Positions 1-64,000 of a DNA stretch of 64,000 nt are shown here, piece after piece. Origin of the DNA: Companilactobacillus ginsenosidimutans (GTDB lineage: Bacteria > Bacillota > Bacilli > Lactobacillales > Lactobacillaceae); assembly GCF_001050475.1 (NCBI RefSeq), contig NZ_CP012034.1:682001-746000 (forward strand), in the 5' to 3' direction. Under the pieces are notes generated by a model, which worked only from the letters and a program-made list of their open reading frames with translations, was not told where the DNA came from and made no database searches. The translations under genes and the position numbers were made by a program. Positions within the stretch are counted from its first letter, which is position 1. Every line of letters begins with the position of its first letter.

Positions 1-681
1 ACTATTCACGATTACTTCAGCAACAATTTCCTCGTTAAATGGCCATAGATCTTCGATTGATCCACCACCACGACCGATAATTATCGTATCGAAATCACCA
101 ATGTCATTAATTTGTTTCAATCTCTCCACAATTGTTGCTGCAGCAGAATCACCTTGCACTTGTGCAGGGAATAAAACTAACTGAACAATTGGAAATCTTC
201 TCGAAACAGTCGTCATAATATCATGAATAACTGCTCCAGATTCACTAGTAACAATAGCAATTTTTTTTGGAAACTGTGGAATTGGTTTCTTAGGCATATC
301 AAAAACACCTAGCTTTTGAAGTTTTTTCTTCAATTGCTCAAATGCTAAATATAGTGCACCTAACCCGTCTGGCTCCATTGACTCTACATATATCTGATAT
401 GCACCAGTTTGTTCATACAGCGAAATCCTGCCCTTAACTCGGACCTTCATTCCTTCTTCAGGTTTGAACTTAACTTTGCTAAAGGCGGATTTGAACATTA
501 TTGCGGAAATCTTAGCTTTATCATCTTTCAAAGAAAAATATTGATGTGCATTAGGACGCAGCCTAAAGTTAGAAATTTCGCCAGTCAAATAAACGTGGCC
601 CAAATATGGGTCCACGTCAAATTTTCTTTTGATATATTGTGTTAAAGCAGTAACCGTCAAATATTGTTCTGAATTATCCAT
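1..681 (-). CDS. xseA: Exodeoxyribonuclease VII large subunit (C-terminal part missing, runs off the left edge)
   Basis: XseA is the large subunit of exonuclease VII, which degrades single-stranded DNA in repair. The visible 227 residues begin MDNSEQYLTVTALTQYIK and carry the N-terminal OB-fold (about residues 5-100, with GEISNFRLRPNAHQYFSLKD). The start of the catalytic domain follows, including KIAIVTSESGAVIHDI and the glycine-rich IIIGRGGGSIEDLWPFN. The reading frame is open to the window edge, so the C-terminal coiled coil and the small-subunit gene xseB are not visible. The ATG at 681 overlaps the end of folD by 8 bases and sits after AGGAAAGGGC, which implies translational coupling. The order yqhY-nusB-folD-xseA is the usual Bacillota arrangement. 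Confidence 0.95.
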   Translation of the reverse strand, partial: MDNSEQYLTVTALTQYIKRKFDVDPYLGHVYLTGEISNFRLRPNAHQYFSLKDDKAKISAIMFKSAFSKVKFKPEEGMKVRVKGRISLYEQTGAYQIYVESMEPDGLGALYLAFEQLKKKLQKLGVFDMPKKPIPQFPKKIAIVTSESGAVIHDIMTTVSRRFPIVQLVLFPAQVQGDSAAATIVERLKQINDIGDFDTIIIGRGGGSIEDLWPFNEEIVAEVIVNS

Positions 682-1522
682 TTGCCCTTTCCTCTGCGAG
701 CTCAATCACTTGATCCATCAAGGCTGTTATAGTCATAGGCCCTACACCGCCAGGTACAGGAGTCATCATTGCAGCAGTATCTTGAACGTCATCAAAATCT
801 ACATCGCCACAAAGCTTACCATTTTCGTCTCTATCCATACCAACATCAACAACAATGGCGCCATCTTTGACATAATCTTTATTTACAAACTTTGCACGAC
901 CAATTGCGACTACTAATACATCGGCCGTTTTAGCAAGTTCTTTCAAATTTTTAGTATGAGAATGAGCAACAGTGACAGTTGCATTTTTAGCTAACATCAT
1001 TGCAGCGACTGGTTTACCAACAATATTACTTCTACCAATGATAACTACATTCTTACCATCTAAATCAACATCATAGAAATCAAGCATCATTAAAATACCT
1101 GCAGCAGTAGCTGGCTTTGTTTGAGGCTCACCAATCCACAAATGACCAACATTATCAGGAGCAAAACCATCAACATCCTTCTTAGGATCAATAGCATTGA
1201 TTACTCGATCTTCATCGATATGATCAGGTAATGGCAACTGAACTAAAAATCCATCAATAGCTGGATCATTATTCAGCTCTTCAATTTTTTTCAAAAGGGT
1301 GTCTTCAGTAACATCAGCATCAAACTTAATGAGATCTGATCTCATTCCCAGCTTTTCAGCACGACGTTGTTTATTTCTTACGTATACGGCACTGGCACTA
1401 TTATCGCCTACCAAAACAACAGCAATACCAGGAGTTATACCTTTTTCTTCAAGCGTAGCTACACGTTGGCTCATTTTTTCATCAAGAGCTCCAGCTACTT
1501 TTTTTCCATCTAATTTAATCAT
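674..1522 (-). CDS. folD: Bifunctional methylenetetrahydrofolate dehydrogenase / methenyltetrahydrofolate cyclohydrolase
   Basis: FolD interconverts 5,10-methylene-, methenyl- and 10-formyl-tetrahydrofolate in the cytosol, supplying one-carbon units for purines and formyl-Met-tRNA. I start it at MIKLDGKKVAG (282 residues); an in-frame ATG 27 bases upstream lies inside a terminator hairpin and is badly spaced from a ribosome binding site. Visible signatures are the YVRNK stretch with the catalytic Tyr47 and Lys51, PKKDVDGF, the Rossmann motif GRSNIVGKPVAAMM and the C-terminal PGGVGPMTITALM. Length is normal for the family. It lies downstream of nusB across a hairpin with a short T-run, so expression probably depends on read-through or on a promoter I cannot see. 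Confidence 0.97.
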   Translation of the reverse strand: MIKLDGKKVAGALDEKMSQRVATLEEKGITPGIAVVLVGDNSASAVYVRNKQRRAEKLGMRSDLIKFDADVTEDTLLKKIEELNNDPAIDGFLVQLPLPDHIDEDRVINAIDPKKDVDGFAPDNVGHLWIGEPQTKPATAAGILMMLDFYDVDLDGKNVVIIGRSNIVGKPVAAMMLAKNATVTVAHSHTKNLKELAKTADVLVVAIGRAKFVNKDYVKDGAIVVDVGMDRDENGKLCGDVDFDDVQDTAAMMTPVPGGVGPMTITALMDQVIELAEERANG

Positions 1523-1533
1523 ATTTTTTACCC

Positions 1534-1560
1534 AAAAAGGCTGGTACATTGTACCAGCCT
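1534..1560 (-). terminator. Rho-independent-type hairpin between nusB and folD
   Basis: On the minus strand a 9-10 bp stem (AGGCTGGTAC / GTACCAGCC) with a 3-base loop is followed by five T. The stem overlaps the nusB stop codon and ends only about 12 bases before the folD start. It would attenuate rather than abolish expression of folD and xseA. This is inference from the fold. Confidence 0.7.
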
Positions 1561-1966
1561 ACCCTTCAACAAAGTTAGATAAGATACCATTAACAAATGA
1601 CTTTGAGTCCTTGTCGCCAAAATCTCCGGCAAGCTCAATTGCTTCATCAATAGCAACTTTTTTTGGAACTTCTAAACTATTTTGCATTTCAAATAGTCCC
1701 ATACGAAGTATGGCACGATCAATTCTAGACAAACGGGCAATTGTCCATTTGTCCTTTAATTGTTTTGAAATTTCTGAATCAATTTCACTCTCTTTTTCAA
1801 GAGTTCCCGAAACAAGAAAAGTTAAATAATCTGGGACTACCATATCCGGCTTATCAGCCAATTCTAATGTTGACTTGATAGCTGTCTCAGCATCATCTTT
1901 TGTTGTATCTATGGAAAAAAGTGATTGTACTGCTAATTCTCTGATTTCGTGTCTGTTTATAGTCAC
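1559..1966 (-). CDS. nusB: Transcription antitermination protein NusB
   Basis: NusB pairs with S10 (NusE) on boxA RNA for rRNA antitermination. The 135-residue protein has the all-helical NusB pattern: the N-terminal RHEIRELAVQSLFSID, the central WTIARLSRIDRAILRMGLFEM and the C-terminal VAIDEAIELAGDFGDKDSKSFVNGILSNF. It begins with GTG, preceded by AAGGA at a suitable distance, directly after yqhY. Length is typical. Confidence 0.97.
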   Translation of the reverse strand: MTINRHEIRELAVQSLFSIDTTKDDAETAIKSTLELADKPDMVVPDYLTFLVSGTLEKESEIDSEISKQLKDKWTIARLSRIDRAILRMGLFEMQNSLEVPKKVAIDEAIELAGDFGDKDSKSFVNGILSNFVEG

Positions 1967-1971
1967 TAGTA

Positions 1972-2388
1972 TTATTCCTTTTTGTCCGTTGTTACTCGTT
2001 CAACATCACCATTTGGTTTCTTAGCAATGAGTCCGACAACATGCACATTAATTTGTGATAGATTAATATCTGTCATGAATTTAAGCTGTTCAATAGCTGA
2101 TCTTTGAATTTCTAAGGATACCTTAGGAATTGAAACACCGTATTCAAGATAAACAAATACATCAGCAGTAACATTGTCGTCTTCGAAGGCAACGTCTACA
2201 CCTTTTCCATGATTCATTCTACCAAATAATGAATTAATGCGATTAGATATTGTACCGCGCATTTCATAAACACCCTCAACTTGGCTTGTAGCAATGCCAA
2301 GAAGGATTTCTATGACTTGATGAGAGATTTCAACGTTTCCGTTAACTCTTCCATCATCATGTAATGTTACGTATTTTTGATCAGCCAT
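1972..2388 (-). CDS. yqhY: Asp23/Gls24 family protein (YqhY-like)
   Basis: This is a 138-residue Asp23/Gls24 domain protein, recognised from EISHQVIEILLGIATSQVEGVYEMRG at the N-terminus and VFVYLEYGVSIPKVSLEIQRSAIEQLKFM in the middle. In Bacillus the yqhY member sits between the acc genes and nusB and is linked to control of acetyl-CoA carboxylase; here efp, not accBC, lies upstream. The ATG at 2388 is preceded by GGAG and is preferred over an upstream in-frame TTG at 2403 that overlaps this site. There is no signal peptide or membrane segment. The link to acetyl-CoA carboxylase is carried over from the relative, not seen here. Confidence 0.85.
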   Translation of the reverse strand: MADQKYVTLHDDGRVNGNVEISHQVIEILLGIATSQVEGVYEMRGTISNRINSLFGRMNHGKGVDVAFEDDNVTADVFVYLEYGVSIPKVSLEIQRSAIEQLKFMTDINLSQINVHVVGLIAKKPNGDVERVTTDKKE

Positions 2389-2412
2389 AAACTTTATCTC
2401 CAATAACTAGAA

Positions 2413-2976
2413 TTAATTTGCACGTGAAATGTATGTACCATCTTGTGTGTTGATTGTTAATTTGTCCCCTTCTTTAACGAAGAAAGGAACTTGAACAACT
2501 AATCCAGTTTCCATAGTTGCTGGTTTTGAACCACCTGATTGCGTATCACCCTTGATACCAGCTTCTGTGGCTGTAACTTCAAGATCAACTGTATTAGGAA
2601 CATCGACACCTAGTGTTTCACCACCGTACATCATGATGTTGACTTCCATATTTTCTTTAAGATACTTAAGTTCATCTTTGATTTGCTCTGCAGGAATTGT
2701 CAATTGTTCATATGTTGTAGTATCCATGAAAACATGATTGTCACCATCTGCATAAAGATATTGCATTTTTTTATTTTCAATTGTTGCTTTTTCAACTTTA
2801 GCTGTTGATCTAAAAGTCATTTCTTGAACAGCACCAGTTCTAAGGTTCTTTAACTTTGAACGAACAAAGGCACTACCCTTACCTGGCTTAACGTGTTGGA
2901 ACTCAATGACACGCCAAATGCCGTCTTTTACTTCAATTGTCAAACCGTTCTTAAATTCATTTACTGAAATTGACAT
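2413..2976 (-). CDS. efp: Translation elongation factor P
   Basis: EF-P rescues ribosomes stalled on polyproline stretches by binding between the P and E sites. The 187-residue protein has the three-barrel layout: the KOW-like N-terminal domain with [12 protein letters not shown], whose loop-tip lysine (Lys33) is the position modified in many bacteria, then the OB domain and the C-terminal domain ending [18 protein letters not shown]. The start is supported by GAGGAG seven bases upstream. A TTGCCA/TAAAAT promoter pair lies upstream at 3021-3050, so efp can head the efp-yqhY-nusB-folD-xseA transcript. The enzyme that modifies Lys33 is not in this window. Confidence 0.97.
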
Positions 2977-3020
2977 ATTTATCTCCTCAATCTTTAATGG
3001 TTAAATTACACGTTCCCTTT

Positions 3021-3050
3021 ATTTTACCAATACTAATAGCTTTATGGCAA
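3021..3050 (-). promoter_or_regulatory. Candidate sigma-A promoter for efp
   Basis: On the minus strand TTGCCA (3050-3045) and TAAAAT (3026-3021) are separated by 18 bases, about 45 bases before the efp start codon and downstream of the rpmA terminator. This is a pattern match only. Confidence 0.5.
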
Positions 3051-3068
3051 TATTATGTGAGTGTTTAT

Positions 3069-3096
3069 AAAAAAAAAGAGGACCATGTCCTCTTTT
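3069..3096 (-). terminator. Terminator of the rplU-prp-rpmA operon
   Basis: On the minus strand a perfect stem of AAGAGGAC pairing with GTCCTCTT is followed by an uninterrupted T-run, about 10 bases past the rpmA stop. Confidence 0.88.
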
Positions 3097-3106
3097 ACGG
3101 TATATC

Positions 3107-3379
3107 TTAGTATACTGAAACTTTTTTCTTGTCTTTGCCAAGTCTTTCAAACTTAACAACACCGTCTGTAAGAGCGAACAATGTATCGTCGCCACCACGT
3201 CCAACATTAGCACCAGGGTGAATCTTTGTACCACGTTGTCTGTAAATGATAGCTCCGGCTGTAATAGCTTGTCCATCAGCACGTTTTGCGCCTAATCTAC
3301 GACCAGCTGAGTTACGACCGTTAGTTGTTGAACCTCCACCTTTATGGTGAGAGAAAAATTGTAAATTCATTTTAAGCAT
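3107..3379 (-). CDS. rpmA: 50S ribosomal protein L27 with cleavable N-terminus
   Basis: L27 lies at the peptidyl-transferase centre. The 90-residue product starts [18 protein letters not shown]. The MNLQFF stretch before Ser10 is the Bacillota-type extension removed after Phe-Phe by the Prp protease, whose gene is immediately upstream in the operon. The body ([39 protein letters not shown]) is canonical. GGAGG lies 8 bases before the ATG. A terminator follows. Confidence 0.98.
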
Positions 3380-3395
3380 GAAGTTTACCTCCTAT

Positions 3396-3737
3396 TTAAA
3401 ATTCAATTGTATTTTTTTGTGACATAACTTTTATATTATCAGGGTAACTACCTTCAATATCTTTCAATATTTCAAATAGATTATCAAGTAATAACGCTGT
3501 ATCATGCGAAACAGCTTGAGTTACTCGGCAGCCAAGATGACCACCATTGACCTCATCTAATACAATTTGAGGTTGGATCTTTGTAAGCTTCTCCAGATTG
3601 TTGATGGTTCCAATTGTCACGGCCGATACCGCAGCACAAACCAAATCTTGACCATAAGGCCCTGAATCAGCATGTCCTAATATCAGAAATGAATCAATTC
3701 TTGCATCGCTATTCCGATGAAAACTTGCCCTAATCAT
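3396..3737 (-). CDS. prp: Ribosomal-processing cysteine protease Prp
   Basis: Prp removes the N-terminal extension of L27 before or during ribosome assembly. The 113-residue protein has the conserved dyad in GHADSGPYGQDLVCAAVSAV: His22 and Cys34. The family is always found between rplU and rpmA in Bacillota, as here. It starts 6 bases after the rplU stop. The matching cleavable sequence in the adjacent L27 supports a functional pair. Confidence 0.95.
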   Translation of the reverse strand: MIRASFHRNSDARIDSFLILGHADSGPYGQDLVCAAVSAVTIGTINNLEKLTKIQPQIVLDEVNGGHLGCRVTQAVSHDTALLLDNLFEILKDIEGSYPDNIKVMSQKNTIEF

Positions 3738-3742
3738 AATTA

Positions 3743-4054
3743 TTAACCCTTGATAGCGTCAATAGTTACTTTAGTATAAGGTTGGCGGTGACCAGTCTTT
3801 TTGTGTGAGTGCTTCTTAGGTTTGTATTTGTAAGTAACGACTTTCTTTTCCTTACCTTGTTTCTCAACTTTACCTGTAACTGAAGCTCCTTTAACTACTG
3901 GATCTCCCACTTTGATGTTATCTCCGTCAGAAACTAAGATTACATCGTCAAATGTAACTGTGTCTCCTGCTTGAACATCAAGTTTTTCAATAAAGATTGA
4001 ATCTTTTTCTTCAACCTTATATTGCTTACCACCTGTTTTGATTACTGCGTACAT
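3743..4054 (-). CDS. rplU: 50S ribosomal protein L21
   Basis: The 103-residue protein has the L21 signatures [16 protein letters not shown] at the N-terminus and [25 protein letters not shown] at the C-terminus. It is the first gene of rplU-prp-rpmA. A structured leader and a promoter lie upstream. Confidence 0.98.
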
Positions 4055-4059
4055 ATATG

Positions 4060-4148
4060 TATGCTCCCTTCTAAGACTCGCCAGTTAGGTGCCAAAAGGC
4101 TTAAACCTAATATTGAGCGGTTGTAGATGCAATAGTGATTGCAACTAA
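4060..4148 (-). ncRNA. Ribosomal protein L21-type mRNA leader
   Basis: The 5' untranslated region of rplU on the minus strand folds into a first stem (TTGCAAT/ATTGCA) and a second hairpin (TTAGGT...GCC-TTTT-GGC...ACCTAA), then GGCGAGTCTTAGAAGGGAG just before the start. Position and two-hairpin layout fit the known Bacillota L21 leader, which is thought to let a ribosomal protein control its own operon. I assign it from position and fold, not from a covariance search. Confidence 0.6.
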
Positions 4149-4151
4149 TAA

Positions 4152-4180
4152 AATATATCAAAGATTAATATATTTTTCAA
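4152..4180 (-). promoter_or_regulatory. Candidate promoter of rplU-prp-rpmA
   Basis: TTGAAA (4180-4175) and TATATT (4157-4152) on the minus strand are separated by 17 bases. The -35 box overlaps the last codons of the upstream membrane-protein gene. Confidence 0.6.
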
Positions 4181-5865
4181 CTGTTTTCAGCTTTTTTGGC
4201 TTGTTTATTCTTTCTTTCAGAAACTGGCAAAATCTTTCCCTGATTAATGCACAGCCAAATTAAGGCAATAAACCCAACAATACTAATTCCAATCGATGCT
4301 TTAGCAACGGTTGAATAATGATAACTAACTTCAATTTGATTTTGACCAGGTTTAGTTTTGATTTGAACCGTTCCACGGTCTGAAACTGTATAGGGAGCTG
4401 TCTCATTATTAATTGAAACATTGACTCCTTTATATACCAATACAGGTAAATCTATTGTTGATGATTCCACATTGTAGTACTTGGCAATGAATGAACTAGT
4501 TGTCACTCTCGCATGTAATTTAGTGCGTTTGCCATCTACAATTGCCACATGCTGTCTAATCTTAAGTTTATGTGGCAAGCTTCGTTGAGGATAATAATCA
4601 ACTTGTGTAAATTCATGCACGTAACCACTACTGTTGTGAGTAGTCAATTTTGAAACAGGTTTGACTAGCGTAATCTGATGGTTAAGTCGATCTCCACTAG
4701 CATAAACTTGTGAACCACAGCCAACTAAAACAAGTAACATCACAGCCAATTTTAACAACGGTGAACGTTTATCCACTAACTTTGTGAGAATATGACTCAT
4801 ATAAATAGCAGCAAAGAATACAAATAGGTTCAGGAATCTCCATGGGAACTGAAGATAATTAAAAAATGTATCCTGTAGATTTTCCCACGGAATAATTGAT
4901 GTTGAAAGAATTAAAGCAAGTAACATTTCAATACCAACAAGTTTATACGCCAACTTATCTTTCCAAATGAAAATGACTACGAATATGACTGCCAAAATCA
5001 TAATTATCCCAAACGAATAATTTCGAAGATCGGTACTTGTTGCCAGTTGAAACATTTTAACCGGGTCTTTTGCCGATGATGCTAAATCTAATAGTCCAGG
5101 TCGATTTACTGGAATATATTTTTGTTGTTGGAACATCGGCAAAGTGAACCCTAATGTCGTTATACCAACAAATATAATCGATTCAATTCCACTCAAAAGT
5201 AAGTGATACCAATAATTCCAGCTGTGAGATACTTTTGAAAATAATATTAAAAACACTAGTGGAATCATTATTATAACTGTGGTAAAAGCAGTCAGCGGGT
5301 GTGTCAGAACGATCAAGCTGAAACTAAGTGCAAATAGTGGCCACTTTGAGAATTTTCCAGATAACAACTCTGAAAACTCATAGAACAACATCGGAACAAA
5401 TATATAGCAAATATATTCAGCTACTCCGGCACGATAAAACACACTTGCCATTCTGAAAAATGCCAATGTATAAATAATTGAGAACAAAAATGATTGTAAA
5501 GTATTACTAGAAAATTTCTTCATGAAATAATACGAACTAACAAAAGTTAGAAATGTCACTAAAGTTAAACTAATCAAGAATCCCGTCACAGGGTTCCCCG
5601 CAAGTTGGAAAATAAAATATCCTGGGAGAATTGTCAGCCACGGATAAAATTCGCTTGTCATATTACCCACATGTCCCCAATATTGGAAATTCACAGGCGA
5701 AGAAACAATATTACCTAAACTGCTCACACGATTCATGTGAAATAAAATATCATAACTATCCATCAAGCGAATATACCCATGAGGTGCAAACAACCAAGTA
5801 TATAAAACACTTAAAATAATGTATATTATTGCTAAAATAACGGTTCTAGAGGTTCGCTTTTTCAT
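4177..5865 (-). CDS. Polytopic membrane protein, 6-pyruvoyl-tetrahydropterin-synthase-related membrane domain family
   Basis: This 562-residue protein has about ten or more hydrophobic segments across residues 8-405, a long extracytoplasmic region (about 410-525) and one last membrane helix (ASIGISIVGFIALIWLCI). The C-terminus is Lys-rich. The N-terminal layout (TWLFAPHGYIRLMDSYDILFHMNRV, then TSEFYPWLTILPGYFIF) resembles the membrane domain labelled PTPS-related, a group that looks like GT-C glycosyltransferases, with an acidic residue in the first outer loop. No pterin-synthase domain is visible, so that name should not be read as an activity. A role in surface polysaccharide is possible but unproven. 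It appears to be a single gene, with GAGGGTGAAAAG before its ATG. Confidence 0.65.
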   Translation of the reverse strand: MKKRTSRTVILAIIYIILSVLYTWLFAPHGYIRLMDSYDILFHMNRVSSLGNIVSSPVNFQYWGHVGNMTSEFYPWLTILPGYFIFQLAGNPVTGFLISLTLVTFLTFVSSYYFMKKFSSNTLQSFLFSIIYTLAFFRMASVFYRAGVAEYICYIFVPMLFYEFSELLSGKFSKWPLFALSFSLIVLTHPLTAFTTVIIMIPLVFLILFSKVSHSWNYWYHLLLSGIESIIFVGITTLGFTLPMFQQQKYIPVNRPGLLDLASSAKDPVKMFQLATSTDLRNYSFGIIMILAVIFVVIFIWKDKLAYKLVGIEMLLALILSTSIIPWENLQDTFFNYLQFPWRFLNLFVFFAAIYMSHILTKLVDKRSPLLKLAVMLLVLVGCGSQVYASGDRLNHQITLVKPVSKLTTHNSSGYVHEFTQVDYYPQRSLPHKLKIRQHVAIVDGKRTKLHARVTTSSFIAKYYNVESSTIDLPVLVYKGVNVSINNETAPYTVSDRGTVQIKTKPGQNQIEVSYHYSTVAKASIGISIVGFIALIWLCINQGKILPVSERKNKQAKKAENS

Positions 5866-5900
5866 CTTCTTTTCACCCTCTTCATAAGGAAAAACTGTAT

Positions 5901-5939
5901 AAAAAAAGGACTAAGGCAAATAATGAATTGTCTTAATCC
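5901..5939 (-). terminator. Terminator after the small membrane protein gene
   Basis: The minus-strand stem GGATTAAG...CTTAGTCC with extra CAA/TTG pairs is followed by seven T. It lies 16 bases past the stop of the 5955-6215 gene and before the start of the 5865 gene. Confidence 0.75.
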
Positions 5940-5954
5940 ACTTTGAATTCAAAA

Positions 5955-6215
5955 TTAAGCAACAATTGAAGTTGCTGCGAGTGGAACTACTGATAAAAAT
6001 ATAAATACTGCACTAAAAAGAGATAATGTAAATCTTCCCCTTTGAGTGTTAATACGAGCAAACAATCTTGTGATGATATATAAAGCAATGATTAATATTA
6101 CTCCAGCAATTATACCAACGATGTCGTCTATTTTTCCAATCTTTGTAAGAATAGCAAAAAACAAATCAACAATTATAAATGCTATTGTAAATACGTACGA
6201 ATACTTTCTTTTCAA
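5955..6215 (-). CDS. Small three-helix membrane protein, function unknown
   Basis: A roughly 86-residue protein with three hydrophobic segments: about residues 7-24 (VFTIAFIIVDLFFAIL), 32-52 (IVGIIAGVILIIALYIITRLF) and 62-83 (FTLSLFSAVFIFLSVVPLAATSI). I take the TTG at 6215 as the start because GAGGTG lies 6 bases upstream; the in-frame GTG at 6224 lies inside that site. I do not recognise a family. It has its own terminator and is divergent from the gene at 6511. Confidence 0.6.
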   Translation of the reverse strand: MKRKYSYVFTIAFIIVDLFFAILTKIGKIDDIVGIIAGVILIIALYIITRLFARINTQRGRFTLSLFSAVFIFLSVVPLAATSIVA

Positions 6216-6510
6216 GTACCCCACCTCGAAAATTCCATAAAATATACTGCAACTATTTAATTATACACATTTCAGATACATATTAAAATTATTTTTTGCA
6301 CATTGCAATACAATTTCATTAAATAAAAATTAATATCACAAATAATTTCTAAAAAGTTACCAAATATTGTTTTTCTGGTCAATTTTATTGATATTTATTT
6401 TGAATATTTCGAAGTTTTTTAGGGTTTTGCATAATTATTTTTATAATTCCTTGCTTTAATACCTTATTACTGTTTATAATCTTTTCATTAGCATGTATAG
6501 GGGAGTAATT
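6216..6510. other. AT-rich divergent intergenic region
   Basis: This 295-base gap separates the divergent genes at 6215 and 6511. It is very AT-rich and I see no open frame, repeat or strong hairpin in it. The only recognisable element is the promoter-like pair near its right end (6451-6480). Confidence 0.5.
6451..6480 (+). promoter_or_regulatory. Candidate promoter for the 6511 gene
   Basis: TTGCTT (6451-6456) and a consensus TATAAT (6475-6480) are 18 bases apart, 31 bases ahead of the start codon. Confidence 0.55.
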
Positions 6511-6693
6511 ATGGTTTTAACAGAAGCACAGAAAAGAGCCAACGAAAAATGGCATCGGAAAAACAGAAAACGAGCCAACTATATTGCGATGAGGTCATCT
6601 GCTCGTAGTTTTATCAGAAAAAAGTCTACAATAACTGACCTGGATGAACTTGAAAAGATCATCAAAAACCGTAGAAATGAATTAGATAACTAA
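6511..6693 (+). CDS. Small basic protein, function unknown
   Basis: A 60-residue, strongly basic, predicted helical protein starting MVLTEAQKRANEKWHRKNRK and ending with an acidic helix (DLDELEKIIKNRRNELDN). The start is set by GGGGAG 5 bases before the ATG. Short proteins beginning with this TEAQKRANEKW pattern recur as conserved hypotheticals in lactic acid bacteria and their phages; no function is established that I know of. The many Lys and Arg residues would allow nucleic-acid binding, which is speculation. It has its own promoter and terminator. Confidence 0.65.
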   Translation: MVLTEAQKRANEKWHRKNRKRANYIAMRSSARSFIRKKSTITDLDELEKIIKNRRNELDN

Positions 6694-6700
6694 AATTTAT

Positions 6701-6730
6701 GCGCAAATCCATCTGGATCTGCGTTTTTTT
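6701..6730 (+). terminator. Terminator of the 6511 gene
   Basis: The stem CGCA-A-ATCC / GGAT-C-TGCG with an ATCT loop is followed by seven T, 9 bases past the stop codon. Confidence 0.8.
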
Positions 6731-6817
6731 ATTGTCATTTTTATATATAGTTAAATAATTATCTTATCAAGATGTAAAATGAATATGATATTAAATATTA
6801 ATAGGAGGTGTCATATT

Positions 6818-7198
6818 TTGGAAATTGCAAATTTAGTTGTCTTAATAATTCTTACTGTAGTGGTTATGTCAGGTACAATTCTCATACCTATCCCACTCTA
6901 CCGTCTTTTGAAATATGTAAAACAGTCTAACCGGCCATTTTTCACCATAACTAAAACTCTGGACGGAAAACTGGCAATTCAAAATACTGGAAAAACTGAA
7001 TCAAAAATAGTAGACATATTTTTAAGCCCAGAATCAAAGTACTTCGAAGCATTAAATGATATCTCCTTTGCACCAGGCCAAGCAATCAATATTGCTATTC
7101 CTAATGAAGAGAAGCAAAGTAAGTCCCTTGAAATAAAGTATTTTGACACACGTAATCAGAAGCTTTATGATCAAAAATTTTCACTGCAAAATTTATAA
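6818..7198 (+). CDS. Single-pass membrane protein with extracytoplasmic or cytoplasmic beta-rich domain, function unknown
   Basis: A 126-residue protein with one N-terminal membrane segment (about residues 3-25, IANLVVLIILTVVVMSGTILIPI) and a C-terminal domain of alternating short strands (FFTITKTLDGKLAIQNTGKTES, SPESKYFEALNDISFAPGQAINIAI). The start is TTG at 6818, placed 7 bases after AGGAGGTG; the in-frame ATG at 6779 has no such site. It ends 15 bases before the next gene, so the two probably form an operon. I do not recognise the family. Confidence 0.6.
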   Translation: MEIANLVVLIILTVVVMSGTILIPIPLYRLLKYVKQSNRPFFTITKTLDGKLAIQNTGKTESKIVDIFLSPESKYFEALNDISFAPGQAINIAIPNEEKQSKSLEIKYFDTRNQKLYDQKFSLQNL

Positions 7199-7213
7199 AC
7201 GAGATGATTCCGC

Positions 7214-7900
7214 ATGAATGATAACAAAGATAATTTACCAAAATGGGATAAATCCCAAATTGAAGCTCAAAAGAAAATCAATAAACGTATGGCTTATAGA
7301 ACTGCAGGAGCGCTAGTTATCACCCTAGCCATAATCATTATTGCAATCGTAGTATCGTTCGCATCATGTGACCGCAATTCAATTCCACAAAAGCCAGCAA
7401 GTAACGCTTCAATTTCGAAAATACAAACTTACGAGCAAGCTAAATTTGCCGATAACAATGCATCGTCAATCGATACAATAACCAAATCGAATCAATCAAA
7501 AATTTTGATTGTTAAAGTTGATAACGTCGATGCTTCAACTAACAGCAGTTCATCAAATTCATTTAGTCAATTAGCTGACGAGTTATTATCAGTTGGTTCC
7601 TACGATGCTGCTAAAAATGGAGTTATTTTCTACGGATCTGATCCGTACAAAAACGAGCAAGGACAACAAGTTGAGCAAACTTCTTTTGCTGTCTATTTTA
7701 AGCAAGATTCAATCAGCTCCTTAAATAGTGGTTATTCAGATTATATTTCAAATGGTAATTACGATTCACTATTTAAAAATGCTGATGCTTATTACCTTCG
7801 TAATCAATTTATTACCGGAAATAAAACACTTTCCAAGTTACCTGCAACCAAATCAACAGAAATTATAGAAAAGTCATTAGCACTTACTAATCAGCAATAA
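7214..7900 (+). CDS. Membrane-anchored secreted protein, function unknown
   Basis: A 228-residue protein with a charged cytoplasmic N-terminus (about 28 residues), a single membrane segment (TAGALVITLAIIIIAIVVSFA, about 31-51) and an outer domain of about 170 residues rich in Ser, Asn and Asp. The membrane segment is followed by Ser-Cys-Asp, but the long N-terminus and poor lipobox argue against a lipoprotein. The outer domain (QSKILIVKVDNVD, AAKNGVIFYGSDPYK, QTSFAVYFKQDS) has an alternating pattern suggestive of an alpha/beta fold. It lies 15 bases after the 6818 gene, and a shared terminator follows. Confidence 0.6.
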   Translation: MNDNKDNLPKWDKSQIEAQKKINKRMAYRTAGALVITLAIIIIAIVVSFASCDRNSIPQKPASNASISKIQTYEQAKFADNNASSIDTITKSNQSKILIVKVDNVDASTNSSSSNSFSQLADELLSVGSYDAAKNGVIFYGSDPYKNEQGQQVEQTSFAVYFKQDSISSLNSGYSDYISNGNYDSLFKNADAYYLRNQFITGNKTLSKLPATKSTEIIEKSLALTNQQ

Positions 7901-7951
7901 TTGTAAAATACTTATTACCTTTCTAACATATTCTTATTTTAATAAAGGAAA

Positions 7952-7985
7952 AGAGAATCTCAACTTTTAGTTGGAGATTCTCTTT
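7952..7985. terminator. Bidirectional terminator between convergent genes
   Basis: The stem GAGAATCTCAACT / AGTTGGAGATTCTC has T-runs on both sides. The acetyltransferase stop codon lies inside the loop side of the stem, so both converging transcripts end here. Confidence 0.85.
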
Positions 7986-8557
7986 TTAATTTTATCATCC
8001 TCTGTAATTTTTCGGATGACTTTACATGGACTGCCAACTGCAACTACGTTTGAAGGAATATCCTTATTTACTACACTACCAGCGCCAATCACACTATTAT
8101 CACCAATTGTAACATCGCCAAGTACGACCGAATTTGCACCGATCCAGACATTTTTACCTAGTTTTATTGGCGAACTTGTACCAACACCACTTATCCTCTC
8201 CTCACCATTCAAGGAATGATCAGAGCAAGCTAGGACAACTCCAGGTGCAATAAACGCACCTGCACCAATATCTACTGGGGACGTGTCCAATATAGAACAA
8301 TTATAATTAATTACCGCAAGCCCATGCGAATGGATATTAAACCCATAATCACAATGGAATGTTGGTTCCACAAAAGTTAATTCAGTTGATGTTCCAAATA
8401 AATCTTTGATTAATTCAGAACGCCTCTTCTTTTCATTTGGGCGAGTTTGATTGATTTGCCAACATAAATCCTTCGCTTTATCTTGTAAATCAGTCGGCAT
8501 GTCTCTTTGATTGGAAACATAACTTTTATCACTTTGCATAATTTCAAACATATCCAT
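7967..8557 (-). CDS. maa: Maltose/galactoside O-acetyltransferase family sugar acetyltransferase
   Basis: This left-handed beta-helix (hexapeptide repeat) enzyme moves an acetyl group from acetyl-CoA to a sugar hydroxyl. The N-terminal Mac region is present, followed by TFHCDYGFNIHSHGLAV and hexapeptide repeats (IGAGAFIAPGVVLACSDHSL, IGANSVVLGDVTIGDNSVIG, VGSPCKVIRKI). His in CSDHSL matches the catalytic histidine of the family. I choose the ATG at 8557 (196 residues), after GGAGTGAAGG; the ATG at 8551 is also possible. The substrate cannot be told from sequence. The gene follows tRNA-Arg directly and no clear promoter of its own is visible. Confidence 0.88.
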   Translation of the reverse strand: MDMFEIMQSDKSYVSNQRDMPTDLQDKAKDLCWQINQTRPNEKKRRSELIKDLFGTSTELTFVEPTFHCDYGFNIHSHGLAVINYNCSILDTSPVDIGAGAFIAPGVVLACSDHSLNGEERISGVGTSSPIKLGKNVWIGANSVVLGDVTIGDNSVIGAGSVVNKDIPSNVVAVGSPCKVIRKITEDDKIKKRISN

Positions 8558-8572
8558 ATCCTTCACTCCAAA

Positions 8573-8615
8573 CAAAAAAGGACTAGTCAACAACTCGAAA
8601 GTTGTGACAGTCCTT
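8573..8615 (-). terminator. Terminator after tRNA-Arg
   Basis: The long imperfect minus-strand hairpin AAGGACTGTCACAACT...AGTTGTTGACTAGTCCTT is followed by six T. It lies 17 bases past the tRNA 3' end and immediately before the ribosome binding site of the acetyltransferase gene. Confidence 0.85.
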
Positions 8616-8632
8616 GTAAACTGTAAGACTTA

Positions 8633-8706
8633 TGTCACAGGTGAGATTCGAACTCACGACCTACGGTTTAGAAGACCGTTGCTCTATCCAACTGAGCCAC
8701 TGTGAC
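8633..8706 (-). tRNA. tRNA-Arg (anticodon TCT)
   Basis: A complete 74-base cloverleaf on the minus strand. The 7-bp acceptor stem is GTCACAG/CTGTGAC with discriminator A. The D arm is GCTC..GAGC. The anticodon arm is ACGGTCTTCTAAACCGT, with loop CTTCTAA giving anticodon TCT for AGA. The T arm is GTGAGTTCGAATCTCAC. CCA is not encoded. It has its own consensus promoter and a terminator. Confidence 0.97.
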
Positions 8707-8718
8707 ATCACTTTTACT

Positions 8719-8748
8719 ATTATAGAGAAACAGACCTTTGTCTGTCAA
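8719..8748 (-). promoter_or_regulatory. Consensus promoter of tRNA-Arg
   Basis: On the minus strand a perfect TTGACA (8748-8743) and a perfect TATAAT (8724-8719) are 18 bases apart. The -10 box ends 12 bases before the mature tRNA 5' end. Confidence 0.85.
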
Positions 8749-8789
8749 CGATTGAATTCATTTTTTTTAAAGATTTTTGTATTCCAATA

Positions 8790-9704
8790 TTATCTAAGAA
8801 AATCTGATACTTTTTTATTGATTTTTTCAAGATAATCTTTATCTGCGGTGATATTATACCAATTAACATCCATTTGATTTCGAAAATAAGTGAGTTGTCT
8901 TTTGGCAAAATGACGCGAATTCTTCTTGATTTCAGTCAAACTATCATCCAACGATACTTGTTTCTCAAAATATGGAAATAATTCCTTGTAACCAATTCCA
9001 TTCTTTGCCTGAGGAATTACACTTCTCTGTTCAAAAACAGTCCTGGCCTCGTTAATTAGCCCTAATTCAACCATTTTATCCACCCTGTCGTTGATTCGAT
9101 TGTATAACGTTTGACGATCATCCGTTAATCCAATAAGTAGAAATTCTGCAATTTCCGAACCATTCTCCTGTTGCACAATTGATTTTCCAGTCGTTTCAAA
9201 CACCTCAATAGCACGGATCAATCGCCTTGGATTGTTCATATCTATGGTTTTAACAGACTCGGGATCTTCAGATACCAACCTTTTTTTCAATCCATCGATT
9301 CCATTACTTTTTTCAAGCTCTAAAAGTTTAGAACGTAACTCTGGTGTAGTATCCGAATCTCCACCCAAATCAAGATTACGTAATAATGAATTTAAATAAA
9401 AACCAGTTCCTCCAACAATAAATGGAACTTTACTTCTACTCGATATTTCATCAAGCGATTTAATGGCATGCTTTTGAAAATCCTTGACGGTATATCTTTC
9501 CTCAACATTACAAATATCGACCAGATGATGCGGTACTTCAGTAAGCTCAGCTTTAGAATCCTTCGCAGTGCCAATGTCCAAACCACGATATATTTGCATT
9601 GAATCTCCGGAAATAATCTCTCCATCAAACTCCTTAGCTAATTTTAGTCCTAATGCGCTTTTCCCAACCGCAGTTGGTCCAACAATTGCTACAACTTTTT
9701 TCAA
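8790..9704 (-). CDS. miaA: tRNA dimethylallyltransferase
   Basis: MiaA adds a dimethylallyl group to the N6 of A37 in tRNAs that read codons starting with U. The roughly 304-residue protein starts MKKVVAIVGPTAVGKSALG (P-loop) and has DSMQIYRGLDIGTAK, VPHHLVDI, FIVGGTGFYLNSLL and NPRRLIRAIEVFE, all in the family order. I use TTG at 9704 because GAGGTG lies 6 bases upstream; a GTG at 9713 is part of that site. It is followed at 8706 by tRNA-Arg, which has its own promoter. No obvious terminator follows its stop codon. Confidence 0.96.
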   Translation of the reverse strand: MKKVVAIVGPTAVGKSALGLKLAKEFDGEIISGDSMQIYRGLDIGTAKDSKAELTEVPHHLVDICNVEERYTVKDFQKHAIKSLDEISSRSKVPFIVGGTGFYLNSLLRNLDLGGDSDTTPELRSKLLELEKSNGIDGLKKRLVSEDPESVKTIDMNNPRRLIRAIEVFETTGKSIVQQENGSEIAEFLLIGLTDDRQTLYNRINDRVDKMVELGLINEARTVFEQRSVIPQAKNGIGYKELFPYFEKQVSLDDSLTEIKKNSRHFAKRQLTYFRNQMDVNWYNITADKDYLEKINKKVSDFLR

Positions 9705-9795
9705 AAAGAACACCTCGTATTGAATAATCTTGGTAATTTATAGAAATTTTTAACAAAGTAAGTCATAATGGTATTTGAAGATTGGAGGAATTAAT

Positions 9796-9990
9796 ATGGC
9801 AAAAAAAGAAAAAAGATTTCGCTTTGTTAAAGGCTTCCTGTTTGGATCACTAACAACGGCTACAGCAGTTTATGGTGCATTACATGCTTTCAAGAAAACA
9901 GTAATTGAACCTGAAGATGCTGAAAATGAACGAATTGAAGCTAACCGTCGTCGTGCAAACAGAAAGAGCCTACAAGCTCACCAAGGTTAA
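9796..9990 (+). CDS. DUF3042 family small protein
   Basis: A 64-residue protein, MAKKEKRFRFVKGFLFGSLTT..., with a basic N-terminus, one short hydrophobic stretch (about residues 13-30) and an Arg/Asn/Glu-rich tail. It matches the small DUF3042 proteins of lactic acid bacteria, whose role is unknown. The ATG follows GGAGG by 7 bases. It stands alone between divergent miaA and convergent menC and has a terminator. Confidence 0.8.
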   Translation: MAKKEKRFRFVKGFLFGSLTTATAVYGALHAFKKTVIEPEDAENERIEANRRRANRKSLQAHQG

Positions 9991-10012
9991 TACAGATAAA
10001 TATAATATTTAC

Positions 10013-10047
10013 AGAAGCTTTGAATTTTCATTCAAGCTTCTTTTTTT
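10013..10047. terminator. Bidirectional terminator between DUF3042 gene and menC
   Basis: The stem AGAAGCTTGAAT-type inverted repeat (AGAAGCTTTGAAT / ATTCAAGCTTCT) with a TTTTC loop is followed by seven T on the plus strand. The menC stop codon lies in the T-run. Confidence 0.85.
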
Positions 10048-11173
10048 ATATCTTAATCCACTCATCACCGTTAAAAGCATTTTGACTAGACTCATTCAAT
10101 GTGACACCTAGGCCTGGACTAGTTGGTACATCAATTTTTCCATTGTTCAGTGTAAACGTCTCATTTATCAAATCATTTTCATAATATCTATCCGAAGCTG
10201 AAATATCACCTGGAAAACTATAGAACTTTTGACTTGCAAGTGCCAAATTAAATGCGCGACCTATACCAGTTTCCAACATGCCTCCACACCAGACTTTCAG
10301 TCCATGGCTTTCTGACAATGAAGACATAGCTAATGCATTCGCGATTCCACCAACCCTAGCAAGTTTCATATTGATAATTTTGCCAGCACCACTATTGATA
10401 ACTTTCCAAATATCCTCACTGGTGAATATATTTTCATCTAAACAAATGGGTGTATTAATTCTCTCTTGCAATTTCGCATGATCGCGTAAATCTTTTTTAC
10501 CCAATGGTTGTTCAATCATTGCAAAATTTAACCCATCGATATTTTTAAAAAATGAACTGTCTTTCAAACCAAATTGCGAATTAGCATCTAACATCATCAA
10601 AACGTGAGGAAATTCAGTTCTAACTTCTTCTAACATTTTCAAAGTATAAGAATGATTTATTTTCAACTTGATTCGAGTATAACCTTTGTTTAATTGAGAA
10701 TGGATTTCATCGATTATCTGCTGTGAATTGCTCTTAATGCCAATTGCGACGCCAACTGGAACACTGGTCTTCAATTTTCCAGAATCACCTACTGCCAACG
10801 ACATCAACTTCTGTACAGAAATATTATTCCGCTTTGCAAATAAATCCCAGATAGCCATCTCAGCAGCTGCTCTGCCCATGAATGGTCCATTAGTTGAATT
10901 GATAAAACGGCTGAATTCAAACGGTGTATCATAATCTTTCGAGCCCAATAATGGCATGATGCGCTTATTTAAACTTCGGACGCATTCTGACTGAATCTCA
11001 TCAATATAGTTTGGAAATTGGAAAGCCTCGACTTCTCCAAGTCCAACATTACCAAGTTCGTCCTTAATTGCCAAAATGTTTATTGGGCGAACTCGATAAG
11101 TCGATTCAGCAAACCGATAGGGAGTTTTTAACTTCATGAAAAATTGATGCATTTTGTATTCTATTATTTGCAT
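10046..11173 (-). CDS. menC: o-Succinylbenzoate synthase / N-acylamino acid racemase (enolase superfamily)
   Basis: This 375-residue enolase-superfamily enzyme is of the Bacillota OSBS type. Catalytic features are complete: the KLK lysine pair (TRIKLKINH), the metal ligands in LDANSQF, MIEQPL and CLDENI, and the second catalytic lysine in IINMKLARVGG. OSBS makes o-succinylbenzoate for menaquinone; many close relatives are also, or mainly, N-succinylamino acid racemases. No other menaquinone gene is next to it, so the in vivo reaction is open. A UbiA-family protein lies about 51 kb away in the window. The start follows AGGTG. Confidence 0.82.
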   Translation of the reverse strand: MQIIEYKMHQFFMKLKTPYRFAESTYRVRPINILAIKDELGNVGLGEVEAFQFPNYIDEIQSECVRSLNKRIMPLLGSKDYDTPFEFSRFINSTNGPFMGRAAAEMAIWDLFAKRNNISVQKLMSLAVGDSGKLKTSVPVGVAIGIKSNSQQIIDEIHSQLNKGYTRIKLKINHSYTLKMLEEVRTEFPHVLMMLDANSQFGLKDSSFFKNIDGLNFAMIEQPLGKKDLRDHAKLQERINTPICLDENIFTSEDIWKVINSGAGKIINMKLARVGGIANALAMSSLSESHGLKVWCGGMLETGIGRAFNLALASQKFYSFPGDISASDRYYENDLINETFTLNNGKIDVPTSPGLGVTLNESSQNAFNGDEWIKI

Positions 11174-11187
11174 ATATTCACCTATAA

Positions 11188-11222
11188 ATAAAGAGCTGGG
11201 ACACTAATTGTCTCAGCTCTTT
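11188..11222 (-). terminator. Terminator of the rpmG-to-rhodanese operon
   Basis: The minus-strand stem AAAGAGCTGAGACA / TGTCCCAGCTCTTT with an ATTAG loop is followed by a T-rich stretch (TATTTAT), just past the rhodanese stop. Confidence 0.75.
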
Positions 11223-11231
11223 CATTAAATT

Positions 11232-11636
11232 CTATATCTTTGTTGTTTTCTTTGTCTTTCCAGTCCAGTCAGTAAAACGATCTTCCATCCACTTAACATC
11301 TGTAAATCCCCATTTTTTAAACTTCAATGCGGCACGGATACATGTGTTTTTACGTTCGTCATATAAATAAACTGGCAAATCAGGGCGTAAGTCACCTTCA
11401 ACATACTTGAGCTGCGAATATGGTAAATTTCTTGCACCTAAAATGTGTTTTGAGTCAAAATTACTTTTTTCTCTCAAATCAACAATTTGAGCTTTACGCA
11501 TACTTGATTCAAATTCTTTTTGACTAATCTCACCACCAAGTTTTTTACCTTGATAACGATAGTAAAGCCAAGAACCACCCCAATATAGTAAAACTGCGAT
11601 AACAATGACATATAAAATAATATTTACAACTTGCAT
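11232..11636 (-). CDS. Membrane-anchored rhodanese-like protein lacking the catalytic cysteine
   Basis: A 134-residue protein with an N-terminal membrane helix (residues 4-24) and one rhodanese domain (IVDLREKSNFDSKHILGARNLPY, residues 51-73). The active-site loop reads LYDERKNTCIRAA where active members read LYCxxGxRSxxAA. Aligned without gaps, the catalytic Cys is Asp93 and the loop Arg is Thr98, while a Cys (Cys99) sits at the usual Ser position. Sulfurtransferase activity by the standard mechanism is therefore unlikely. It is the last gene of the fthC-rhomboid-yqgQ-glcK cluster, the usual place for this protein in lactobacilli. Start ATG after GAGGG. Confidence 0.85.
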   Translation of the reverse strand: MQVVNIILYVIVIAVLLYWGGSWLYYRYQGKKLGGEISQKEFESSMRKAQIVDLREKSNFDSKHILGARNLPYSQLKYVEGDLRPDLPVYLYDERKNTCIRAALKFKKWGFTDVKWMEDRFTDWTGKTKKTTKI

Positions 11637-11649
11637 TTAAAAAATCCCT

Positions 11650-12612
11650 CTAATCAACTTTAATCAGTGAAGCAGCACCGATAACTCCAGCTTCGTTACC
11701 TAAACTAGCTAGCTTAAGTGAAGTTGATGCTTTTATTGTGGCAAATTCATATTTTCTCATGGCAGCATCAACTTTATCACTTAGGAACTTACCTGCAGCA
11801 GAAACACCGCCACCGATAATTACATATTTAGGATTGAGTGAGTTTGCAATATTTGCTAATGCAAATCCTAGTGACTCACAAACATAGTCAACAACGATCA
11901 TTGCAAGGTCATCGTTTTCTTTAGCTAAATCAAAGACATCCTTGGCAGAAATATCTTGTCCATCATCTAAAGTAGCTTTCAATTCTGACTTACCAGCATA
12001 TTCTGAAGCACGATCACGTGCAACACGAACAACACCAGTAGCTGAAGCAATTGTTTCCAAACAACCACGTTTGCCACATGTACACATGAAGCCATCAGGA
12101 TCAACTGTAACATGTCCAATTTCTCCAGCAGCACCACCGGCACCATGAAGAATTTGACCATTGGCGATAATTCCACCACCAACACCAGTTCCTAATGTAA
12201 CGAATACAACATCATCAGCATTGTTACCAGCACCCATCCATCTTTCACCTAATGCGGCAACATTGGCGTCATTTTCGATAGTAACAGGAATACCAGTACC
12301 TTTTTCAATATCTCTTACTGGATAAACTGAGTTTTGCCAGTTTAAGTTATATGCACCCTTGATAGTACCATCTTTAAAATTAATTGTACCTGGTGAGCCT
12401 AAACCAATTCCAACAAATTGATCAGCTTCCATACTATACATCTTCAAGTGATGATTAATTGAATCAATAATGTCAGGTATGATTAATTGACCATCAGATA
12501 GAATATTAGTTTCAATACTCCATTTTTGTTGGATTTCACCCTTAACTGTAAGGATGGCAAATTTAATTGTTGTACCACCAAGGTCAACACCGATTAGTTT
12601 TTTATCAGTCAC
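11650..12612 (-). CDS. glcK: Glucokinase, ROK family
   Basis: It phosphorylates glucose with ATP in the cytosol. The 320-residue protein starts MTDKKLIGVDLGGTTIKFAIL (phosphate-binding loop) and contains NDANVAALGERW, the GTGVGGG motif, GEIGHVTVDPDG and the ROK zinc motif CTCGKRGC. The GTG start at 12612 overlaps the yqgQ stop by 4 bases, which gives tight coupling. Length is typical. Confidence 0.96.
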   Translation of the reverse strand: MTDKKLIGVDLGGTTIKFAILTVKGEIQQKWSIETNILSDGQLIIPDIIDSINHHLKMYSMEADQFVGIGLGSPGTINFKDGTIKGAYNLNWQNSVYPVRDIEKGTGIPVTIENDANVAALGERWMGAGNNADDVVFVTLGTGVGGGIIANGQILHGAGGAAGEIGHVTVDPDGFMCTCGKRGCLETIASATGVVRVARDRASEYAGKSELKATLDDGQDISAKDVFDLAKENDDLAMIVVDYVCESLGFALANIANSLNPKYVIIGGGVSAAGKFLSDKVDAAMRKYEFATIKASTSLKLASLGNEAGVIGAASLIKVD

Positions 12613-12842
12613 TTTGATCGTTCCTCTTCCTTTTTTTCTTCTTTACGATGCTCCGATTTTAAAATCATTTGAGCTTTAATAAAAGTTTGTTTATCTATCA
12701 TTTCATTATTATAAATATTTTTCAACTCTATGGACATTAATTCAATATCCCATATTCGTTTACCAAGATGAACATAAGTACCGAACTTCTTCAACAATTG
12801 TTGAACGTCGTATAGAGTCCTAAAACTTTGTTTATTATCCAT
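12609..12842 (-). CDS. yqgQ: YqgQ family small protein (DUF910)
   Basis: A 77-residue protein, MDNKQSFRTLYDVQQLLKKFG..., matching the YqgQ family found directly before glcK in Bacillota. It is predicted to be helical and soluble, with a Lys/Glu tail. Function is unknown; its constant place between a rhomboid protease and glucokinase suggests a link to one of them. It overlaps the rhomboid gene by 8 bases and glcK by 4. Confidence 0.88.
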   Translation of the reverse strand: MDNKQSFRTLYDVQQLLKKFGTYVHLGKRIWDIELMSIELKNIYNNEMIDKQTFIKAQMILKSEHRKEEKKEEERSK

Positions 12843-13506
12843 AAACGACCATTCCCTTTGTGTACATGAAATATGACACAGCTAGACATGCAACAAATGC
12901 AATAATCCTGATGAAAATATTTGGACGCTTAATACCTGGTAACCCAAAAGCAATTCCAAGTAGGAATCCTCCGACTGCACCACCAATGTGTCCCCAAATA
13001 TCAATTCCGGTCATCGAAAAATCTAACGCTAAGTTAATAAGAATTAGAGCTAAAAATGTCTTACCCAATTCTCCAAGAAAATGATTTTCACGATATATCA
13101 TTGCAAGTGCCAAGAAAGCAGCAAATAATCCAAATAAAGAAGTACTTGCACCAGCAGCAATTGTATTGTTTGCTCCAAATGCAAAACTTGCAAGGTTACC
13201 AGTGATCCCACTTAACATGAATATTAAGAAAAATCTTGTGTGTCCAATTAACGGTTCCAGAATTCGACCAACAAAATAAAGTGTAAAACCATTAGTCAAA
13301 ATGTGAATAACTCCAATATGAATAAAAATAGGAGTAATCAATCTCCACCAATCACCACCTTGAACCAGTGAATTAATTTTTGCACCGAAATAAATTAAAG
13401 TATCAACATTCTGAGAACCGCCAGACAATGATTCAAGTAAAAATACGACTGCGATACCAATCAATAAAATCCAAGTAACATAAGGACTATCTCGTCTGAA
13501 TGACAT
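12835..13506 (-). CDS. Rhomboid-family intramembrane serine protease
   Basis: A 223-residue protein with about seven hydrophobic segments. The catalytic serine region is AAGASTSLFGLFAAF (the usual GxSG glycine is Thr) and the catalytic histidine is in DIWGHIGGAVGGFLLG. TPIFIHIGVIHILTNGF is the first conserved His/Asn block (WRxxTxxFxHxxxxHxxxN type). It cleaves membrane-spanning segments; the substrate is unknown. The relative in Bacillus is GluP (YqgP), with the same gene order before yqgQ-glcK. Confidence 0.92.
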   Translation of the reverse strand: MSFRRDSPYVTWILLIGIAVVFLLESLSGGSQNVDTLIYFGAKINSLVQGGDWWRLITPIFIHIGVIHILTNGFTLYFVGRILEPLIGHTRFFLIFMLSGITGNLASFAFGANNTIAAGASTSLFGLFAAFLALAMIYRENHFLGELGKTFLALILINLALDFSMTGIDIWGHIGGAVGGFLLGIAFGLPGIKRPNIFIRIIAFVACLAVSYFMYTKGMVVYG

Positions 13507-13507
13507 A

Positions 13508-14065
13508 TTATTCTTCCTCTGCGACTGAAATGATTTGGTCTACTGGCTTATCCAATGTGTAGATTGGCCATGGTGCTTGAACAAAAAATTGTCTAGAAAC
13601 AGCAAGCGCAATTGTCTTTGTTGGATGCTGTGCAAGGTAACGATCATAATAGCCTGCCCCAAACCCTAAACGATTATTGCCTTCTTTTGAAAAGGCAACG
13701 CCAGGAACAATGATCAATTCTGGTGGATTCATAACATTAGATTGATACTCTTTTGGTTCTCTTACTCCAAAACTGCTAGTTTCAAGTTCAGTATCCTTCT
13801 CATAATTAACAAAGGTCATTGAATAATCACTAAATGTTTTAGGAATATATACTTTTTTACCATCTTCCCAACATTTGTTGATTATTGGAAAGGTTGGAAT
13901 TTCTTTATCAATACTTAGGGTTATTCCAATAGATTTAGCATTTCGAAAATCTAAATTGGAAAATAACTGAAGATAAATTTCGTTAATTTCTTTTTGTGCT
14001 TGTTCAGTTTTCATAAATTTGTTTACAGTATCAATTTGCTGTTTTCTAAAACTTACTTTATCCAA
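13508..14065 (-). CDS. fthC: 5-Formyltetrahydrofolate cyclo-ligase
   Basis: It converts 5-formyl-THF to 5,10-methenyl-THF with ATP, feeding the same folate pool as FolD. The 185-residue protein has an N-terminal helix with FRKQQIDTVNKFM, the central VNYEKDTELETSSFGVREP and the ligase signature VPGVAFSKEGNNRLGFGAGYYDRYL written as two runs: VPGVAFSKEG and GFGAGYYDRYL. I start it at TTG 14065, which lies 7 bases after GGAGG; the in-frame ATG at 14092 is upstream of that site and inside the rpmG terminator. Confidence 0.93.
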   Translation of the reverse strand: MDKVSFRKQQIDTVNKFMKTEQAQKEINEIYLQLFSNLDFRNAKSIGITLSIDKEIPTFPIINKCWEDGKKVYIPKTFSDYSMTFVNYEKDTELETSSFGVREPKEYQSNVMNPPELIIVPGVAFSKEGNNRLGFGAGYYDRYLAQHPTKTIALAVSRQFFVQAPWPIYTLDKPVDQIISVAEEE

Positions 14066-14080
14066 AAAGCCACCTCCAGT

Positions 14081-14112
14081 AAAAAAAAACAACAGGAATT
14101 ATACCTGTTGTT
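14081..14112 (-). terminator. Hairpin terminator between rpmG and fthC
   Basis: The minus-strand stem AACAACAGG / CCTGTTGTT is followed by seven or more T. It overlaps the rpmG stop codon and ends 15 bases before the fthC start codon, so it works as a partial terminator if fthC shares the transcript. Confidence 0.8.
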
Positions 14113-14261
14113 TATTTTGTTTCGCGATGCAATGTAACAGTGCGTTCGCGTGGGCAATATTTCTTAAGCTCTAAACGATCAGGGCTATTACGTTTGCTTT
14201 TGCTTGTAAGATATGTACGTTCATGACATGAAGTACATTCCATTGTTATATTTACTCTCAT
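14112..14261 (-). CDS. rpmG: 50S ribosomal protein L33
   Basis: A 49-residue protein, [20 protein letters not shown]..., with [20 protein letters not shown] at the end. The first zinc-type pair CTSC is intact, but the second pair is reduced to a single Cys (YCPRE). Paralogues with and without the full set are common in Bacillota and are swapped under zinc limitation. GGATG lies upstream; the terminator overlaps the stop. Confidence 0.95.
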
Positions 14262-14345
14262 TACTGGAACATCCTTTCATAAATACTTAACTAAATTCAA
14301 CTAATTAAATATATCATTTTTTCAAACATATTAAAAGGGCGAATT

Positions 14346-16457
14346 TTACTTCTGTCCAGTCAATTTGTAGTAATCCTCATACATCTGATGAGCCACCAAT
14401 TGTGGATAGTTACCATTCTCCGAAGAAAGATTAGGGAAAACAATAGCCATAGCAATGTTAGGGTTATCGGATGGTCCAAATGATACCAAACTAGTTGTAA
14501 TTGTTGATGGTGGATCGGGGTTGTTAGGATCATCTGGATTATAGTAGAAGGATTGTGCAGTACCAGTTTTTGCTGATACTGATGGAGAAATATCCTTTAA
14601 CCTGGTACCAGTTGTCCATCCATCTGTCCCATGAACAACGTTGTACATACCAGTTTTAACAACTTGCAATTCATCATTGGTAAAACCAACCCTATTTAAT
14701 ACAGATGGTTTAGTAACGGATTCAACAGCACCCTTCTTACCATCATTACGGGTCTTCTGGATTGACTGAACGATATATGGCTTCAAACGATATCCACCAT
14801 TAGCAATGGTAGATATGTATTGAGCCATTTCAATCAATGTATAGGCATCATAGTTACCGTAAGACAAATCAAGAGCTGAACCGGTCTTCAGTTGTCCTGC
14901 GCTATTCTTTGTTGCACCTTCAATTCCCTTTGTTTCTCCGGAAATATCAATTCCCGTTTTAACCCCGAGTCCAAACTGATTGAAGTATCCTCTCATTGTT
15001 TGGAAGATGTTTGGATCCATCTTAATTTGTCTACTTGGAACATATGTAGCCTTGGCTTCTTTTAAAGCCAACGCCATCATATATTCGTTGGAAGAAACTT
15101 CTAGAGCTTTTTGTGCAGTTAATGAACTATACGTTCCAATTGGATAAACAGACTTCTTAACTGGAGTACCTGGCAAATAAATTGGATTATCAGGCAACGT
15201 ATTGTTTTCAGGTGTAATTACACCATCCATCAACGCTCCAAGCACTGTAGCACCTTTAACAGCAGAACCCATAACAAAGGTTCTATTGATTACACCAAGT
15301 GCATCCTCAGTCGTTTTTCCAGTTTTGGTATTATTTCGAACACCAGCCATTGCTAGAATCGCACCAGTCTGTGGGTTCATTGCAACTGCATAAGCACCAT
15401 CTGAATATTGTGTAATACCGGCACCCTTTGCTGCAGCGAATTCAGAGTTCAAAGTATCTTGAACTTTCTTTTGGAATTCCGAATCTATTGTAAGATTCAA
15501 ATTTCCACCTTTTTGACCTGCATAAATCTCTTTACTGCTATTAATTTGATTATTCGAACCAATTTCAACTTGTCTTTGGCTCTTCGTACCAGCAAGGATG
15601 GATTCATAACTCTTTTCAAGATAACTTGTACCAACACGATCATTACGAGAGTATCCAGAAGCTAACATGATATTAAGTTCATCATCTGGAATACCTTGTT
15701 GTTCAGTCGACACTCCACCAATGATACTTGCGATGGACTTACCTTGTGGATATTCACGATTCCAATTGGTTCCAACACTAACCCCTGGCAACTCTGTTAA
15801 ATGTTCACTTACTTCAGCAATTTCCTTTGAAGTCAGACCTTGATCTTTAACAAAAACAGTAGAAAGCGCATATGCAGAACTCATTGTTTTGAATATGGTT
15901 GCTTTCTCTAATTGAGATTGAGAAAGATGGATACCTTGTTCCTGAACATATTTAACTTCATTTGCATATAGTTTGTTAGCAGAATATGCGTTGCCATCGG
16001 AATCTTGACGATAAGATTTTGGCATCGACTTTGCAATTGCAGCCGAACGACCCTTTTGGGCCAAAATATAATCTGCCTTATCTCGTTCTGAAAGTTTGCC
16101 TTTTTTCACAGTGACATATTTAGTTAGTCGATCAACTATTTGATAAATATCCTCACTCTTGACACTGGCACTCTTTGTATAAGTAATTGCACTCTCAGTA
16201 GAGTTACCAACTAGTAGTCTACCTTTAGAGTCATAAATCATTCCACGAGGTACATTGCCCTGCATTACTGTTTTGTCAGTTCTATCGACCTCTGCTTGAA
16301 ACTTACCTCCATACACAATCTGGAGGTAAGCTAATTGTCCGACTAAAAGTGCGAACAATGCAAAGACAATAAAAAAAAGCAGGTTTAAACGAAACGGAAT
16401 AGTAGACTTCGCTTGACTACCTGTTCTTTTTCTTATTATTTCCAGTATTCTCTTCAT
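14346..16457 (-). CDS. pbp2B: Class B penicillin-binding protein (PBP2B-like transpeptidase)
   Basis: A 703-residue membrane-anchored peptidoglycan DD-transpeptidase. The N-terminus has a short basic cytoplasmic tail and one membrane helix (LNLLFFIVFALFALLVGQLAY, about residues 24-44), then a dimerisation region with VPRGMIYDSKGRLLVGN. Transpeptidase motifs are SxxK = Ser398-Ala-Val-Lys401 (MGSAVKG), SxN = SSNEY and KTG = SAKTGTAQSF (Lys630). Monofunctional class B enzymes work with a SEDS polymerase in elongation or division. This one belongs with the Bacillus PBP2A/PBP2B group by layout; which of the two roles it has cannot be decided here. It lacks C-terminal PASTA domains. Confidence 0.93.
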   Translation of the reverse strand: MKRILEIIRKRTGSQAKSTIPFRLNLLFFIVFALFALLVGQLAYLQIVYGGKFQAEVDRTDKTVMQGNVPRGMIYDSKGRLLVGNSTESAITYTKSASVKSEDIYQIVDRLTKYVTVKKGKLSERDKADYILAQKGRSAAIAKSMPKSYRQDSDGNAYSANKLYANEVKYVQEQGIHLSQSQLEKATIFKTMSSAYALSTVFVKDQGLTSKEIAEVSEHLTELPGVSVGTNWNREYPQGKSIASIIGGVSTEQQGIPDDELNIMLASGYSRNDRVGTSYLEKSYESILAGTKSQRQVEIGSNNQINSSKEIYAGQKGGNLNLTIDSEFQKKVQDTLNSEFAAAKGAGITQYSDGAYAVAMNPQTGAILAMAGVRNNTKTGKTTEDALGVINRTFVMGSAVKGATVLGALMDGVITPENNTLPDNPIYLPGTPVKKSVYPIGTYSSLTAQKALEVSSNEYMMALALKEAKATYVPSRQIKMDPNIFQTMRGYFNQFGLGVKTGIDISGETKGIEGATKNSAGQLKTGSALDLSYGNYDAYTLIEMAQYISTIANGGYRLKPYIVQSIQKTRNDGKKGAVESVTKPSVLNRVGFTNDELQVVKTGMYNVVHGTDGWTTGTRLKDISPSVSAKTGTAQSFYYNPDDPNNPDPPSTITTSLVSFGPSDNPNIAMAIVFPNLSSENGNYPQLVAHQMYEDYYKLTGQK

Positions 16458-16483
16458 AGGTTTCCCTTCAAAATACTATATCC

Positions 16484-16780
16484 TTATTCATTTGATTTAA
16501 AAATATACTTTGGACCATCAATTTCAGGATCGTATTCGACATCCAAATCGTATCTTTCGAAGAACCATGTGTCATTATCAGTGATGAAATAAGTAATGTC
16601 ATTTACCACTGTGCTAGACTCCGGTTTAACCGGTGTTTCTTTTCTAAATGCGATTGAAAATCCCTCATGAACCATAGTTTTTCCGTAAACTTTACCGTAG
16701 AATCTGATACCGTCTCCAGCCTTGATTCCTACGTTTTCTTCATACCATTTTGCTGCTTTATCACTAATTTCAATCTTCAT
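16484..16780 (-). CDS. HesB/YneR-like protein without cysteines
   Basis: A 98-residue protein, MKIEISDKAAKWYEENVGIK..., of the HesB/IscA-like YneR group. IscA-type Fe-S carriers hold three conserved Cys; this protein has no Cys at all, so it cannot be a standard Fe-S carrier. The ATG at 16780 follows GAGGTGA. It lies between greA and the PBP gene. An AGAAAACGTTTTCT palindrome and an AT-rich stretch lie just upstream. Function unknown. Confidence 0.75.
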   Translation of the reverse strand: MKIEISDKAAKWYEENVGIKAGDGIRFYGKVYGKTMVHEGFSIAFRKETPVKPESSTVVNDITYFITDNDTWFFERYDLDVEYDPEIDGPKYIFKSNE

Positions 16781-16829
16781 TTGACTCACCTCATCGTTTA
16801 TATAATAAACCACATGCAGTAAGCTTACC

Positions 16830-16843
16830 AGAAAACGTTTTCT
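16830..16843. promoter_or_regulatory. cre-like perfect palindrome
   Basis: AGAAAACGTTTTCT is a perfect 14-base palindrome that differs from the ideal CcpA operator TGAAAACGTTTTCA only in its outermost bases on each side. It lies directly after the greA stop and about 50 bases before the HesB-like start. It could be a CcpA site or a chance palindrome. Confidence 0.3.
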
Positions 16844-17320
16844 TTAGGCAACATCAACGGCTTTGATTGTTAAAGTGTAACTCCCAGCAGGTGTTTGAAC
16901 CTCGACATCATCACCAACGTGTCTACCAATTAAAGCTTTGGCAATTGGAGAATTATTTGAGATTTTACCTGAATCTGGATCTGATTCAGCTGAACCAACA
17001 ATAATATATTCTTCTGGCTCATCATCATCTTCTTGAACAGTAACCTTTTTACCAACAGAAACTTCATCATGTGCAACATCGTCAGTATCAACAACATTTG
17101 CATATTGGATCATTTCAATAACTTGTGAAATTCGTGATTCTACAACACTTTGCTCATCTTTGGCTGATGAGTATTCAGAATTTTCTGACAAATCACCAAA
17201 TCCTCTGGCAATTTTTATACGTTTGATAACTTCGGGACGTTTAACTTTCTTGAGGTTTTCTAATTCCTCCTCGAGTTTTTTCTTACCTTCAGCTGTCATT
17301 GGATAGCTTTTTTCTGCCAT
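16844..17320 (-). CDS. greA: Transcription elongation factor GreA
   Basis: GreA enters the RNA polymerase secondary channel and stimulates cleavage of backtracked RNA. The 158-residue protein begins [20 protein letters not shown], a coiled coil, with the acidic tip in [20 protein letters not shown] (DLSENSEY). The C-terminal FKBP-like domain has [21 protein letters not shown]. The ATG at 17320 follows GGAGG. It lies downstream of mltG, as in many Bacillota. Confidence 0.97.
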
Positions 17321-17403
17321 TTTAAATTCCTCCATGAATCAATGATTCAAATTAATATTTTGGAAATATTAGGCTTTCCAAACCTTGAACATCGTACAAC
17401 TTC

Positions 17404-17440
17404 AAAAGTCATCTAACCAAATATGATTAGATGACATTTT
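17404..17440 (-). terminator. Terminator of mltG
   Basis: The stem GTCATCTAA / TTAGATGAC with A/T tracts on both sides follows the mltG stop by about 25 bases and precedes greA. Confidence 0.65.
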
Positions 17441-17459
17441 GTATGATAGCTATTCTACA

Positions 17460-18620
17460 CTATTGATCTAGTGAATCATATCTACTTTGGTGTTCCTTGA
17501 ATGTCTTAGAATATGTAATCTTACCCGTCTTCAAATCAGCGAAGAAGTATAAGTAATTAGCACTTCTATCCGTTGGATTCAAGACAGCTTGAATAGAATC
17601 TCTACTTGGTGTGTTAAATGGACCAGGACCATATCCTGTATGTTTATACAAGTTATATGGAGATTTAACACTAGTATCTTTATTCGACAACTTTGTTTTA
17701 TGTGTATTCAATGCATACATAACTGAAATGTCAGATTGTATTGGCATGTTTACATCAAAACGATTGAAGAATACACCGGCAATTTTAGCACGGTCTTCAG
17801 ATGTAACACCTTCACGTTCAACTAGAGATGCTAATGTAAGAACTTGGTGAACAGTCATGTCCTTCTCTTTAATTGTTGAATAATAAGGTTGAAGAACGGT
17901 ATTTTCATTTGAAACCATTGAGTTTACCAGTTGTTTGAGAGTAATTCCTTTGTACACAGCATAAGTTGCTGGAGCTAAATATCCTTCCAAGTGATATCTT
18001 ACATTCTTTTGTTTCATAGATGAACTTAGAAGTTCTGGATACTTTTTAGCCAATGAATTCAAATAACTTTGATCTTTCATTAATTTCATAAAGTCAGACT
18101 TTTTGAATTTAACACTATTTTTGGTTCCGCTTTGAATAGCATCCCCAACTTGGTCAATTGTGATACCTTCACGCACAATTACCTTGTTCTTAGCACTGAC
18201 AGGCACTTCTGCGCTACCACCTTTATTCAGCTTGTTCACAACGCCACTCATTGGCATTGATTGTTTGAACGCATAGTATCCTGCTTGAAAATCAGTAAAG
18301 TTGTGAGCTTTAATGTAGAAATTAAACACACTGGCACTCTTAATAACTTTTTCAGATTCCAATTGCTTAGCAATATCTTTACTTGAAGATCCGATTGGAA
18401 CTTTAACTACAATATCAGCATCATTCTTTGAATCATAAGGTTGAAGTGAACTATTAACGTAATTAAATCCAATGATTGCAACAATTATGGCTAAAACAGC
18501 AATAACACCAACAATCCAGTATGCAATATGATTAGCAACTGAACGTTCTTTAGCACGCGTTGTTATTTTTTCTTCGGATTCACGTTTTAGTGCATCTTTT
18601 TTTTCATCTTTTTGGCTCAA
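17460..18620 (-). CDS. mltG: Endolytic murein transglycosylase MltG (YceG family)
   Basis: MltG cuts nascent glycan strands near the membrane and sets glycan length. The 386-residue protein has a charged cytoplasmic tail, one membrane helix (AYWIVGVIAVLAIIVAIIGF, about 33-53), a LysM-like region (VVKVPIGSSSKDIAKQLESEKVI) and the YceG catalytic region with LEGYLAPATYAVYKG, LTLASLVEREG (catalytic Glu) and KSPYNLYKHTGYGPGPFNTP. The start is TTG after GGGAGG. It is next to greA, a frequent arrangement. Confidence 0.95.
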   Translation of the reverse strand: MSQKDEKKDALKRESEEKITTRAKERSVANHIAYWIVGVIAVLAIIVAIIGFNYVNSSLQPYDSKNDADIVVKVPIGSSSKDIAKQLESEKVIKSASVFNFYIKAHNFTDFQAGYYAFKQSMPMSGVVNKLNKGGSAEVPVSAKNKVIVREGITIDQVGDAIQSGTKNSVKFKKSDFMKLMKDQSYLNSLAKKYPELLSSSMKQKNVRYHLEGYLAPATYAVYKGITLKQLVNSMVSNENTVLQPYYSTIKEKDMTVHQVLTLASLVEREGVTSEDRAKIAGVFFNRFDVNMPIQSDISVMYALNTHKTKLSNKDTSVKSPYNLYKHTGYGPGPFNTPSRDSIQAVLNPTDRSANYLYFFADLKTGKITYSKTFKEHQSRYDSLDQ

Positions 18621-18673
18621 GATGCAGCCTCCCGGTTTGATTTATTAAAATTATACCATTACTTTTCATTCAA

Positions 18674-21082
18674 TTATCTAACTTCTACGTCAAATTTATT
18701 AATTAAACCAGTTTTAACTTGAGTGAATGCTTGTTCAACAGTATCGTCTGTCAATGTATCATTTGGGTTCTGGAAAATCAAATGATATCCAAGAGATTTG
18801 TGGCCAATTTCAATATTTTTACCTTGATAAACATCAAAGATATTAACATCTTTAAGATATTCTCCACCATTGGCGAAAATATCCTTAACAATATCCCCAC
18901 TTGCAATGTCTTTGCTAACAAGAATAGCAAGATCACGACTCACACTTGGATATTTAGGTGCACTTTGTGCTTTAACGTTCTTCTTACCCAATGCAAGCAA
19001 ATCATCAACGTTCAATTCAAAAACATAGGTATCATCAATATTGTGATCAGCTTGATATGCAGGATGAATTTTTCCAACGAATCCCATTGCTCTATCATCC
19101 ATCATAATCATTGCTGTTTGTCCAGGATGCATATTTTCAATGTCTGAATTTGGTGAAAATTCAAATGTACCTTCAACGTTGATAAATTCAAGTAATTCTT
19201 CAACAATTCCTTTAATATCATAAAAATCAAATGGTTTTGCTTTCGTGTTCCATGAATCGGAACCAGCGTTTCCACTAATCGCTCCAGCAATATATTCAAC
19301 TTCGTTTGGACGATCAGTACCCTCATCACGATCGAAAATACGTCCTTCTTCAAAAAGACTAATATCGGAATTATTACGAGCTTTATTGTAAGCAATATTT
19401 TTAATCAAGCCAGGAATTAAACTAGTTCTTAAATATTCGTGATCCTCAGTCATCGGATGCAATACACGAGTTAAATTTGTTTTGATTACGTTAAAATCGT
19501 TAACTTCTTTTTTACTTACCAACGCAAAGTTAATTGCTTCATCCATTCCTTCACTTAATAAGACATCTTTAAGTTTGTTGATGAATGTACGTTGTGGAGT
19601 ATAACCACCATTAGTCTCATTTCCAGATGGTAATGTTCCTTTAAGATTGTCATATCCATAAATACGCATTATTTCTTCAATTAAATCGGCTTCAATGGAC
19701 ATATCCCAGCGACGTGTGGGAATTGTAACAGTCAATTCATCATTGTCTTGTTCTACCAAAAATCCGAGTCTATCTAAAATTTTAATCATTTCCGGTGTAC
19801 TTAATTCAATACCCATGAGTCTATTGACGTGTGAAACTGATGCTTTAATTACGGTTGGTTTTGCTGGAGTCTCTTTTCCCACCAACACTTGAGAAATTGA
19901 TGAGGCATCAGCAATTGAATCAATCAATTGAACTGTACGATTTAATGAAATTTCTACTGCACCGTTGTCGACGCCTTTTTCAAATCTGTTTGAAGCATCC
20001 CCACGTAAATCATGTCTTTGGGCAGCTTTTCTAATCGATGCACCATCAAATGCGGCACTTTCAATCAAAATATTTTTAGTATCAGAAGTTACTGCAGCTT
20101 CTGTTCCACCAGCAACACCGGCTAATCCAATTGTTGTATCCCCAGTATTGATCACTAAATCTTTATTACTCAAATCTTTAGTATTCTTAGAATCTAAAAC
20201 TAATTTATGACCTTCTTTTGCCATCTCAACTGTAATAGACTTATTATCCAATTTATCCAAATCATAAACTTGAATAGGCTCTCCAAACTCAATCATGACA
20301 TAATTGGCTGCATCAACAACATTATTAACTGGTTGAATCCCTTGATTCCAAAGACGTCTTTGAATCCAAAGTGGACTTTCACCAATAGTTACATTAGTCA
20401 TCGTTCTAGCAAGATAATCAATAACCAAATCTGACGCTTTAACATCAATGTTCACATCAGAAACATTTTTAACTTTTGATTCAGCAATTTCAGGATTTGT
20501 AAATGATGGTTTCTCATCGTATGTAGCTCCAATTTCCCAGGCAGCTCCACGCATACCCAATGTATCAGCACGGTTAGGCGTGATATCAAGATCAACCATC
20601 TGGTCATTTAAGCCTAAAAGTTCCTTTGCATCAGATCCAGGCTTCTCAGCTTCAGGGAAAACAAAAATTCCCTTTTGATATTTAACAGGTACTAAGTTCT
20701 CCTTAACGCCTAACTCATCTAAGCCACAAATCATACCATTTGACTCTTGACCACGGATTTCTCCGCGCTTAATTTTTTTACCAGCAGGAAGGTCAGCACC
20801 ATCTAAAGCAACAATTACATATTGGTCTTTAGCAACATTAGGAGCTCCACAGACAATTTGAACATCTTCCGATTCACCAATGTCGACCTGACATAAGTTA
20901 AGATGATCTGAATCTGGATGTGGCTTGATATCAGTGATATGACCCACTACAAGATTTGATAAATCCTCACCCAATTTTACAGGAGCAGACTCAATACCAG
21001 TTAAGGAAACTTTATTAGCTATTTCTTCAACAGTATGATTGACGGGAATATATTCCTTTAACCAATCTAATGAAATTTTCAT
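18674..21082 (-). CDS. pheT: Phenylalanyl-tRNA synthetase beta subunit
   Basis: The 802-residue beta subunit of the (alpha-beta)2 enzyme. Domains in order are the tRNA-binding OB-fold (about residues 40-150, VVGHITDIKPHPDSDHLNLC), the B3/B4 editing region, B5 and the C-terminal FDX-ACB domain (SAPKYPSVSRDLAILVSKDI to the end). It starts one base after pheS stops, with AGGAG upstream. Expression is controlled by the Phe T-box ahead of pheS. Confidence 0.98.
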   Translation of the reverse strand: MKISLDWLKEYIPVNHTVEEIANKVSLTGIESAPVKLGEDLSNLVVGHITDIKPHPDSDHLNLCQVDIGESEDVQIVCGAPNVAKDQYVIVALDGADLPAGKKIKRGEIRGQESNGMICGLDELGVKENLVPVKYQKGIFVFPEAEKPGSDAKELLGLNDQMVDLDITPNRADTLGMRGAAWEIGATYDEKPSFTNPEIAESKVKNVSDVNIDVKASDLVIDYLARTMTNVTIGESPLWIQRRLWNQGIQPVNNVVDAANYVMIEFGEPIQVYDLDKLDNKSITVEMAKEGHKLVLDSKNTKDLSNKDLVINTGDTTIGLAGVAGGTEAAVTSDTKNILIESAAFDGASIRKAAQRHDLRGDASNRFEKGVDNGAVEISLNRTVQLIDSIADASSISQVLVGKETPAKPTVIKASVSHVNRLMGIELSTPEMIKILDRLGFLVEQDNDELTVTIPTRRWDMSIEADLIEEIMRIYGYDNLKGTLPSGNETNGGYTPQRTFINKLKDVLLSEGMDEAINFALVSKKEVNDFNVIKTNLTRVLHPMTEDHEYLRTSLIPGLIKNIAYNKARNNSDISLFEEGRIFDRDEGTDRPNEVEYIAGAISGNAGSDSWNTKAKPFDFYDIKGIVEELLEFINVEGTFEFSPNSDIENMHPGQTAMIMMDDRAMGFVGKIHPAYQADHNIDDTYVFELNVDDLLALGKKNVKAQSAPKYPSVSRDLAILVSKDIASGDIVKDIFANGGEYLKDVNIFDVYQGKNIEIGHKSLGYHLIFQNPNDTLTDDTVEQAFTQVKTGLINKFDVEVR

Positions 21083-21083
21083 A

Positions 21084-22130
21084 TTAATTTACTCCTTTGA
21101 ATTGATTTAAGAATCTAATATCGTTTGTATAGAAATCACGTATATCATCAACACCATATTTGAGCATGGCAAATCTCTCAGGTCCCAATCCAAATGCGAA
21201 TGCACTGTACACTTTAGAGTCAATGCCTGACATCTCTAATACGTTAGGATGAGTCAATCCGGCACCTAGAACTTCAATCCAGCCGGTATACTTACAAATG
21301 CGACAACCTTCTCCACCACAATTGAAACAAGAAACATCAACTTCAACAGATGGTTCGGTGAATGGGAAGAAACTTGGTCTGAAACGAATATTACGATCAG
21401 GACCAAAGACATGGCGGCAAAGGGCTTCAAGAGTTCCCTTCAAATCTGCCATACTAATATTCTTATCAACAACCAATCCTTCTAGTTGATGGAATTGATG
21501 TGAGTGAGTTGCGTCATCATCATCACGACGATAAACAACACCTGGTGAGATCATTTTCAAAGGACCCTTTGAGAAATCATGGGCATCCATATCACGACCT
21601 TCTTGCGCAGAAGTTTGAGTACGCATTAATAATTCATTGGTAATATAAAAAGTATCTTGCATATCACGTGCGGGGTGATTCTTGGGAATGTTTAGTCTTT
21701 CGAAGTTATAATGATCCTCTTCAACTTCATATCCAGGAGCAACCTCATAGCCTAATCCAATGAAGAATTGTTCGATATCTTCAATTGTTTGATTGAGAAT
21801 ATGCCTTGTTCCTATTTCATGAGATTGTGCAGGAAGTGTAACATCAAGTGTTTCCTGTTTTAATTTTTGTTCGATAATATGCTGGTTAACTTCAGCCATT
21901 CTGCTTTCAATCGCAGCTTGAATGTCGTTTTTAACATTATTCGCTAATGTTCCAATTTCAGGTCTTTCTTCCTTTGGAACATCTTTCATTCCACGTAAAG
22001 CTTGTGTAATTGGTCCCTTTTTACCAAGTAATTGGACACGTAAATCATTTAATTCTTGTAATCTCTCAGCTCGTTTAGCATCGTTAATTCCGCTTTCACG
22101 AAGTTCTTTTAGTCGATCATTTAATGACAT
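21084..22130 (-). CDS. pheS: Phenylalanyl-tRNA synthetase alpha subunit
   Basis: The 348-residue catalytic subunit has the N-terminal coiled coil, class II motif 2 ([20 protein letters not shown]), [20 protein letters not shown] and motif 3 ([15 protein letters not shown]). The Phe-binding pocket position in AFGLGPERF is Gly/Leu-Gly as in wild-type enzymes. GGAGG precedes the ATG. A T-box leader lies directly upstream. Confidence 0.98.
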
Positions 22131-22149
22131 GTCTGCCTCCTAATATTAA

Positions 22150-22368
22150 GCAATAAAAAAGTCCTCTCCCAAAAAAGGGACGAGGACTCGCGGTACCACC
22201 CTAGTTCACACGTCATGTGTGCACTCAAAAGTTATATAGTAACTTGACTGTTAGACTCCAAAAGTGAATTCATTGATTAGTTTATCAAGCCGCTTCCAGT
22301 TATAAGGCTCTTCCTGTCATAAACAAATTCAACTACTACTTTTCTTCAACATCTAAACTATTCGTATG
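22150..22368 (-). ncRNA. T-box riboswitch, phenylalanine type, upstream of pheST
   Basis: The T-box sequence GGTGGTACCGCG lies at 22200-22189 on the minus strand. It is followed by the terminator GTCCTCGTCCC-TTTTTT-GGGAGAGGAC and a T-run (22186-22154). Upstream, stem I ends with GAATTCAC, where TTC (22269-22267) is the probable Phe specifier. Uncharged tRNA-Phe pairing with the T-box would favour the antiterminator and switch on pheS-pheT. Confidence 0.93.
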
Positions 22369-22373
22369 AAACA

Positions 22374-22401
22374 ATTATACAAAATGAAAATAGTTTTGCA
22401 A
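22374..22401 (-). promoter_or_regulatory. Promoter of the pheST transcript
   Basis: TTGCAA (22401-22396) and a perfect TATAAT (22379-22374) on the minus strand are 16 bases apart, directly ahead of the T-box leader. The -35 box lies just past the stop of the upstream methyltransferase gene. Confidence 0.7.
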
Positions 22402-22404
22402 GTT

Positions 22405-23166
22405 TTAGAAGTCTTTTAATCCGTACATTAATACACCTGCAGCAACTGCAACATTTAGCGATTCTGCTTTTCCAAGAATAGGAATATAGATATTTTGATC
22501 AGTCATTTGTAAAGCATCTTCGCTTAAACCATGAGCCTCATTACCCATTATCAAAGCAAAATTATCAACTTTGTTCAAAGTATTATAAGGAACTGCTTGA
22601 TCATTAACTTCAGATCCATAAACTGTTAATCCAGCATCCTTTGCACGCGAAATAGCGTCTTGTAAATCCAATCTGTAGATTGGTAAATGGAATTGGCTTC
22701 CTTGCATCGAACGTTGAACCTTTGGTTGATAAATATCTGCTGAATCCAAGCTTGTAATTACACCATCGTAACCTGCAGCATCGGCAGTCCTAACGATAGT
22801 TCCGACATTACCAGGATCTTGAACGTTTGCTAGAATTACCCATTGTCCGTTTAAAGTTGGTATTTCTTCTGGCTCATTAATCTTAATGACTGCAAAAATA
22901 CCTTGCAGTGTTGTTGTATCTGACAAACCTTTGGCAATATCATCTGAAACTACAAGTGCATTATCATAATATTTTTTAACCAATTGATCTTCTTCATTTT
23001 TCTCCGTAACAATTATAGTTAGAATTTTTTGGTTATTTTCATCGGCTTCGCGCACAAGATGGAAGCCTTCAATCAAATAAGTGCCGGTCTTCTTAATTTC
23101 TTTTGTCTTATTTAATTTATTAATCTGTTTGATCTCTTCATTTTTCTTAGATTCAATATATTTCAT
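22405..23166 (-). CDS. TrmH/SpoU-family RNA 2'-O-methyltransferase
   Basis: A 253-residue SPOUT methyltransferase. The N-terminal substrate-binding domain (TGTYLIEGFHLVREADEN) is followed by the SpoU domain with WVILANVQDPGNVGTIVRTADAAGYDG, LIMGNEAHGLSEDALQ and VYIPI-type/SLNVAVAAGVLMYGL, here IYIPILGKAESLNVAVA. These are motifs 1-3 of the family and form the trefoil knot that binds SAM. Targets in the family include 23S rRNA and tRNA; this one cannot be named. It lies upstream of pheS in many lactobacilli. Confidence 0.9.
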   Translation of the reverse strand: MKYIESKKNEEIKQINKLNKTKEIKKTGTYLIEGFHLVREADENNQKILTIIVTEKNEEDQLVKKYYDNALVVSDDIAKGLSDTTTLQGIFAVIKINEPEEIPTLNGQWVILANVQDPGNVGTIVRTADAAGYDGVITSLDSADIYQPKVQRSMQGSQFHLPIYRLDLQDAISRAKDAGLTVYGSEVNDQAVPYNTLNKVDNFALIMGNEAHGLSEDALQMTDQNIYIPILGKAESLNVAVAAGVLMYGLKDF

Positions 23167-23229
23167 ATGTTCTTCCTTCTTGTTTTATACTTATAAGAGT
23201 AACATATTCACGAAGTTGGAGTGATTTAG

Positions 23230-23505
23230 ATGAAGCATCTTTCAATGCAAGTTTATGGACTTGTTCAAGGAGTTGGATTTAGATATTCTGTTCTGCAGGT
23301 TGCAGTGGAATTGGATATCACTGGTACCGTCCAAAATGAAATGGATGGCTCAGTCACAATTGAAGCTGAAGGCGAAGAAATGAAGCTATATACTTTTTTA
23401 CAAAAGATCAGGGAATCACCTTCTCCATTTGCTAGAGTTAAAACTGTTGACTATGATTTTTCAGACAACCTTAAAAATTACAAAAAGTTTAGTGTGACCG
23501 GTTGA
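23230..23505 (+). CDS. acyP: Acylphosphatase
   Basis: A 91-residue enzyme that hydrolyses acyl phosphates. The signature YGLVQGVGFRYSV holds the catalytic Arg18 and TGTVQNEMDGSV the catalytic Asn36. GGAGTG precedes the ATG. It is divergent from the methyltransferase and runs towards yidC, the common order acyP-yidC in lactobacilli. Confidence 0.96.
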   Translation: MKHLSMQVYGLVQGVGFRYSVLQVAVELDITGTVQNEMDGSVTIEAEGEEMKLYTFLQKIRESPSPFARVKTVDYDFSDNLKNYKKFSVTG

Positions 23506-23562
23506 AACGCTTATTAAGTTAACGTATATTGTTTATATGATTTTTTAAAAGGTGGTTTACAA

Positions 23563-24552
23563 TTGAATAAAAAAATAATGAAGTACATTTCTGTGTTATC
23601 ACTTATCGTGATTTTCGCAGTTGTTCTTACTGGCTGTACTGCTAGAACCGGTGTTCAACACGCACCTACAAGCGGTCCTTACGGATTTGTATACAAGTGG
23701 TTAGGAACTCCCTTCCAAAACTTGATACTTGCTACAGCTAAACATGTTGGTGGTCGTGATGCCTACGCATGGGGAATTGTTATCATTTCCTTTGTAGTTA
23801 GATTGCTATTACTTCCACTTTCATTGAACCAACAATACAAATCAACAGCACAACAAGAAAAAATGCGTGCTGTTCAACCACAATTGAAGTTGATTCAGGC
23901 AAAACAAAAAGAAGCTAAGGATCCAGCAACACAACAAAAAATCAGTGCACTTATGATGGATGTTTATAAACAAAACAACATCAGCTTGACTGGTGGAATT
24001 GGTTGTTTGCCATTATTACTTCAATTCCCTATTTTGATTGCTATTTACCAAGCTGTGCAATATTCACAAGAAATTGGTGTTGCCACATTTATGAATATTC
24101 CTCTTGGTCAACCAAGTTTAGTAATTACTATTGTAGCAACGGTCTTCTACATTATTCAATCATGGTTGTCACTACAAGTCGTTCCACAAGAACAAAGAAA
24201 GCAAATGCAAACAATGCTATGGATGAATCCTGTTATGACATTCTTCATTTCAATGATTTCATCTGCTGCACTTGCACTTTACTTCCTAGCTGGTGGTGTG
24301 GTTCTTTTAATTCAACAATTAATTACAAACTACATCATGACTCCAAAAATCCGTAAACAAGCGGATGCAAACTTAAAAGACCATCCTGTTAAGATTGTTG
24401 TTACTGAAGAATCAATTGCCAAAATTATGGCTGGTGGTCCATCAAGTTCAAGCAATTCATCGGGCAGTTCAAATGGTGGTTCTAGTGAAAGCAAAGCACA
24501 TAAGAGTGCACGTGAACTTAACAAAGGCAAACAAAACAAGCCTAAAGAATAA
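23563..24552 (+). CDS. yidC: Membrane protein insertase YidC (lipoprotein form)
   Basis: YidC inserts membrane proteins alone or with SecYEG. The 329-residue protein has a lipoprotein signal peptide ending VVLTGC (Cys25), about five membrane segments, QQYKSTAQQEKMRAVQPQLK (cytoplasmic coiled-coil), GGIGCLPLLLQFPILIAIYQ and a Ser/Asn/Lys-rich C-terminal tail. An Arg in the first conserved transmembrane helix (SFVVRLLLLPL) is the groove residue of the family. The start is TTG after GGTGG. Confidence 0.96.
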   Translation: MNKKIMKYISVLSLIVIFAVVLTGCTARTGVQHAPTSGPYGFVYKWLGTPFQNLILATAKHVGGRDAYAWGIVIISFVVRLLLLPLSLNQQYKSTAQQEKMRAVQPQLKLIQAKQKEAKDPATQQKISALMMDVYKQNNISLTGGIGCLPLLLQFPILIAIYQAVQYSQEIGVATFMNIPLGQPSLVITIVATVFYIIQSWLSLQVVPQEQRKQMQTMLWMNPVMTFFISMISSAALALYFLAGGVVLLIQQLITNYIMTPKIRKQADANLKDHPVKIVVTEESIAKIMAGGPSSSSNSSGSSNGGSSESKAHKSARELNKGKQNKPKE

Positions 24553-24557
24553 CCACA

Positions 24558-24595
24558 GAAAAAATGACTAAATCAAATTGATTTAGTCATTTTTG
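24558..24595. terminator. Bidirectional terminator between yidC and the histidine kinase gene
   Basis: The stem AATGACTAAATCAA / TTGATTTAGTCATT is flanked by A and T runs. The kinase stop codon lies within it. Confidence 0.85.
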
Positions 24596-25662
24596 TTTGC
24601 CATATTTTTATCAAGTTCCGAATTAACAATTGGCAATTCAATTCTAAATACAGTTCCAGAACCGACTACACTTTCAACTGTTATCGTACCTTGATAGATT
24701 TCAATCAATCGTTTGGCGATAGAAAGCCCTAGACCATTTCCTCCGCGTTTTCTCGACCGAGCCTTATCAACTCTGTAAAAACGGTTGAAAACTTGTTTAA
24801 GGTCCTTTTTAGCGATTCCTACACCATAGTCTTGAACAACCACTTCAAGCAGTGCTTCATTAGTCGAAGCAGCTAGATTAATTTCTTTTCTATCACCTGA
24901 ATACTTGAATGCATTATCCAGCAAAATTACCAATACTTGTTCTAAATGATTGCGATAAATTTTAACTTTGCTACCAGGTTCAATATCATCATCAAAATTG
25001 ACAGCAAAATCAGGATGCAACATTTTGAAGTCATTATAAACTTGGGTAAATAGTGGCTCAACTTCTGTTTCTTGTTCCAAATACTCACTATCAATTTGCT
25101 CTACACGAGTAAGATCCAGCATCTCTTGAATTAACGACTGCATACGTTTTAATTCTTGTAGTGATGATGTTATGGAATCTGCCAAAACTTCAGGATCATC
25201 TTTTCCCCATCGTTGTAGCATACTTAAATGTCCTTCAAGCACAGCAACTGGAGTTCTCAATTCATGAGAGACATCCTCAACAAATTCTTTTTGTTGATTG
25301 GTATAAGCTTGCATTCTATCAAGCATCTTATTGATATTAACCGTTAAATCATATAATTCATCATTACTTTTTCTAACTTTAATACGTGAATCAGAATCAG
25401 GTTTCTTATTCAAATCATCAATTGTATTATTGACGACTTTCAAATACCGCAATACAGCCGTTGAAGCAAAGAAGCTGATTACAATACCAGCCAGAACAAC
25501 AATGATTCCAATCCAAACCAATTTAATAAAAAAATCATGGGTGACCGTAGCACTCGCAACATTATCAACTGTGTTGTACGCAACATACGCAACAATCAAA
25601 TACGCTGCAAGAATAATTATGGATATGAAGAAAGTCCATTTGAATCTGATCGAGATTCTCAT
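24583..25662 (-). CDS. Sensor histidine kinase (ArlS/CovS-like group)
   Basis: A 359-residue kinase with two membrane helices (about residues 10-30 and 46-70) separated by only about 17 outside residues, a HAMP region, the phosphoacceptor box FVEDVSHELRTPVAVLEGHL and ATPase motifs LLDNAFKYSG (N box), DYGVGIAKKD (G1) and RGGNGLGLSIAKRL (G2). So short an outer loop suggests sensing in or at the membrane. It overlaps the response-regulator gene by 4 bases. The stimulus is unknown; CiaH, ArlS and CovS relatives govern envelope stress and virulence or autolysis traits. Confidence 0.9.
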   Translation of the reverse strand: MRISIRFKWTFFISIIILAAYLIVAYVAYNTVDNVASATVTHDFFIKLVWIGIIVVLAGIVISFFASTAVLRYLKVVNNTIDDLNKKPDSDSRIKVRKSNDELYDLTVNINKMLDRMQAYTNQQKEFVEDVSHELRTPVAVLEGHLSMLQRWGKDDPEVLADSITSSLQELKRMQSLIQEMLDLTRVEQIDSEYLEQETEVEPLFTQVYNDFKMLHPDFAVNFDDDIEPGSKVKIYRNHLEQVLVILLDNAFKYSGDRKEINLAASTNEALLEVVVQDYGVGIAKKDLKQVFNRFYRVDKARSRKRGGNGLGLSIAKRLIEIYQGTITVESVVGSGTVFRIELPIVNSELDKNMANKND

Positions 25663-26345
25663 CGTCTCATCACATAACCTTTTCCACGAACAGTTGAAAT
25701 GTAACTTGGTGCTCCACCACGGTCAATCTTATTTCTGAGGTACTTAATATAAACGTCAACAACGTTTGTTTCAGTACTTGAACCTGTTCCCCAAACACGT
25801 TCGAGCAAGTCGTCACGACCTAAAACAGTGCCAACGTTTTCCATAAGGGCACTGAGTAGATCGTATTCTCTTCTAGTTAAATCAATAACTTCACCATTAC
25901 GTTTTAATGTTTGTGTTGTTTTATCAATGACTAAGTTCTTATACTTCAAAACTTGATCATTATTTCTAGTAACATCGATATCCAAATCAATACGTCTGAG
26001 CAAAGCCCGGATTCTTGCAAGCAACTCCTCAATTGCAAATGGTTTTACGATGTAATCATCAGCACCGTGATCCAAGCCGGATACTCTATCAATAATAGAA
26101 TCTCTGGCAGTCATCATGATGATGGGTGTATTTTTTTCTTGTCGAACTCGACGGCATACTTCGATACCGTTTAGTTCAGGCAACATAAGATCGAGTAAAA
26201 TCAAATCCCAATCTTCATTCAGTGCTGCTTCAAGACCTGTACGTCCATCTGTAGCAACTTTTACTTCATAATTCTCATGTTGAAGTTCAAGTTGAACAAA
26301 CTTGGCCATGTTCTCTTCATCTTCAATAACTAATATCTTAGCCAT
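25659..26345 (-). CDS. OmpR-family response regulator (ArlR/CovR-like)
   Basis: A 228-residue regulator. The receiver domain (ILVIEDEENMAKFVQLEL, phosphoacceptor Asp in LILLDLMLPELNG, IIMMTARDS, VKPF) is followed by a winged-helix DNA-binding domain (LTRREYDLLSALMENVGTVL to VRGKGYVMRR). GGGAGAAAAAGG precedes the ATG. Two GGTTAAT direct repeats lie in its upstream region and may be an autoregulatory site. Confidence 0.93.
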   Translation of the reverse strand: MAKILVIEDEENMAKFVQLELQHENYEVKVATDGRTGLEAALNEDWDLILLDLMLPELNGIEVCRRVRQEKNTPIIMMTARDSIIDRVSGLDHGADDYIVKPFAIEELLARIRALLRRIDLDIDVTRNNDQVLKYKNLVIDKTTQTLKRNGEVIDLTRREYDLLSALMENVGTVLGRDDLLERVWGTGSSTETNVVDVYIKYLRNKIDRGGAPSYISTVRGKGYVMRR

Positions 26346-26372
26346 ACCTTTTTCTCCCGTATATTAAATAAA

Positions 26373-26400
26373 ATTTAATTAACCTTAATTATTAACCGTT
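26373..26400 (-). promoter_or_regulatory. Tandem GGTTAAT repeats upstream of the response regulator
   Basis: On the minus strand GGTTAATAATTAAGGTTAAT contains GGTTAAT twice, 13 bases apart, within an AT-rich stretch about 30-55 bases before the start codon. OmpR-family regulators bind direct repeats, so this is a candidate site. No binding can be shown from sequence. Confidence 0.3.
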
Positions 26401-26490
26401 ATCTCACCTTTTGCAAGGCAATGCAATAAAGATTTTAACATATTACAAATATTAAAAATAGTTAAAGTGAATTATTTTATATTAGAAAAC

Positions 26491-26532
26491 AAAAAAGTTC
26501 CAATATCCAGCAAGTGGACATTGGAACTTTTG
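26491..26532 (-). terminator. Terminator of gnd
   Basis: The minus-strand hairpin AAAAGTTCCAATGTCCACTTGCTGGATATTGGAACTTTTTTG, written as stem arms AAAAGTTCCAATGTCCA and GGATATTGGAACTTTT, is followed by T residues. Confidence 0.88.
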
Positions 26533-26542
26533 ACAGAAATAA

Positions 26543-27964
26543 TTATTGTTCTTCATACCAAGAATAGTGGAAAATACCTGGCTTATCATTTCTCTCGTAT
26601 GTGTGTGCACCAAAGAAATCTCTTTGTGCTTGAATCAAGTTAGCAGGCAATACTTCGGAACGATATTGATCGTAATATGAAACTGCTGACATAAATCCTG
26701 AAACTGGAATTCCAGCTTTAACAGCATAACTAACAACATCACGAATAGCATCTTGATAGTTTTCAACAATATTTTCAAAGTAGTCATCAAGTAACAAGTT
26801 ATCCAAATTGGCATCTTTGTCATACGCATCAGTAATCTTTTGCAAGAATTGGGCTCTAATGATACAACCAGCACGCCAGATCTGGGCAATCTTACCAAAA
26901 TCAAGATCCCAATCATAGTGTTCACCGGCAGCCTTCATTTGAGCAAATCCTTGAGCATAACTCATGATTTTACTGAAGTACAAGGCCTTACGGATTTTTT
27001 CAACAAACTCATCGACATTAATGTCAGGAGCGGCCTTAGGACCATCAAGGACCTTGCTTGCTTTAACACGTTCATCTTTGTATGCAGAAATATAACGGCC
27101 ATACACAGCTGAAGTAATTAGTGATTGTGGAACACCAAGTTCCAAAGCACTTTGTGAACTCCATTTACCAGTACCCTTGTTACCGGCTTTATCCATAATC
27201 TTGTTGACGATAAAGTCATCAGAACCTTGATCGTCTTTTCTTGTCAAAATATTAGCAGTAATATCAATCAAATAACTGGATAATTCACCCTTGTTCCAGT
27301 CTTTAAATGTATCAGCGACTTTATTCAAGTCGTTGTTATACAAGTGTGAAAGCAAGTTGTAGCTTTCAGAAATTAATTCCATATCACCATATTCGATACC
27401 ATTGTGAACCATTTTGACATAGTGACCTGCACCATTAGCACCAATATATGTAACACATGGCTTCCCATCTTCATCGGCTTTAGCTGAAATTTGTTCCAAA
27501 ATTGGAGCAACTAGATCATAAGCTTCTTTTTGTCCACCTGGCATAAGTGAAGGACCTTGAAGAGCACCCAATTCACCACCAGAAACACCCATTCCAATAA
27601 AGTTAATTCCTGATTTATCAAGACGTTGGTTTCTTTCGATTGTGTCTTCAAAGAATGTGTTACCACCATCAATCAAGACGTCCCCTTTGTCAAGAAGTGG
27701 AATTAACTCGTTGATAACAGCATCTGTACCAGCTCCAGCTTTAACCATCATGATTATACGACGTGGTTTTTCAAGAGAATTTACGAAATCCTCGATTGTG
27801 TAGCTCGGTACCAAATTTTTATCAGCATGTTCTTTTGCAACATTTTCAGTTTTTGAGCCAGTTCTATTAAAAATGGCGACAGTGTAACCGCGGCTTTCAA
27901 TATTCAAAGCCAAGTTCTTACCCATGACTGCCATTCCAATAACACCGATTGTTGGTTTGCTCAT
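26543..27964 (-). CDS. gnd: 6-Phosphogluconate dehydrogenase, decarboxylating
   Basis: It converts 6-phosphogluconate to ribulose 5-phosphate and CO2 with reduction of NADP+. The 473-residue protein starts [21 protein letters not shown] (dinucleotide fold) and has [39 protein letters not shown] (active-site Lys and His) and the C-terminal [27 protein letters not shown] precedes the ATG. It stands alone with its own terminator. The protein is essential for pentose supply and central to heterofermentative growth where that applies. Confidence 0.97.
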
Positions 27965-28038
27965 ACCTATACCTCCGATAATAATTTATTTCATATTCTA
28001 TATTAACAAAAATAAAGAAAAGAGGCGCATATATAACC

Positions 28039-28578
28039 CTATTCTTTGAACAAATTCTTCAATTTGGCAAATTCAGGGTTAACATGCTCCTCTTCATTCT
28101 TCTTTTTAAACTCATCTTCTGATATAACAGTCCAATCTTTTCCAGATGGCATTACATCGTCTTTTTTCTCTTTTTCAGTCAAAACTTGAGTAGGAATGTT
28201 TAATAGTATGTTATCAATAACAGACTCATAGACGTTAATTGTAGTATTTTCTTCATCAATCGGAATAATAATCGCATATTCATTAATTTCTTCTGTATCT
28301 ATACCATCAATGTTGTATGCTTCATTAATTCTAAACTGTAAGTTCAAATCAACTGGTTGTAAACTGCGAGTTGAAGGAACAGTGAGCTTTGTACTTACTT
28401 TAACATCTGAAATAACCAAACCTCGATCATTGAATAAATTACCATTTACTTCAACAGCTTTTGATTCAATAATATCTGGATATCTCGTTTTCAATTCATC
28501 CTGTAAATCAAGTGTTTCTTTAAAATCAAAGGGTTTATCCTTGTACTTTCGTACTTCTTGAACATCCCAGTTAAGCAT
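28039..28578 (-). CDS. yceD: YceD family protein (DUF177)
   Basis: A 179-residue acidic protein, MLNWDVQEVRKYKDKPFDFKE..., of the YceD/YlbN family, whose plant and bacterial members are linked to 23S rRNA accumulation. It lacks membrane segments. In most Bacillota rpmF (L32) follows; here no rpmF is present and the next feature is gnd. The start overlaps the tmcAL stop (TAATG). Confidence 0.85.
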   Translation of the reverse strand: MLNWDVQEVRKYKDKPFDFKETLDLQDELKTRYPDIIESKAVEVNGNLFNDRGLVISDVKVSTKLTVPSTRSLQPVDLNLQFRINEAYNIDGIDTEEINEYAIIIPIDEENTTINVYESVIDNILLNIPTQVLTEKEKKDDVMPSGKDWTVISEDEFKKKNEEEHVNPEFAKLKNLFKE

Positions 28579-29687
28579 TAGTTGTCCCCCTTAATATAAG
28601 GAATTACTCCAAAATTTTGTTCTTGTCCATTAACTAATTTTCGAACTGCATCGGCTTTCAATTCAATTTTCATCAAATCCGATTCAGTTTTCCCGACCTT
28701 AGTAATTAATGGAATTTCTATATTCTTTTTATATTTGTTCAAATATCGCTGACCAGTAATATTGAATGCTAACACATGGATATATAAATCGGCTTGTGAA
28801 TCAGTTATTTCTTTATCATTAACATTCATCAATGTGTACATTGCCAATCGTCTAAGTCTGGCCAATGTGTATCGCTTTGATTTCACTGACATCAAAAATT
28901 CATCAAAAGTTTTCGAAGTCGGCATTTCCTTCTTGATCTTATATTCTAGTCCCTCCACCATTTGATACACTAATTGTAAATCATTAGTAGAGTTCGTCAA
29001 AATTTTATATCTCAAAAAAAAATAAAAATCATTCCAAGTTAATATTGGCGTGTTCATCAAAGATAAAAGAGTCTTTTCTGGAACTAATTTATCTATTGAT
29101 AAACCATTTTCTGAACCAATATTTTTCCGTATATAAGTTGCACTAAATCTTGACGGATTTCGTATTATTTGATGAACATCAATCATATATGAACGGCTTA
29201 TGATTGACGTTATATACTGCACACCCAATAATTTATTAGGCTTTTCTCTCAAAGAAATACCTTGAGACTCCAACTCTTGATTCAAATTATCGGCGTATGA
29301 TTGATTAAAGTTTTGTTTAAATTCAATTTTATCTGCAATCAACTGGTGAGATAGCATGTTCATATCTATCCGTTCTTCAGTTCCAAAAACTAAATCAGTC
29401 ACACCCAAATGATGCAATAATTCGATTGATGTCTCAGCAAAGATATTTGCAGGTTGAACAGCACCATAAAACGGTAATTCAACGACGAGATCTACACCCA
29501 TATCAACAGCTATAGCTGATCTTTTCCACTTATCCAAAACAGCAAAATCACCCCGCTGAACATAATTACCAGACATAATGGCAATTAATACATCAGGGTG
29601 ATATTTTTTTCTGATTTCATCAATAAATATTTTGTGTCCATTATGAAATGGATTGAACTCCGCAACAAATCCAAAAACTTTCGTCAT
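28578..29687 (-). CDS. tmcAL: tRNA(Met) cytidine acetate ligase
   Basis: TmcAL makes N4-acetylcytidine at the wobble position of elongator tRNA-Met, with acetate and ATP. The 369-residue protein starts MTKVFGFVAEFNPFHNGHKIF with the nucleotidyltransferase motif HNGH, and has SGNYVQRGDFAVLDKWKRS and NPSRFSATYIR. It matches Bacillus YlbM in length. AGGAG precedes the ATG. It lies between the methyltransferase and yceD, as in other Bacillota. Confidence 0.93.
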   Translation of the reverse strand: MTKVFGFVAEFNPFHNGHKIFIDEIRKKYHPDVLIAIMSGNYVQRGDFAVLDKWKRSAIAVDMGVDLVVELPFYGAVQPANIFAETSIELLHHLGVTDLVFGTEERIDMNMLSHQLIADKIEFKQNFNQSYADNLNQELESQGISLREKPNKLLGVQYITSIISRSYMIDVHQIIRNPSRFSATYIRKNIGSENGLSIDKLVPEKTLLSLMNTPILTWNDFYFFLRYKILTNSTNDLQLVYQMVEGLEYKIKKEMPTSKTFDEFLMSVKSKRYTLARLRRLAMYTLMNVNDKEITDSQADLYIHVLAFNITGQRYLNKYKKNIEIPLITKVGKTESDLMKIELKADAVRKLVNGQEQNFGVIPYIKGDN

Positions 29688-29695
29688 TTGATCTC

Positions 29696-30427
29696 CTATT
29701 TCTCTGATTCAAAAAACCATCGAGTAGAATCACTTTGAGGCTCATTCTTACCAAAATCTGCAGTCACTTTGATATTTTTGAATCCAACATCCTTCAAAAT
29801 ATCTAAAAATGTTTGAATTGGATAAGTTCTCTCATGATGGATTTCAGTGTTTACTGAGTATCCGCCGATTTCTTCATTCCAATTGAAAAATGTTAATTCA
29901 TGTTCAATGCTGTGTGGAAATTCACCTTCATAACTACTCCACATGAACGCAGAATCTTCAGCTTTATGATTGAACATATAGCCAGGGAACACTTCATCCA
30001 TTTGGTATAGTGAATGAGCATCAAACAAATACTTTCCACCTCCATTGAGATGATCAAAAGCTTGCTTGAAAGTAATGTATAATTCATCCTCATCACCAAG
30101 ATAACAAATTGAATCATCAAAACAAGTGATAACATCATAGTTATCAAAAGTATAAAGATCCATCATATTACTTTGTTCAAACGGAATATTCACTTTTGCC
30201 TCTTTAGCCTTTTCATCAGCAATATTAAGCATCTCTTCGGACAAATCAGTCCCTGTAACATCAAAATCATTAGCTAATAAAATTGTTAAATCACCTGTTC
30301 CACAGGCAACATCCAACAAATTTTTTGCTTCAGATGGCGCGTGTGATTTTACATAATTAGCCCATTCTTGATACAGTGAGTCATCCATCAATTCACTATA
30401 TACTCTAGCAAATGAATTATAGATCAT
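29696..30427 (-). CDS. Class I SAM-dependent methyltransferase
   Basis: A 243-residue protein starting MIYNSFARVYSELMDDSLYQ, with motif I LLDVACGTGDLTILL, VTGTDLSEEMLNIA and VITCFDDSICYL. It is the methyltransferase regularly placed between rsfS and tmcAL in Bacillota. The substrate is unknown; a ribosome or tRNA target is plausible from context. It overlaps rsfS by 11 bases. Confidence 0.88.
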   Translation of the reverse strand: MIYNSFARVYSELMDDSLYQEWANYVKSHAPSEAKNLLDVACGTGDLTILLANDFDVTGTDLSEEMLNIADEKAKEAKVNIPFEQSNMMDLYTFDNYDVITCFDDSICYLGDEDELYITFKQAFDHLNGGGKYLFDAHSLYQMDEVFPGYMFNHKAEDSAFMWSSYEGEFPHSIEHELTFFNWNEEIGGYSVNTEIHHERTYPIQTFLDILKDVGFKNIKVTADFGKNEPQSDSTRWFFESEK

Positions 30428-30782
30428 TTGCCGTTACCAAACTTGATACATCTACTTCTGGAGCGTCTGACCATAGTTTTTCAAGGTTGTAGAAGTCACG
30501 TTGTTCTGTTGTAAATACATGAATAACAACATCATGAAGGTCAATTAGAATCCATTCGGAATCTCTTTTACCTTCCACATGACCGACTTTAATATCATTT
30601 TCGCCAGCTTGGTCAAGAATCTCTTGAACAATTGCTCCCACTTGTCTTTGAGAGTTGGCATCCATGATTACGAAATAATCTGTCATAATGCTTACTTTAC
30701 TAATATCTAATACTTTAATGTCATTAGCGTGTTTGCTATCGGCTGCTTTCACAGCAATTTCCATAATTTCTTTTGAATTCAA
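30417..30782 (-). CDS. rsfS: Ribosome silencing factor RsfS
   Basis: RsfS binds L14 on the large subunit and blocks subunit joining under starvation. The 121-residue protein has ADSKHANDIKVLDISKVS, DYFVIMDANSQRQVGAI, VEGKRDSEWILIDLHDVVIHVF and REFYxLExLW in the variant form RDFYNLEKLW. The start is TTG after GGGAG. It is one base away from yqeK. Confidence 0.95.
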   Translation of the reverse strand: MNSKEIMEIAVKAADSKHANDIKVLDISKVSIMTDYFVIMDANSQRQVGAIVQEILDQAGENDIKVGHVEGKRDSEWILIDLHDVVIHVFTTEQRDFYNLEKLWSDAPEVDVSSLVTANDL

Positions 30783-30783
30783 A

Positions 30784-31386
30784 TTACAATTCTCCCTTAT
30801 TTATCCAGTAATTATAACTTTCAAATGTTGCTGGGTAAATCTGTCTGTTTTTGTCAATCAAATGTGCAATTGAATGTTTCAATTCAAATGCGACACCTGA
30901 GTTCAATGATTGTTCTGCATATTTCCGAGCTTCATCAATTCCAGGAAAATCTCTAGCTGGCTCAATAAAGTCAGCGATGAATACGCACTTGTCGACACCT
31001 GTCATCTTGATAGAACCAACTGTGTGTCTTCTAATGGCATTTAAAACGTCCTCATCATACACATGTAATTCATCTTTGATAATCTCAGCTCCAACAATTC
31101 CATGCCAGATTGCATTGTTATACTTCAACAAATCTTTATTGAGATTCTTTTCCTTAATTACGCCAATGAATTCATCATCAGGTCGTTCCTTAGCATAGTC
31201 GTGTAAAAGTCCAGCAAGGCCCGCGCGTTCAACATCGATGTTGTTTTCAGCTGCTAATCCCCTAGCTCCTTTTTCCACTCTTAAACAATGACTATACCTG
31301 AAGTCACTAAGTTGTTGTTTCATATTACTAACCACGGCATCACGGTCAAACCCTGGCACAATAGTATCGTAGTTAAATTCCGTCAT
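30784..31386 (-). CDS. yqeK: YqeK family HD-domain symmetric Ap4A hydrolase
   Basis: The 200-residue HD-domain protein has RYSHCLRVEKGARGLA, GLLHDYAKERPDDE (HD motif), AIWHGIVGAEII and AIRRHTVGSIKMTGVDKCVFIADFIEPARDF. YqeK proteins hydrolyse diadenosine tetraphosphate to two ADP. The start overlaps the nadD stop by 4 bases (ATGA). Confidence 0.92.
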   Translation of the reverse strand: MTEFNYDTIVPGFDRDAVVSNMKQQLSDFRYSHCLRVEKGARGLAAENNIDVERAGLAGLLHDYAKERPDDEFIGVIKEKNLNKDLLKYNNAIWHGIVGAEIIKDELHVYDEDVLNAIRRHTVGSIKMTGVDKCVFIADFIEPARDFPGIDEARKYAEQSLNSGVAFELKHSIAHLIDKNRQIYPATFESYNYWINKGEL

Positions 31387-32015
31387 TGATAAAGCCTCTT
31401 ATCCTTAATATAACTTTCGACACTGTCGGGAACTAGATATTTTACTGAGCGTCCAGTTCTAACAGATTCTCGAATCATACTTGAACTTATTTCTAATTCA
31501 GGAGTATTTACCCAAAGTATAGGGTACTTGGAGCTTTTTTCAAAACCCTTTCGACATACTCCAACAAAGTGAACCATCTGCATTAATTCATCGATATGAG
31601 CCCATTTTGGCAAATTCTCAACCATATCTCCACCTATTATAAAGTAGTATTCAGTGTCCGGATTACATTCTTTGAGAATCTTGATTGTCTCATAAGTATA
31701 ACTGACACCACCACGATTAACATCAGTTAAATCCAAATCAAAATGCATGTTGTCTTCAATTGCCAGCTTAATCATCTTGATTCGATCATCACTACTAATA
31801 GGTCGAGCTTTTTCAACTCCGCGGTGAGGCGGAATTTTATCCGGTAAAAATAAAATTTTGTTCAAATGTAGTTGCTGAAAAACTTGTTCAGCAATTACTA
31901 AATGTCCTGTGTGAACAGGATTAAAAGTCCCACCCAAAATACCTACATGGCGTTTGGGCCGGCTCGAACGTATTTCTGCTTTTACTTTGGTCAAAATTTG
32001 TTTTTTTGTTCTCAT
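31383..32015 (-). CDS. nadD: Nicotinate-nucleotide adenylyltransferase
   Basis: NadD makes deamido-NAD from nicotinate mononucleotide and ATP. The 210-residue protein has HVGILGGTFNPVHTGHLVIA (nucleotidyltransferase core), LPDKIPPHRG, YYFIIGGDMVENLPKW and LEISSSMIRESVRTG (ISSxxIR). An N-terminal basic extension of about 23 residues precedes the core, which is common in lactobacilli. The neighbours yhbY and yqeK are the conserved ones. Confidence 0.95.
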   Translation of the reverse strand: MRTKKQILTKVKAEIRSSRPKRHVGILGGTFNPVHTGHLVIAEQVFQQLHLNKILFLPDKIPPHRGVEKARPISSDDRIKMIKLAIEDNMHFDLDLTDVNRGGVSYTYETIKILKECNPDTEYYFIIGGDMVENLPKWAHIDELMQMVHFVGVCRKGFEKSSKYPILWVNTPELEISSSMIRESVRTGRSVKYLVPDSVESYIKDKRLYQ

Positions 32016-32034
32016 TATTCATCTTCACTTAATA

Positions 32035-32349
32035 CTAAATTTTTTCAAGTTCTAAAGAATATTTGCGATTTTTAATTTTTGATGATTTCTTATATAAAAT
32101 CACTTTTGAACCAATTGATTGAACAAGTGAAACTCCACCGTCCAATTCTGTTAACGCTTCTGTTAATTGGTCGGCATCAACTAATGTATTTTGAAGCAAG
32201 GACACTTTAATTAACTCGTCTTTGTTCAACAGTTGTAAAATTTGTTTCAAAAGATTGTCACTAATTCCGTCGCGTCCAACTTGCACTACGGGTTTCATAG
32301 TTGCTGCTTGGCTTCTTAAGTAACGGTTTTGTTTACCTCTAATAATCAT
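32035..32349 (-). CDS. yhbY: YhbY family CRM-domain RNA-binding protein
   Basis: The 104-residue protein is a single CRM domain: LRSQAATMKPVVQVGRDGIS holds the GxxG-type loop, followed by LLNKDELIKVSLLQN. YhbY binds pre-50S particles. AAGGAG precedes the ATG; it follows yqeH by 9 bases. Confidence 0.93.
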   Translation of the reverse strand: MIIRGKQNRYLRSQAATMKPVVQVGRDGISDNLLKQILQLLNKDELIKVSLLQNTLVDADQLTEALTELDGGVSLVQSIGSKVILYKKSSKIKNRKYSLELEKI

Positions 32350-32358
32350 ATTTTCTCC

Positions 32359-33474
32359 TTAAATAATGGCGTCTCTAATTGATACACTAACACCTTCTGG
32401 TACAAATACTCGAACTTTACAGTTGGCGGGGATAGTAACCCAACCTAATCCATAAATTACGATATCTGATTTCTGATGAGAAGTGAATTCTTCTTTTTTC
32501 AACTTAGGAAATTCAGTCACATCATATGGCGGATTCAATAATTCACCTAAATGCTTTTGATAAAATTCATCTGCATTAATAGTCTTAGTACGATGTAACA
32601 ATAATCCTTGATTGACATAAAAAATAACATTTGATTTCTCATCTAAGAAATCGAATCTAGCTAGTCCAGCAACAAAGATAGTCTGACCATCTCGAAGTTG
32701 GAAAGTTGAAGGATGTAATTGCTTCTTAGGTGTAACTGCTTTGAGTTCTTGTTCATTTAAATAATGCGCCAATTGATACTTGTGAATAATACCTGGTGTA
32801 TCTATCAAGAAATGACCATCATCCAAAGGTATATCAATTCTGTCTAAAGTTGTTCCTGGAAAACGCGATGTAGTGATTAAATCCTTAATATCAGAGTTTT
32901 CACTAATAATCTTGTTGATCAAAGTTGATTTACCTGTGTTTGTTGTTCCAACAACGTATACATCTTGTCCATGTCGATATTTTTCGATTAATTCCATTAA
33001 TTTATCAATATTAGTTCCCTTTTCGGCAGAAACCATGATTTGATCAACGGACTTAATCCCATTTTCTTTACTTTTTTGTTGTATCCAATTTAATAGTTTA
33101 TTCTGATTAACTGAATGTGGCAATAAATCGAGTTTATTACCAACAACTAAGATGTTCTTATCCCCAACAAAACGCTGTAATCCAGGGATAACACTACCTT
33201 CGTAATCAAAAATATCAATTACATTGACAATTAGACCTTTTTTGGATGAGATTGAATCCAATAATTTTAAAAATTCGTCATCATCAATATTAACATCGGT
33301 GATTTCATTATAATTTCTCAATCTGAAGCAACGTTTACACAAAAGTTCTTTAGAATCATCTTCTAAATATTTTTTCAACGTAGATGGTTGCACATAGCCA
33401 GGGGCGTCTTTATCCTCTGTTTGAATTTGAGCACCACAGCCAATGCAATTTAATACTTCTTCAGTTTCTGTCAT
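32359..33474 (-). CDS. yqeH: Ribosome biogenesis GTPase YqeH
   Basis: The 371-residue circularly permuted GTPase acts in 30S assembly. The N-terminal zinc finger uses CIGCG and CKRCFRLRNY; GTPase motifs then come in permuted order: NKLD (VVGNKLDLLP), VSAEKG, the P-loop GTTNTGKSTLINK and DTPG (LIDTPGII). The C-terminal domain may bind RNA. It overlaps yqeG by 14 bases. Confidence 0.96.
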   Translation of the reverse strand: MTETEEVLNCIGCGAQIQTEDKDAPGYVQPSTLKKYLEDDSKELLCKRCFRLRNYNEITDVNIDDDEFLKLLDSISSKKGLIVNVIDIFDYEGSVIPGLQRFVGDKNILVVGNKLDLLPHSVNQNKLLNWIQQKSKENGIKSVDQIMVSAEKGTNIDKLMELIEKYRHGQDVYVVGTTNTGKSTLINKIISENSDIKDLITTSRFPGTTLDRIDIPLDDGHFLIDTPGIIHKYQLAHYLNEQELKAVTPKKQLHPSTFQLRDGQTIFVAGLARFDFLDEKSNVIFYVNQGLLLHRTKTINADEFYQKHLGELLNPPYDVTEFPKLKKEEFTSHQKSDIVIYGLGWVTIPANCKVRVFVPEGVSVSIRDAII

Positions 33475-33988
33475 GTAATGAATCCTTCCAATACAAATTT
33501 TTATCTCGTGATTGCAAATATTTTAAAATTGGTCGTTCAAAAAATCTATTAACTCGAGTCTTCTTAGCATCTGTATCTACAATTGGTTTAACCAACACAG
33601 TTTTTACGCCCGACAATGATCCAGCTAAGACATCCGTCAAAACTTGATCGCCTACAAACAATACTTCCTCTTTACGAAGATTATTTTCTTTTAAAAACTT
33701 AATTATCTCAAATGGAAGTGGCTTTTTAGCCCGAGCCACTATTCCAATATTTAAATCATCAACAGCTTTTTCAATTCGTTTGTAACTATTATTAGAAACA
33801 ACTAGAACCTCAATATTTGCCATTTTCATTATATTAAGCCATTTTCTCAATGACAAGCTATATTCACTACTATTCCATGGCAAAATCGTGTTATCAAGAT
33901 CTGTCATAATAGTAGTTATATTTTCCTTGATTAAGTCATCGGCATCGATGTCAGTAATTTTATTTAACATAACATTTGGTTTAAACAT
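33461..33988 (-). CDS. yqeG: YqeG family HAD phosphatase
   Basis: The 176-residue HAD IIIA protein starts MFKPNVMLNKITDIDADDLI, with the nucleophile motif TTIMTDLDNTILPW, VSNNSYKRIEKA and GDQVLTDVLAGSLSG. The substrate is unknown. The start at 33988 follows GGAG; a longer in-frame ORF begins inside the rplT terminator and is rejected. It heads the yqeG-yqeH-yhbY-nadD-yqeK-rsfS row. Confidence 0.93.
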   Translation of the reverse strand: MFKPNVMLNKITDIDADDLIKENITTIMTDLDNTILPWNSSEYSLSLRKWLNIMKMANIEVLVVSNNSYKRIEKAVDDLNIGIVARAKKPLPFEIIKFLKENNLRKEEVLFVGDQVLTDVLAGSLSGVKTVLVKPIVDTDAKKTRVNRFFERPILKYLQSRDKNLYWKDSLHDRN

Positions 33989-34013
33989 GTTTTTGTCTCC
34001 ATTATTATCTAGT

Positions 34014-34048
34014 AAAAAAACGTAATTTGGAATGTCCAAATTACGTTT
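34014..34048 (-). terminator. Terminator of infC-rpmI-rplT
   Basis: The stem AAACGTAATTTGGA / TCCAAATTACGTTT with a 3-base loop is followed by T residues, directly after the rplT stop. yqeG starts about 25 bases further on. Confidence 0.85.
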
Positions 34049-34054
34049 TAATAA

Positions 34055-34411
34055 TTAAGCTAAAGCTTTCTTAGCTGTATCTGCTAAACTTGTAAATGCT
34101 TTAGGATCTTCAATAGCAATTTGAGCCAACATCTTACGGTTGATATCAACGTTTGCTAGTTTCAAACCATGCATCAATTTGCTGTAACTGATTTCATTCA
34201 TTCTTGCAGCTGCGTTAATTCTTGCGATCCATAACTTACGGAAATCACGCTTAACTTGACGACGATCACGGAATGCATAACGGTATGAAACCATGATTTG
34301 TGTATGTGCTGCTTTAAAAGTGATATGTTTTGATCCACGATATCCTTTAGCTAATTTTAAAACTTTCTTACGACGTTTGCGAGTTACTGTTCCACCTTTT
34401 ACACGTGGCAT
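34055..34411 (-). CDS. rplT: 50S ribosomal protein L20
   Basis: The 118-residue protein starts [20 protein letters not shown] and has [15 protein letters not shown] and [19 protein letters not shown]20 also represses its own operon in Bacillus and E. coli by binding the leader. It is the last gene of infC-rpmI-rplT. Confidence 0.98.
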
Positions 34412-34445
34412 AATGACTCCTCCTTTGAATTACACTTACTATAAA

Positions 34446-34643
34446 TTAGTATGTTGCTAGCATTTGTTTGATACGTTTCATATCACTTGATGAAACCATG
34501 CCTGGTTTTGCCAATTGACGACGTTGCTTCTTTGTCTTTCCGTGGAAACGGTGACTTGTGTAAGCATGACTTCTTTTCCAACCACCATTAGCTGTTTTCT
34601 TGAATCTCTTGGCTGATGCGCGGTGTGTTTTTTGTTTAGGCAT
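34446..34643 (-). CDS. rpmI: 50S ribosomal protein L35
   Basis: The 65-residue protein [21 protein letters not shown]...[20 protein letters not shown] is canonical L35. It is between infC and rplT. Confidence 0.98.
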
Positions 34644-34657
34644 TTAAAATCCCTCCA

Positions 34658-35191
34658 CTATTTTTTCTTATTGTCTTTTGCACTACTAATTGGATCAAGC
34701 ATTAAGAACATGCTTCGGCCGTCCATCTTAGGTTTTGTAGTGACGTTGGCAATATCTTTTGTCTGGTCAGCTACACGATCTAAAACTTCTTTTCCAATCT
34801 CTTTATGAGTTATGGCTCTACCCTTAAAGCGAAGAGAAACTTTGACCTTATCGCCCTTACTCAGGAACTTACGGGCATTGTTAAGCTTTGTATTAAAATC
34901 GTTTTGCTCAATAGTTGGGCTAAGTCTAACTTCTTTGATGCTAACGACCTTTTGCTTTTTACGAGCTTCACGATTCTTTTTCTGAAGTTCGAACTTATAT
35001 TTTCCATAGTCCATTATTCTCGCAACAGGTGGCTTTGCACCTGGTGACATAAGGACTAAGTCCATACTAGCCGCGTCGGCAAGACGTTTGGCTTCTGCCG
35101 TAGGTTTAACACCAACTTGATCACCTTTTTCTGTAATCAAGCGAACTTCTTTTGCACGAATTTCATCGTTTACTAATAAATCTCTAGCTAT
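34658..35191 (-). CDS. infC: Translation initiation factor IF-3 with a non-canonical AUA start
   Basis: IF-3 checks start-codon and initiator-tRNA pairing on the 30S. The N-domain runs on to (start)[18 protein letters not shown], then [19 protein letters not shown], the linker [20 protein letters not shown] and the C-domain with [13 protein letters not shown] and [14 protein letters not shown]. No ATG, GTG or TTG exists upstream of residue Leu18: the frame reads TGA stop, CTA, CTC, ATA, GCT, AGA. ATA at 35191 lies 6 bases after GGAGGTGA, so AUA is the probable start, giving 177 residues, the normal length. Rare starts (AUU in many bacteria) let IF-3 limit its own synthesis. Confidence 0.9.
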
Positions 35192-35206
35192 GAGTAGTCA
35201 CCTCCG

Positions 35207-35338
35207 AATTATGTTCCCACTAAAAAAGTGGGGTGCATACGCACGCCCACTAATATAATTGTTATATACAGTATATTTACCTAGAGGCTAACGCATAGGT
35301 GAGAAGCGGGCGCTTCTGCTTAATCTCAACAGGTATTA
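35207..35338 (-). ncRNA. L20-type mRNA leader with attenuator upstream of infC
   Basis: The roughly 130-base leader on the minus strand contains a GAAGC/GCTTC hairpin region, AT-rich linkers and finally the terminator GTGGGCGTGC / GCACCCCAC followed by six T (35250-35222), about 30 bases before the infC start. The position fits the Bacillota L20 leader, where L20 binding favours termination. Recognised by position and fold, not by a covariance search. Confidence 0.75.
35222..35250 (-). terminator. Attenuator hairpin in the infC leader
   Basis: On the minus strand GTGGGCGTGC pairs with GCACCCCAC across a short loop, and six T follow. It is upstream of the coding region and thus regulatory. 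Confidence 0.85.
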
Positions 35339-35367
35339 ATACTACCAGTGGTCTGCCCTATTGTCAA
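35339..35367 (-). promoter_or_regulatory. Promoter of infC-rpmI-rplT
   Basis: A perfect TTGACA (35367-35362) and TAGTAT (35344-35339) on the minus strand are 17 bases apart. It directly precedes the structured leader. Confidence 0.8.
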
Positions 35368-35398
35368 CATGAACCACTAAAATAATTTGATATAAATG

Positions 35399-36199
35399 TT
35401 ACTTAGTATTCCAACCAAATAGTTCGTCAATCGTTTCCAAGACGCCCTCATGATTGTTATCTAAAGTTGTGATACGGTCCGCAGAATTCTTGGTGATATC
35501 TGTTGCATTTTTCATTGCGTATCCGATACCTGATTCTTTTAACATTTCATTATCATTGCTATTATCACCGAAAACAACCATATCCTCAAGTGCAATATTA
35601 TCGAAACTAGCAACTTTCTCAAGCCCAACACTCTTATTTATTTCATAAGAAATAACATCAATACTACCGAAACCACTGGCGGTAGCATGAATCTCACCTT
35701 TGAATTTATCATTTAGATAATCTTCAACTTCTTGGAGCTGGTCATTGTTCAAACTGATATTAACTTTGAAAATGTTGTCATCAATTGAATTAATGTCATC
35801 ATATGGTTGAAAGTTAGAAATGTAATATTTATCAATCGTATTTAAAAAATTACGGTCAACATAAGTGGCCTTCTCACCTGAAAAAATGAATGCCTGTAAA
35901 TTATCACCCAGTGTTTGAAGACTATCAATAATTTCACTAATAGTTGAATCTTTCAGATATGATGCAAAAACTTCTTTCCCATCAGCCTCAATATGGGCGC
36001 CATTCTCCGCAATAAATGCATCCACTGGAGAATACTTCACTACCTTTTGAAGATGTCCCAAATAATTCCCACTTGCAATAGCAAACTTAACATCCTTCTT
36101 GTGCAGCATTTCGAGTTGCTTGTTGAATCTCTCATGATTGTATTGATGATCATCATCAAAGAATGTTCCGTCAATATCCGTAGCGATAAGTTTAATCAT
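35399..36199 (-). CDS. Cof-type HAD-IIB hydrolase
   Basis: The 266-residue sugar-phosphatase-like HAD protein has the nucleophile motif LIATDIDGTFFDDDH, FAIASGNYL, the type IIB cap (middle third), KSVGLEKVASFDNI and DMVVFGDNSNDNEML. The substrate cannot be named; Cof-like enzymes act on phosphosugars, pyridoxal phosphate or FMN. It is between the infC promoter and the thrS terminator and probably has its own promoter. Confidence 0.88.
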   Translation of the reverse strand: MIKLIATDIDGTFFDDDHQYNHERFNKQLEMLHKKDVKFAIASGNYLGHLQKVVKYSPVDAFIAENGAHIEADGKEVFASYLKDSTISEIIDSLQTLGDNLQAFIFSGEKATYVDRNFLNTIDKYYISNFQPYDDINSIDDNIFKVNISLNNDQLQEVEDYLNDKFKGEIHATASGFGSIDVISYEINKSVGLEKVASFDNIALEDMVVFGDNSNDNEMLKESGIGYAMKNATDITKNSADRITTLDNNHEGVLETIDELFGWNTK

Positions 36200-36284
36200 T
36201 TTAATGTTGCCTCATTTTATATGTTTTTCTCACTCCTTCTATAATACTAGATTCACATTACTTTTAAAAATTTAAAATATTATC

Positions 36285-36317
36285 AAAAAAAAAGATATCT
36301 CGAATTCGAGATATCTT
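36285..36317 (-). terminator. Terminator of thrS
   Basis: A perfect 26-base palindrome (AAGATATCTCGAA / TTCGAGATATCTT) is followed by nine T on the minus strand. Confidence 0.9.
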
Positions 36318-36325
36318 AATTCTTA

Positions 36326-38275
36326 TTACTTATCTTCACCTTTACGACTGAAGTTGCTAATATCTGCAGAAACAGAATCAACAAACATTCCGACGTACTC
36401 TGATGCAGATTCGTCTTCACCATATTTTCTAACAGAAACTGTGGCGTCAGCCATTTCGTCATCACCGACAACTGCTGTATATGGAATCTTCATTGTTTGT
36501 GCGTCACGGATCTTGTAACCCATCTTTTCATCACGATCATCAATTACGGCACGAATATTCTTCTTACGTAATTCTGAAAGCAAGTTTTCTGCGTAGTTTT
36601 GGTGATATTTAGAGTTAACAGGAATAATTCTTACTTGTGTAGGTGCTAACCATGTTGGGAATGCACCCTTATAAATTTCAATCAAGTATGCAATAAATCT
36701 TTCCATAGTTGAAACGATACCACGGTGAATCATAACAGGTCTGTGATCTTCACCATCTGAACCAACATATGTCAACTTGAACTTCTCTGGTTGCATAAAG
36801 TCTAATTGAATTGTTGATAGTGTTTCGTCATTACCTAGAGCAGTCTTTGTTTGAACATCAAGCTTTGGACCATAGAATGCTGCTTCACCTTCAGCTTCAT
36901 AGTACTTCAAGCCAAGATCATCCATAGCAGCTTTAAGCATTGATTGTGATCTGTTCCACATTTCGTCATCATCGAAATACTTTTCAGTATTTGCAGGGTC
37001 ACGATAACTTAATCTAAATGAGTAATCTGTGATATCGAAATCTTTATAAACTTCAACCATTAATTGAAGTGTACGTTTGAATTCTTCTTGGATTTGGTCA
37101 AGAGCAACAAATGTGTGTCCATCATTCAATGTCATTTCACGAACACGTTGCAAACCACTTAAGGCACCTGACTTTTCATATCTGTGCATCATACCTAATT
37201 CAGCAATACGAACTGGTAATTCACGATATGAGCGTGTGTGATGCTTGTAAATTTGAATATGTGAAGGACAGTTCATTGGACGTAGTTCAAGCATTTCACC
37301 ATCACCCATGTCCATTGGTGGGAACATGTCTTCACGGTAGTGTTCCCAGTGGCCTGAAGTCTTATATGCGTTCAAGTTCATCAAGATAGGTGTGTAAACA
37401 TGTTGGTAACCCCAGGCAACTTCCTTATCGATGATATATCTTTCAATAACACGACGGATAGTTGCACCATTTGGCATCCAGTAAGGAAGTCCGGCGCCAA
37501 CTTCTGGATCAACGAAGAACAAGTCAAGGTCACGGCCAATTGTTCTGTGATCACGTTCTTTAATGTCAGCACGACGTTTCATATCAGCGTCAAGGTCATC
37601 TTGCTTAAAGAATGCTGTACCATAAATTCTTTGAAGCATAGGATTACTTGATTTACCTTGCCAATATGCACCAGCAACTGAAAGCAACTTGAAGTGTTTC
37701 AAGTTTTTGATGTTAGGAAGAACTGCATCATAGCCAAAATCAACAAATCCATCTAATTTATAAACTGGAATTTGAACAGATTCGATAGCACCCAATAGTG
37801 ATGACTTGTAAGGATCATCCTTGAACATTTCAACTAATTCTGATTTGTCCATTAATGTTCTTTCAACTTTGTCATTCTTCTTGATAATCTTATTCATTGA
37901 TTCTGCAATAGTATCAAGTTCGTCAACAGTGATTTGTTCTTTATCATCTGTGTCAACGTAGAAACCATCATCGTTAGCTTGTTTTTCACCAAAATGTAAA
38001 TCAGCTTTAAATTGCTTTGCAGCTGCACTGAAAACAAGACTAGCTGTGTTTCTCAATACCTTTAATGAATCTTCATCATCTTTGCCACTAATAATCTCGA
38101 TTTTACCATCTTGATTAATAGGTCTTTCTAAGTCAACCAATGTATCGTTGAGTTTACCTGCAATAGCATTTTTACCCAATGATGTACTAATTGATTTTGC
38201 AACATCGAGAGTTGTTGTGCCTTGATCAAACTCCTTAACTGTTCCATCTGGGAATGTTAATTTGATTTCTGACAT
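36326..38275 (-). CDS. thrS: Threonyl-tRNA synthetase
   Basis: A 649-residue class II synthetase. Domains in order are TGS (residues 1-62, [16 protein letters not shown]), the editing domain N2 (with [15 protein letters not shown]), the catalytic core (motif 2 [20 protein letters not shown]; zinc ligands in [20 protein letters not shown]; motif 3 [18 protein letters not shown]) and the anticodon domain ([18 protein letters not shown]). In active editing enzymes the N2 site holds HxxxH plus HxxxC; here the first motif and the later cysteine-bearing part are diverged (HFGEKQ only), so editing may be weak. A Thr T-box controls the gene. Confidence 0.95.
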
Positions 38276-38299
38276 GTTCTTCGTAACCTCCTAAAATTT

Positions 38300-38545
38300 A
38301 GACAACAAAAAAATGCGTCCTTGAAATATAAATACATAAATTGTACTCATATTTCAGGGACGCATTCTGCGCGGTTCCACCCAAATTAAAACTGTAGTAA
38401 TACAGCTTTCACTCTATGGTTATAAAGTAACCAACTAATAATACAGCTTAACATGGAAGTGGTAACTCCAGTAATGGGTAAGCTTTCAGTTAACGTACCC
38501 TCCCTGATAGAACCGAAGTGTTGTCTTTCATGTGTTTATTGAAAC
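38300..38545 (-). ncRNA. T-box riboswitch, threonine type, upstream of thrS
   Basis: The T-box sequence GGTGGAACCGCG is at 38381-38370 on the minus strand. A terminator follows: AATGCGTCC-TGAAATATGAG pairs with CTCATATTTCA-GGACGCATT-like arms, with a seven-T run. GTTACCACTTCC upstream places ACC (38463-38461) as the probable Thr specifier. Stem I lies 5' of it. Uncharged tRNA-Thr would stabilise the antiterminator. Confidence 0.92.
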
Positions 38546-38569
38546 ATTTATTTTTCATATTTGCAAGGT

Positions 38570-39481
38570 CTAGCCTTTATTTCTTCTGTTTTCACCAGTG
38601 ACAATTACTTCACGAGAAAGGTATTTTACACGTTCCATAATTCTTGCGGCCTTAACTGGCTCACGGTCTCCGTTGGAATTAATTGATAGGTGTGCCTCTA
38701 GTTCCTTCATTGAAAAGTTAGATGAAAAAAATGTTGCAAGATTTTCTTGCATACGATATTGAAGGATAACACCAAGCACTTCATCCCTGATCCAACTAGA
38801 CATTGAGTCGGCTCCAATATCATCCAACATTAATATTTCGGCATCTTTAATTTTATTAACTTTATCCAATACGCTATTACTCTTGATTGAATTTTTGATA
38901 TCAACCGCGAACGTTGGAAAATGCATGATAGTTGTTTTTACGTGCCTAGCATACAACTCGTTGGCAATTGCGCCCAAAAGATACGTTTTTCCAACTCCAA
39001 AATCACCAGCCAAATAGATTCCAGGAACAAATTTACCTTCACGATCGTAATTGTCTAAAAAGTTTATTGCAGCATCAAATGCTTCTTGCCTACCAGCACC
39101 TGTATAGTCATTTAAACTAGCGTTTCTAACATCTTTCGGCATGTCCAACAGTGCAAATCCAGCCTCGTATGCTTTCTTTTCATCGGATGCCAATTTACGC
39201 TTGTTTGGGATATAAGCAACTTCAATATTGTGGTTACTAACAATGAGCTGAGGATAGTAATCTTTTGAATATTCACTATGATTCTTCTTTTGATTGTAGA
39301 ATTCATAAATTGCTGCAGCACTCACATCGATTGAGTCCTTAGTAATTTGGTCTTGATTTTCAAGTAGAAATTTTTTTACATCAGGATCATTTAATGCTTC
39401 TTCCATCAATTTGTGATAATCAATATTTTTAAAATGATAATTACTTAATCCCTCTGCTAAAACATCACTAAATTTTTCCAT
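38570..39481 (-). CDS. dnaI: Primosomal protein DnaI (helicase loader)
   Basis: DnaI loads the replicative helicase in Bacillota. The 303-residue AAA+ protein has an N-terminal helicase-binding region, Walker A GDFGVGKTYLLGA, Walker B ILMLDDIGADSMSSW and the arginine finger region RIMERVKYLSREV. It is directly downstream of dnaB (2 bases apart), the usual replication-initiation cassette. Confidence 0.95.
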   Translation of the reverse strand: MEKFSDVLAEGLSNYHFKNIDYHKLMEEALNDPDVKKFLLENQDQITKDSIDVSAAAIYEFYNQKKNHSEYSKDYYPQLIVSNHNIEVAYIPNKRKLASDEKKAYEAGFALLDMPKDVRNASLNDYTGAGRQEAFDAAINFLDNYDREGKFVPGIYLAGDFGVGKTYLLGAIANELYARHVKTTIMHFPTFAVDIKNSIKSNSVLDKVNKIKDAEILMLDDIGADSMSSWIRDEVLGVILQYRMQENLATFFSSNFSMKELEAHLSINSNGDREPVKAARIMERVKYLSREVIVTGENRRNKG

Positions 39482-39483
39482 GA

Positions 39484-40845
39484 CTAATTTTTCCTATTTC
39501 TTAATTTTTTCAGCATTTCTTGTCTATGCTGTTCTGCTTTTATCTCATCAGTATTATTAGCAGATTTGCTTTGTACCTTGCTCCAGTCAGTAGCTTGTTC
39601 AACCTTGCCAGAATTTTTAGAATATCGACGTTTTCGAGGATTTTTAGAACGATTTTGAAAATCATTCAATCTCTTTAGAGCATCTTCAGGCGTCTTGACA
39701 CCATTTTGTTTCCAATCATTTGAAATTGTCTCCATCAATGGCAACGCCAGTGTTGGTGATGACTGCAATATATAATGGACCATAATATTTAGAACTGAAT
39801 TAGGAAGTATTGACCGTGACGACAAGGTCCGCAAAGCTCGTGCTTCCGTTGTTCCAACATAACCATCCTTTTGAGCCTTCTCATCTGCTAAAAAGTCTGC
39901 TGGTGCTGTATTCTTTGCACGGTTTAATAGAATACTCTCTGGTTTATTCGCATTTGACACTTTAATATTTGGATCTATCTCAGGCTGAGCAACTCTCGCC
40001 GTAATATTAGTCTTATTCTCAAACCGCTTTTGAGCGAGTCGTTTTAAAGCATTGGGATCAATTTTATTGTTTACAATATCTGTTGTTTCCCCAATTAGAT
40101 CAATCATCGTAACTTCGGAAATCCCATAAAACTCATGGAGACTCAAAATTAATTGTTGGTTCTCCAGTAAATCAGCATGAGTAATCTTGAAGAGTTGGCC
40201 AATGCGGTCCTCAACTAGAGTCCAATCAAAATCAGAGGTCTCCTCAACACTTATTGAAGGAACCTTATCTGATTTAGAGTTCTCAAAATCTTCTCTTTTT
40301 TCTTCAACAAGACTAGGACGGTTTCTTAAATCATCATCGTTAAGTCTGAATACTTCTAGAAACTTTTTAGAAATATCCTCAGTATTTTTTAAAATATCAG
40401 CTGATTTATAGTATTTATCGGCCAATCTGGAATATTCAGATTCACCTATTTTTTCCAACAGAAAAATACTCATTATGTCATCCGTGAAAAATTTCTTTGG
40501 AGTTGACGGAGTAAATAGTTGGTAAATTAGAAATGATCCCATATCATCACTTTTACTGAATGACTTAATTAACCCAAGAGCTTCTAGCCTTTGGCGTCCA
40601 GCAATAAAACTATTCACACCCATATCTAGCAACGCAAATAGAATCGAATGAGACTGTCGATTTGTAATCATTTCTTTGTTGGGAACTTTTGCCCAAAGTA
40701 ACTGATAAATACTAAAAGCCTCTGGTCCTATCAATGGTAAATATAAGTCAGTCAAAACCTGACGGTCTTGATCGTTAAATTGTCCATTTGGTAGACACCA
40801 AAAGCCTGTTAAAGGAGTTAACTTATTATCATTAAAGTCTGACAC
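39484..40845 (-). CDS. dnaB: Replication initiation and membrane attachment protein DnaB
   Basis: This is the Bacillota DnaB (not the helicase), a primosome protein that works with DnaD and DnaI. The 453-residue protein has an N-terminal winged-helix region (LTPLTGFWCLPNGQF, LYLPLIGPEAFSIYQLLW) and the DnaB2 domain near NSVLNIMVHYILQSSPTLALP, followed by a basic tail (KNPRKRRYSK). The start is GTG after GGAGG; it directly follows nrdR. Confidence 0.93.
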   Translation of the reverse strand: MSDFNDNKLTPLTGFWCLPNGQFNDQDRQVLTDLYLPLIGPEAFSIYQLLWAKVPNKEMITNRQSHSILFALLDMGVNSFIAGRQRLEALGLIKSFSKSDDMGSFLIYQLFTPSTPKKFFTDDIMSIFLLEKIGESEYSRLADKYYKSADILKNTEDISKKFLEVFRLNDDDLRNRPSLVEEKREDFENSKSDKVPSISVEETSDFDWTLVEDRIGQLFKITHADLLENQQLILSLHEFYGISEVTMIDLIGETTDIVNNKIDPNALKRLAQKRFENKTNITARVAQPEIDPNIKVSNANKPESILLNRAKNTAPADFLADEKAQKDGYVGTTEARALRTLSSRSILPNSVLNIMVHYILQSSPTLALPLMETISNDWKQNGVKTPEDALKRLNDFQNRSKNPRKRRYSKNSGKVEQATDWSKVQSKSANNTDEIKAEQHRQEMLKKLRNRKN

Positions 40846-40846
40846 A

Positions 40847-41332
40847 CTAGTCCTCCTTGCTATCTTTATTATCCTTTTTATCGTTTGCCATCATTTCTTG
40901 AACTTCATTCATAAATCCACTCATATCCTTGAATTCACGATAAACACTAGCAAATCTGATGTAAGTAACATCATCAACATCAGCAAGCTCCTTCATCAGG
41001 TGCTCACCAATATCTTGTGATTTAACTTCATTTTCACCAGTTGCTCTAATTTCATTTTCTACTTTATCAACGATGGCATTCATCTGATCCATTGTAACTG
41101 GACGCTTTTCAGCGGCGCGAACTAGACCTCTAAGTAATTTATCACGTCGAAATTCTTCACGATTACCGTTTTTCTTTACAACTAGTAATGGCGATTTCTC
41201 GATCCTCTCAAAGGTAGTAAATCTTGTACCACAGTATTCGCACTCTCTTCTTCTACGGATTGCGCGACCTTCATCGCTTGGACGACTATCAACAACTTTA
41301 GATGAGTCGTGATGACAATGTGGACATATCAT
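40847..41332 (-). CDS. nrdR: Transcriptional repressor NrdR
   Basis: NrdR represses ribonucleotide reductase genes through NrdR boxes. The 161-residue protein has the zinc ribbon CPHCHHDSSKVVDSR...CEYCGTRFTTFE and an ATP-cone (LLVVKKNGNREEFRRDKL) that senses dATP. The C-terminus is rich in Lys and Asp. It lies between coaE and dnaB. Confidence 0.96.
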   Translation of the reverse strand: MICPHCHHDSSKVVDSRPSDEGRAIRRRRECEYCGTRFTTFERIEKSPLLVVKKNGNREEFRRDKLLRGLVRAAEKRPVTMDQMNAIVDKVENEIRATGENEVKSQDIGEHLMKELADVDDVTYIRFASVYREFKDMSGFMNEVQEMMANDKKDNKDSKED

Positions 41333-41352
41333 AAGCGTTCCTCTTTTCTAAA

Positions 41353-41946
41353 CTAGAGTTGTTTTAAAAGTTTTGAGATCTGCACTTTTAAACTATCAAT
41401 ATCTTGAGAATTATCGATAACATAATCTGCCAATCTCTTTTTTCCTTCCATTGGCATTTGTGCATCGATTTTATCCTGGGCTGCTTGTTTACTCAAATTA
41501 TTTCGTTTTATTAATCTCGTTAATTGTACTTCTGGTTCTATATATACCGCTATTGTAGCATTGAAATACTTTTCATAGCTACTTTCGAACAAAAGTTGGA
41601 TTTCAAAAATATTAATCGTGTTGCTTGAATCTTGTTTCATTTTATCAATCATGTCAACTATTTGTTTTCTAATTATAGGTCCAGTAATACTATTTAGTAT
41701 TTTCAACTGTCGCGCATCTGAAAAAACAATTCGACCCAACTTCTTTCGATTCAGTTGGCCATCCTCAAGCAAAACATTTTTACTGAATTGTTTGGTGATT
41801 TTTTTTAATCCAATTGAACCTGGTTTAACGACATCCCTCGCTACTTGATCTGCATCATAAATATTACAACCCAACTCTTTAAAAATTTCGAGTACTGTAG
41901 TTTTCCCAGCAGCAATTCCACCTGTTAGTCCATATACCTTACTCAT
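41353..41946 (-). CDS. coaE: Dephospho-CoA kinase
   Basis: It makes CoA in the last step. The roughly 197-residue protein starts MSKVYGLTGGIAAGKTTVLE (P-loop) with DADQVARDVVKPGS (LID and acceptor). ATG at 41946 overlaps the mutM stop in an ATGA junction; an in-frame start 15 bases upstream is less likely. It is adjacent to polA-mutM, the standard order. Confidence 0.95.
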   Translation of the reverse strand: MSKVYGLTGGIAAGKTTVLEIFKELGCNIYDADQVARDVVKPGSIGLKKITKQFSKNVLLEDGQLNRKKLGRIVFSDARQLKILNSITGPIIRKQIVDMIDKMKQDSSNTINIFEIQLLFESSYEKYFNATIAVYIEPEVQLTRLIKRNNLSKQAAQDKIDAQMPMEGKKRLADYVIDNSQDIDSLKVQISKLLKQL

Positions 41947-42770
41947 TTGACTACCTGACACTTGGGACAGAAGTGAGTTCCACGACCACCGACTTTAATT
42001 TTTTCGATAGTTGTACCACAACGTGCACAAGGCTCGCCTTCTTTGCCATACACTTTCAATCGGTCCTGCATAGTTCCTTTATGACCATTGGCATCCAAAT
42101 ATGACCGGACTGTTGAACCGCCAGAAATAATTGCTGTCTGAATTTCTTTATTAGAGCAATCGATAATAATTTTGATGTCTTCATCAGTCAAATGATTGGC
42201 TGGGGTCTCAGGATGAATTTTTGCTTGCCACAAAACTTCATCAACATAAATATTACCCAGTCCACTCATTACTGACTGATCCAATAAGACCGTCTTAATA
42301 TCCTTGCGATGTTTAACTATTCGCGGTTTGATATTTTCAAAAGTGAAACTGTCTGAAAGAGGCTCAGGGCCTAATTTCACCAATGACTTGTTTGAATCTA
42401 ATGTTGCTGTTGGCCAAAGTTGCATCCGACCAAACTTTCTAACATCGTTATAGATCAACATCTGTCCATCATCTAATGTGAATATTGCATGAGAATGCTT
42501 ATCAATCGCGGATTCATCTGATGATACACGATACTTCCCCTCCATTCTCAAATGACTAATAATCGTATAGCCATTGTCTAAATAAATTAAGAGAAATTTC
42601 GCACGACGTCCAATATTAGTGATACGAGCGTTCGTAACAGTCTCGATAAATTCGTCAACATTTCCTGTAATCAGATTTTGATACAAAATCTCAACATTAA
42701 CTATCTTTTTATTTTTAACTTGTTCGACTAACCCTCGACGAACAGTTTCTACCTCGGGCATTTCGGGCAT
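41943..42770 (-). CDS. mutM: Formamidopyrimidine-DNA glycosylase
   Basis: MutM removes 8-oxoguanine and Fapy lesions. The 275-residue protein starts MPEMPEVETVRRGL: the mature N-terminal Pro2 is the catalytic nucleophile, with Glu3. The H2TH domain has LLDQSVMSGLGNIYVDEVLW and the C-terminal zinc finger CARCGTTIEK...CPKCQ. It follows polA by 13 bases. Confidence 0.97.
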   Translation of the reverse strand: MPEMPEVETVRRGLVEQVKNKKIVNVEILYQNLITGNVDEFIETVTNARITNIGRRAKFLLIYLDNGYTIISHLRMEGKYRVSSDESAIDKHSHAIFTLDDGQMLIYNDVRKFGRMQLWPTATLDSNKSLVKLGPEPLSDSFTFENIKPRIVKHRKDIKTVLLDQSVMSGLGNIYVDEVLWQAKIHPETPANHLTDEDIKIIIDCSNKEIQTAIISGGSTVRSYLDANGHKGTMQDRLKVYGKEGEPCARCGTTIEKIKVGGRGTHFCPKCQVVK

Positions 42771-42783
42771 ATTTATTCACCTA

Positions 42784-45441
42784 CTATTTTGCCTCGTACC
42801 ATGTTTTACCATGTGCTGATTCAACTTTCAAAGGAACATCTAGTTTCACAGCGGAATCCATGACACTCGGAACTAATTTTTCTAATGTTTCAATTTCTGA
42901 TTTTGGTGCTTCAAAAATCATTTCATCATGTACTTGTAATAATAAATTAGCTTTTAAATCAAGTTCTTGTAATTTCTTTTGCATATTAATCATAGCTACT
43001 TTGATGATGTCTGCCGCACTACCCTGTATTGGCGTATTCATAGCTGTTCTTTGAGCAAAATTACGTAATGCAAAATTCTTAGCATGAATGTCTGGCAAGT
43101 AACGGCGGCGATGCATAATTGTCTCGACATAACCATTTTCACGAGCAAATTTCACGATATCATCCATATACTTTTTAACTCCAGGATACTGTTCAAAATA
43201 ATTTTCGATGAATTGAGCAGCTTCCTTACGAGTAATTCCAATATTTTGGGAAAGACCATAATCACTAATTCCATAAACAATACCGAAGTTAGTAGCTTTT
43301 GCTTTTCGTCTCATATCGGGTGTAACTTCATCAGTACTATTCAACCCGAAAATACGCATAGCTGTGTGCGCATGGATATCATAGTCTTCCTTAAATGCTT
43401 CTTGCATGTTCTCATCACCTGAAATATGTGCGAGTACACGTAATTCAACTTGAGAATAATCAGCAGAAAACATTTCCCAATCTTCATGTTGAGGAACAAA
43501 AGCCTTCCTAATTTGTCTACCTTCATCGATACGAATGGGAATATTTTGTAAATTAGGTTCAATTGATGACAAACGGCCCGTTTGTGTCAACGTTTGTTGA
43601 TAGATTGTGTGAATCTTGTTGTCAGGTTGAATAAATTTTTGCAGACCAACCGCATAAGTTGAGTTGATCTTTGAAATTTGACGATAATCTAAAATATCTT
43701 GAACAACTGGTGACTTATCTTTTAACTTCTCCAAAACATCAACAGCTGTTGAGTAACCGGTCTTAGTTTTCTTAATTACAGGAAGTTTCAAATCTTCAAA
43801 TAAGACAACACCAAGCTGTTTAGGAGAATTAATATTAAATTCTTGGCCAGCTTCTTTATAGATATTCTTTTCAATTTCTGCCAATCTCTCAGCAAATGAA
43901 TTTTCCATTTCCTTTAATTGAGAAACATTGACAGTTACACCTTGAAGTTCCATATCTGACAAAACAATTGTTAGAGGTAACTCAATTTCATCATATAAAC
44001 TATCTTGATCGTTGTCCTTGAGTTCTTTTAACATTTGATCATGAAGTGTGTTGATTACTTGAGCTTGTTGGCAAAGGTAATTACTCAAATCCTTTGAATC
44101 TTCCGGAACTGCCTTTTTAACACCTTTTCCATAAAATTCATCTTCAGTTGGTAATTGATGACCATAGTTTTGGGCAACTAATCCAATATCAGTTTTGTTG
44201 TCATTAGTATCAAGTAAGTAAGCTACAAGCAACATATCGAAACTAACTCCAGAAATCTTTGCGCCATAGCGATTCAACAAAGCAATCGTACGTTTATAAT
44301 CAAAAACATATTTTTCTTTAGTAGCGTCATTCAACCAGTTTTGTAATTCAATATTCTCTAAGATTGAAACATCATCAGTTGCATAATATTTACCAGCGCT
44401 TTCGATTGCCAATCCTATAATAGGCTCAACATGGTAATTCTCATCTAAGTTTTCTACGACGATAGTTTGCGGACTTTTGTCTGAGATGATTGTTTTAACA
44501 GTATCATCATTTAATTCGAGAAAATCAATTGTAGCAAGTTTTTCAACCGTTTCAGACGTATCAATATTCATCTTTTCAAGAAATGAATTAAATCCCATCT
44601 TTTGATAAAACTTGATTAATTGCTCTTGATTGTCGCCGACATATTCCAAGTCCGTCAATCCAATTTCAATTGGAGCATCTTTATTGATGGTTGCTAATTT
44701 CTTACTCAAAAAAGCTTGATCCTTGTCATGAATCAGATGCTCTTTTAACTTGCTCTTTTTCATTTCATCAACGTGCTCATACAAGCCTTCCATATTTCCA
44801 TATTCGTTGATTAATTTGATAGCAGTCTTCTCACCAACTTTTTCAACACCAGGATAATGGTCTGAGTTATCACCCATTAATCCCTTCATATCAATAATTT
44901 GGTCAGGAGTAATCCCTAATTTTTCCTTAACATGTGCCGGTGTATATGCCTCAGTCTCAGTAACACCTTTCACATTTACACGAACGGTTACTTTATCCGT
45001 AGTTAATTGAGTTAAATCACGATCACCGGTAATGATGGTTACGTCCATATCACCTTCATCACCTAAACGTGACATAGTCCCGATAATATCATCAGCCTCG
45101 TAATTTTTTAACTCATAGGTTTTGATGCCACGAAGATTGAGCATCTCTTTAATCAAAGGCAATTGTTCCATTAATTCTGGTGGAGTCTTGGCACGAGTTC
45201 CTTTATAATCAGAAAACATTTCAGTTCTGAAAGTAGTCTTTCCAGCATCAAAAGCAACTAAAGCACTAGTTGGTTTTTCCTCTTTTAAAATAATATCTAA
45301 CATATTATTAAATGCATAAAGAGCGTTGGTATGAACACCATCACCAGTCACAAACTTGTCAAGAACGTTGTGCATCGCAAAAAATGCTCTAAAGGAAACA
45401 CTATTTCCATCAATTAGTAATAATTTTTTATTTTTTGACAT
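42784..45441 (-). CDS. polA: DNA polymerase I
   Basis: An 885-residue enzyme for Okazaki-fragment maturation and repair. The N-terminal 5'-3' exonuclease domain is complete (KLLLIDGNSVSFRAFFA, YKGTRAKTPPELM, YEADDIIGTM, GDRDLTQL, GLMGDNSDHYPGV). The middle region aligns with the 3'-5' exonuclease domain but shows VVENLDENYHVEP where the DxE metal motif is expected, so proofreading is probably absent. The polymerase domain holds SADYSQVELRVLAHISGD, RRKAKATNFGIVYGISDYGL and LLQVHDEMIFEAP. Start at ATG 45441 after GGGAGAAA. Confidence 0.96.
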   Translation of the reverse strand: MSKNKKLLLIDGNSVSFRAFFAMHNVLDKFVTGDGVHTNALYAFNNMLDIILKEEKPTSALVAFDAGKTTFRTEMFSDYKGTRAKTPPELMEQLPLIKEMLNLRGIKTYELKNYEADDIIGTMSRLGDEGDMDVTIITGDRDLTQLTTDKVTVRVNVKGVTETEAYTPAHVKEKLGITPDQIIDMKGLMGDNSDHYPGVEKVGEKTAIKLINEYGNMEGLYEHVDEMKKSKLKEHLIHDKDQAFLSKKLATINKDAPIEIGLTDLEYVGDNQEQLIKFYQKMGFNSFLEKMNIDTSETVEKLATIDFLELNDDTVKTIISDKSPQTIVVENLDENYHVEPIIGLAIESAGKYYATDDVSILENIELQNWLNDATKEKYVFDYKRTIALLNRYGAKISGVSFDMLLVAYLLDTNDNKTDIGLVAQNYGHQLPTEDEFYGKGVKKAVPEDSKDLSNYLCQQAQVINTLHDQMLKELKDNDQDSLYDEIELPLTIVLSDMELQGVTVNVSQLKEMENSFAERLAEIEKNIYKEAGQEFNINSPKQLGVVLFEDLKLPVIKKTKTGYSTAVDVLEKLKDKSPVVQDILDYRQISKINSTYAVGLQKFIQPDNKIHTIYQQTLTQTGRLSSIEPNLQNIPIRIDEGRQIRKAFVPQHEDWEMFSADYSQVELRVLAHISGDENMQEAFKEDYDIHAHTAMRIFGLNSTDEVTPDMRRKAKATNFGIVYGISDYGLSQNIGITRKEAAQFIENYFEQYPGVKKYMDDIVKFARENGYVETIMHRRRYLPDIHAKNFALRNFAQRTAMNTPIQGSAADIIKVAMINMQKKLQELDLKANLLLQVHDEMIFEAPKSEIETLEKLVPSVMDSAVKLDVPLKVESAHGKTWYEAK

Positions 45442-45529
45442 ATTTTCTCCCATTAAACCGCAGTTAATCATTATCTATCTTACCAAAAACACGACCCTTG
45501 TAACAGTTTTCGGCCATATCAAGGGAAAT

Positions 45530-45563
45530 AAAAAAAGTTCGGAACGATTCCGAACTTTTTTTA
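45530..45563 (-). terminator. Terminator of murC
   Basis: The stem AAAGTTCGGAA / TTCCGAACTTT is flanked by A and T runs. The murC stop lies at its edge. Confidence 0.9.
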
Positions 45564-46892
45564 TTGTTGATTAGGATTTAATGTACTTAATATTTGTTCA
45601 TAGGCTGTTTCATATTTTTGAACATCACCTGCACCCATGAATATCATGACAGCATTGTGATAGTCCAAAAGTGCAGACATATCTTCAAGTGTTAATACTT
45701 CTCCACCTTTATGAATCTTGTCGCCTAAGTCTTTACTTGTAATGTCACCGTGTTTTTCACGGATTGAACCAAAGATATTAGTCAAATAAACTTTATCAGC
45801 CAAATCAAGTGACTTAGCAAAATCGTCCATTAAAGCTAGTGTTCTGGTATAGGTATGTGGTTGGAAGACAGCAATTACTTCTTTATCAGGATATTTTTGT
45901 CTTGCAGCATCAATTGTAGCTTTGATTTCTTGAGGATGGTGAGCATAGTCATCAATGATAACCATATCAGCAACTTTCTTTTCACTGAAACGACGTTTAA
46001 CACCACTAAATGTTTGCAATTCACGATTAATTAGTGCGTGGTCAAGATTTTCCATATGACCAACACCAATAACGGCTAGTGAGTTGAGTACATTGTGTTC
46101 ACCATAAAGTGGAACTTGGAAATTACCAATATCTTTGCCGTCAATCGATACATCAAAAGATGAACCTTTGACTGTACGTTTAATATTAGTTGCACGAATA
46201 TCATCTGATTCATCTAAACCGTAGTAATAGATTGGAGCATCAGCTTTAATTTCTTTAGCATGCTTATCTTCACCCCAGATGAAAATTCCCTTCTTAGTCT
46301 TACGAGATTCGGACTCAAAAGCATCAACAACATCGTTGATACCACCAAAGAAGTAATCTGGGTGATCAAAGTCGATATTTGTAATTACTAAATAATCAGG
46401 TGAATAATCGAGGAAGTGACGACGATATTCATCGGCTTCGAAAACAAAGAACTTTGCATCTTTTTCACCTTTACCAGTACCATCACCAATTAGGTAAGAA
46501 GTCCTGGCAATACCACTTAGAGTATGTGCTAATAGTCCAGTTGTACTTGTTTTACCATGAGAACCAGCAATTCCGATTGAAGTGTAATCAGAAACTAACT
46601 TACCAACCATTTGTGGATAAGTTACAACTGGCAAATGCATATCGTTGGCTTTTTTAATCTCCACTTGATCATCATCAAAAGCATTTCCTTTAACGATAGT
46701 TAAGCCTTCGTGAATGTTTTTCTCGTCAAATGGAAGAATCTTAATTCCAGCTTGTTCAAGTCCTCTTTGTGTAAAGGTATATTTATCTATATCTGATCCT
46801 TGAACTTCATATCCTAAGTCTTTTAAAATCAATGCTAAGGCACTCATACCAGTACCTTTTATTCCAACAAAATGATAAACAGTCTTTTCCAT
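45561..46892 (-). CDS. murC: UDP-N-acetylmuramate--L-alanine ligase
   Basis: It adds the first amino acid of the stem peptide to UDP-MurNAc. The 443-residue protein starts with [19 protein letters not shown] (UDP-binding), the ATP motif [57 protein letters not shown] and [15 protein letters not shown]. Length is typical for Gram-positives. It precedes polA, facing the same way. Confidence 0.97.
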
Positions 46893-46900
46893 AATTACTC

Positions 46901-47533
46901 CTATGCGAACATTTTCTCAGCGGCAACAAAGTCAAAAGCGTCGCCGGCTTTTCCATCATTTAGAACTAAGATTCCACGTGCTTTAGGAGCATTAGGAATA
47001 CCTAATTCTTTAGCTGAACAAATCATTCCGTAGCTATCAACACCACGAAGTGCTCCTGGCCAAATCTCCATACCAGTCGGCATAACTGCTCCTGGCAAGG
47101 CAACTACAACCAATTGTCCCTGGTCAATGTTAGGTGCACCACAAACAATTTGGACTGGCTTATCCAAGCCAACATCAGTTTGTGTGATATGTAAATGATC
47201 AGAATCAGGATGTTCTGTCATTTCGTCAACATGACCAATGACAAATTTTGGTGAAACGTCTTCTGATAACGTGTCATCAAAACCGGCATCCAGAATGACT
47301 GAGTTTAAAATATCAACTTGTCCAGCATCCAGATGAAGTTGACCATTTTCAGTCAAATTCAACTCTTCTGCTAGACCAAAAAAATTGAAACCAATGGTTT
47401 CATTAGTTTCAGTATTAAAAATTCGAACTACATTGTCTTTCTTATCAGATGATTGCTTCACATCAGTATCATCTGCCAACTCTACTATTAAAACGTCACC
47501 TAAGACGCTTGGATTATAAAAGCTTAGTAACAA
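46901..47533 (-). CDS. ytpR: YtpR family tRNA-binding domain protein
   Basis: A roughly 210-residue protein with an N-terminal DUF4479 region ([18 protein letters not shown]) and a C-terminal EMAP/OB tRNA-binding domain ([25 protein letters not shown] written in two parts: [20 protein letters not shown] and [16 protein letters not shown]). The OB-fold resembles the one at the start of PheT. I prefer TTG at 47533, with GAGGG 7 bases upstream, over an in-frame TTG at 47551. The role is unclear; proteins of this kind are frequent beside murC in lactobacilli. Confidence 0.87.
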
Positions 47534-47553
47534 GTTAGTACCCTCACTCAAAT

Positions 47554-47880
47554 TTATTTGTTGATTACCGAGTTAACAAAATTCTCTACTTCTTCTTTTG
47601 TCTTACGGTCTTTATTTACTAGTCTACCAATTTCTTGACCATTTTCAATAATAACAAAGCTTGGAATTCCCATAATTCCCAAATCACGGGCCATATCCAT
47701 GTTATTGTCACGATTAAAACTGATCCATTGGAAATCAGAATACTCGTCTTCCAGTTCAGGTAGCTTAGGTTCGATAAATTTACAATCTGGGCACCAATCT
47801 GCGTAGAAGAACAAAATAAACTTTCCGTTTTTTGTAACCTCTTTGTAATCGTTTACACCAAAATCTTCAAATTTTTTCAT
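47554..47880 (-). CDS. Thioredoxin-like protein (YtpP type)
   Basis: A 108-residue thioredoxin-fold protein with active site ADWCPDCKF (CxxC) and the cis-Pro loop MGIPSFVII. The start at 47880 follows GAGGTG; a longer in-frame start lies upstream. WCPDC differs from the WCGPC of housekeeping thioredoxin and resembles YtpP-like disulfide reductases. It is placed directly before ytpR-murC. Confidence 0.9.
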   Translation of the reverse strand: MKKFEDFGVNDYKEVTKNGKFILFFYADWCPDCKFIEPKLPELEDEYSDFQWISFNRDNNMDMARDLGIMGIPSFVIIENGQEIGRLVNKDRKTKEEVENFVNSVINK

Positions 47881-47952
47881 GGTTTTCTTCACCTCATATT
47901 TTGAATATACTTTTTTCAATCAAAACGGTCAATTAAACAGCTCTTATCTAGC

Positions 47953-47981
47953 TTGTAGATACATAATAGTGTTAATATAAA
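47953..47981 (+). promoter_or_regulatory. Candidate promoter for the 48012 gene
   Basis: TTGTAG (47953-47958) and TATAAA (47976-47981) are 17 bases apart; the ATG is 31 bases further on. Confidence 0.55.
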
Positions 47982-48011
47982 CTTATAAAAACATCAAGGA
48001 GTGATTTAGAT

Positions 48012-48326
48012 ATGAGTAAAAAAGGTATTGGTTCCGTTATTTTTGCTGGTACTATTTTAGCTGCGGGTGCAGCTGCTACTGTTCTAGTAAAACATCATTT
48101 AGATAGTGAAAAGATTATTGATAAAGTAAAGTCAGTTCTCGGAGAAGACAGTAAAGTCATCGGATCATGGGTTGAACCATTTTATCAACGTGTTGATGTT
48201 AATGGTCAAACTTCATGGGGAATCGTCGGCGGTGTAACAACTATGGACGACTTCGATGTTTCACAATATCACTTCATTGCTGATGCAGTATCAGGCGAAC
48301 TACTTAACATCAAAAAAGTACAATAA
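48012..48326 (+). CDS. Small membrane-anchored protein, function unknown
   Basis: A 104-residue protein with one N-terminal hydrophobic segment (IGSVIFAGTILAAGAAATVLV, about residues 6-26) and an outer domain ending WGIVGGVTTMDDFDVSQYHFIADAVSGELLNIKKV. The last part resembles a short PepSY-like strand-helix unit (Y-F-AD-xTGE-L pattern). A function is not known. AAGGAG precedes the ATG. It is a one-gene transcription unit with its own promoter and terminator. Confidence 0.7.
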   Translation: MSKKGIGSVIFAGTILAAGAAATVLVKHHLDSEKIIDKVKSVLGEDSKVIGSWVEPFYQRVDVNGQTSWGIVGGVTTMDDFDVSQYHFIADAVSGELLNIKKVQ

Positions 48327-48335
48327 TTGCAAACT

Positions 48336-48977
48336 TTAAAAATGGGCTTTCAGGTAATTAATCCTGAAGCCTTTTTTTGAGAACTTTTCTTCATATTCAG
48401 TTTGAATATTGTTCTGATTAAGTGCTTCATTGTTATGTAGATCAAGTGATATCTCATCGAATTTCATTCCAAAATTATTCATACTGATAAGTGAGTATTC
48501 AAATAATCCTTGATTATCAGTTTTGAATCTAAGATATCCATCATCTTTGATAATAGCTTTGTATTGTTGTAAGAAGGCTTTATAAGTAAGCCTTCTTTTT
48601 TCGTGCCTAGTTTTTGGCCATGGATCCGAAAAGTTTAAATACAGTCCATCAATCTCGTTCTCACCAAACAATTCTGTTAACTTTGAACCGTTGTCTAAAA
48701 GTAACTGCAAATTAGGTAATCTCATCTCAACTTGCTTTTTGAGTAGTAAAGCAATTGCACCCTCTTGAACTTCCATGGCAATGTAATTATTTTGTGGGTT
48801 TGCTTTGGCTAAATCTGTGATGAATCTTCCCTTACCTGAACCAACTTCTAAAAATAAAGGTTGTTCTTTTTCAAATTTACTTTTCCACTTACCTTGCATC
48901 CCTTCTGGTTGGATTGAGATTAAATCAAGATTCTCATTGATCATATCTTTTGCCCAAGGTTTATTTCTTAATCGCAT
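48336..48977 (-). CDS. trmB: tRNA (guanine-46-N7)-methyltransferase
   Basis: The 213-residue enzyme methylates G46 of tRNA. It has [17 protein letters not shown] (SAM binding), [11 protein letters not shown] and the substrate loop [19 protein letters not shown]. The start at 48977 follows GGAG. The 3' end of the gene overlaps the plus-strand terminator of the convergent neighbour. Confidence 0.96.
48340..48378 (+). terminator. Terminator of the 48012 gene
   Basis: GGCTTTCAGG / CCTGAAGCC with an 8-base loop is followed by seven T on the plus strand. On the other strand it lies inside the 3' end of trmB. Confidence 0.8.
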
Positions 48978-49000
48978 TAAATTTCTCCGTTTCATTATAA

Positions 49001-49025
49001 AAGAGCTCTCAATTTGCGAGCCCTT
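49001..49025 (-). terminator. Candidate terminator after ecsB
   Basis: AAGGGCTCGC...GAGAGCTCTTTT forms a 7-bp stem with one G-U pair and a short T run, between ecsB and trmB. It is weaker than the others. Confidence 0.5.
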
Positions 49026-49033
49026 CTAAGTAA

Positions 49034-50251
49034 TTAATTTAAATACTTTTTTAGTTGACGAGGCATGTAGAAGTAATTTACAAAACCAATTACCAATAAT
49101 CCTGCAACGATAATTATCAAACTGTTAATACTAAATCCGAATTTATATAATACAGCAAAAATACTTACAAACCACTGAATTAATAATAAAATATTACTAA
49201 TTTTTGTAAAATCAGCAATTTTACTCTTTCCTGATACCGGATATAATCTCTGCATAAGATTTTGCATAACTTCTTTAAAGCAAGGTTTTAACTGGAAACC
49301 AACTAAATAGATGAATAGCATTTCCACTATTAATGAAATATAGAAGTTATCAATCAGACATAATAGGATTGCTTGAATAATTGTTAATCGTAAAAATAGA
49401 CCCATGTATTCATTATTTCTAACTACTCCACGTGCAAATAGATAAAAATAGGTATTTTTATGTTCATTCTTTATACCACTAAATAAGAAATCGAGCCACT
49501 TACGTCGCTTAATTTTACTTGATACACCAGGAACATCAGTAAATAAGTTATAAAATCTTTTAACTCTAAACATTCTTTGATTTTCATCAGCAATAGCTTT
49601 TTGCCACTGAAGTTGTCCAGATTCAATTAGCTTTTTAGTACGAGTTGCAACTGCAAACCATACGACAACTGTTACTAATGGAGCAATCATTAGCAATGTA
49701 TAGACTGATATCAAAAGCACAATTAAATACGCTATATTAGCAAATAGTTTGGAGTCGATACCCCAGACTTTATTTTTTTTATATAGGCCTAAGAGTTCCA
49801 CGTCCAAAAGTAACATCTTATATGCAGCCGCAGAAACACCTAAAAGGACTAAATTCAAAATAGAAATATTTGCCGCTTTAAATGCAAATGGTGAAATTAA
49901 AAATGTTACTACTACGATGAAAAAGATTGGTAAATATCGGCTATAGTTTTGTGCGGATCTAAAGTACTGATAAAACTCTTTTTCTCTAACAAGTAAAAAT
50001 GTACTATCTGGGTCTTCCATAAGAGATGCAATGTGCCCAGTCTGCACAGCTATAAATAATATTAATGCAATAACAATTTTTCCAAACCACAACTCAGAAT
50101 GAATAGTATCTAAAACGTTTGAATACCAAAATCCAAGTGCGCCCAGCAATACCATGAACGCTATAACAAAGGTATCATTAAAAATTAATCTTAAATATTT
50201 AAATTGATCAAGTTGATGTCTTCTTAATCGTTCTTTCCAAAGTTCTAACAT
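49034..50251 (-). CDS. ecsB: ABC transporter permease EcsB
   Basis: The 405-residue membrane partner of EcsA has about ten hydrophobic segments and a central charged loop (TKKLIESGQLQWQKAIADEN). Ecs affects secretion, competence and membrane proteolysis in Bacillus. It overlaps the ecsA stop (TAATG). No ecsC follows here. Confidence 0.9.
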   Translation of the reverse strand: MLELWKERLRRHQLDQFKYLRLIFNDTFVIAFMVLLGALGFWYSNVLDTIHSELWFGKIVIALILFIAVQTGHIASLMEDPDSTFLLVREKEFYQYFRSAQNYSRYLPIFFIVVVTFLISPFAFKAANISILNLVLLGVSAAAYKMLLLDVELLGLYKKNKVWGIDSKLFANIAYLIVLLISVYTLLMIAPLVTVVVWFAVATRTKKLIESGQLQWQKAIADENQRMFRVKRFYNLFTDVPGVSSKIKRRKWLDFLFSGIKNEHKNTYFYLFARGVVRNNEYMGLFLRLTIIQAILLCLIDNFYISLIVEMLFIYLVGFQLKPCFKEVMQNLMQRLYPVSGKSKIADFTKISNILLLIQWFVSIFAVLYKFGFSINSLIIIVAGLLVIGFVNYFYMPRQLKKYLN

Positions 50252-50982
50252 TATAAGTCCTCGTGTGACATCTTGATATAAATATCATCCAAATTTGCAT
50301 CCTGCATGTCAAATTTAGCTTTCAATTCATCAAGAGTTCCGTCAGCTCTGACTTGTCCATGGTTTAGAAGAATAAATTTATCGGCATGGTCTTGAACAGT
50401 TGCTAAAATATGAGTCGACATCAAAACTGAACAACCTGCTTGTTTCTTTTCTTCTACTAAGTTTAATAAATCATTTACGGCTAATGGATCAAGCCCAGTG
50501 AACGGTTCATCAATAATAAACAATCTGGCATTTGTCATAAATGCACAAACAATCATAACTTTTTGCTTCATACCTTTTGAAAAATTCTGTGGAAACCAGT
50601 CTAACTTGTTATCTAAACGGAACATTTTCAAAAGTCTTGTGGCATTATTCCACGTTTCATCATGATCAAGTCCATAAGCCATTATCGATAAATCAATGTG
50701 TTCCTTTAAAGTAAGTTCAGGATACAAGATTGGCATTTCTGGCACATACGCAATTTTTTTGCGATAAGTCTCAACATCCTGGTTCAAGCTCATTCCATCA
50801 ATTAAAATTTGACCACTTCTAGGTGTAAGTAATCCGATAATATGCTTAATCGTAGTTGATTTACCTGCACCATTTAATCCAATTAATCCGACCACTTGGC
50901 CATTATTAACGTTGAATGATTCCTTTTTTAAGACAGCTACTTGACCATAGCCACCTGTTAAATCTTTAATTTCCAAAGTCAT
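50251..50982 (-). CDS. ecsA: ABC transporter ATP-binding protein EcsA
   Basis: The 243-residue ATPase has Walker A GLNGAGKSTTIKHI, the Q-loop, the signature NFSKGMKQKVMIVCA and Walker B LFIIDEPFTGLDPLAV. It is divergent from hit, the same arrangement as in Bacillus subtilis (ecsAB against hit, ytxH-like yhaH, prsA). Confidence 0.93.
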   Translation of the reverse strand: MTLEIKDLTGGYGQVAVLKKESFNVNNGQVVGLIGLNGAGKSTTIKHIIGLLTPRSGQILIDGMSLNQDVETYRKKIAYVPEMPILYPELTLKEHIDLSIMAYGLDHDETWNNATRLLKMFRLDNKLDWFPQNFSKGMKQKVMIVCAFMTNARLFIIDEPFTGLDPLAVNDLLNLVEEKKQAGCSVLMSTHILATVQDHADKFILLNHGQVRADGTLDELKAKFDMQDANLDDIYIKMSHEDL

Positions 50983-51067
50983 AGAAAAACCACCAGTATC
51001 TGTTTTTATAGTACTGAATATGATAGCATGAAGTTAATTTTATTGCTGTTTTGAAAGGGGAATTTAT

Positions 51068-51496
51068 ATGGACGACTGTATTTTTTGTAAAATAATTAGA
51101 AACGAGATACCTAATATCACTGTTTATGAAGATGATGATATTAAGGCTTTCTTCGATATCTCACAAGTAACACCCGGCCATACGTTAGTTGTGCCAAAGA
51201 AACATGTTCAAAATATTTTCGAATATGATGAAGATTTAGCACAAAAAGTTTTCAAAAAGGTACCAATGATTGCGAGAGCTATTAAGGCTTCTAACAAAAA
51301 TATCATTGGCATGAACATTTGCCTAAATAATGGTGAAATTGCCTACCAAAGTGTTATGCACTCACATATTCATTTAGTTCCTCGTTATGGTAAGGATGAC
51401 GACTTCTCAATGACTTGGGGAGACAACACCGGTAAAGCAACTAATGAACAACTTCAAGAACGCGCAAATAACATCAAGAAAAATTTGGAGGCATAA
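51068..51496 (+). CDS. hit: HIT family nucleotide-binding protein
   Basis: The 142-residue HIT protein starts MDDCIFCKIIRNEIPN and has the histidine triad as HSHIHLVPR. Family members hydrolyse nucleotide phosphoramidates and similar compounds. AAAGGGG precedes the ATG. It is divergent from ecsA and runs into the ytxH-like gene, with 1 base between them. Confidence 0.95.
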   Translation: MDDCIFCKIIRNEIPNITVYEDDDIKAFFDISQVTPGHTLVVPKKHVQNIFEYDEDLAQKVFKKVPMIARAIKASNKNIIGMNICLNNGEIAYQSVMHSHIHLVPRYGKDDDFSMTWGDNTGKATNEQLQERANNIKKNLEA

Positions 51497-51497
51497 T

Positions 51498-51797
51498 ATG
51501 AGTTTTATAGTAGGCTTTGTTTTAGGCTCAATGTCTGGAGTGGCAGCTGAATACTACCAATCAACATATGCAACACCTAAACATTATAATAACAACATCG
51601 TGAAGAATATAAAAGATTTAAAGAATGATTTTGTCGACCTTGCTCATCAATCAAAAGACGCCATGTCAACAGTTACTGATATTAAGAACGATGTTGTAAA
51701 TTATACTAAAGATATACAGCCTGATGTATCAGAACTTAAAAAATCAGTTTCAGAACTTCAAGGAAACATTGAAAAGATGCAGAATTTAAACAAGTAA
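51498..51797 (+). CDS. YtxH-like small membrane protein (YhaH position)
   Basis: A 99-residue protein, MSFIVGFVLGSMSGVAAEYYQ..., with an N-terminal Gly-rich membrane segment and a long helical tail (NIKDLKNDFVDLAHQSKDAM, SELKKSVSELQGNIEKM) suggestive of coiled coil. YtxH-type proteins in this place (yhaH in Bacillus) are linked to general stress; function is unknown. The ATG follows GGAGG by 6 bases. Confidence 0.75.
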   Translation: MSFIVGFVLGSMSGVAAEYYQSTYATPKHYNNNIVKNIKDLKNDFVDLAHQSKDAMSTVTDIKNDVVNYTKDIQPDVSELKKSVSELQGNIEKMQNLNK

Positions 51798-51898
51798 ATT
51801 GTGAACTTTTTGTGTTTTTTTTGCTAATTACTAATCAACCCAAGCAATTTTATGGTATTCTCTTCAATTGTAGACATATTAAATAAGGATGTGTAAAG

Positions 51899-52816
51899 AT
51901 GAACAAGAAATGGACTAAATGGATCTTAGCTATTGCGGGTCTATTATTAGTAACAGTTGTTGCTGGTTGTTCCGGTAATAAAACGGTTGCTACATTAAAA
52001 GGTGGTAGAATCACCCAAAATGATTACTACAAGGAACTTAAGAGTTCTTCTGCTGGTAAGCAACAACTTCAAACAATGATCATCTCAAAAGCTCTTGAGA
52101 ATCAATATGGTAAAGATGTTACAAGCAAGCAAGTTGATAAAGAATACAACAAGTACAAGAGTCAATATGGTTCTTCATTCAGTTCTATTCTTCAACAAAA
52201 TGGTATGACAACTGCTCAATTCAAGAAAAACATTCGTACTAACCTACTTACAAAAGTAGCTCTTGAAAAGAACAAAAAGATTTCAGATAGTGACTACAAG
52301 AAACAATGGAAGTCATATACACCAAAGATTACTGTTTCACAAATTACCGTATCTAAGAAAGCCGATGCACAAAGTGTTATCGATAAATTAAATAACGGTG
52401 AAGACTTTAGTAAATTAGCTAAAGAAAACTCAACTGACTCAGCTACAAAGAATAAGGGTGGAAAGATGACCCCATTCAACAACGACGATACTGCCGTTGA
52501 TGCAGCTTTGAAGACAGCCGCCTTCAAACTTGATAAAGTTGGTGACTACTCATCAGAACCCGTTAAGACTTCAGTTGGTTACAGTGTAATCAAACTTGAT
52601 AAGAAACCAAGTAAAGGTAAGATGAGCGATCACAAGGCCGAACTTAAGACTAAGATTTATGCTAGTTGGATGCAAGATTCAACTGTTATGCAATCAGTTA
52701 TTTCTAAAGTCTTGAAACGTGCTGATGTTTCAATTAAAGATGATGACTTGAAGGATGTCCTTGCAGGATATGTTACAAAGTCAAACTCATCAAAACCAGC
52801 AACTAACGCTAAATAG
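51899..52816 (+). CDS. prsA: Foldase PrsA, extracytoplasmic peptidyl-prolyl isomerase lipoprotein
   Basis: PrsA helps secreted proteins fold after translocation. The 305-residue protein has a lipoprotein signal peptide ending TVVAGC (Cys24), an N-terminal chaperone region and a parvulin PpiC domain (about residues 140-235, ITVSQITVSKKADAQSVIDK, GEDFSKLAKENSTDSATKNK). It lies downstream of hit and the ytxH-like gene, as in other Bacillota. A terminator follows. Confidence 0.95.
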   Translation: MNKKWTKWILAIAGLLLVTVVAGCSGNKTVATLKGGRITQNDYYKELKSSSAGKQQLQTMIISKALENQYGKDVTSKQVDKEYNKYKSQYGSSFSSILQQNGMTTAQFKKNIRTNLLTKVALEKNKKISDSDYKKQWKSYTPKITVSQITVSKKADAQSVIDKLNNGEDFSKLAKENSTDSATKNKGGKMTPFNNDDTAVDAALKTAAFKLDKVGDYSSEPVKTSVGYSVIKLDKKPSKGKMSDHKAELKTKIYASWMQDSTVMQSVISKVLKRADVSIKDDDLKDVLAGYVTKSNSSKPATNAK

Positions 52817-52830
52817 TGTGAAGTTGTTAA

Positions 52831-52857
52831 AAATAGTCCGTAAGGGCTATTTTTTTT
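52831..52857 (+). terminator. Terminator of prsA
   Basis: AATAGTCC-GTAA-GGGCTATT is followed by seven or more T, 15 bases past the prsA stop. Confidence 0.85.
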
Positions 52858-52879
52858 GCTTAAAATTTTAGTGTGGTTG

Positions 52880-53050
52880 TTCACTTCCGATTCCGGAAGG
52901 AAAAAGATTTTTTGGCTGGAACGTGGTGAATCGACTTGAAGCTAATTGCACGGTACGCAATCATCTCCAAGCTCGATTTTATTCTAAGTGTGCTTCGCGC
53001 ACCAAGAATAACCCCACCACTGAGCCAAAATCTTTTTCCTTCCTCCATCT
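52880..53050 (+). repeat. Structured intergenic element, copy A (related to copy B at 62217-62345)
   Basis: A 171-base element in the gap after prsA. Left arm GGAAGGAAAAAGATTTT (52895-52911) pairs perfectly over 17 bases with AAAATCTTTTTCCTTCC (53027-53043); two T bulge, then GGCT pairs with AGCC. Inside, GGAAC opposite TG forms an asymmetric loop, GTGGTG pairs with CACCAC, and two further hairpins branch off (AATCGACTTG.../CAAGCTCGATT and TTATTCT...AGAATAA). The edges TTCACTTCCGATTCCGGAAGG and CCTCCATCT recur, slightly changed, in copy B. It holds no credible gene. Whether it acts as RNA or is a MITE/BOX-like DNA repeat is open. Confidence 0.75.
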
Positions 53051-53201
53051 GGGATATCGGTCAATTTTTAACTTGATGGGGTTTATGATATGCCACGGTC
53101 ATTGGATGTATATTCATGATAGCTAACTCCCACTTCTAACGTTAATTGGCGGTTAACAAATTATTGTCGCCTAAAAATGTCAATAAAAACAGTTCAAAGA
53201 A
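53051..53201. other. Intergenic stretch between element A and the XRE gene promoter
   Basis: Together with element A this makes a 449-base gap after prsA. I see no gene here; the stretch contains only short partial repeats such as GTTAAC near 53150. Confidence 0.4.
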
Positions 53202-53219
53202 TGTACAGTATAGTTTACA
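53202..53219 (+). promoter_or_regulatory. Candidate operator overlapping the -35 box of the XRE gene
   Basis: TGTA-N10-TACA (53202-53219) is an inverted repeat whose right half is the end of the -35 hexamer TTTACA. A repressor bound here would block the promoter, so self-regulation by the XRE protein is plausible. Confidence 0.35.
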
Positions 53220-53242
53220 TTTTATATGAATAGGTTTATATT
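53214..53242 (+). promoter_or_regulatory. Promoter of the XRE / membrane protein operon
   Basis: TTTACA (53214-53219) and TATATT (53237-53242) are 17 bases apart, 24 bases ahead of the start codon. Confidence 0.65.
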
Positions 53243-53265
53243 AAAATCATGAAGGTTGTGTTGAA

Positions 53266-53487
53266 ATGACTGATCAAAATTTCGAATTAACCAACAATCT
53301 TAAATACTTTAGAAAAGAAAAGAAAATGTCACAACAGGATTTGGCCGATGCTGTTGATGTGACTCGCCAATCAATATTAATGATTGAGAAAAACAAATTT
53401 AATCCAAGCATTCTTCTATCTTTAAAAATTGCTAAAGTATTGGATGTTGACATCAACGAATTATTCTCTATTACAAATAAAGACTGA
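53266..53487 (+). CDS. XRE-family transcriptional regulator
   Basis: A 73-residue helix-turn-helix protein with LKYFRKEKKMSQQDLADAVDVTRQSILMIE (helices 1-3, residues 12-41) and NPSILLSLKIAKVLDVDINELF. It is almost only the DNA-binding domain, as in the YvaO/YozG-like small regulators that are paired with a membrane protein gene. It runs into the next gene with 10 bases between stop and start. Confidence 0.9.
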   Translation: MTDQNFELTNNLKYFRKEKKMSQQDLADAVDVTRQSILMIEKNKFNPSILLSLKIAKVLDVDINELFSITNKD

Positions 53488-53497
53488 GGGTGAAATC

Positions 53498-53932
53498 ATG
53501 TATAAATGGATAATAAAAAGATTATTAGGAGTAGAAACAGTCGACGAATACGTTGAAAGTTTAGTTGGTAAAATAATGACTTATCTTTTTGCCATCACTT
53601 CTCTAGTTTCCGTTCTAGCTATATTAAGCAATTTTTATTTCAAGGTTTCTGGCGAAACTGTTGGGATTATTGTGCTATTTACTATTGGTGCAGCATGGAT
53701 AATTGCAATTGCAATTCTAATTAACTTACACTTAACGAAGAAAAAAGGTCCACGAACTTCTTCCTGGAAAATTTTGGGTATATGTGTACTTGTCGGAATT
53801 GTAGTATTTTTGCTTAGCCTATTTCATAATCACGAAAGTTTATTCTCATCTATCATCTTGGCCATTATTACTGCTATATTATCTTTCGCCTTGTTATTGA
53901 GAAACGATACGTTTGAACATAGTAAGGATTAA
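53498..53932 (+). CDS. Four-helix membrane protein paired with an XRE regulator, function unknown
   Basis: A 144-residue protein with four hydrophobic segments (about residues 26-46, 55-77, 92-109 and 114-133), a cytoplasmic N-terminus MYKWIIKRLLGVETVDEYV and a polar tail. The ATG at 53498 follows GAGGGTG. Gene pairs of a minimal XRE regulator with such a membrane protein are common in lactobacilli; no function is known to me. Confidence 0.7.
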   Translation: MYKWIIKRLLGVETVDEYVESLVGKIMTYLFAITSLVSVLAILSNFYFKVSGETVGIIVLFTIGAAWIIAIAILINLHLTKKKGPRTSSWKILGICVLVGIVVFLLSLFHNHESLFSSIILAIITAILSFALLLRNDTFEHSKD

Positions 53933-53973
53933 TTTTCCCATGGACATGTGAATTTTATGTATTTTACATAAAC

Positions 53974-54022
53974 AAAAGCCAGCATAATTTCGGCAAATAT
54001 CCGAAATTATGCTGGCTTTTTG
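53974..54022. terminator. Strong bidirectional terminator
   Basis: AAAAGCCAGCATAATTTCGG pairs with CCGAAATTATGCTGGCTTTT across a short loop. It separates the XRE operon from the convergent yhaM. Confidence 0.93.
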
Positions 54023-54032
54023 TATTATTACA

Positions 54033-54977
54033 TTAATTTTCTGAGTGTTTATAAAATGATCTGTTGTCCATTCCGAAGATGCGTTCGGAAAATTCTCCTG
54101 GGTCGGTCTTATCTAACGCCTTAGAGATCATATTGATTGATGCATCAAGTACATCTATGTCGTGTAATACTTCGGCTTCGAGTAATTTTGGACGTTCTGG
54201 TGAACCGTATTCTAGTAAGCCGTGGTGTGATAGTACCATGTGTCTTAATAGAATCATGTCTTCGGAGTCTAATTTGATTTCTAAATCATTGGCTGCTAGT
54301 ACTATTTCTTCGTCAACAATCGTTATGTGACCAATCATGTTGCCTTCAAAGGTGTATTCGATTCCTAGAGTCCCATTTAATTCGATTACTTTTCCTAGGT
54401 CATGGATACATGCGCCGGCTATTAACAGTGCTCGGTTAATTTGCGGATATTGATCAGAAATTTTTTCTGCCAATCTGACCATACTTAGTGTATGGTATGC
54501 CAATCCACCTTGAAAATCATGATGATTGGATTTGGCAGCTGGGCTTGTAAAAAATTTGTCGTGGAATTTCTTGAATAAATATCTTACGATTCGATTCCAT
54601 GATCCATTGGTAATTTGTAAGAACACATCTTCAAAGTCAGCCTCCATATCAGCACGCTTCTCAGGAGCAGTTTGAATAAACTTAGACATATCAATTGTGG
54701 CAGGATCAATCACACCAAGGCGATTAATCGTCACTTGTGGTTTACCTTGATACAAGTCACGCTTCCCGTCTAATTGGACGACAGCACCGACTTTGAAATT
54801 CTGCTTATCTTGTTCACTTGCATCCCAGTATTTACCGGGAATCTGCCCTGACTTATCTTCAAAAACTAAAGAGAGAAAATTTTTCCCATTCTTGGCTAGA
54901 CGATAGTCAGACATTTTTATGATTGCTTCTAGGCTCATACTCTCACCATTTTTGTAATCGGTAATCCTTTTATCCAT
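54033..54977 (-). CDS. yhaM: 3'-5' exoribonuclease YhaM
   Basis: YhaM trims RNA 3' ends and single-stranded DNA. The 314-residue protein has an N-terminal OB-fold (SLEAIIKMSDYRLAKNGKNF) and an HD domain with HDLGKVIELNG (His-Asp), LAYHTLSMVRLAEKI, MVLSHHGLLEYGSPERPK. The ATG at 54977 follows GAGGGGG; length equals the Bacillus protein. It overlaps the end of yhaN by 8 bases. Confidence 0.95.
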   Translation of the reverse strand: MDKRITDYKNGESMSLEAIIKMSDYRLAKNGKNFLSLVFEDKSGQIPGKYWDASEQDKQNFKVGAVVQLDGKRDLYQGKPQVTINRLGVIDPATIDMSKFIQTAPEKRADMEADFEDVFLQITNGSWNRIVRYLFKKFHDKFFTSPAAKSNHHDFQGGLAYHTLSMVRLAEKISDQYPQINRALLIAGACIHDLGKVIELNGTLGIEYTFEGNMIGHITIVDEEIVLAANDLEIKLDSEDMILLRHMVLSHHGLLEYGSPERPKLLEAEVLHDIDVLDASINMISKALDKTDPGEFSERIFGMDNRSFYKHSEN

Positions 54978-57420
54978 TATTTGCCCCCTCAAGATTCAAT
55001 ATGTGACTTTGTTGTAGATTTGGATTCAAGTTTGCTGTAACAAATATTATTTGGTTATCTTTTGCGACATTCCTAATTAATTTAAATACACTTTCAGACC
55101 TGGCCTTATCAAAATCAACGAATGCATCGTCGATCAAAATTGGTAAGTCAACAATATCAGAAATTTCCACTACAAAAGCTAATCTCAATGAAATATATAA
55201 CTGAACTGTCGTAGCTTTCGATAACTCATGCACATCAAATTTAATCTTGTCACTTCTAGTTAATGATAACCTTTTTTGTTTATTCATACTAATATCAACA
55301 TAATTTCCATTAGTAAGAATCGCAAAATACTGTTTAGCCCTACTTAACATTTTAGGATAACGACTCTCACTAGCCAAATTTAACATCTCATGAATCCACC
55401 TGCTAGCCAATTTGTCAGAAAGCCACTCGTCATATTGATCGAGCATATCTTGTTTACATTGAGCCAATTCCTCAACCAACGATTGGTACGCCTTATCATC
55501 AAAGACTTGCTTCAATTGACTTTCAAGATAACCTTTTTTAGTTAAAAATTCGTTACGTTGACTTTCGGTATCTTTAATTTGGTTATTGAGTTCATTCAAC
55601 TCATTAGGAATCGAATTTAAGTCAGAAACCGTTTCAAAATGAGAAATATCTGCTCCAATATACTCCCTATCAGCTTTCAGCTTGTCAATTTGCATCTGAT
55701 TATTTATCTGTTGTTGATGCAAATCAATAAACGCTTGAGTATTAGCAACATCGTATTTTTTCACGATATCAAAAATCGATTGTCGAAGACTATTTATATC
55801 CCGGTTACTTGAATTCAATATTTGAGACTGTCGTTTCTTATTTTGTTCAATTAAATCAAACTTGGCTTTTGTCGCATTCAATTGATTGTAAAAAGCATCC
55901 ATCTCAGGAATATAGTTATTCGGATCCGTCTCCTTCTCAAGAATTCCAACTTTAATAAACAAATCATTCCATTTATTCAACTCAGCGATACTTCGAGAAA
56001 TCTTGTTTTCCAAAGCATGCTGCTCATCCCTAAGATTATTCAATTGTAAAATCTTTGGCTGCAATTCTATGACTTGTTGAACACTGGACCCAGCCGAATT
56101 GTGTTGAGCTAATATTTCATTCTTCATTTGCTCTTGCTTGACACTCTCATCTTTTGACTGTTGGTTAAGGTAAAACCACCATCCAATTGATCCAAGAATC
56201 CCAATACCGACCACAACTTTTAAAAGATTTGGAACAAACAATAATAGGATTAGACAAACTACTCCAACAATGATCGGCAAACTAACATTGGATGTTGAAT
56301 CCGTTTTGTTAAGTTTTGAAATCTCCTCGTTGCTTAGCAAACTCATATTATCGTGCAATCCAGGGTTGTCATTCAACAATTGATCAGACTGATAATTAGA
56401 TTTTCGTAATTGATTTTGGTTTTGTTCATTTTGGAAAATAATATTCTGAATATCATTTTTCTTATTTTGAATATAATCAATATCAGCTTGATTTGAATAG
56501 TAATTATCCATAAAAGCATCTTCTTGAGGAGTAATCTCATTATCAATTTGTTGGATATTGGTTTTGCTGAGAGTATCCACTTGTTGATTTAATTTCAAGA
56601 AGTTTTCCCAATCTTCTGAACTAATAATATTTTGATTGATGTTCGTTTTGGATTTTAGCTGTAACAATTCCCGATATTTTGGTAATTTTTGATTTAAAGC
56701 ATGTAAATATTTTTGTCGAGAAATTTGTTGCTGATATTGTAATTCTAGTTGTTCATATTGCGAATTAACTGACTGTAAATCACGACTTATCTTCTGATAT
56801 TGCTGTTGTTGATTCTCATACTCGGATCTTTGAACGTGCAATTCGTCATACCTTTTAATTGATTGAGTAAGTGGTTGTTTTTGACCGCGAGGTTTATAAA
56901 TATCCCCACTGTCATTCTCGAGATCATCTGCCGTCTGCAACCATTGTTTACTTCCAGTTGCACCCAAAGCTAAAATTTCAGTTTCTAGTCTTGTTTCGTC
57001 AAGATCATATACTGAACGAATCGTTTGTTCATTTAAGACATGTGTATTTTCAAAATCATCTTTGGTAAATCCTTTAGTAATTTCAGTCATCAATGTTGCA
57101 GGAACCTCTTGATCATCCCTAAATAACGTCAGCTCACTTTCACTTTTGCCGTCAACACGGCGAACGATCCAATGGTTTCCATTTTCACTCAGGAATTCCA
57201 GTTCTCCGCCATAACTAGATCCATTCTTAGGCTTGTATTGTTCATATTTGCTGGTACCACGTGCAGATGCAAATCCAAACAAAATACTTTTTACAAATGT
57301 TAGAAATGTTGTTTTACCAGCTTCATTATTTCCAAAGATAATTTGATAGTCCTGGTTAATATTGAATTCTTGATCAATCCATTTACCAAAACCATAAATT
57401 TTAGCTTTAATTAGTTTCAA
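54970..57420 (-). CDS. yhaN: YhaN-like AAA/SMC-type ATPase (SbcC-like)
   Basis: An 816-residue ATPase with Walker A IIFGNNEAGKTTFLTFVKSI at the N-terminus and Walker B/D-loop ILIDDAFVDFDKAR near the C-terminus, separated by long coiled coils rich in Gln and Asn. A hydrophobic pair (LPIIVGVVCLILLLFVPNLL, VVVGIGILGSIGWWFYL, about residues 375-420) sits inside the coiled-coil region, as in Bacillus YhaN. Such proteins pair with a SbcD-like nuclease (YhaO here). The TTG start overlaps the yhaO stop. Repair of DNA ends is the likely role. Confidence 0.88.
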   Translation of the reverse strand: MKLIKAKIYGFGKWIDQEFNINQDYQIIFGNNEAGKTTFLTFVKSILFGFASARGTSKYEQYKPKNGSSYGGELEFLSENGNHWIVRRVDGKSESELTLFRDDQEVPATLMTEITKGFTKDDFENTHVLNEQTIRSVYDLDETRLETEILALGATGSKQWLQTADDLENDSGDIYKPRGQKQPLTQSIKRYDELHVQRSEYENQQQQYQKISRDLQSVNSQYEQLELQYQQQISRQKYLHALNQKLPKYRELLQLKSKTNINQNIISSEDWENFLKLNQQVDTLSKTNIQQIDNEITPQEDAFMDNYYSNQADIDYIQNKKNDIQNIIFQNEQNQNQLRKSNYQSDQLLNDNPGLHDNMSLLSNEEISKLNKTDSTSNVSLPIIVGVVCLILLLFVPNLLKVVVGIGILGSIGWWFYLNQQSKDESVKQEQMKNEILAQHNSAGSSVQQVIELQPKILQLNNLRDEQHALENKISRSIAELNKWNDLFIKVGILEKETDPNNYIPEMDAFYNQLNATKAKFDLIEQNKKRQSQILNSSNRDINSLRQSIFDIVKKYDVANTQAFIDLHQQQINNQMQIDKLKADREYIGADISHFETVSDLNSIPNELNELNNQIKDTESQRNEFLTKKGYLESQLKQVFDDKAYQSLVEELAQCKQDMLDQYDEWLSDKLASRWIHEMLNLASESRYPKMLSRAKQYFAILTNGNYVDISMNKQKRLSLTRSDKIKFDVHELSKATTVQLYISLRLAFVVEISDIVDLPILIDDAFVDFDKARSESVFKLIRNVAKDNQIIFVTANLNPNLQQSHILNLEGANNG

Positions 57421-58589
57421 TGTTTTTCTCCGATAAATTTCTTATTGATCAAACTTTGCGTGGATTGCTTAATTGCTTCGATAAAATCAGGATCTTGAAT
57501 ATGATCTCTAATAACATCAATATTAAATAACTTCTTGTCGAGATCCTTTATATCTTCGATGTTAAAGACAGCATCCGAACTCTGGTCCCAATATTTCTGA
57601 TCAATTTGTTGAAAATGCTGAACGTCCTTGTACTGAAGTTCAATTTTATACAAGGCTGTGTTAGTGTCACTTTGACTGAAGTGAAGTAGTATTTCGCCAC
57701 GGTCTATCGCGCGTACTACATCACTATTTAATTTTTGTGCATCATCAATTGTCAATGTAAGAAGTCTTAAGTCATCCGATAACAGTTTTTTTGAGATTTT
57801 TGCATTTAAACTATTAATATTATCCTCATCTGAAGCCTCAATTTTTGATTTAATCCATACGTAAGTTGAACTTCCAATGAAATCAATACTAGTATTCTTG
57901 TTTAGAACTGTTACCAAATAAAAGCCTTTTTCACCGGTTTCATTTTGATTACGTCCTTGGGTGTCACCTGAATAAATTACGTAAGGATTTTCATTTAACA
58001 CTTGTCTTTTATGAATATGTCCTAATGCCCAATAATCATAACCTTTTGCAATAAGCTTGCTTACTGTAAATGGAGCATAATTTCCATCTCCAACTCCACC
58101 ATGCAGTATCCCAATTTGATAGTCAAAATCTCCACGTGATGGATAATTTTCAGCCATATTTGCATCTATATGTTGTGAATAATAGCTAAAACCAGTGAGT
58201 CCCACTCTCAATTCATCATGGGAAGTTAGTACCTTTGTTTCAACATCCTTTTGAAAAATATGAACATTCTCAGGAAATTCAATCGAGGAGAAGTCATTTC
58301 TGTAGTAATCATGATTTCCATATATCAAATACACTTGAATGTTATTTTCTTTTAAACGCGTGAATTGATTTTTCAAGAAATCTTGGGCGTTAAGTGAACG
58401 ATCGGTATTGTCGTATGTATCTCCAGCTAAAATAACAAAATCTACTTTTTCTCGGATAGCGGTGTCAAATACCTTTGTTGCAGCAGTGTACGTTGATTTA
58501 CGGAGGCTATTTTGTAATTGTTTGGAAAAATTTTTGATACTACCAAATGGAGTATCTAAATGTAAATCTGCAGCGTGGATGAATTTCAT
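57417..58589 (-). CDS. yhaO: YhaO-like DNA repair exonuclease (SbcD/Mre11-type metallophosphoesterase)
   Basis: A 390-residue calcineurin-like phosphoesterase with the motifs FIHAADLHLDTPFG, ILAGDTYDNTD, YLIYGNHDYYRND, ILHGG and YWALGHIHKRQ that bind two metal ions. It forms the operon yhaO-yhaN-yhaM, with 4- and 8-base overlaps. AGGAGG precedes the ATG. Confidence 0.92.
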   Translation of the reverse strand: MKFIHAADLHLDTPFGSIKNFSKQLQNSLRKSTYTAATKVFDTAIREKVDFVILAGDTYDNTDRSLNAQDFLKNQFTRLKENNIQVYLIYGNHDYYRNDFSSIEFPENVHIFQKDVETKVLTSHDELRVGLTGFSYYSQHIDANMAENYPSRGDFDYQIGILHGGVGDGNYAPFTVSKLIAKGYDYWALGHIHKRQVLNENPYVIYSGDTQGRNQNETGEKGFYLVTVLNKNTSIDFIGSSTYVWIKSKIEASDEDNINSLNAKISKKLLSDDLRLLTLTIDDAQKLNSDVVRAIDRGEILLHFSQSDTNTALYKIELQYKDVQHFQQIDQKYWDQSSDAVFNIEDIKDLDKKLFNIDVIRDHIQDPDFIEAIKQSTQSLINKKFIGEKH

Positions 58590-58602
58590 GAATTTCCTCC
58601 TG

Positions 58603-58640
58603 AAAAAAAAGGCCTAGGCAAAATAATTCGCCCAGACCTT
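58603..58640 (-). terminator. Terminator after the YlbF/YheA-family gene
   Basis: AAGGTCTGGGC / GCCTAGGCCTT on the minus strand is followed by eight T; yhaO starts 15 bases further on. Confidence 0.8.
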
Positions 58641-58652
58641 AATTAGTAAAGA

Positions 58653-58991
58653 TTAGCCTTGATAAATTTCTGCGATAGGCTTTGAAATAATTTTGTTTAG
58701 TTCTTGCATCATTGAATCAACTTTCTTTTCTTTTTCCATCAAATTTGTGATTTCAGTGTAGCTTGAGAGTTGATCTGTCAACTTGTGCATTTCTTCAATA
58801 TCATCATCAGTAATCTCTTGACCCTGCATTTGTTTTTGTTGAAGAGCAAATTGTTCGTTTTGAACCTTGTCAAAAAGTTTGTATGCTAAATCATTAGCTT
58901 TAACTGCTTCGAAAGCTAATTTCAAGTCAGCAACTTCTGAAGATTCTCTTAAATCTTGTTCCAATTTGTTGGCACTGTCATAAATGTTCAT
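58653..58991 (-). CDS. yheA: YlbF/YmcA-family protein (YheA-like)
   Basis: A 112-residue, all-helical, acidic protein (LEQDLRESSEVADLKLAFEA, YKLFDKVQNEQFALQQKQM, DDIEEMHKLTDQLSSYTEI) of the YlbF/YmcA/YheA superfamily. YlbF and YmcA form the Y-complex that affects RNase Y; for YheA-type members no role is settled. GGAGG precedes the ATG; it follows pbp1A by 9 bases. Confidence 0.87.
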   Translation of the reverse strand: MNIYDSANKLEQDLRESSEVADLKLAFEAVKANDLAYKLFDKVQNEQFALQQKQMQGQEITDDDIEEMHKLTDQLSSYTEITNLMEKEKKVDSMMQELNKIISKPIAEIYQG

Positions 58992-59000
58992 ATAGTCCTC

Positions 59001-61076
59001 CTATTGACCAAAAAAGTTCTTAATTTCATTATACCATTCACTAGCCTTATCTTTTACACCGTTTACTCCATCTTCAAAAGATTTTAGAACATCATTATCG
59101 TTATCACTGGAATTTGAGTTTTCACTCGCAATTGTAGCGGCATCCTTAGTATTAAATGCAGTACCAGCGGTATCTGGTAAGATGTTACTCATTTCATTTT
59201 TGAATAGCGGAGCAATACCATTTTCATTAGCACCTTGAATAAAGTGAGTCGAATTATTTGGATCAAATCCAATCCAACTAGTTACAACTACGTCTGGTGT
59301 ATAACCAACCATCCATTGATCTCTGGTACCATTGGCACCCCAGGACTTAGGAACTTCAGTACTACCAGTTTTACCAGCAATTTTGTATCCTGAAGGCTTT
59401 GCTGCTGCACCGGTTCCTTCGTTATAAACTCCCAGCATCATACTAGTCATTTCTTTAGCTGTGTCTTTATTGATAATCTGTTTTGTGTTGTTATTGCTGT
59501 TATCAACAATAACTGTTCCTGTAGCATCAACAATCTTAGTAATAAAGTGAGTATCAGCCATTTTACCTTCATTAGCAAACGCTGTATAAGCCTTGGCCAT
59601 TTGAATTGGTGATACACCAGTGGAAAGACCACCAAGTGCGAGGGCCAAGTTCTGATCACTCTTGTCAACTTTGATACCAAAGTTTTCGACCGATGCCACT
59701 CCCTTTTTCACACCAATTTTATCCAGTAAGGCAACAGCAGGAACATTCTCACTTTGTGCTAAAGCTTTGTACATTGGAATCTCATCTTGATACAATCCGT
59801 CAGCGTTAGTTGGAGTATATTTATTCTTACCAAAACTTGTGACTTGATCAGGTAAATTAGAATCATAACTATATCCACTTTGAATTGCCGGAGTGTATAC
59901 CGCTAATGGTTTAATTGTTGAACCCGGTTGACGTTTCATCTGAGTGGCATAGTTAAAGCCTCTAAATGTATGTTCACCACGACCACCTACAACAGCTAGT
60001 ACACCACCAGATTTAGGATCAACTGCGATTGAGGCGCCTTGAATCTGCTTACCATCTGAAGCATTTGGTGGGAATAAATAGTTATTGTCAAAAGATTGTT
60101 CCATCGAACTTTGCATACTCTGATCCAAAGTTGTATAAATCTTGTACCCTTTATTTAAAACGTCATCTTCTTTAAGACCGTATTTGTTAACAGCCTCATC
60201 GATAACAGCATCAAAGAAATAAGGATACTTGTAAGAACTTGATTCAGAATAATTATCAGTCAAATCTATTGGTGAATTTTGATAGAACTTTTCTTGAGAA
60301 GCACTCAGTTTATTGTTTTGAACCATTAAACTTAATACTAAATTTCGGCGTGCCTTCGAATTAGTCATGCTGTCAATTGGATTGTAAGAATTAGGGCTCT
60401 TCAAAATGGCTGCCAAAACGGCCCCCTCACCTGGATCTAGTTCGCTAGCATTTTTACCAAAATATTTTTCTGAGGCATCCTGGACTCCCCAGACACCATT
60501 CCCAAAGTATGCATTATTCAAGTACATCGCCAAAATTGACTTTTTCGAATATACTTTATTTATCTCAATCGAAAGAAACAGTTCTTCTCCCTTTCTAGAT
60601 AAAGTTTGCTTCTGTGTTAATAGTGAGTTCTTAGCAAGTTGTTGAGTCAACGTACTACCACCACCAGTAACACCATGGTGCAACACGTATCCTACTGCAG
60701 CTCTAGCGTATCCTTTGACACTGAAACCAGGATTAGTCCAAAAAGTCCGATCCTCAGTAGAAATAACAGCGTTTTGAATATTCGGTGAAATTTTATCTAA
60801 TCCAACATAAGTACCCTTGCGGGAATAAAGAGCCCCAGCATCATCGCCGTCTTTGTCCATAACTGTCGTTTTAGTTTGTAATGAAGCTTTTAAATCATCA
60901 ATGTTTGAAGTTTTTGCCTTGTAAGTCCAAAATCCACTCAGAACTAAAATTAAAGTTAAAACTAATAATATTATCCATCGTGTAATTTGAAACCTTTTCC
61001 AAAATCTTTTAATGTATGACCAAGCAACTTTTAGTTTTGGTTTAAACCAATCCCAAAATCCTCGATTATTTTTCAT
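59001..61076 (-). CDS. pbp1A: Class A penicillin-binding protein 1A
   Basis: A 691-residue bifunctional peptidoglycan glycosyltransferase and transpeptidase. After a membrane helix (ITRWIILLVLTLILVLSGFW, about 32-51) comes GT51 with STEDRTFWTNPGFSVKGYARA (catalytic Glu), GGGSTLTQQLAKNSLLT and RKGEELFLSIEINKVYSK. The transpeptidase has MKRQPGSTIKPLAVYTP (Ser-x-x-Lys), AQSENVPAVALL (SxN) and IAGKTGSTEVPKSWG (KTG). The C-terminal tail is rich in Ser, Asn and Asp. It lies upstream of the yheA-like gene. Confidence 0.96.
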   Translation of the reverse strand: MKNNRGFWDWFKPKLKVAWSYIKRFWKRFQITRWIILLVLTLILVLSGFWTYKAKTSNIDDLKASLQTKTTVMDKDGDDAGALYSRKGTYVGLDKISPNIQNAVISTEDRTFWTNPGFSVKGYARAAVGYVLHHGVTGGGSTLTQQLAKNSLLTQKQTLSRKGEELFLSIEINKVYSKKSILAMYLNNAYFGNGVWGVQDASEKYFGKNASELDPGEGAVLAAILKSPNSYNPIDSMTNSKARRNLVLSLMVQNNKLSASQEKFYQNSPIDLTDNYSESSSYKYPYFFDAVIDEAVNKYGLKEDDVLNKGYKIYTTLDQSMQSSMEQSFDNNYLFPPNASDGKQIQGASIAVDPKSGGVLAVVGGRGEHTFRGFNYATQMKRQPGSTIKPLAVYTPAIQSGYSYDSNLPDQVTSFGKNKYTPTNADGLYQDEIPMYKALAQSENVPAVALLDKIGVKKGVASVENFGIKVDKSDQNLALALGGLSTGVSPIQMAKAYTAFANEGKMADTHFITKIVDATGTVIVDNSNNNTKQIINKDTAKEMTSMMLGVYNEGTGAAAKPSGYKIAGKTGSTEVPKSWGANGTRDQWMVGYTPDVVVTSWIGFDPNNSTHFIQGANENGIAPLFKNEMSNILPDTAGTAFNTKDAATIASENSNSSDNDNDVLKSFEDGVNGVKDKASEWYNEIKNFFGQ

Positions 61077-61166
61077 ATTTCGTCTACCTCTGTAAGAACA
61101 AATTTTACCATATTATCGAATCATTTCTCCAAATCAATCAAATCTTTAAGGAGTACGTAAAATATT

Positions 61167-62069
61167 ATGTATCAGCGAACTATAATTTATCACAACGACA
61201 ACGACGAAAAATTAACAATCCGCCAACTTCTACAAAAGTGGTTAATTCCAAAAAAGTGGCAACATTTTTTGAGGATAGAACAAAATATCTTAATAAATGG
61301 GAAATACAAATCATTCAACAACGAGGTTCAATCTGAAGATATTGTTACTTTAAATTTCAATTTCCCTCCTAGAACAATTGAACAGCATTATTTGCCAGGT
61401 AGCAGAAAATTAGATATTGCTTACGAGGACGATGACGTTTTAATTGTCAATAAATCAGCAAACATTAAAACTCACCCTAATCTACCCATTGAGACAGATT
61501 CACTTTTTAATGATGCAGAAGCTTACTTACAACCGAACCATCCCTACATGGTGCACAGAATTGACATGCTGACATCAGGATTAGTATTGATTGCAAAGAA
61601 CCCCTATTTGGTACCAATCTTCAATCGAGAGCTCACGACAAAGACATTGAAACGACAGTACTTAGCAGTTGTCAGATTAATTAAACCTATCAAACATGAT
61701 GGGCAAATCAACTCACCAATTGGCTTCGATGAAAATGATAAACGTAAAAGAAAAGTAATACCTAACGGTCAGTCAGCTACAACTGACTATAAGATATTAC
61801 GCAAAAATTCCGAATACGCTCTCCTAAAATTAAATTTACAGACCGGCAGAACCCACCAAATTCGAGTTCATCTCTCCAGCAAAGGCTGGCCAATAGTAAA
61901 CGACATCCTGTACAATCCCGAACAAGCCACAGGAAACATGTTACTATCAGCAAATAAACTACAATACAAAATCCCCTTTTCAGATGATTTCAAAACAGTA
62001 GAAATTGAACCATCGGAAGATATTAAAAATTTTCTGTTAGAACATGATTTATCGGAACTGGATAAATAA
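61167..62069 (+). CDS. RluA-family pseudouridine synthase
   Basis: A 300-residue RluA/RluD-type synthase. An S4-like N-terminal region (LRIEQNILINGKYKSFNNEV) precedes the catalytic domain with YMVHRIDMLTSGLVLIAKNP (catalytic Asp), YLAVVR and KLNLQTGRTHQIRVHLSSKGWPIV. The catalytic motif is HRID, a conservative change from HRLD. The target uridine cannot be deduced. AAGGAG precedes the ATG; it is divergent from pbp1A. Confidence 0.93.
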   Translation: MYQRTIIYHNDNDEKLTIRQLLQKWLIPKKWQHFLRIEQNILINGKYKSFNNEVQSEDIVTLNFNFPPRTIEQHYLPGSRKLDIAYEDDDVLIVNKSANIKTHPNLPIETDSLFNDAEAYLQPNHPYMVHRIDMLTSGLVLIAKNPYLVPIFNRELTTKTLKRQYLAVVRLIKPIKHDGQINSPIGFDENDKRKRKVIPNGQSATTDYKILRKNSEYALLKLNLQTGRTHQIRVHLSSKGWPIVNDILYNPEQATGNMLLSANKLQYKIPFSDDFKTVEIEPSEDIKNFLLEHDLSELDK

Positions 62070-62086
62070 CAAATAAAAAGCATAAC

Positions 62087-62125
62087 TAAAAGGACCGACC
62101 TCAGCGAAGAGATCAGTCCTTATTT
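62087..62125. terminator. Hairpin terminator between the RluA-family gene and the remnant
   Basis: AAGGACCGACCTC / GAGATCAGTCCTT with a short loop. It follows the RluA-family stop on plus and the remnant's stop codon on minus; four T follow on the minus strand and a T-rich stretch on plus. Confidence 0.7.
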
Positions 62126-62218
62126 GTTAATATCAAATTTTTTCTTGTTCGATTTACGTATTATCCATTTTGATAGAACACGATACCCACCAACAAAAAT
62201 AAATAAGTAGAGTACTAG
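62120..62218 (-). pseudogene. C-terminal remnant of a membrane protein gene, truncated at element B
   Basis: On the minus strand the frame reads LVLYLFIFVGGYRVLSKWII followed by RKSNKKKFDINK and a stop: a membrane-helix pattern, then a basic tail. No ATG, GTG or TTG occurs in frame back to a stop at 62245-62243. The coding-like part begins at the edge of element B, and a terminator hairpin directly follows the stop, as for a real gene's 3' end. I read it as the leftover tail of a gene lost at the element's border. A short peptide with an unusual start is the alternative. Confidence 0.5.
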
Positions 62219-62345
62219 CTGGAGGTAGGAATTAGATAATGCTCAGCACTGAAATTTGTGTTAGTCGGGGAATTGTCCCGACTTACTCAAATTGGCGTCC
62301 AGTGCGTTCCAGCGTTATCTAATTCCTACCGGAAGCGGCAGTGAA
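62217..62345 (-). repeat. Structured intergenic element, copy B (related to copy A at 52880-53050)
   Basis: A 129-base element in the 284-base gap between the RluA-family gene and the UbiA-family gene. Read on the minus strand, it starts TTCACTGCCGCTTCCGGTAGG and ends CCTCCAGCT. The outer stem is GGTAGGAATTAGATAA pairing with TTATCTAATTCCTACC (16 bp, 62224-62330 overall). Inside, GGAAC and TG lie opposite as in copy A, then GCACTG pairs with CAGTGC and GTCGGG with CCCGAC. Stems differ from copy A by paired changes, while the edges and the loop stay the same. No gene lies in it apart from the remnant touching its edge. Confidence 0.75.
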
Positions 62346-62353
62346 CCCCAATA

Positions 62354-63274
62354 CTACTTGCTTATCAAACCAATTATAACGGTGATAACTGCACCAACTG
62401 CAAGCAACCCCACGTAAGAAACCGACAATCGAATCGTAGCCAATAAAACCGAATTCAAATTTTTAGCGGAAGGTTCCTTCAAAAATGGTCTAAAGTTATC
62501 CCAAATACCTGGATAAAATAGGATCAATAACAAGGTTACATATGGAATCACATGCATCAATGCCATGATTGGTACTAGCAAGAAAGCTAATGCCCAACTA
62601 GCTTTGAATAAACTCAAAGAATTATGTTGACCAATTTTTTCAACAAGTGTATTTGATGAAGTTGAGCCCGTTTCCAACTCGCTGACATTTTGAGCAATAA
62701 TCGTCGAGAAAACGGCAAATGTATTTGGCAAACAAATAACGATGATATCAATAATTGTACTTGAATCAATCTTTCCTGAATTTGCTAAACCTAAATAAAT
62801 AAATGCCATTGGAACAATAACTGTCGTGGCAATGGCCATAACAACTTCACCTACAACTGTTTTGTTCAGTGGCTTAGGACCAGATGTGTACAAAAGTCCT
62901 AAAACAATTCCTAAAATTGCTACAACTAAGATAAACCAACCTGTCATATAAACTAAGTATGCAGTAATGACTATTGGAATAAATGCTAAAACATATACCA
63001 TTCGTTTTGCATGTGAAAGCGATTCACGATTTATTCCCATGTCATTAATTTTATTTCTTAGTACGTTCTTGTCAGCTGATCGATAAATATTGTAGTTGTT
63101 GTGGAAATTAATGATCATATGAAAAATAACAACTGCTAATAGTCCTAACAATCCATTTACAAAGTCAAAAGTCATGAACTTTGCATAAGAATAACTTATA
63201 ACCAAAACCATTAGGAACACATCAAGCAATGTTGATTTTACATTAGAAAGTTCTCTAAAAAGTTTCCAATCCAA
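62354..63274 (-). CDS. UbiA-superfamily prenyltransferase-like membrane protein with degenerate active-site motifs
   Basis: A 306-residue protein with about eight or nine membrane segments that aligns with MenA-type UbiA prenyltransferases (GLLYTSGPKPL is the typical PxP loop). The first Asp motif, NxxxDxxxD-like NLANDYGD in E. coli MenA, reads NFHNNYNIYRSAD here; the second, RDINSDRENG-like, reads SELETGSTSS. Both sets of metal-binding Asp are therefore mostly replaced. Activity as a prenyltransferase is doubtful, although the fold is kept. The start is TTG after AGGTG. It lies 13 bases after argS. Confidence 0.75.
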   Translation of the reverse strand: MDWKLFRELSNVKSTLLDVFLMVLVISYSYAKFMTFDFVNGLLGLLAVVIFHMIINFHNNYNIYRSADKNVLRNKINDMGINRESLSHAKRMVYVLAFIPIVITAYLVYMTGWFILVVAILGIVLGLLYTSGPKPLNKTVVGEVVMAIATTVIVPMAFIYLGLANSGKIDSSTIIDIIVICLPNTFAVFSTIIAQNVSELETGSTSSNTLVEKIGQHNSLSLFKASWALAFLLVPIMALMHVIPYVTLLLILFYPGIWDNFRPFLKEPSAKNLNSVLLATIRLSVSYVGLLAVGAVITVIIGLISK

Positions 63275-63287
63275 ATTTTTACACCTA

Positions 63288-64000
63288 CTACATTTCCTCT
63301 GGTGCTTTCACACCTAATAACGCTAGAGACATTTGTAGAACGATTGACACTGATTTAACCAATGCCAAACGTGCATTTAATCCCGAGTCGTCTGTCAAAA
63401 TCTTACTATGAGCATAATATTGATTGAAACTCTTGGCAAGTTTCAATGAATATTTAGCAATTACAGATGGCTCGTATTTCTCACCTGCACGGCTAATAAC
63501 TTCTGGGAATTGTTGAATCAATTTAATAGTATCCCAAGCTTCTGGATCCGAAACTGTAAGATCATTAGCCTTTAGATAATCATCATTATCGGCTTTTCTC
63601 AAAATACTTAATGCACGCGCATTTGTATATTGAACATATGGGCCAGTCTCTCCTTCAAAACGAACAACTTCTTCAAGATTAAAGTCAAAGTTATCACGTC
63701 TTTCGTTCTTAAGGTCATGGAATACAACAGCTCCCACACCAACAGATTCGGCAACTTCGTCTTTGTTCTTCAAATTAGGATTCTTTTCTTCAATTTGTTT
63801 CTTAGCTAAATCAACAGCATCATTTAATACGTTTTCAAGCAAGATAACTCTACCCTTACGAGTCGAAAGTTTCTTACCATTATTTGTAATCAGACCAAAT
63901 TCAATGTGGTGAATATCATCTGACCAATCGTAGCCCATCTTTTTCAAAACAGCTTTAAGCTTCTTGAAATGCTCTGATTGTTCACTACCAACCACATAAA
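63288..64000 (-). CDS. argS: Arginyl-tRNA synthetase (N-terminal part missing, runs off the right edge)
   Basis: About 237 C-terminal residues are visible. They begin [20 protein letters not shown] and include [16 protein letters not shown] (the KMSKS loop), [36 protein letters not shown] and the helical anticodon-binding domain ending [16 protein letters not shown]. This is the class Ia enzyme that needs tRNA-Arg for activation. The frame is open at the window edge. Confidence 0.95.

Follow-up and report, generated by a model that had tools for sequence, protein, structure and literature searches.

Two elements of a lactobacillus genome, copies A and B, are probably single units of a non-autonomous, palindromic kind of mobile DNA that resembles REPINs/BIMEs and MITEs, and in which the folded form of the DNA matters, rather than a regulatory RNA. 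Both lie in a window of 64,000 nucleotides, the whole stretch of DNA that was analysed (G000:C1:682001-746000), from a host genome of 2.59 Mb in one contig. The family to which they belong is real and not random, and it is larger than first thought: apparently it constitutes a large, undescribed repeat family of the Lactobacillaceae, with dozens to about 100 sites in many lactobacillus genomes. Its unit measures about 130-200 bp and has a T-shaped fold, which consists of an outer stem, a fixed TGGAAC/TGA loop, an inner stem and two arms (Table 1).

The first-pass annotation had described A (plus strand) and B (minus strand) as diverged copies of one multi-branched element, and the features on which it relied are all borne out. 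The copies share one edge, TTCACT[T/G]CCG[A/C]TTCCGG[A/T]AGGAA (20 of 23 positions identical), a second edge, CCTCCA[T/G]CT (8 of 9), and an internal block CTGGAACG...CTGAGC, and two stems are exchanged on both sides at once, namely AAAGATTTT/AAAATCTTT of A for TTAGATAA/TTATCTAA of B, and the inner stem GTGGTG/CACCAC of A for GCACTG/CAGTGC of B. The asymmetric internal loop is likewise common to both and is here read as TGGAAC/TGA. Their lengths do differ as described, but the cause given, different inner hairpins, has to be amended: B is shorter because the whole of arm 1 is missing. The predicted folds reach -69.4 kcal/mol for A and -60.0 kcal/mol for B, values equalled by 0 of 200 shuffles in either case (z scores in Table 1). 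B starts 9 nt past the stop of a UbiA-family gene (62354-63274, minus strand; Pfam). A blastn search of the host genome with A returned 36 rows, some of which are pieces of one copy, and the three next-best rows are 95, 91 and 91% identical to A.

Table 1. Positions of the two units, their parts and neighbouring features in the window, and of foreign elements situated in units elsewhere
Feature	Position	Strand	Basis
Copy A, one complete class I unit	52881..53052	+	model R1, 168.9 bits; fold z -8.06
A, 5' edge TTCACTTCCGATTCCGGAAGGAA, conserved, part single-stranded	52880..52902	+	sequence
A, outer stem, 5' side (partner 53027-53043)	52895..52912	+	fold, alignment helix 2
A, TGGAAC strand of the conserved asymmetric internal loop	52917..52922	+	alignment
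A, inner stem GTGGTG (partner CACCAC, 53015-53020)	52923..52928	+	helix 4
A, arm 1 hairpin of the multiloop (B without arm 1)	52929..52978	+	fold, helix 5
A, arm 2 hairpin	52979..53011	+	fold, alignment helices 6 and 7
A, TGA strand of the internal loop	53021..53023	+	sequence, alignment
A, outer stem, 3' side, and 3' edge CTCCATCT	53027..53050	+	sequence, alignment
Terminator-like hairpin with T-run directly upstream of A	52830..52857	+	by eye
PPIC-type PPIase gene, precedes the terminator-like hairpin and A	51899-52816		Pfam
Copy B, short unit without arm 1	62215..62344	-	R1, 103.8 bits; fold z -7.82
Terminator-like hairpin between B and the pseudouridine synthase gene	62088..62121	-	by eye
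Pseudouridine synthase gene, convergent with the UbiA-family gene	61167-62069	+	Pfam
IS3-like two-ORF element in units	L134:2631-4240, L118:2481-4000, L149:8908-10517		
Nested GGTTCTT elements	G031 L252, L253 (1768420, 2181442); G002 site 361869 (L479)		

Model R1 derives from an alignment of 28 copies (A1), whose consensus structure comprises 58 pairs, 40 of them with two-sided change. Paired cells amount to 97.2% in A1 versus 80.1 in shuffles, and two-sided cells to 279, where shuffles give 84.5 +/- 7.7 and sliding the structure no more than 31, with the reservation that the cells are not independent, because the copies are related and exchange sequence; further pair types show no excess (62 against 62.0 in shuffles). 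Two-sided changes affect all six pairs of the inner stem (helix 4) and 13 of the 16 pairs of arm 1 (helix 5), and TGGAA of the internal loop does not vary in any of the 28 aligned copies, whose following C is kept in at least 90%. With so many copies and such strong covariation, the likeness between A and B is not due to chance. Two further alignments, A2 from the host genome and A3 from several other genera, were made by aligning copies to the model and are biased towards its structure. By eye, at least three edge classes occur in the host genome: class I (CCGATTCC..CTCCATCT), which includes A, class II (GTTCACTGCCGCC..GGCTAG), which is near B, and class III (ATATGCCGTC..CCGACTGG), which is longer and weaker. 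Class III units of about 190 nt, for example those at host positions 2059063, 1363611 and 1235381, score 33-60 bits and show the edges ATATGCCGTCTCC..CCGACTGG.

The guess that two copies in the window imply a multi-copy family was right and far too modest, as 105 places in the host genome, relatives and other genera all match. The edge pattern, with up to 3 mismatches allowed, has 18 matches in the host genome (its reversed control has 0), while R1 at E<=1 yields 126 rows, of which 21 overlap better rows and were dropped; among the remaining 105 non-overlapping places are weak matches of class III, the lowest at about 33 bits. At E<=0.01, R1 matches 39 of 100 relatives (34 of 36 in the genus, host included, 5 of 25 elsewhere in the family, 0 of 39 elsewhere in the order), and at E<=1e-5 it matches 36 of the 151 genomes in a family-wide draw, which belong to 12 of the 40 genera sampled; these genus and family counts are lower bounds and the zeros no proof of absence, because only 27 and 18 candidates per genome were scored and the filters were stricter. 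A gapped core pattern recovered at least 120 stretches from a named genome collection. Among the 80 matches listed, all are Lactobacillaceae by title (Levilactobacillus, Lactiplantibacillus, Companilactobacillus, Lapidilactobacillus, Lacticaseibacillus, Secundilactobacillus and MAGs, two of these titled uncultured Lactobacillus), and R1 recognises 155 units in them, none of the 80 being without one. The annotation could match no named element to the two copies, and the present searches agree: Rfam holds no match to units at the gathering score, nor at E<=1 on five loci, and no named element of this kind was found in the open-access literature.

Plasmids gave no match to a class I copy or to a unit pair from G031, and phages none to the class I copy, the sole query there, in searches that may omit records near the host genome. 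Such an absence from plasmids (two queries) and phages (one query), together with an interspersed occurrence at high copy number (105, 92 and 103 in three genomes), would suit chromosome-organising DNA sites, that is, cruciforms to which a host protein binds and which persist because they benefit the host; such a role has been suggested for BIMEs in concert with gyrase or nucleoid proteins. We consider this very unlikely here, since 2 of the 36 genus genomes and 28 of the 40 sampled genera show no match at the thresholds used and positions are poorly conserved at the sites examined.

Where two units are neighbours, they almost always form an inverted pair. Where host units lie within 900 bp of each other, their order is + then -, with the 5' edges outward, in 16 of 16 cases, and the same inverted, outward arrangement is found in 44 of 46 such cases in named loci of other genomes, counted over loci with at least two R1 matches (three weak matches, in L309, L340 and L369, left out), the rest being one ++ and one --. 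Many pairs of G031 and G022 represent one composite of about 520 bp, which has ends such as TGCCGTCGTCCG..CGGACGACGGCA and a terminator-like hairpin in its spacer. Lapidilactobacillus pairs (L303, L354, L375, L356, L301, L324, L300) possess a different conserved interior of about 360-400 bp, which occurs in either orientation, is longer where more has been inserted and, when viewed without an ORF scan, holds no obvious gene. Two wide +- pairs of the host (1222502-1224132 and 1290031-1291736) enclose small ORFs resembling toxin-antitoxin genes, presumably MazF-like and RelB/HicB-like.

Units often lie directly behind genes or terminators. According to a crude ORF picker, not an annotation, the flanking genes of the 105 host places are convergent in 34, divergent in 11 and co-directed in the others (33 units sense, 27 antisense), and in 67 of the 105 the 5' edge follows the stop of a co-directed upstream gene at a median distance of 24 nt. 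In G035, a T-run like that of a terminator shortly precedes the unit in 9 of 13 copies read, terminators being judged by eye throughout. On these crude gene calls the units combine many copies, an extragenic position and palindromic structure, as REPINs and BIMEs do.

At orthologous sites, units are gained, lost, inverted and exchanged. For example, the interval between the pseudouridine synthase and UbiA genes measures 291 bp in the host, where it holds B, 497 bp with one unit in G007 and 619 bp with two units in G008, and each of the remaining loci, 21 of the 24 measured, has a short interval of 12-161 bp that is free of units; 6 of the 30 loci could not be measured. In G031 two unrelated loci have a common 801-bp pair, 93% identical, whose limits coincide exactly with the outer unit edges; beyond the edges there is no long similarity, and no target duplication was seen at them. 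This pair and composite ends such as TGCCGTCGTCCG..CGGACGACGGCA display the terminal inverted repeats and the sharp borders at unrelated loci that characterise MITEs. Six units of G031 differ at only 3 core positions, and their left flanks diverge beyond about 30 loosely similar nt, four of them being followed by a common downstream partner unit and two by different downstream DNA. When G031 is compared with close species (G002, G011 and G022 are 91.5-93.6% identical to it at one locus), sites are seen to hold a full pair, one half of it or only a remnant, and deletion as well as gain is evident at several. A whole pair, outer ends included, is inverted in place between G031:C1:1361420-1361865 and G022:C1:1112216-1112662; one orthologous occupied site has its stem type swapped as a block on both arms, and another is occupied in G031 and G002 and empty in G022. 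At site 364850, a unit with its own terminator-like tail stands in place of the native terminator of the empty site (G002, G022).

The paired changes between A and B had been taken to indicate selection on a folded form. The conserved fold and the coupling of changes hold for the family, but wobbles are rare, orientation is unbiased and blocks move as DNA, so that this part of the claim has to be qualified. A structured regulatory RNA, or a 3' UTR or terminator element, maintained for its RNA fold and multiplied owing to its usefulness behind genes, could explain the strong fold and covariation, the conserved TGGAAC/TGA loop, the position of the 5' edge shortly past co-directed stops, the terminator-like hairpin in the pair spacer and in the tails of the G031 group, and the one-sided changes common in other genera (A3). 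We regard it as unlikely all the same. In pair columns that are at least 85% Watson-Crick, the stems of the host genome contain 41 G.T and 60 A.C among 5262 cells and those of other genera 77 and 124 among 6509, i.e. G.T is no commoner than A.C and the wobble tolerance of a structured RNA is not observed; tRNA stems, used as a yardstick, have G.U in 47 of 667 pairs, and A.C is not judgeable there, as the program does not bracket it. Unpaired host units between co-directed genes show no bias of orientation (22 sense versus 16 antisense, p 0.42), the site of B is unit-free in most measured loci, and units are swapped and inverted. An excess of A.C over G.T as the sign of an active lower strand was also considered and is not claimed (per-column sign tests, p 0.058 and 0.20).

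Among copies less than 10% apart (figures summed over divergence bins up to 10%), two-sided Watson-Crick changes outnumber one-sided ones by 18 to 8 in A1 and by 58 to 26 in A2 (host), whereas A3 from several genera has 80 two-sided against 140 one-sided changes; the coupled pattern is therefore strongest inside the host genome, and templating is not the rule everywhere. Rare wobbles, two-sided changes in the host, unbiased orientation and movement as DNA blocks together favour a folded DNA form or hairpin-templated copying, which accounts for the paired changes better than an RNA. In three class I copies the 3' edge carries CCGGAATC instead of CTCCATCT, and CCGGAATC is the reverse complement of GATTCCGG from the 5' edge, as templating would do. 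Copy 1201913 (L017), whose left half is of one type and whose right half is of another, with a damaged stem, looks as recombination would make it.

The flanks of the units point to the kind of site that they may enter. Complementarity between the flanks of the same copy scores 13.02, versus 10.08 (sd 0.20) with shuffled partners (96 copies), and at 30-60 nt it falls near background (10.14 versus 9.55, highest shuffle 10.36); many copies have little of it, because only 27 of the 96 exceed the 95th percentile. The clearest case is again copy 1201913, the flanks of which read like a split terminator. As the moved 801-bp block ends at the unit edges, we infer insertion into existing palindromes, e.g. 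terminators; alternatively, the complementary flanks may be old outer stems that were kept complementary.

If A and B are mobile DNA, folded single-stranded or cruciform unit DNA would serve as the substrate of a putative trans-acting enzyme, which would insert it into existing palindromes, often terminators, so that each copy would have its own complementary flanks. Hairpin-templated synthesis and exchange of units would rewrite both sides of an arm together; the arms would thereby stay complementary, and much of the covariation would be born in DNA and not borne by an RNA. Several findings speak against mobile DNA: no mobilising enzyme was found in the searches given below, no target duplication at the pair edges, site 364850 shows replacement and not clean insertion, several sites show deletion too, and templating alone does not account for the conserved internal loop, for which some selection is required. 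A more far-reaching proposal, which we put forward tentatively and hold to be possible though rather doubtful, is a new transposition system, in which T-shaped inverted ends would be recognised as folded DNA by the putative enzyme and hairpin-templated synthesis would rewrite the arms while the element moves or afterwards, resulting in a DNA-borne repeat with RNA-like covariation and few wobbles. Should it prove right, covariation alone may mislead searches for non-coding RNAs, and the G.U/A.C ratio would be a simple guard.

Genes that recur beside units comprise only insertion sequences, a MazF-like ORF, ordinary paralogues (e.g. ABC ATPases) and spurious ORFs inside units. The neighbourhoods of copies include an IS3-like element and, in 3 places each, an ORF that we take to be IS30-like and another that we take to be MazF-like. 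Among the 36 genus genomes, Y1_Tnp (PF01797) was found in 18, none of which is one of the copy-rich G002, G007, G014, G022, G026 and G031, and an ISL3 transposase was found in 25 and is missing from copy-rich ones. Both were rejected as partners, their distribution not following that of the units, and no ORF-bearing pair that could be an autonomous form was recognised in the host genome.

Other mobile elements have settled inside units. Three host copies break off at their TGGAACG loop, the place occupied in each by one and the same IS3-like element (HTH_Tnp_1 and rve ORFs; Table 1), and for two of the three both halves of the unit were read. At host 416472/418337 a second foreign stretch (..GTTGGCGTAGCCAAC..) separates the unit halves, and at a half-unit at host 1908546 an end similar to this stretch abuts at the same place. 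Insertion sequences that target REP loops are known, such as IS1397 in REPs, to which the occurrence of IS elements inside some units here is a parallel. Elements of the form GGTTCTT..AAGAACC with a unit inside them occupy the arm-2 loop of further units and are bordered by approximate 8-bp duplications; this is seen in two cases that appear to be independent, the two examples in G031 being one event that was copied along with its pair. Since their ends resemble those of the ISL3-type elements of these genomes (GGCTCTTTGTCAAATC), the units might be passengers of DDE insertion sequences, i.e. the cargo or the ends of MITEs moved by ISL3-like transposases. An automated target-duplication test around GGTTCTT ends gave two cases only, with 4 of 8 bases matching in each. 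That the units travel in this way seems quite improbable to us, given that no ISL3 match exists in G030 and G035, where R1 matches 27 of 27 scored candidates, or in G032, where it matches 13, that the common 801-bp pair ends at unit edges and not at GGTTCTT, and that A and B, by eye, lack such ends.

The family works like REPINs and MITEs and is filed as a member of neither. Parvovirus terminal repeats are T-shaped, and the units are like them in architecture only, with an outer stem and two small arms, inverted at both ends. Interspersed repeats of Gram-positive genomes include bcr1; it is, like BOX and RUP, an interspersed repeat of Firmicutes, and all three appear to differ from the units in architecture. 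BOX and RUP are likewise repeats of this interspersed, Gram-positive kind (PMC3049150). MITEs and foldback elements share with the units the non-coding nature, the inverted ends and the sharp-bordered copies at unrelated loci; unlike them, the family has T-shaped ends of about 175 bp, pair edges with no target duplication seen and no identified parent transposon. REPINs occur as inverted pairs in high copy number with compensated hairpins (PMC3116915), all of which the units share, as they share with REPINs and BIMEs the extragenic, palindromic character and the inverted pair as the likely moving form. By contrast, the unit is multi-branched and about 175 bp long, whereas a REP is a simple hairpin of 20-40 bp (PMC3733652), no RAYT partner was found in the genomes searched, and units were seen only in Lactobacillaceae. 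The defining feature of REPs is a short hairpin with an adjacent GTAG/GTGG tag (PMC6006769); in the units no such tag lies 0-2 nt 5' of a short hairpin, and the flank is often GTGGTTCACTGCCG, with the stem about 9 nt further. CGTC-tagged REPs are palindromic, form dimers and have no dedicated transposase found (PMC3733652), and some of our units begin with TGCCGTC, but the former are short hairpins of five other phyla, and the main text of that paper contains 0 occurrences of Lactobac or Firmicutes. In the available part of PMC2267715, the sole lactobacillus mention is Lactobacillus johnsonii.

If A and B are indeed mobile DNA, lactobacilli, including Levilactobacillus and Lactiplantibacillus, carry up to about 100 copies of an undescribed kind of mobile palindrome, which would correspond in Gram-positive bacteria to REPINs but have no known enzyme. 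Template switching has been argued to yield compensatory changes in one step (PMC8794818). The units would offer a natural case for testing whether selection or templated DNA synthesis lies behind compensatory changes in stems, a matter debated for RNA genes in the same source.

Some further elements were observed near units or in the window. A decayed pair of G031 is adjoined by a TnpB-only element of IS605 type (L249:4449-5618; 389 aa, OrfB_IS605 and Cas12f1-like_TNB), and a stretch of about 1.4 kb at this locus is repeated in G022, G011 and G002. At gathering score, Rfam recognises in the whole window only an L21 ribosomal protein leader (4064-4132, minus strand) and a tRNA (8633-8706, minus strand). 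Between A and B lies a gene pair for an AAA-domain protein and a calcineurin-like phosphoesterase (54970-58589), which is presumably yhaN/yhaO-like.
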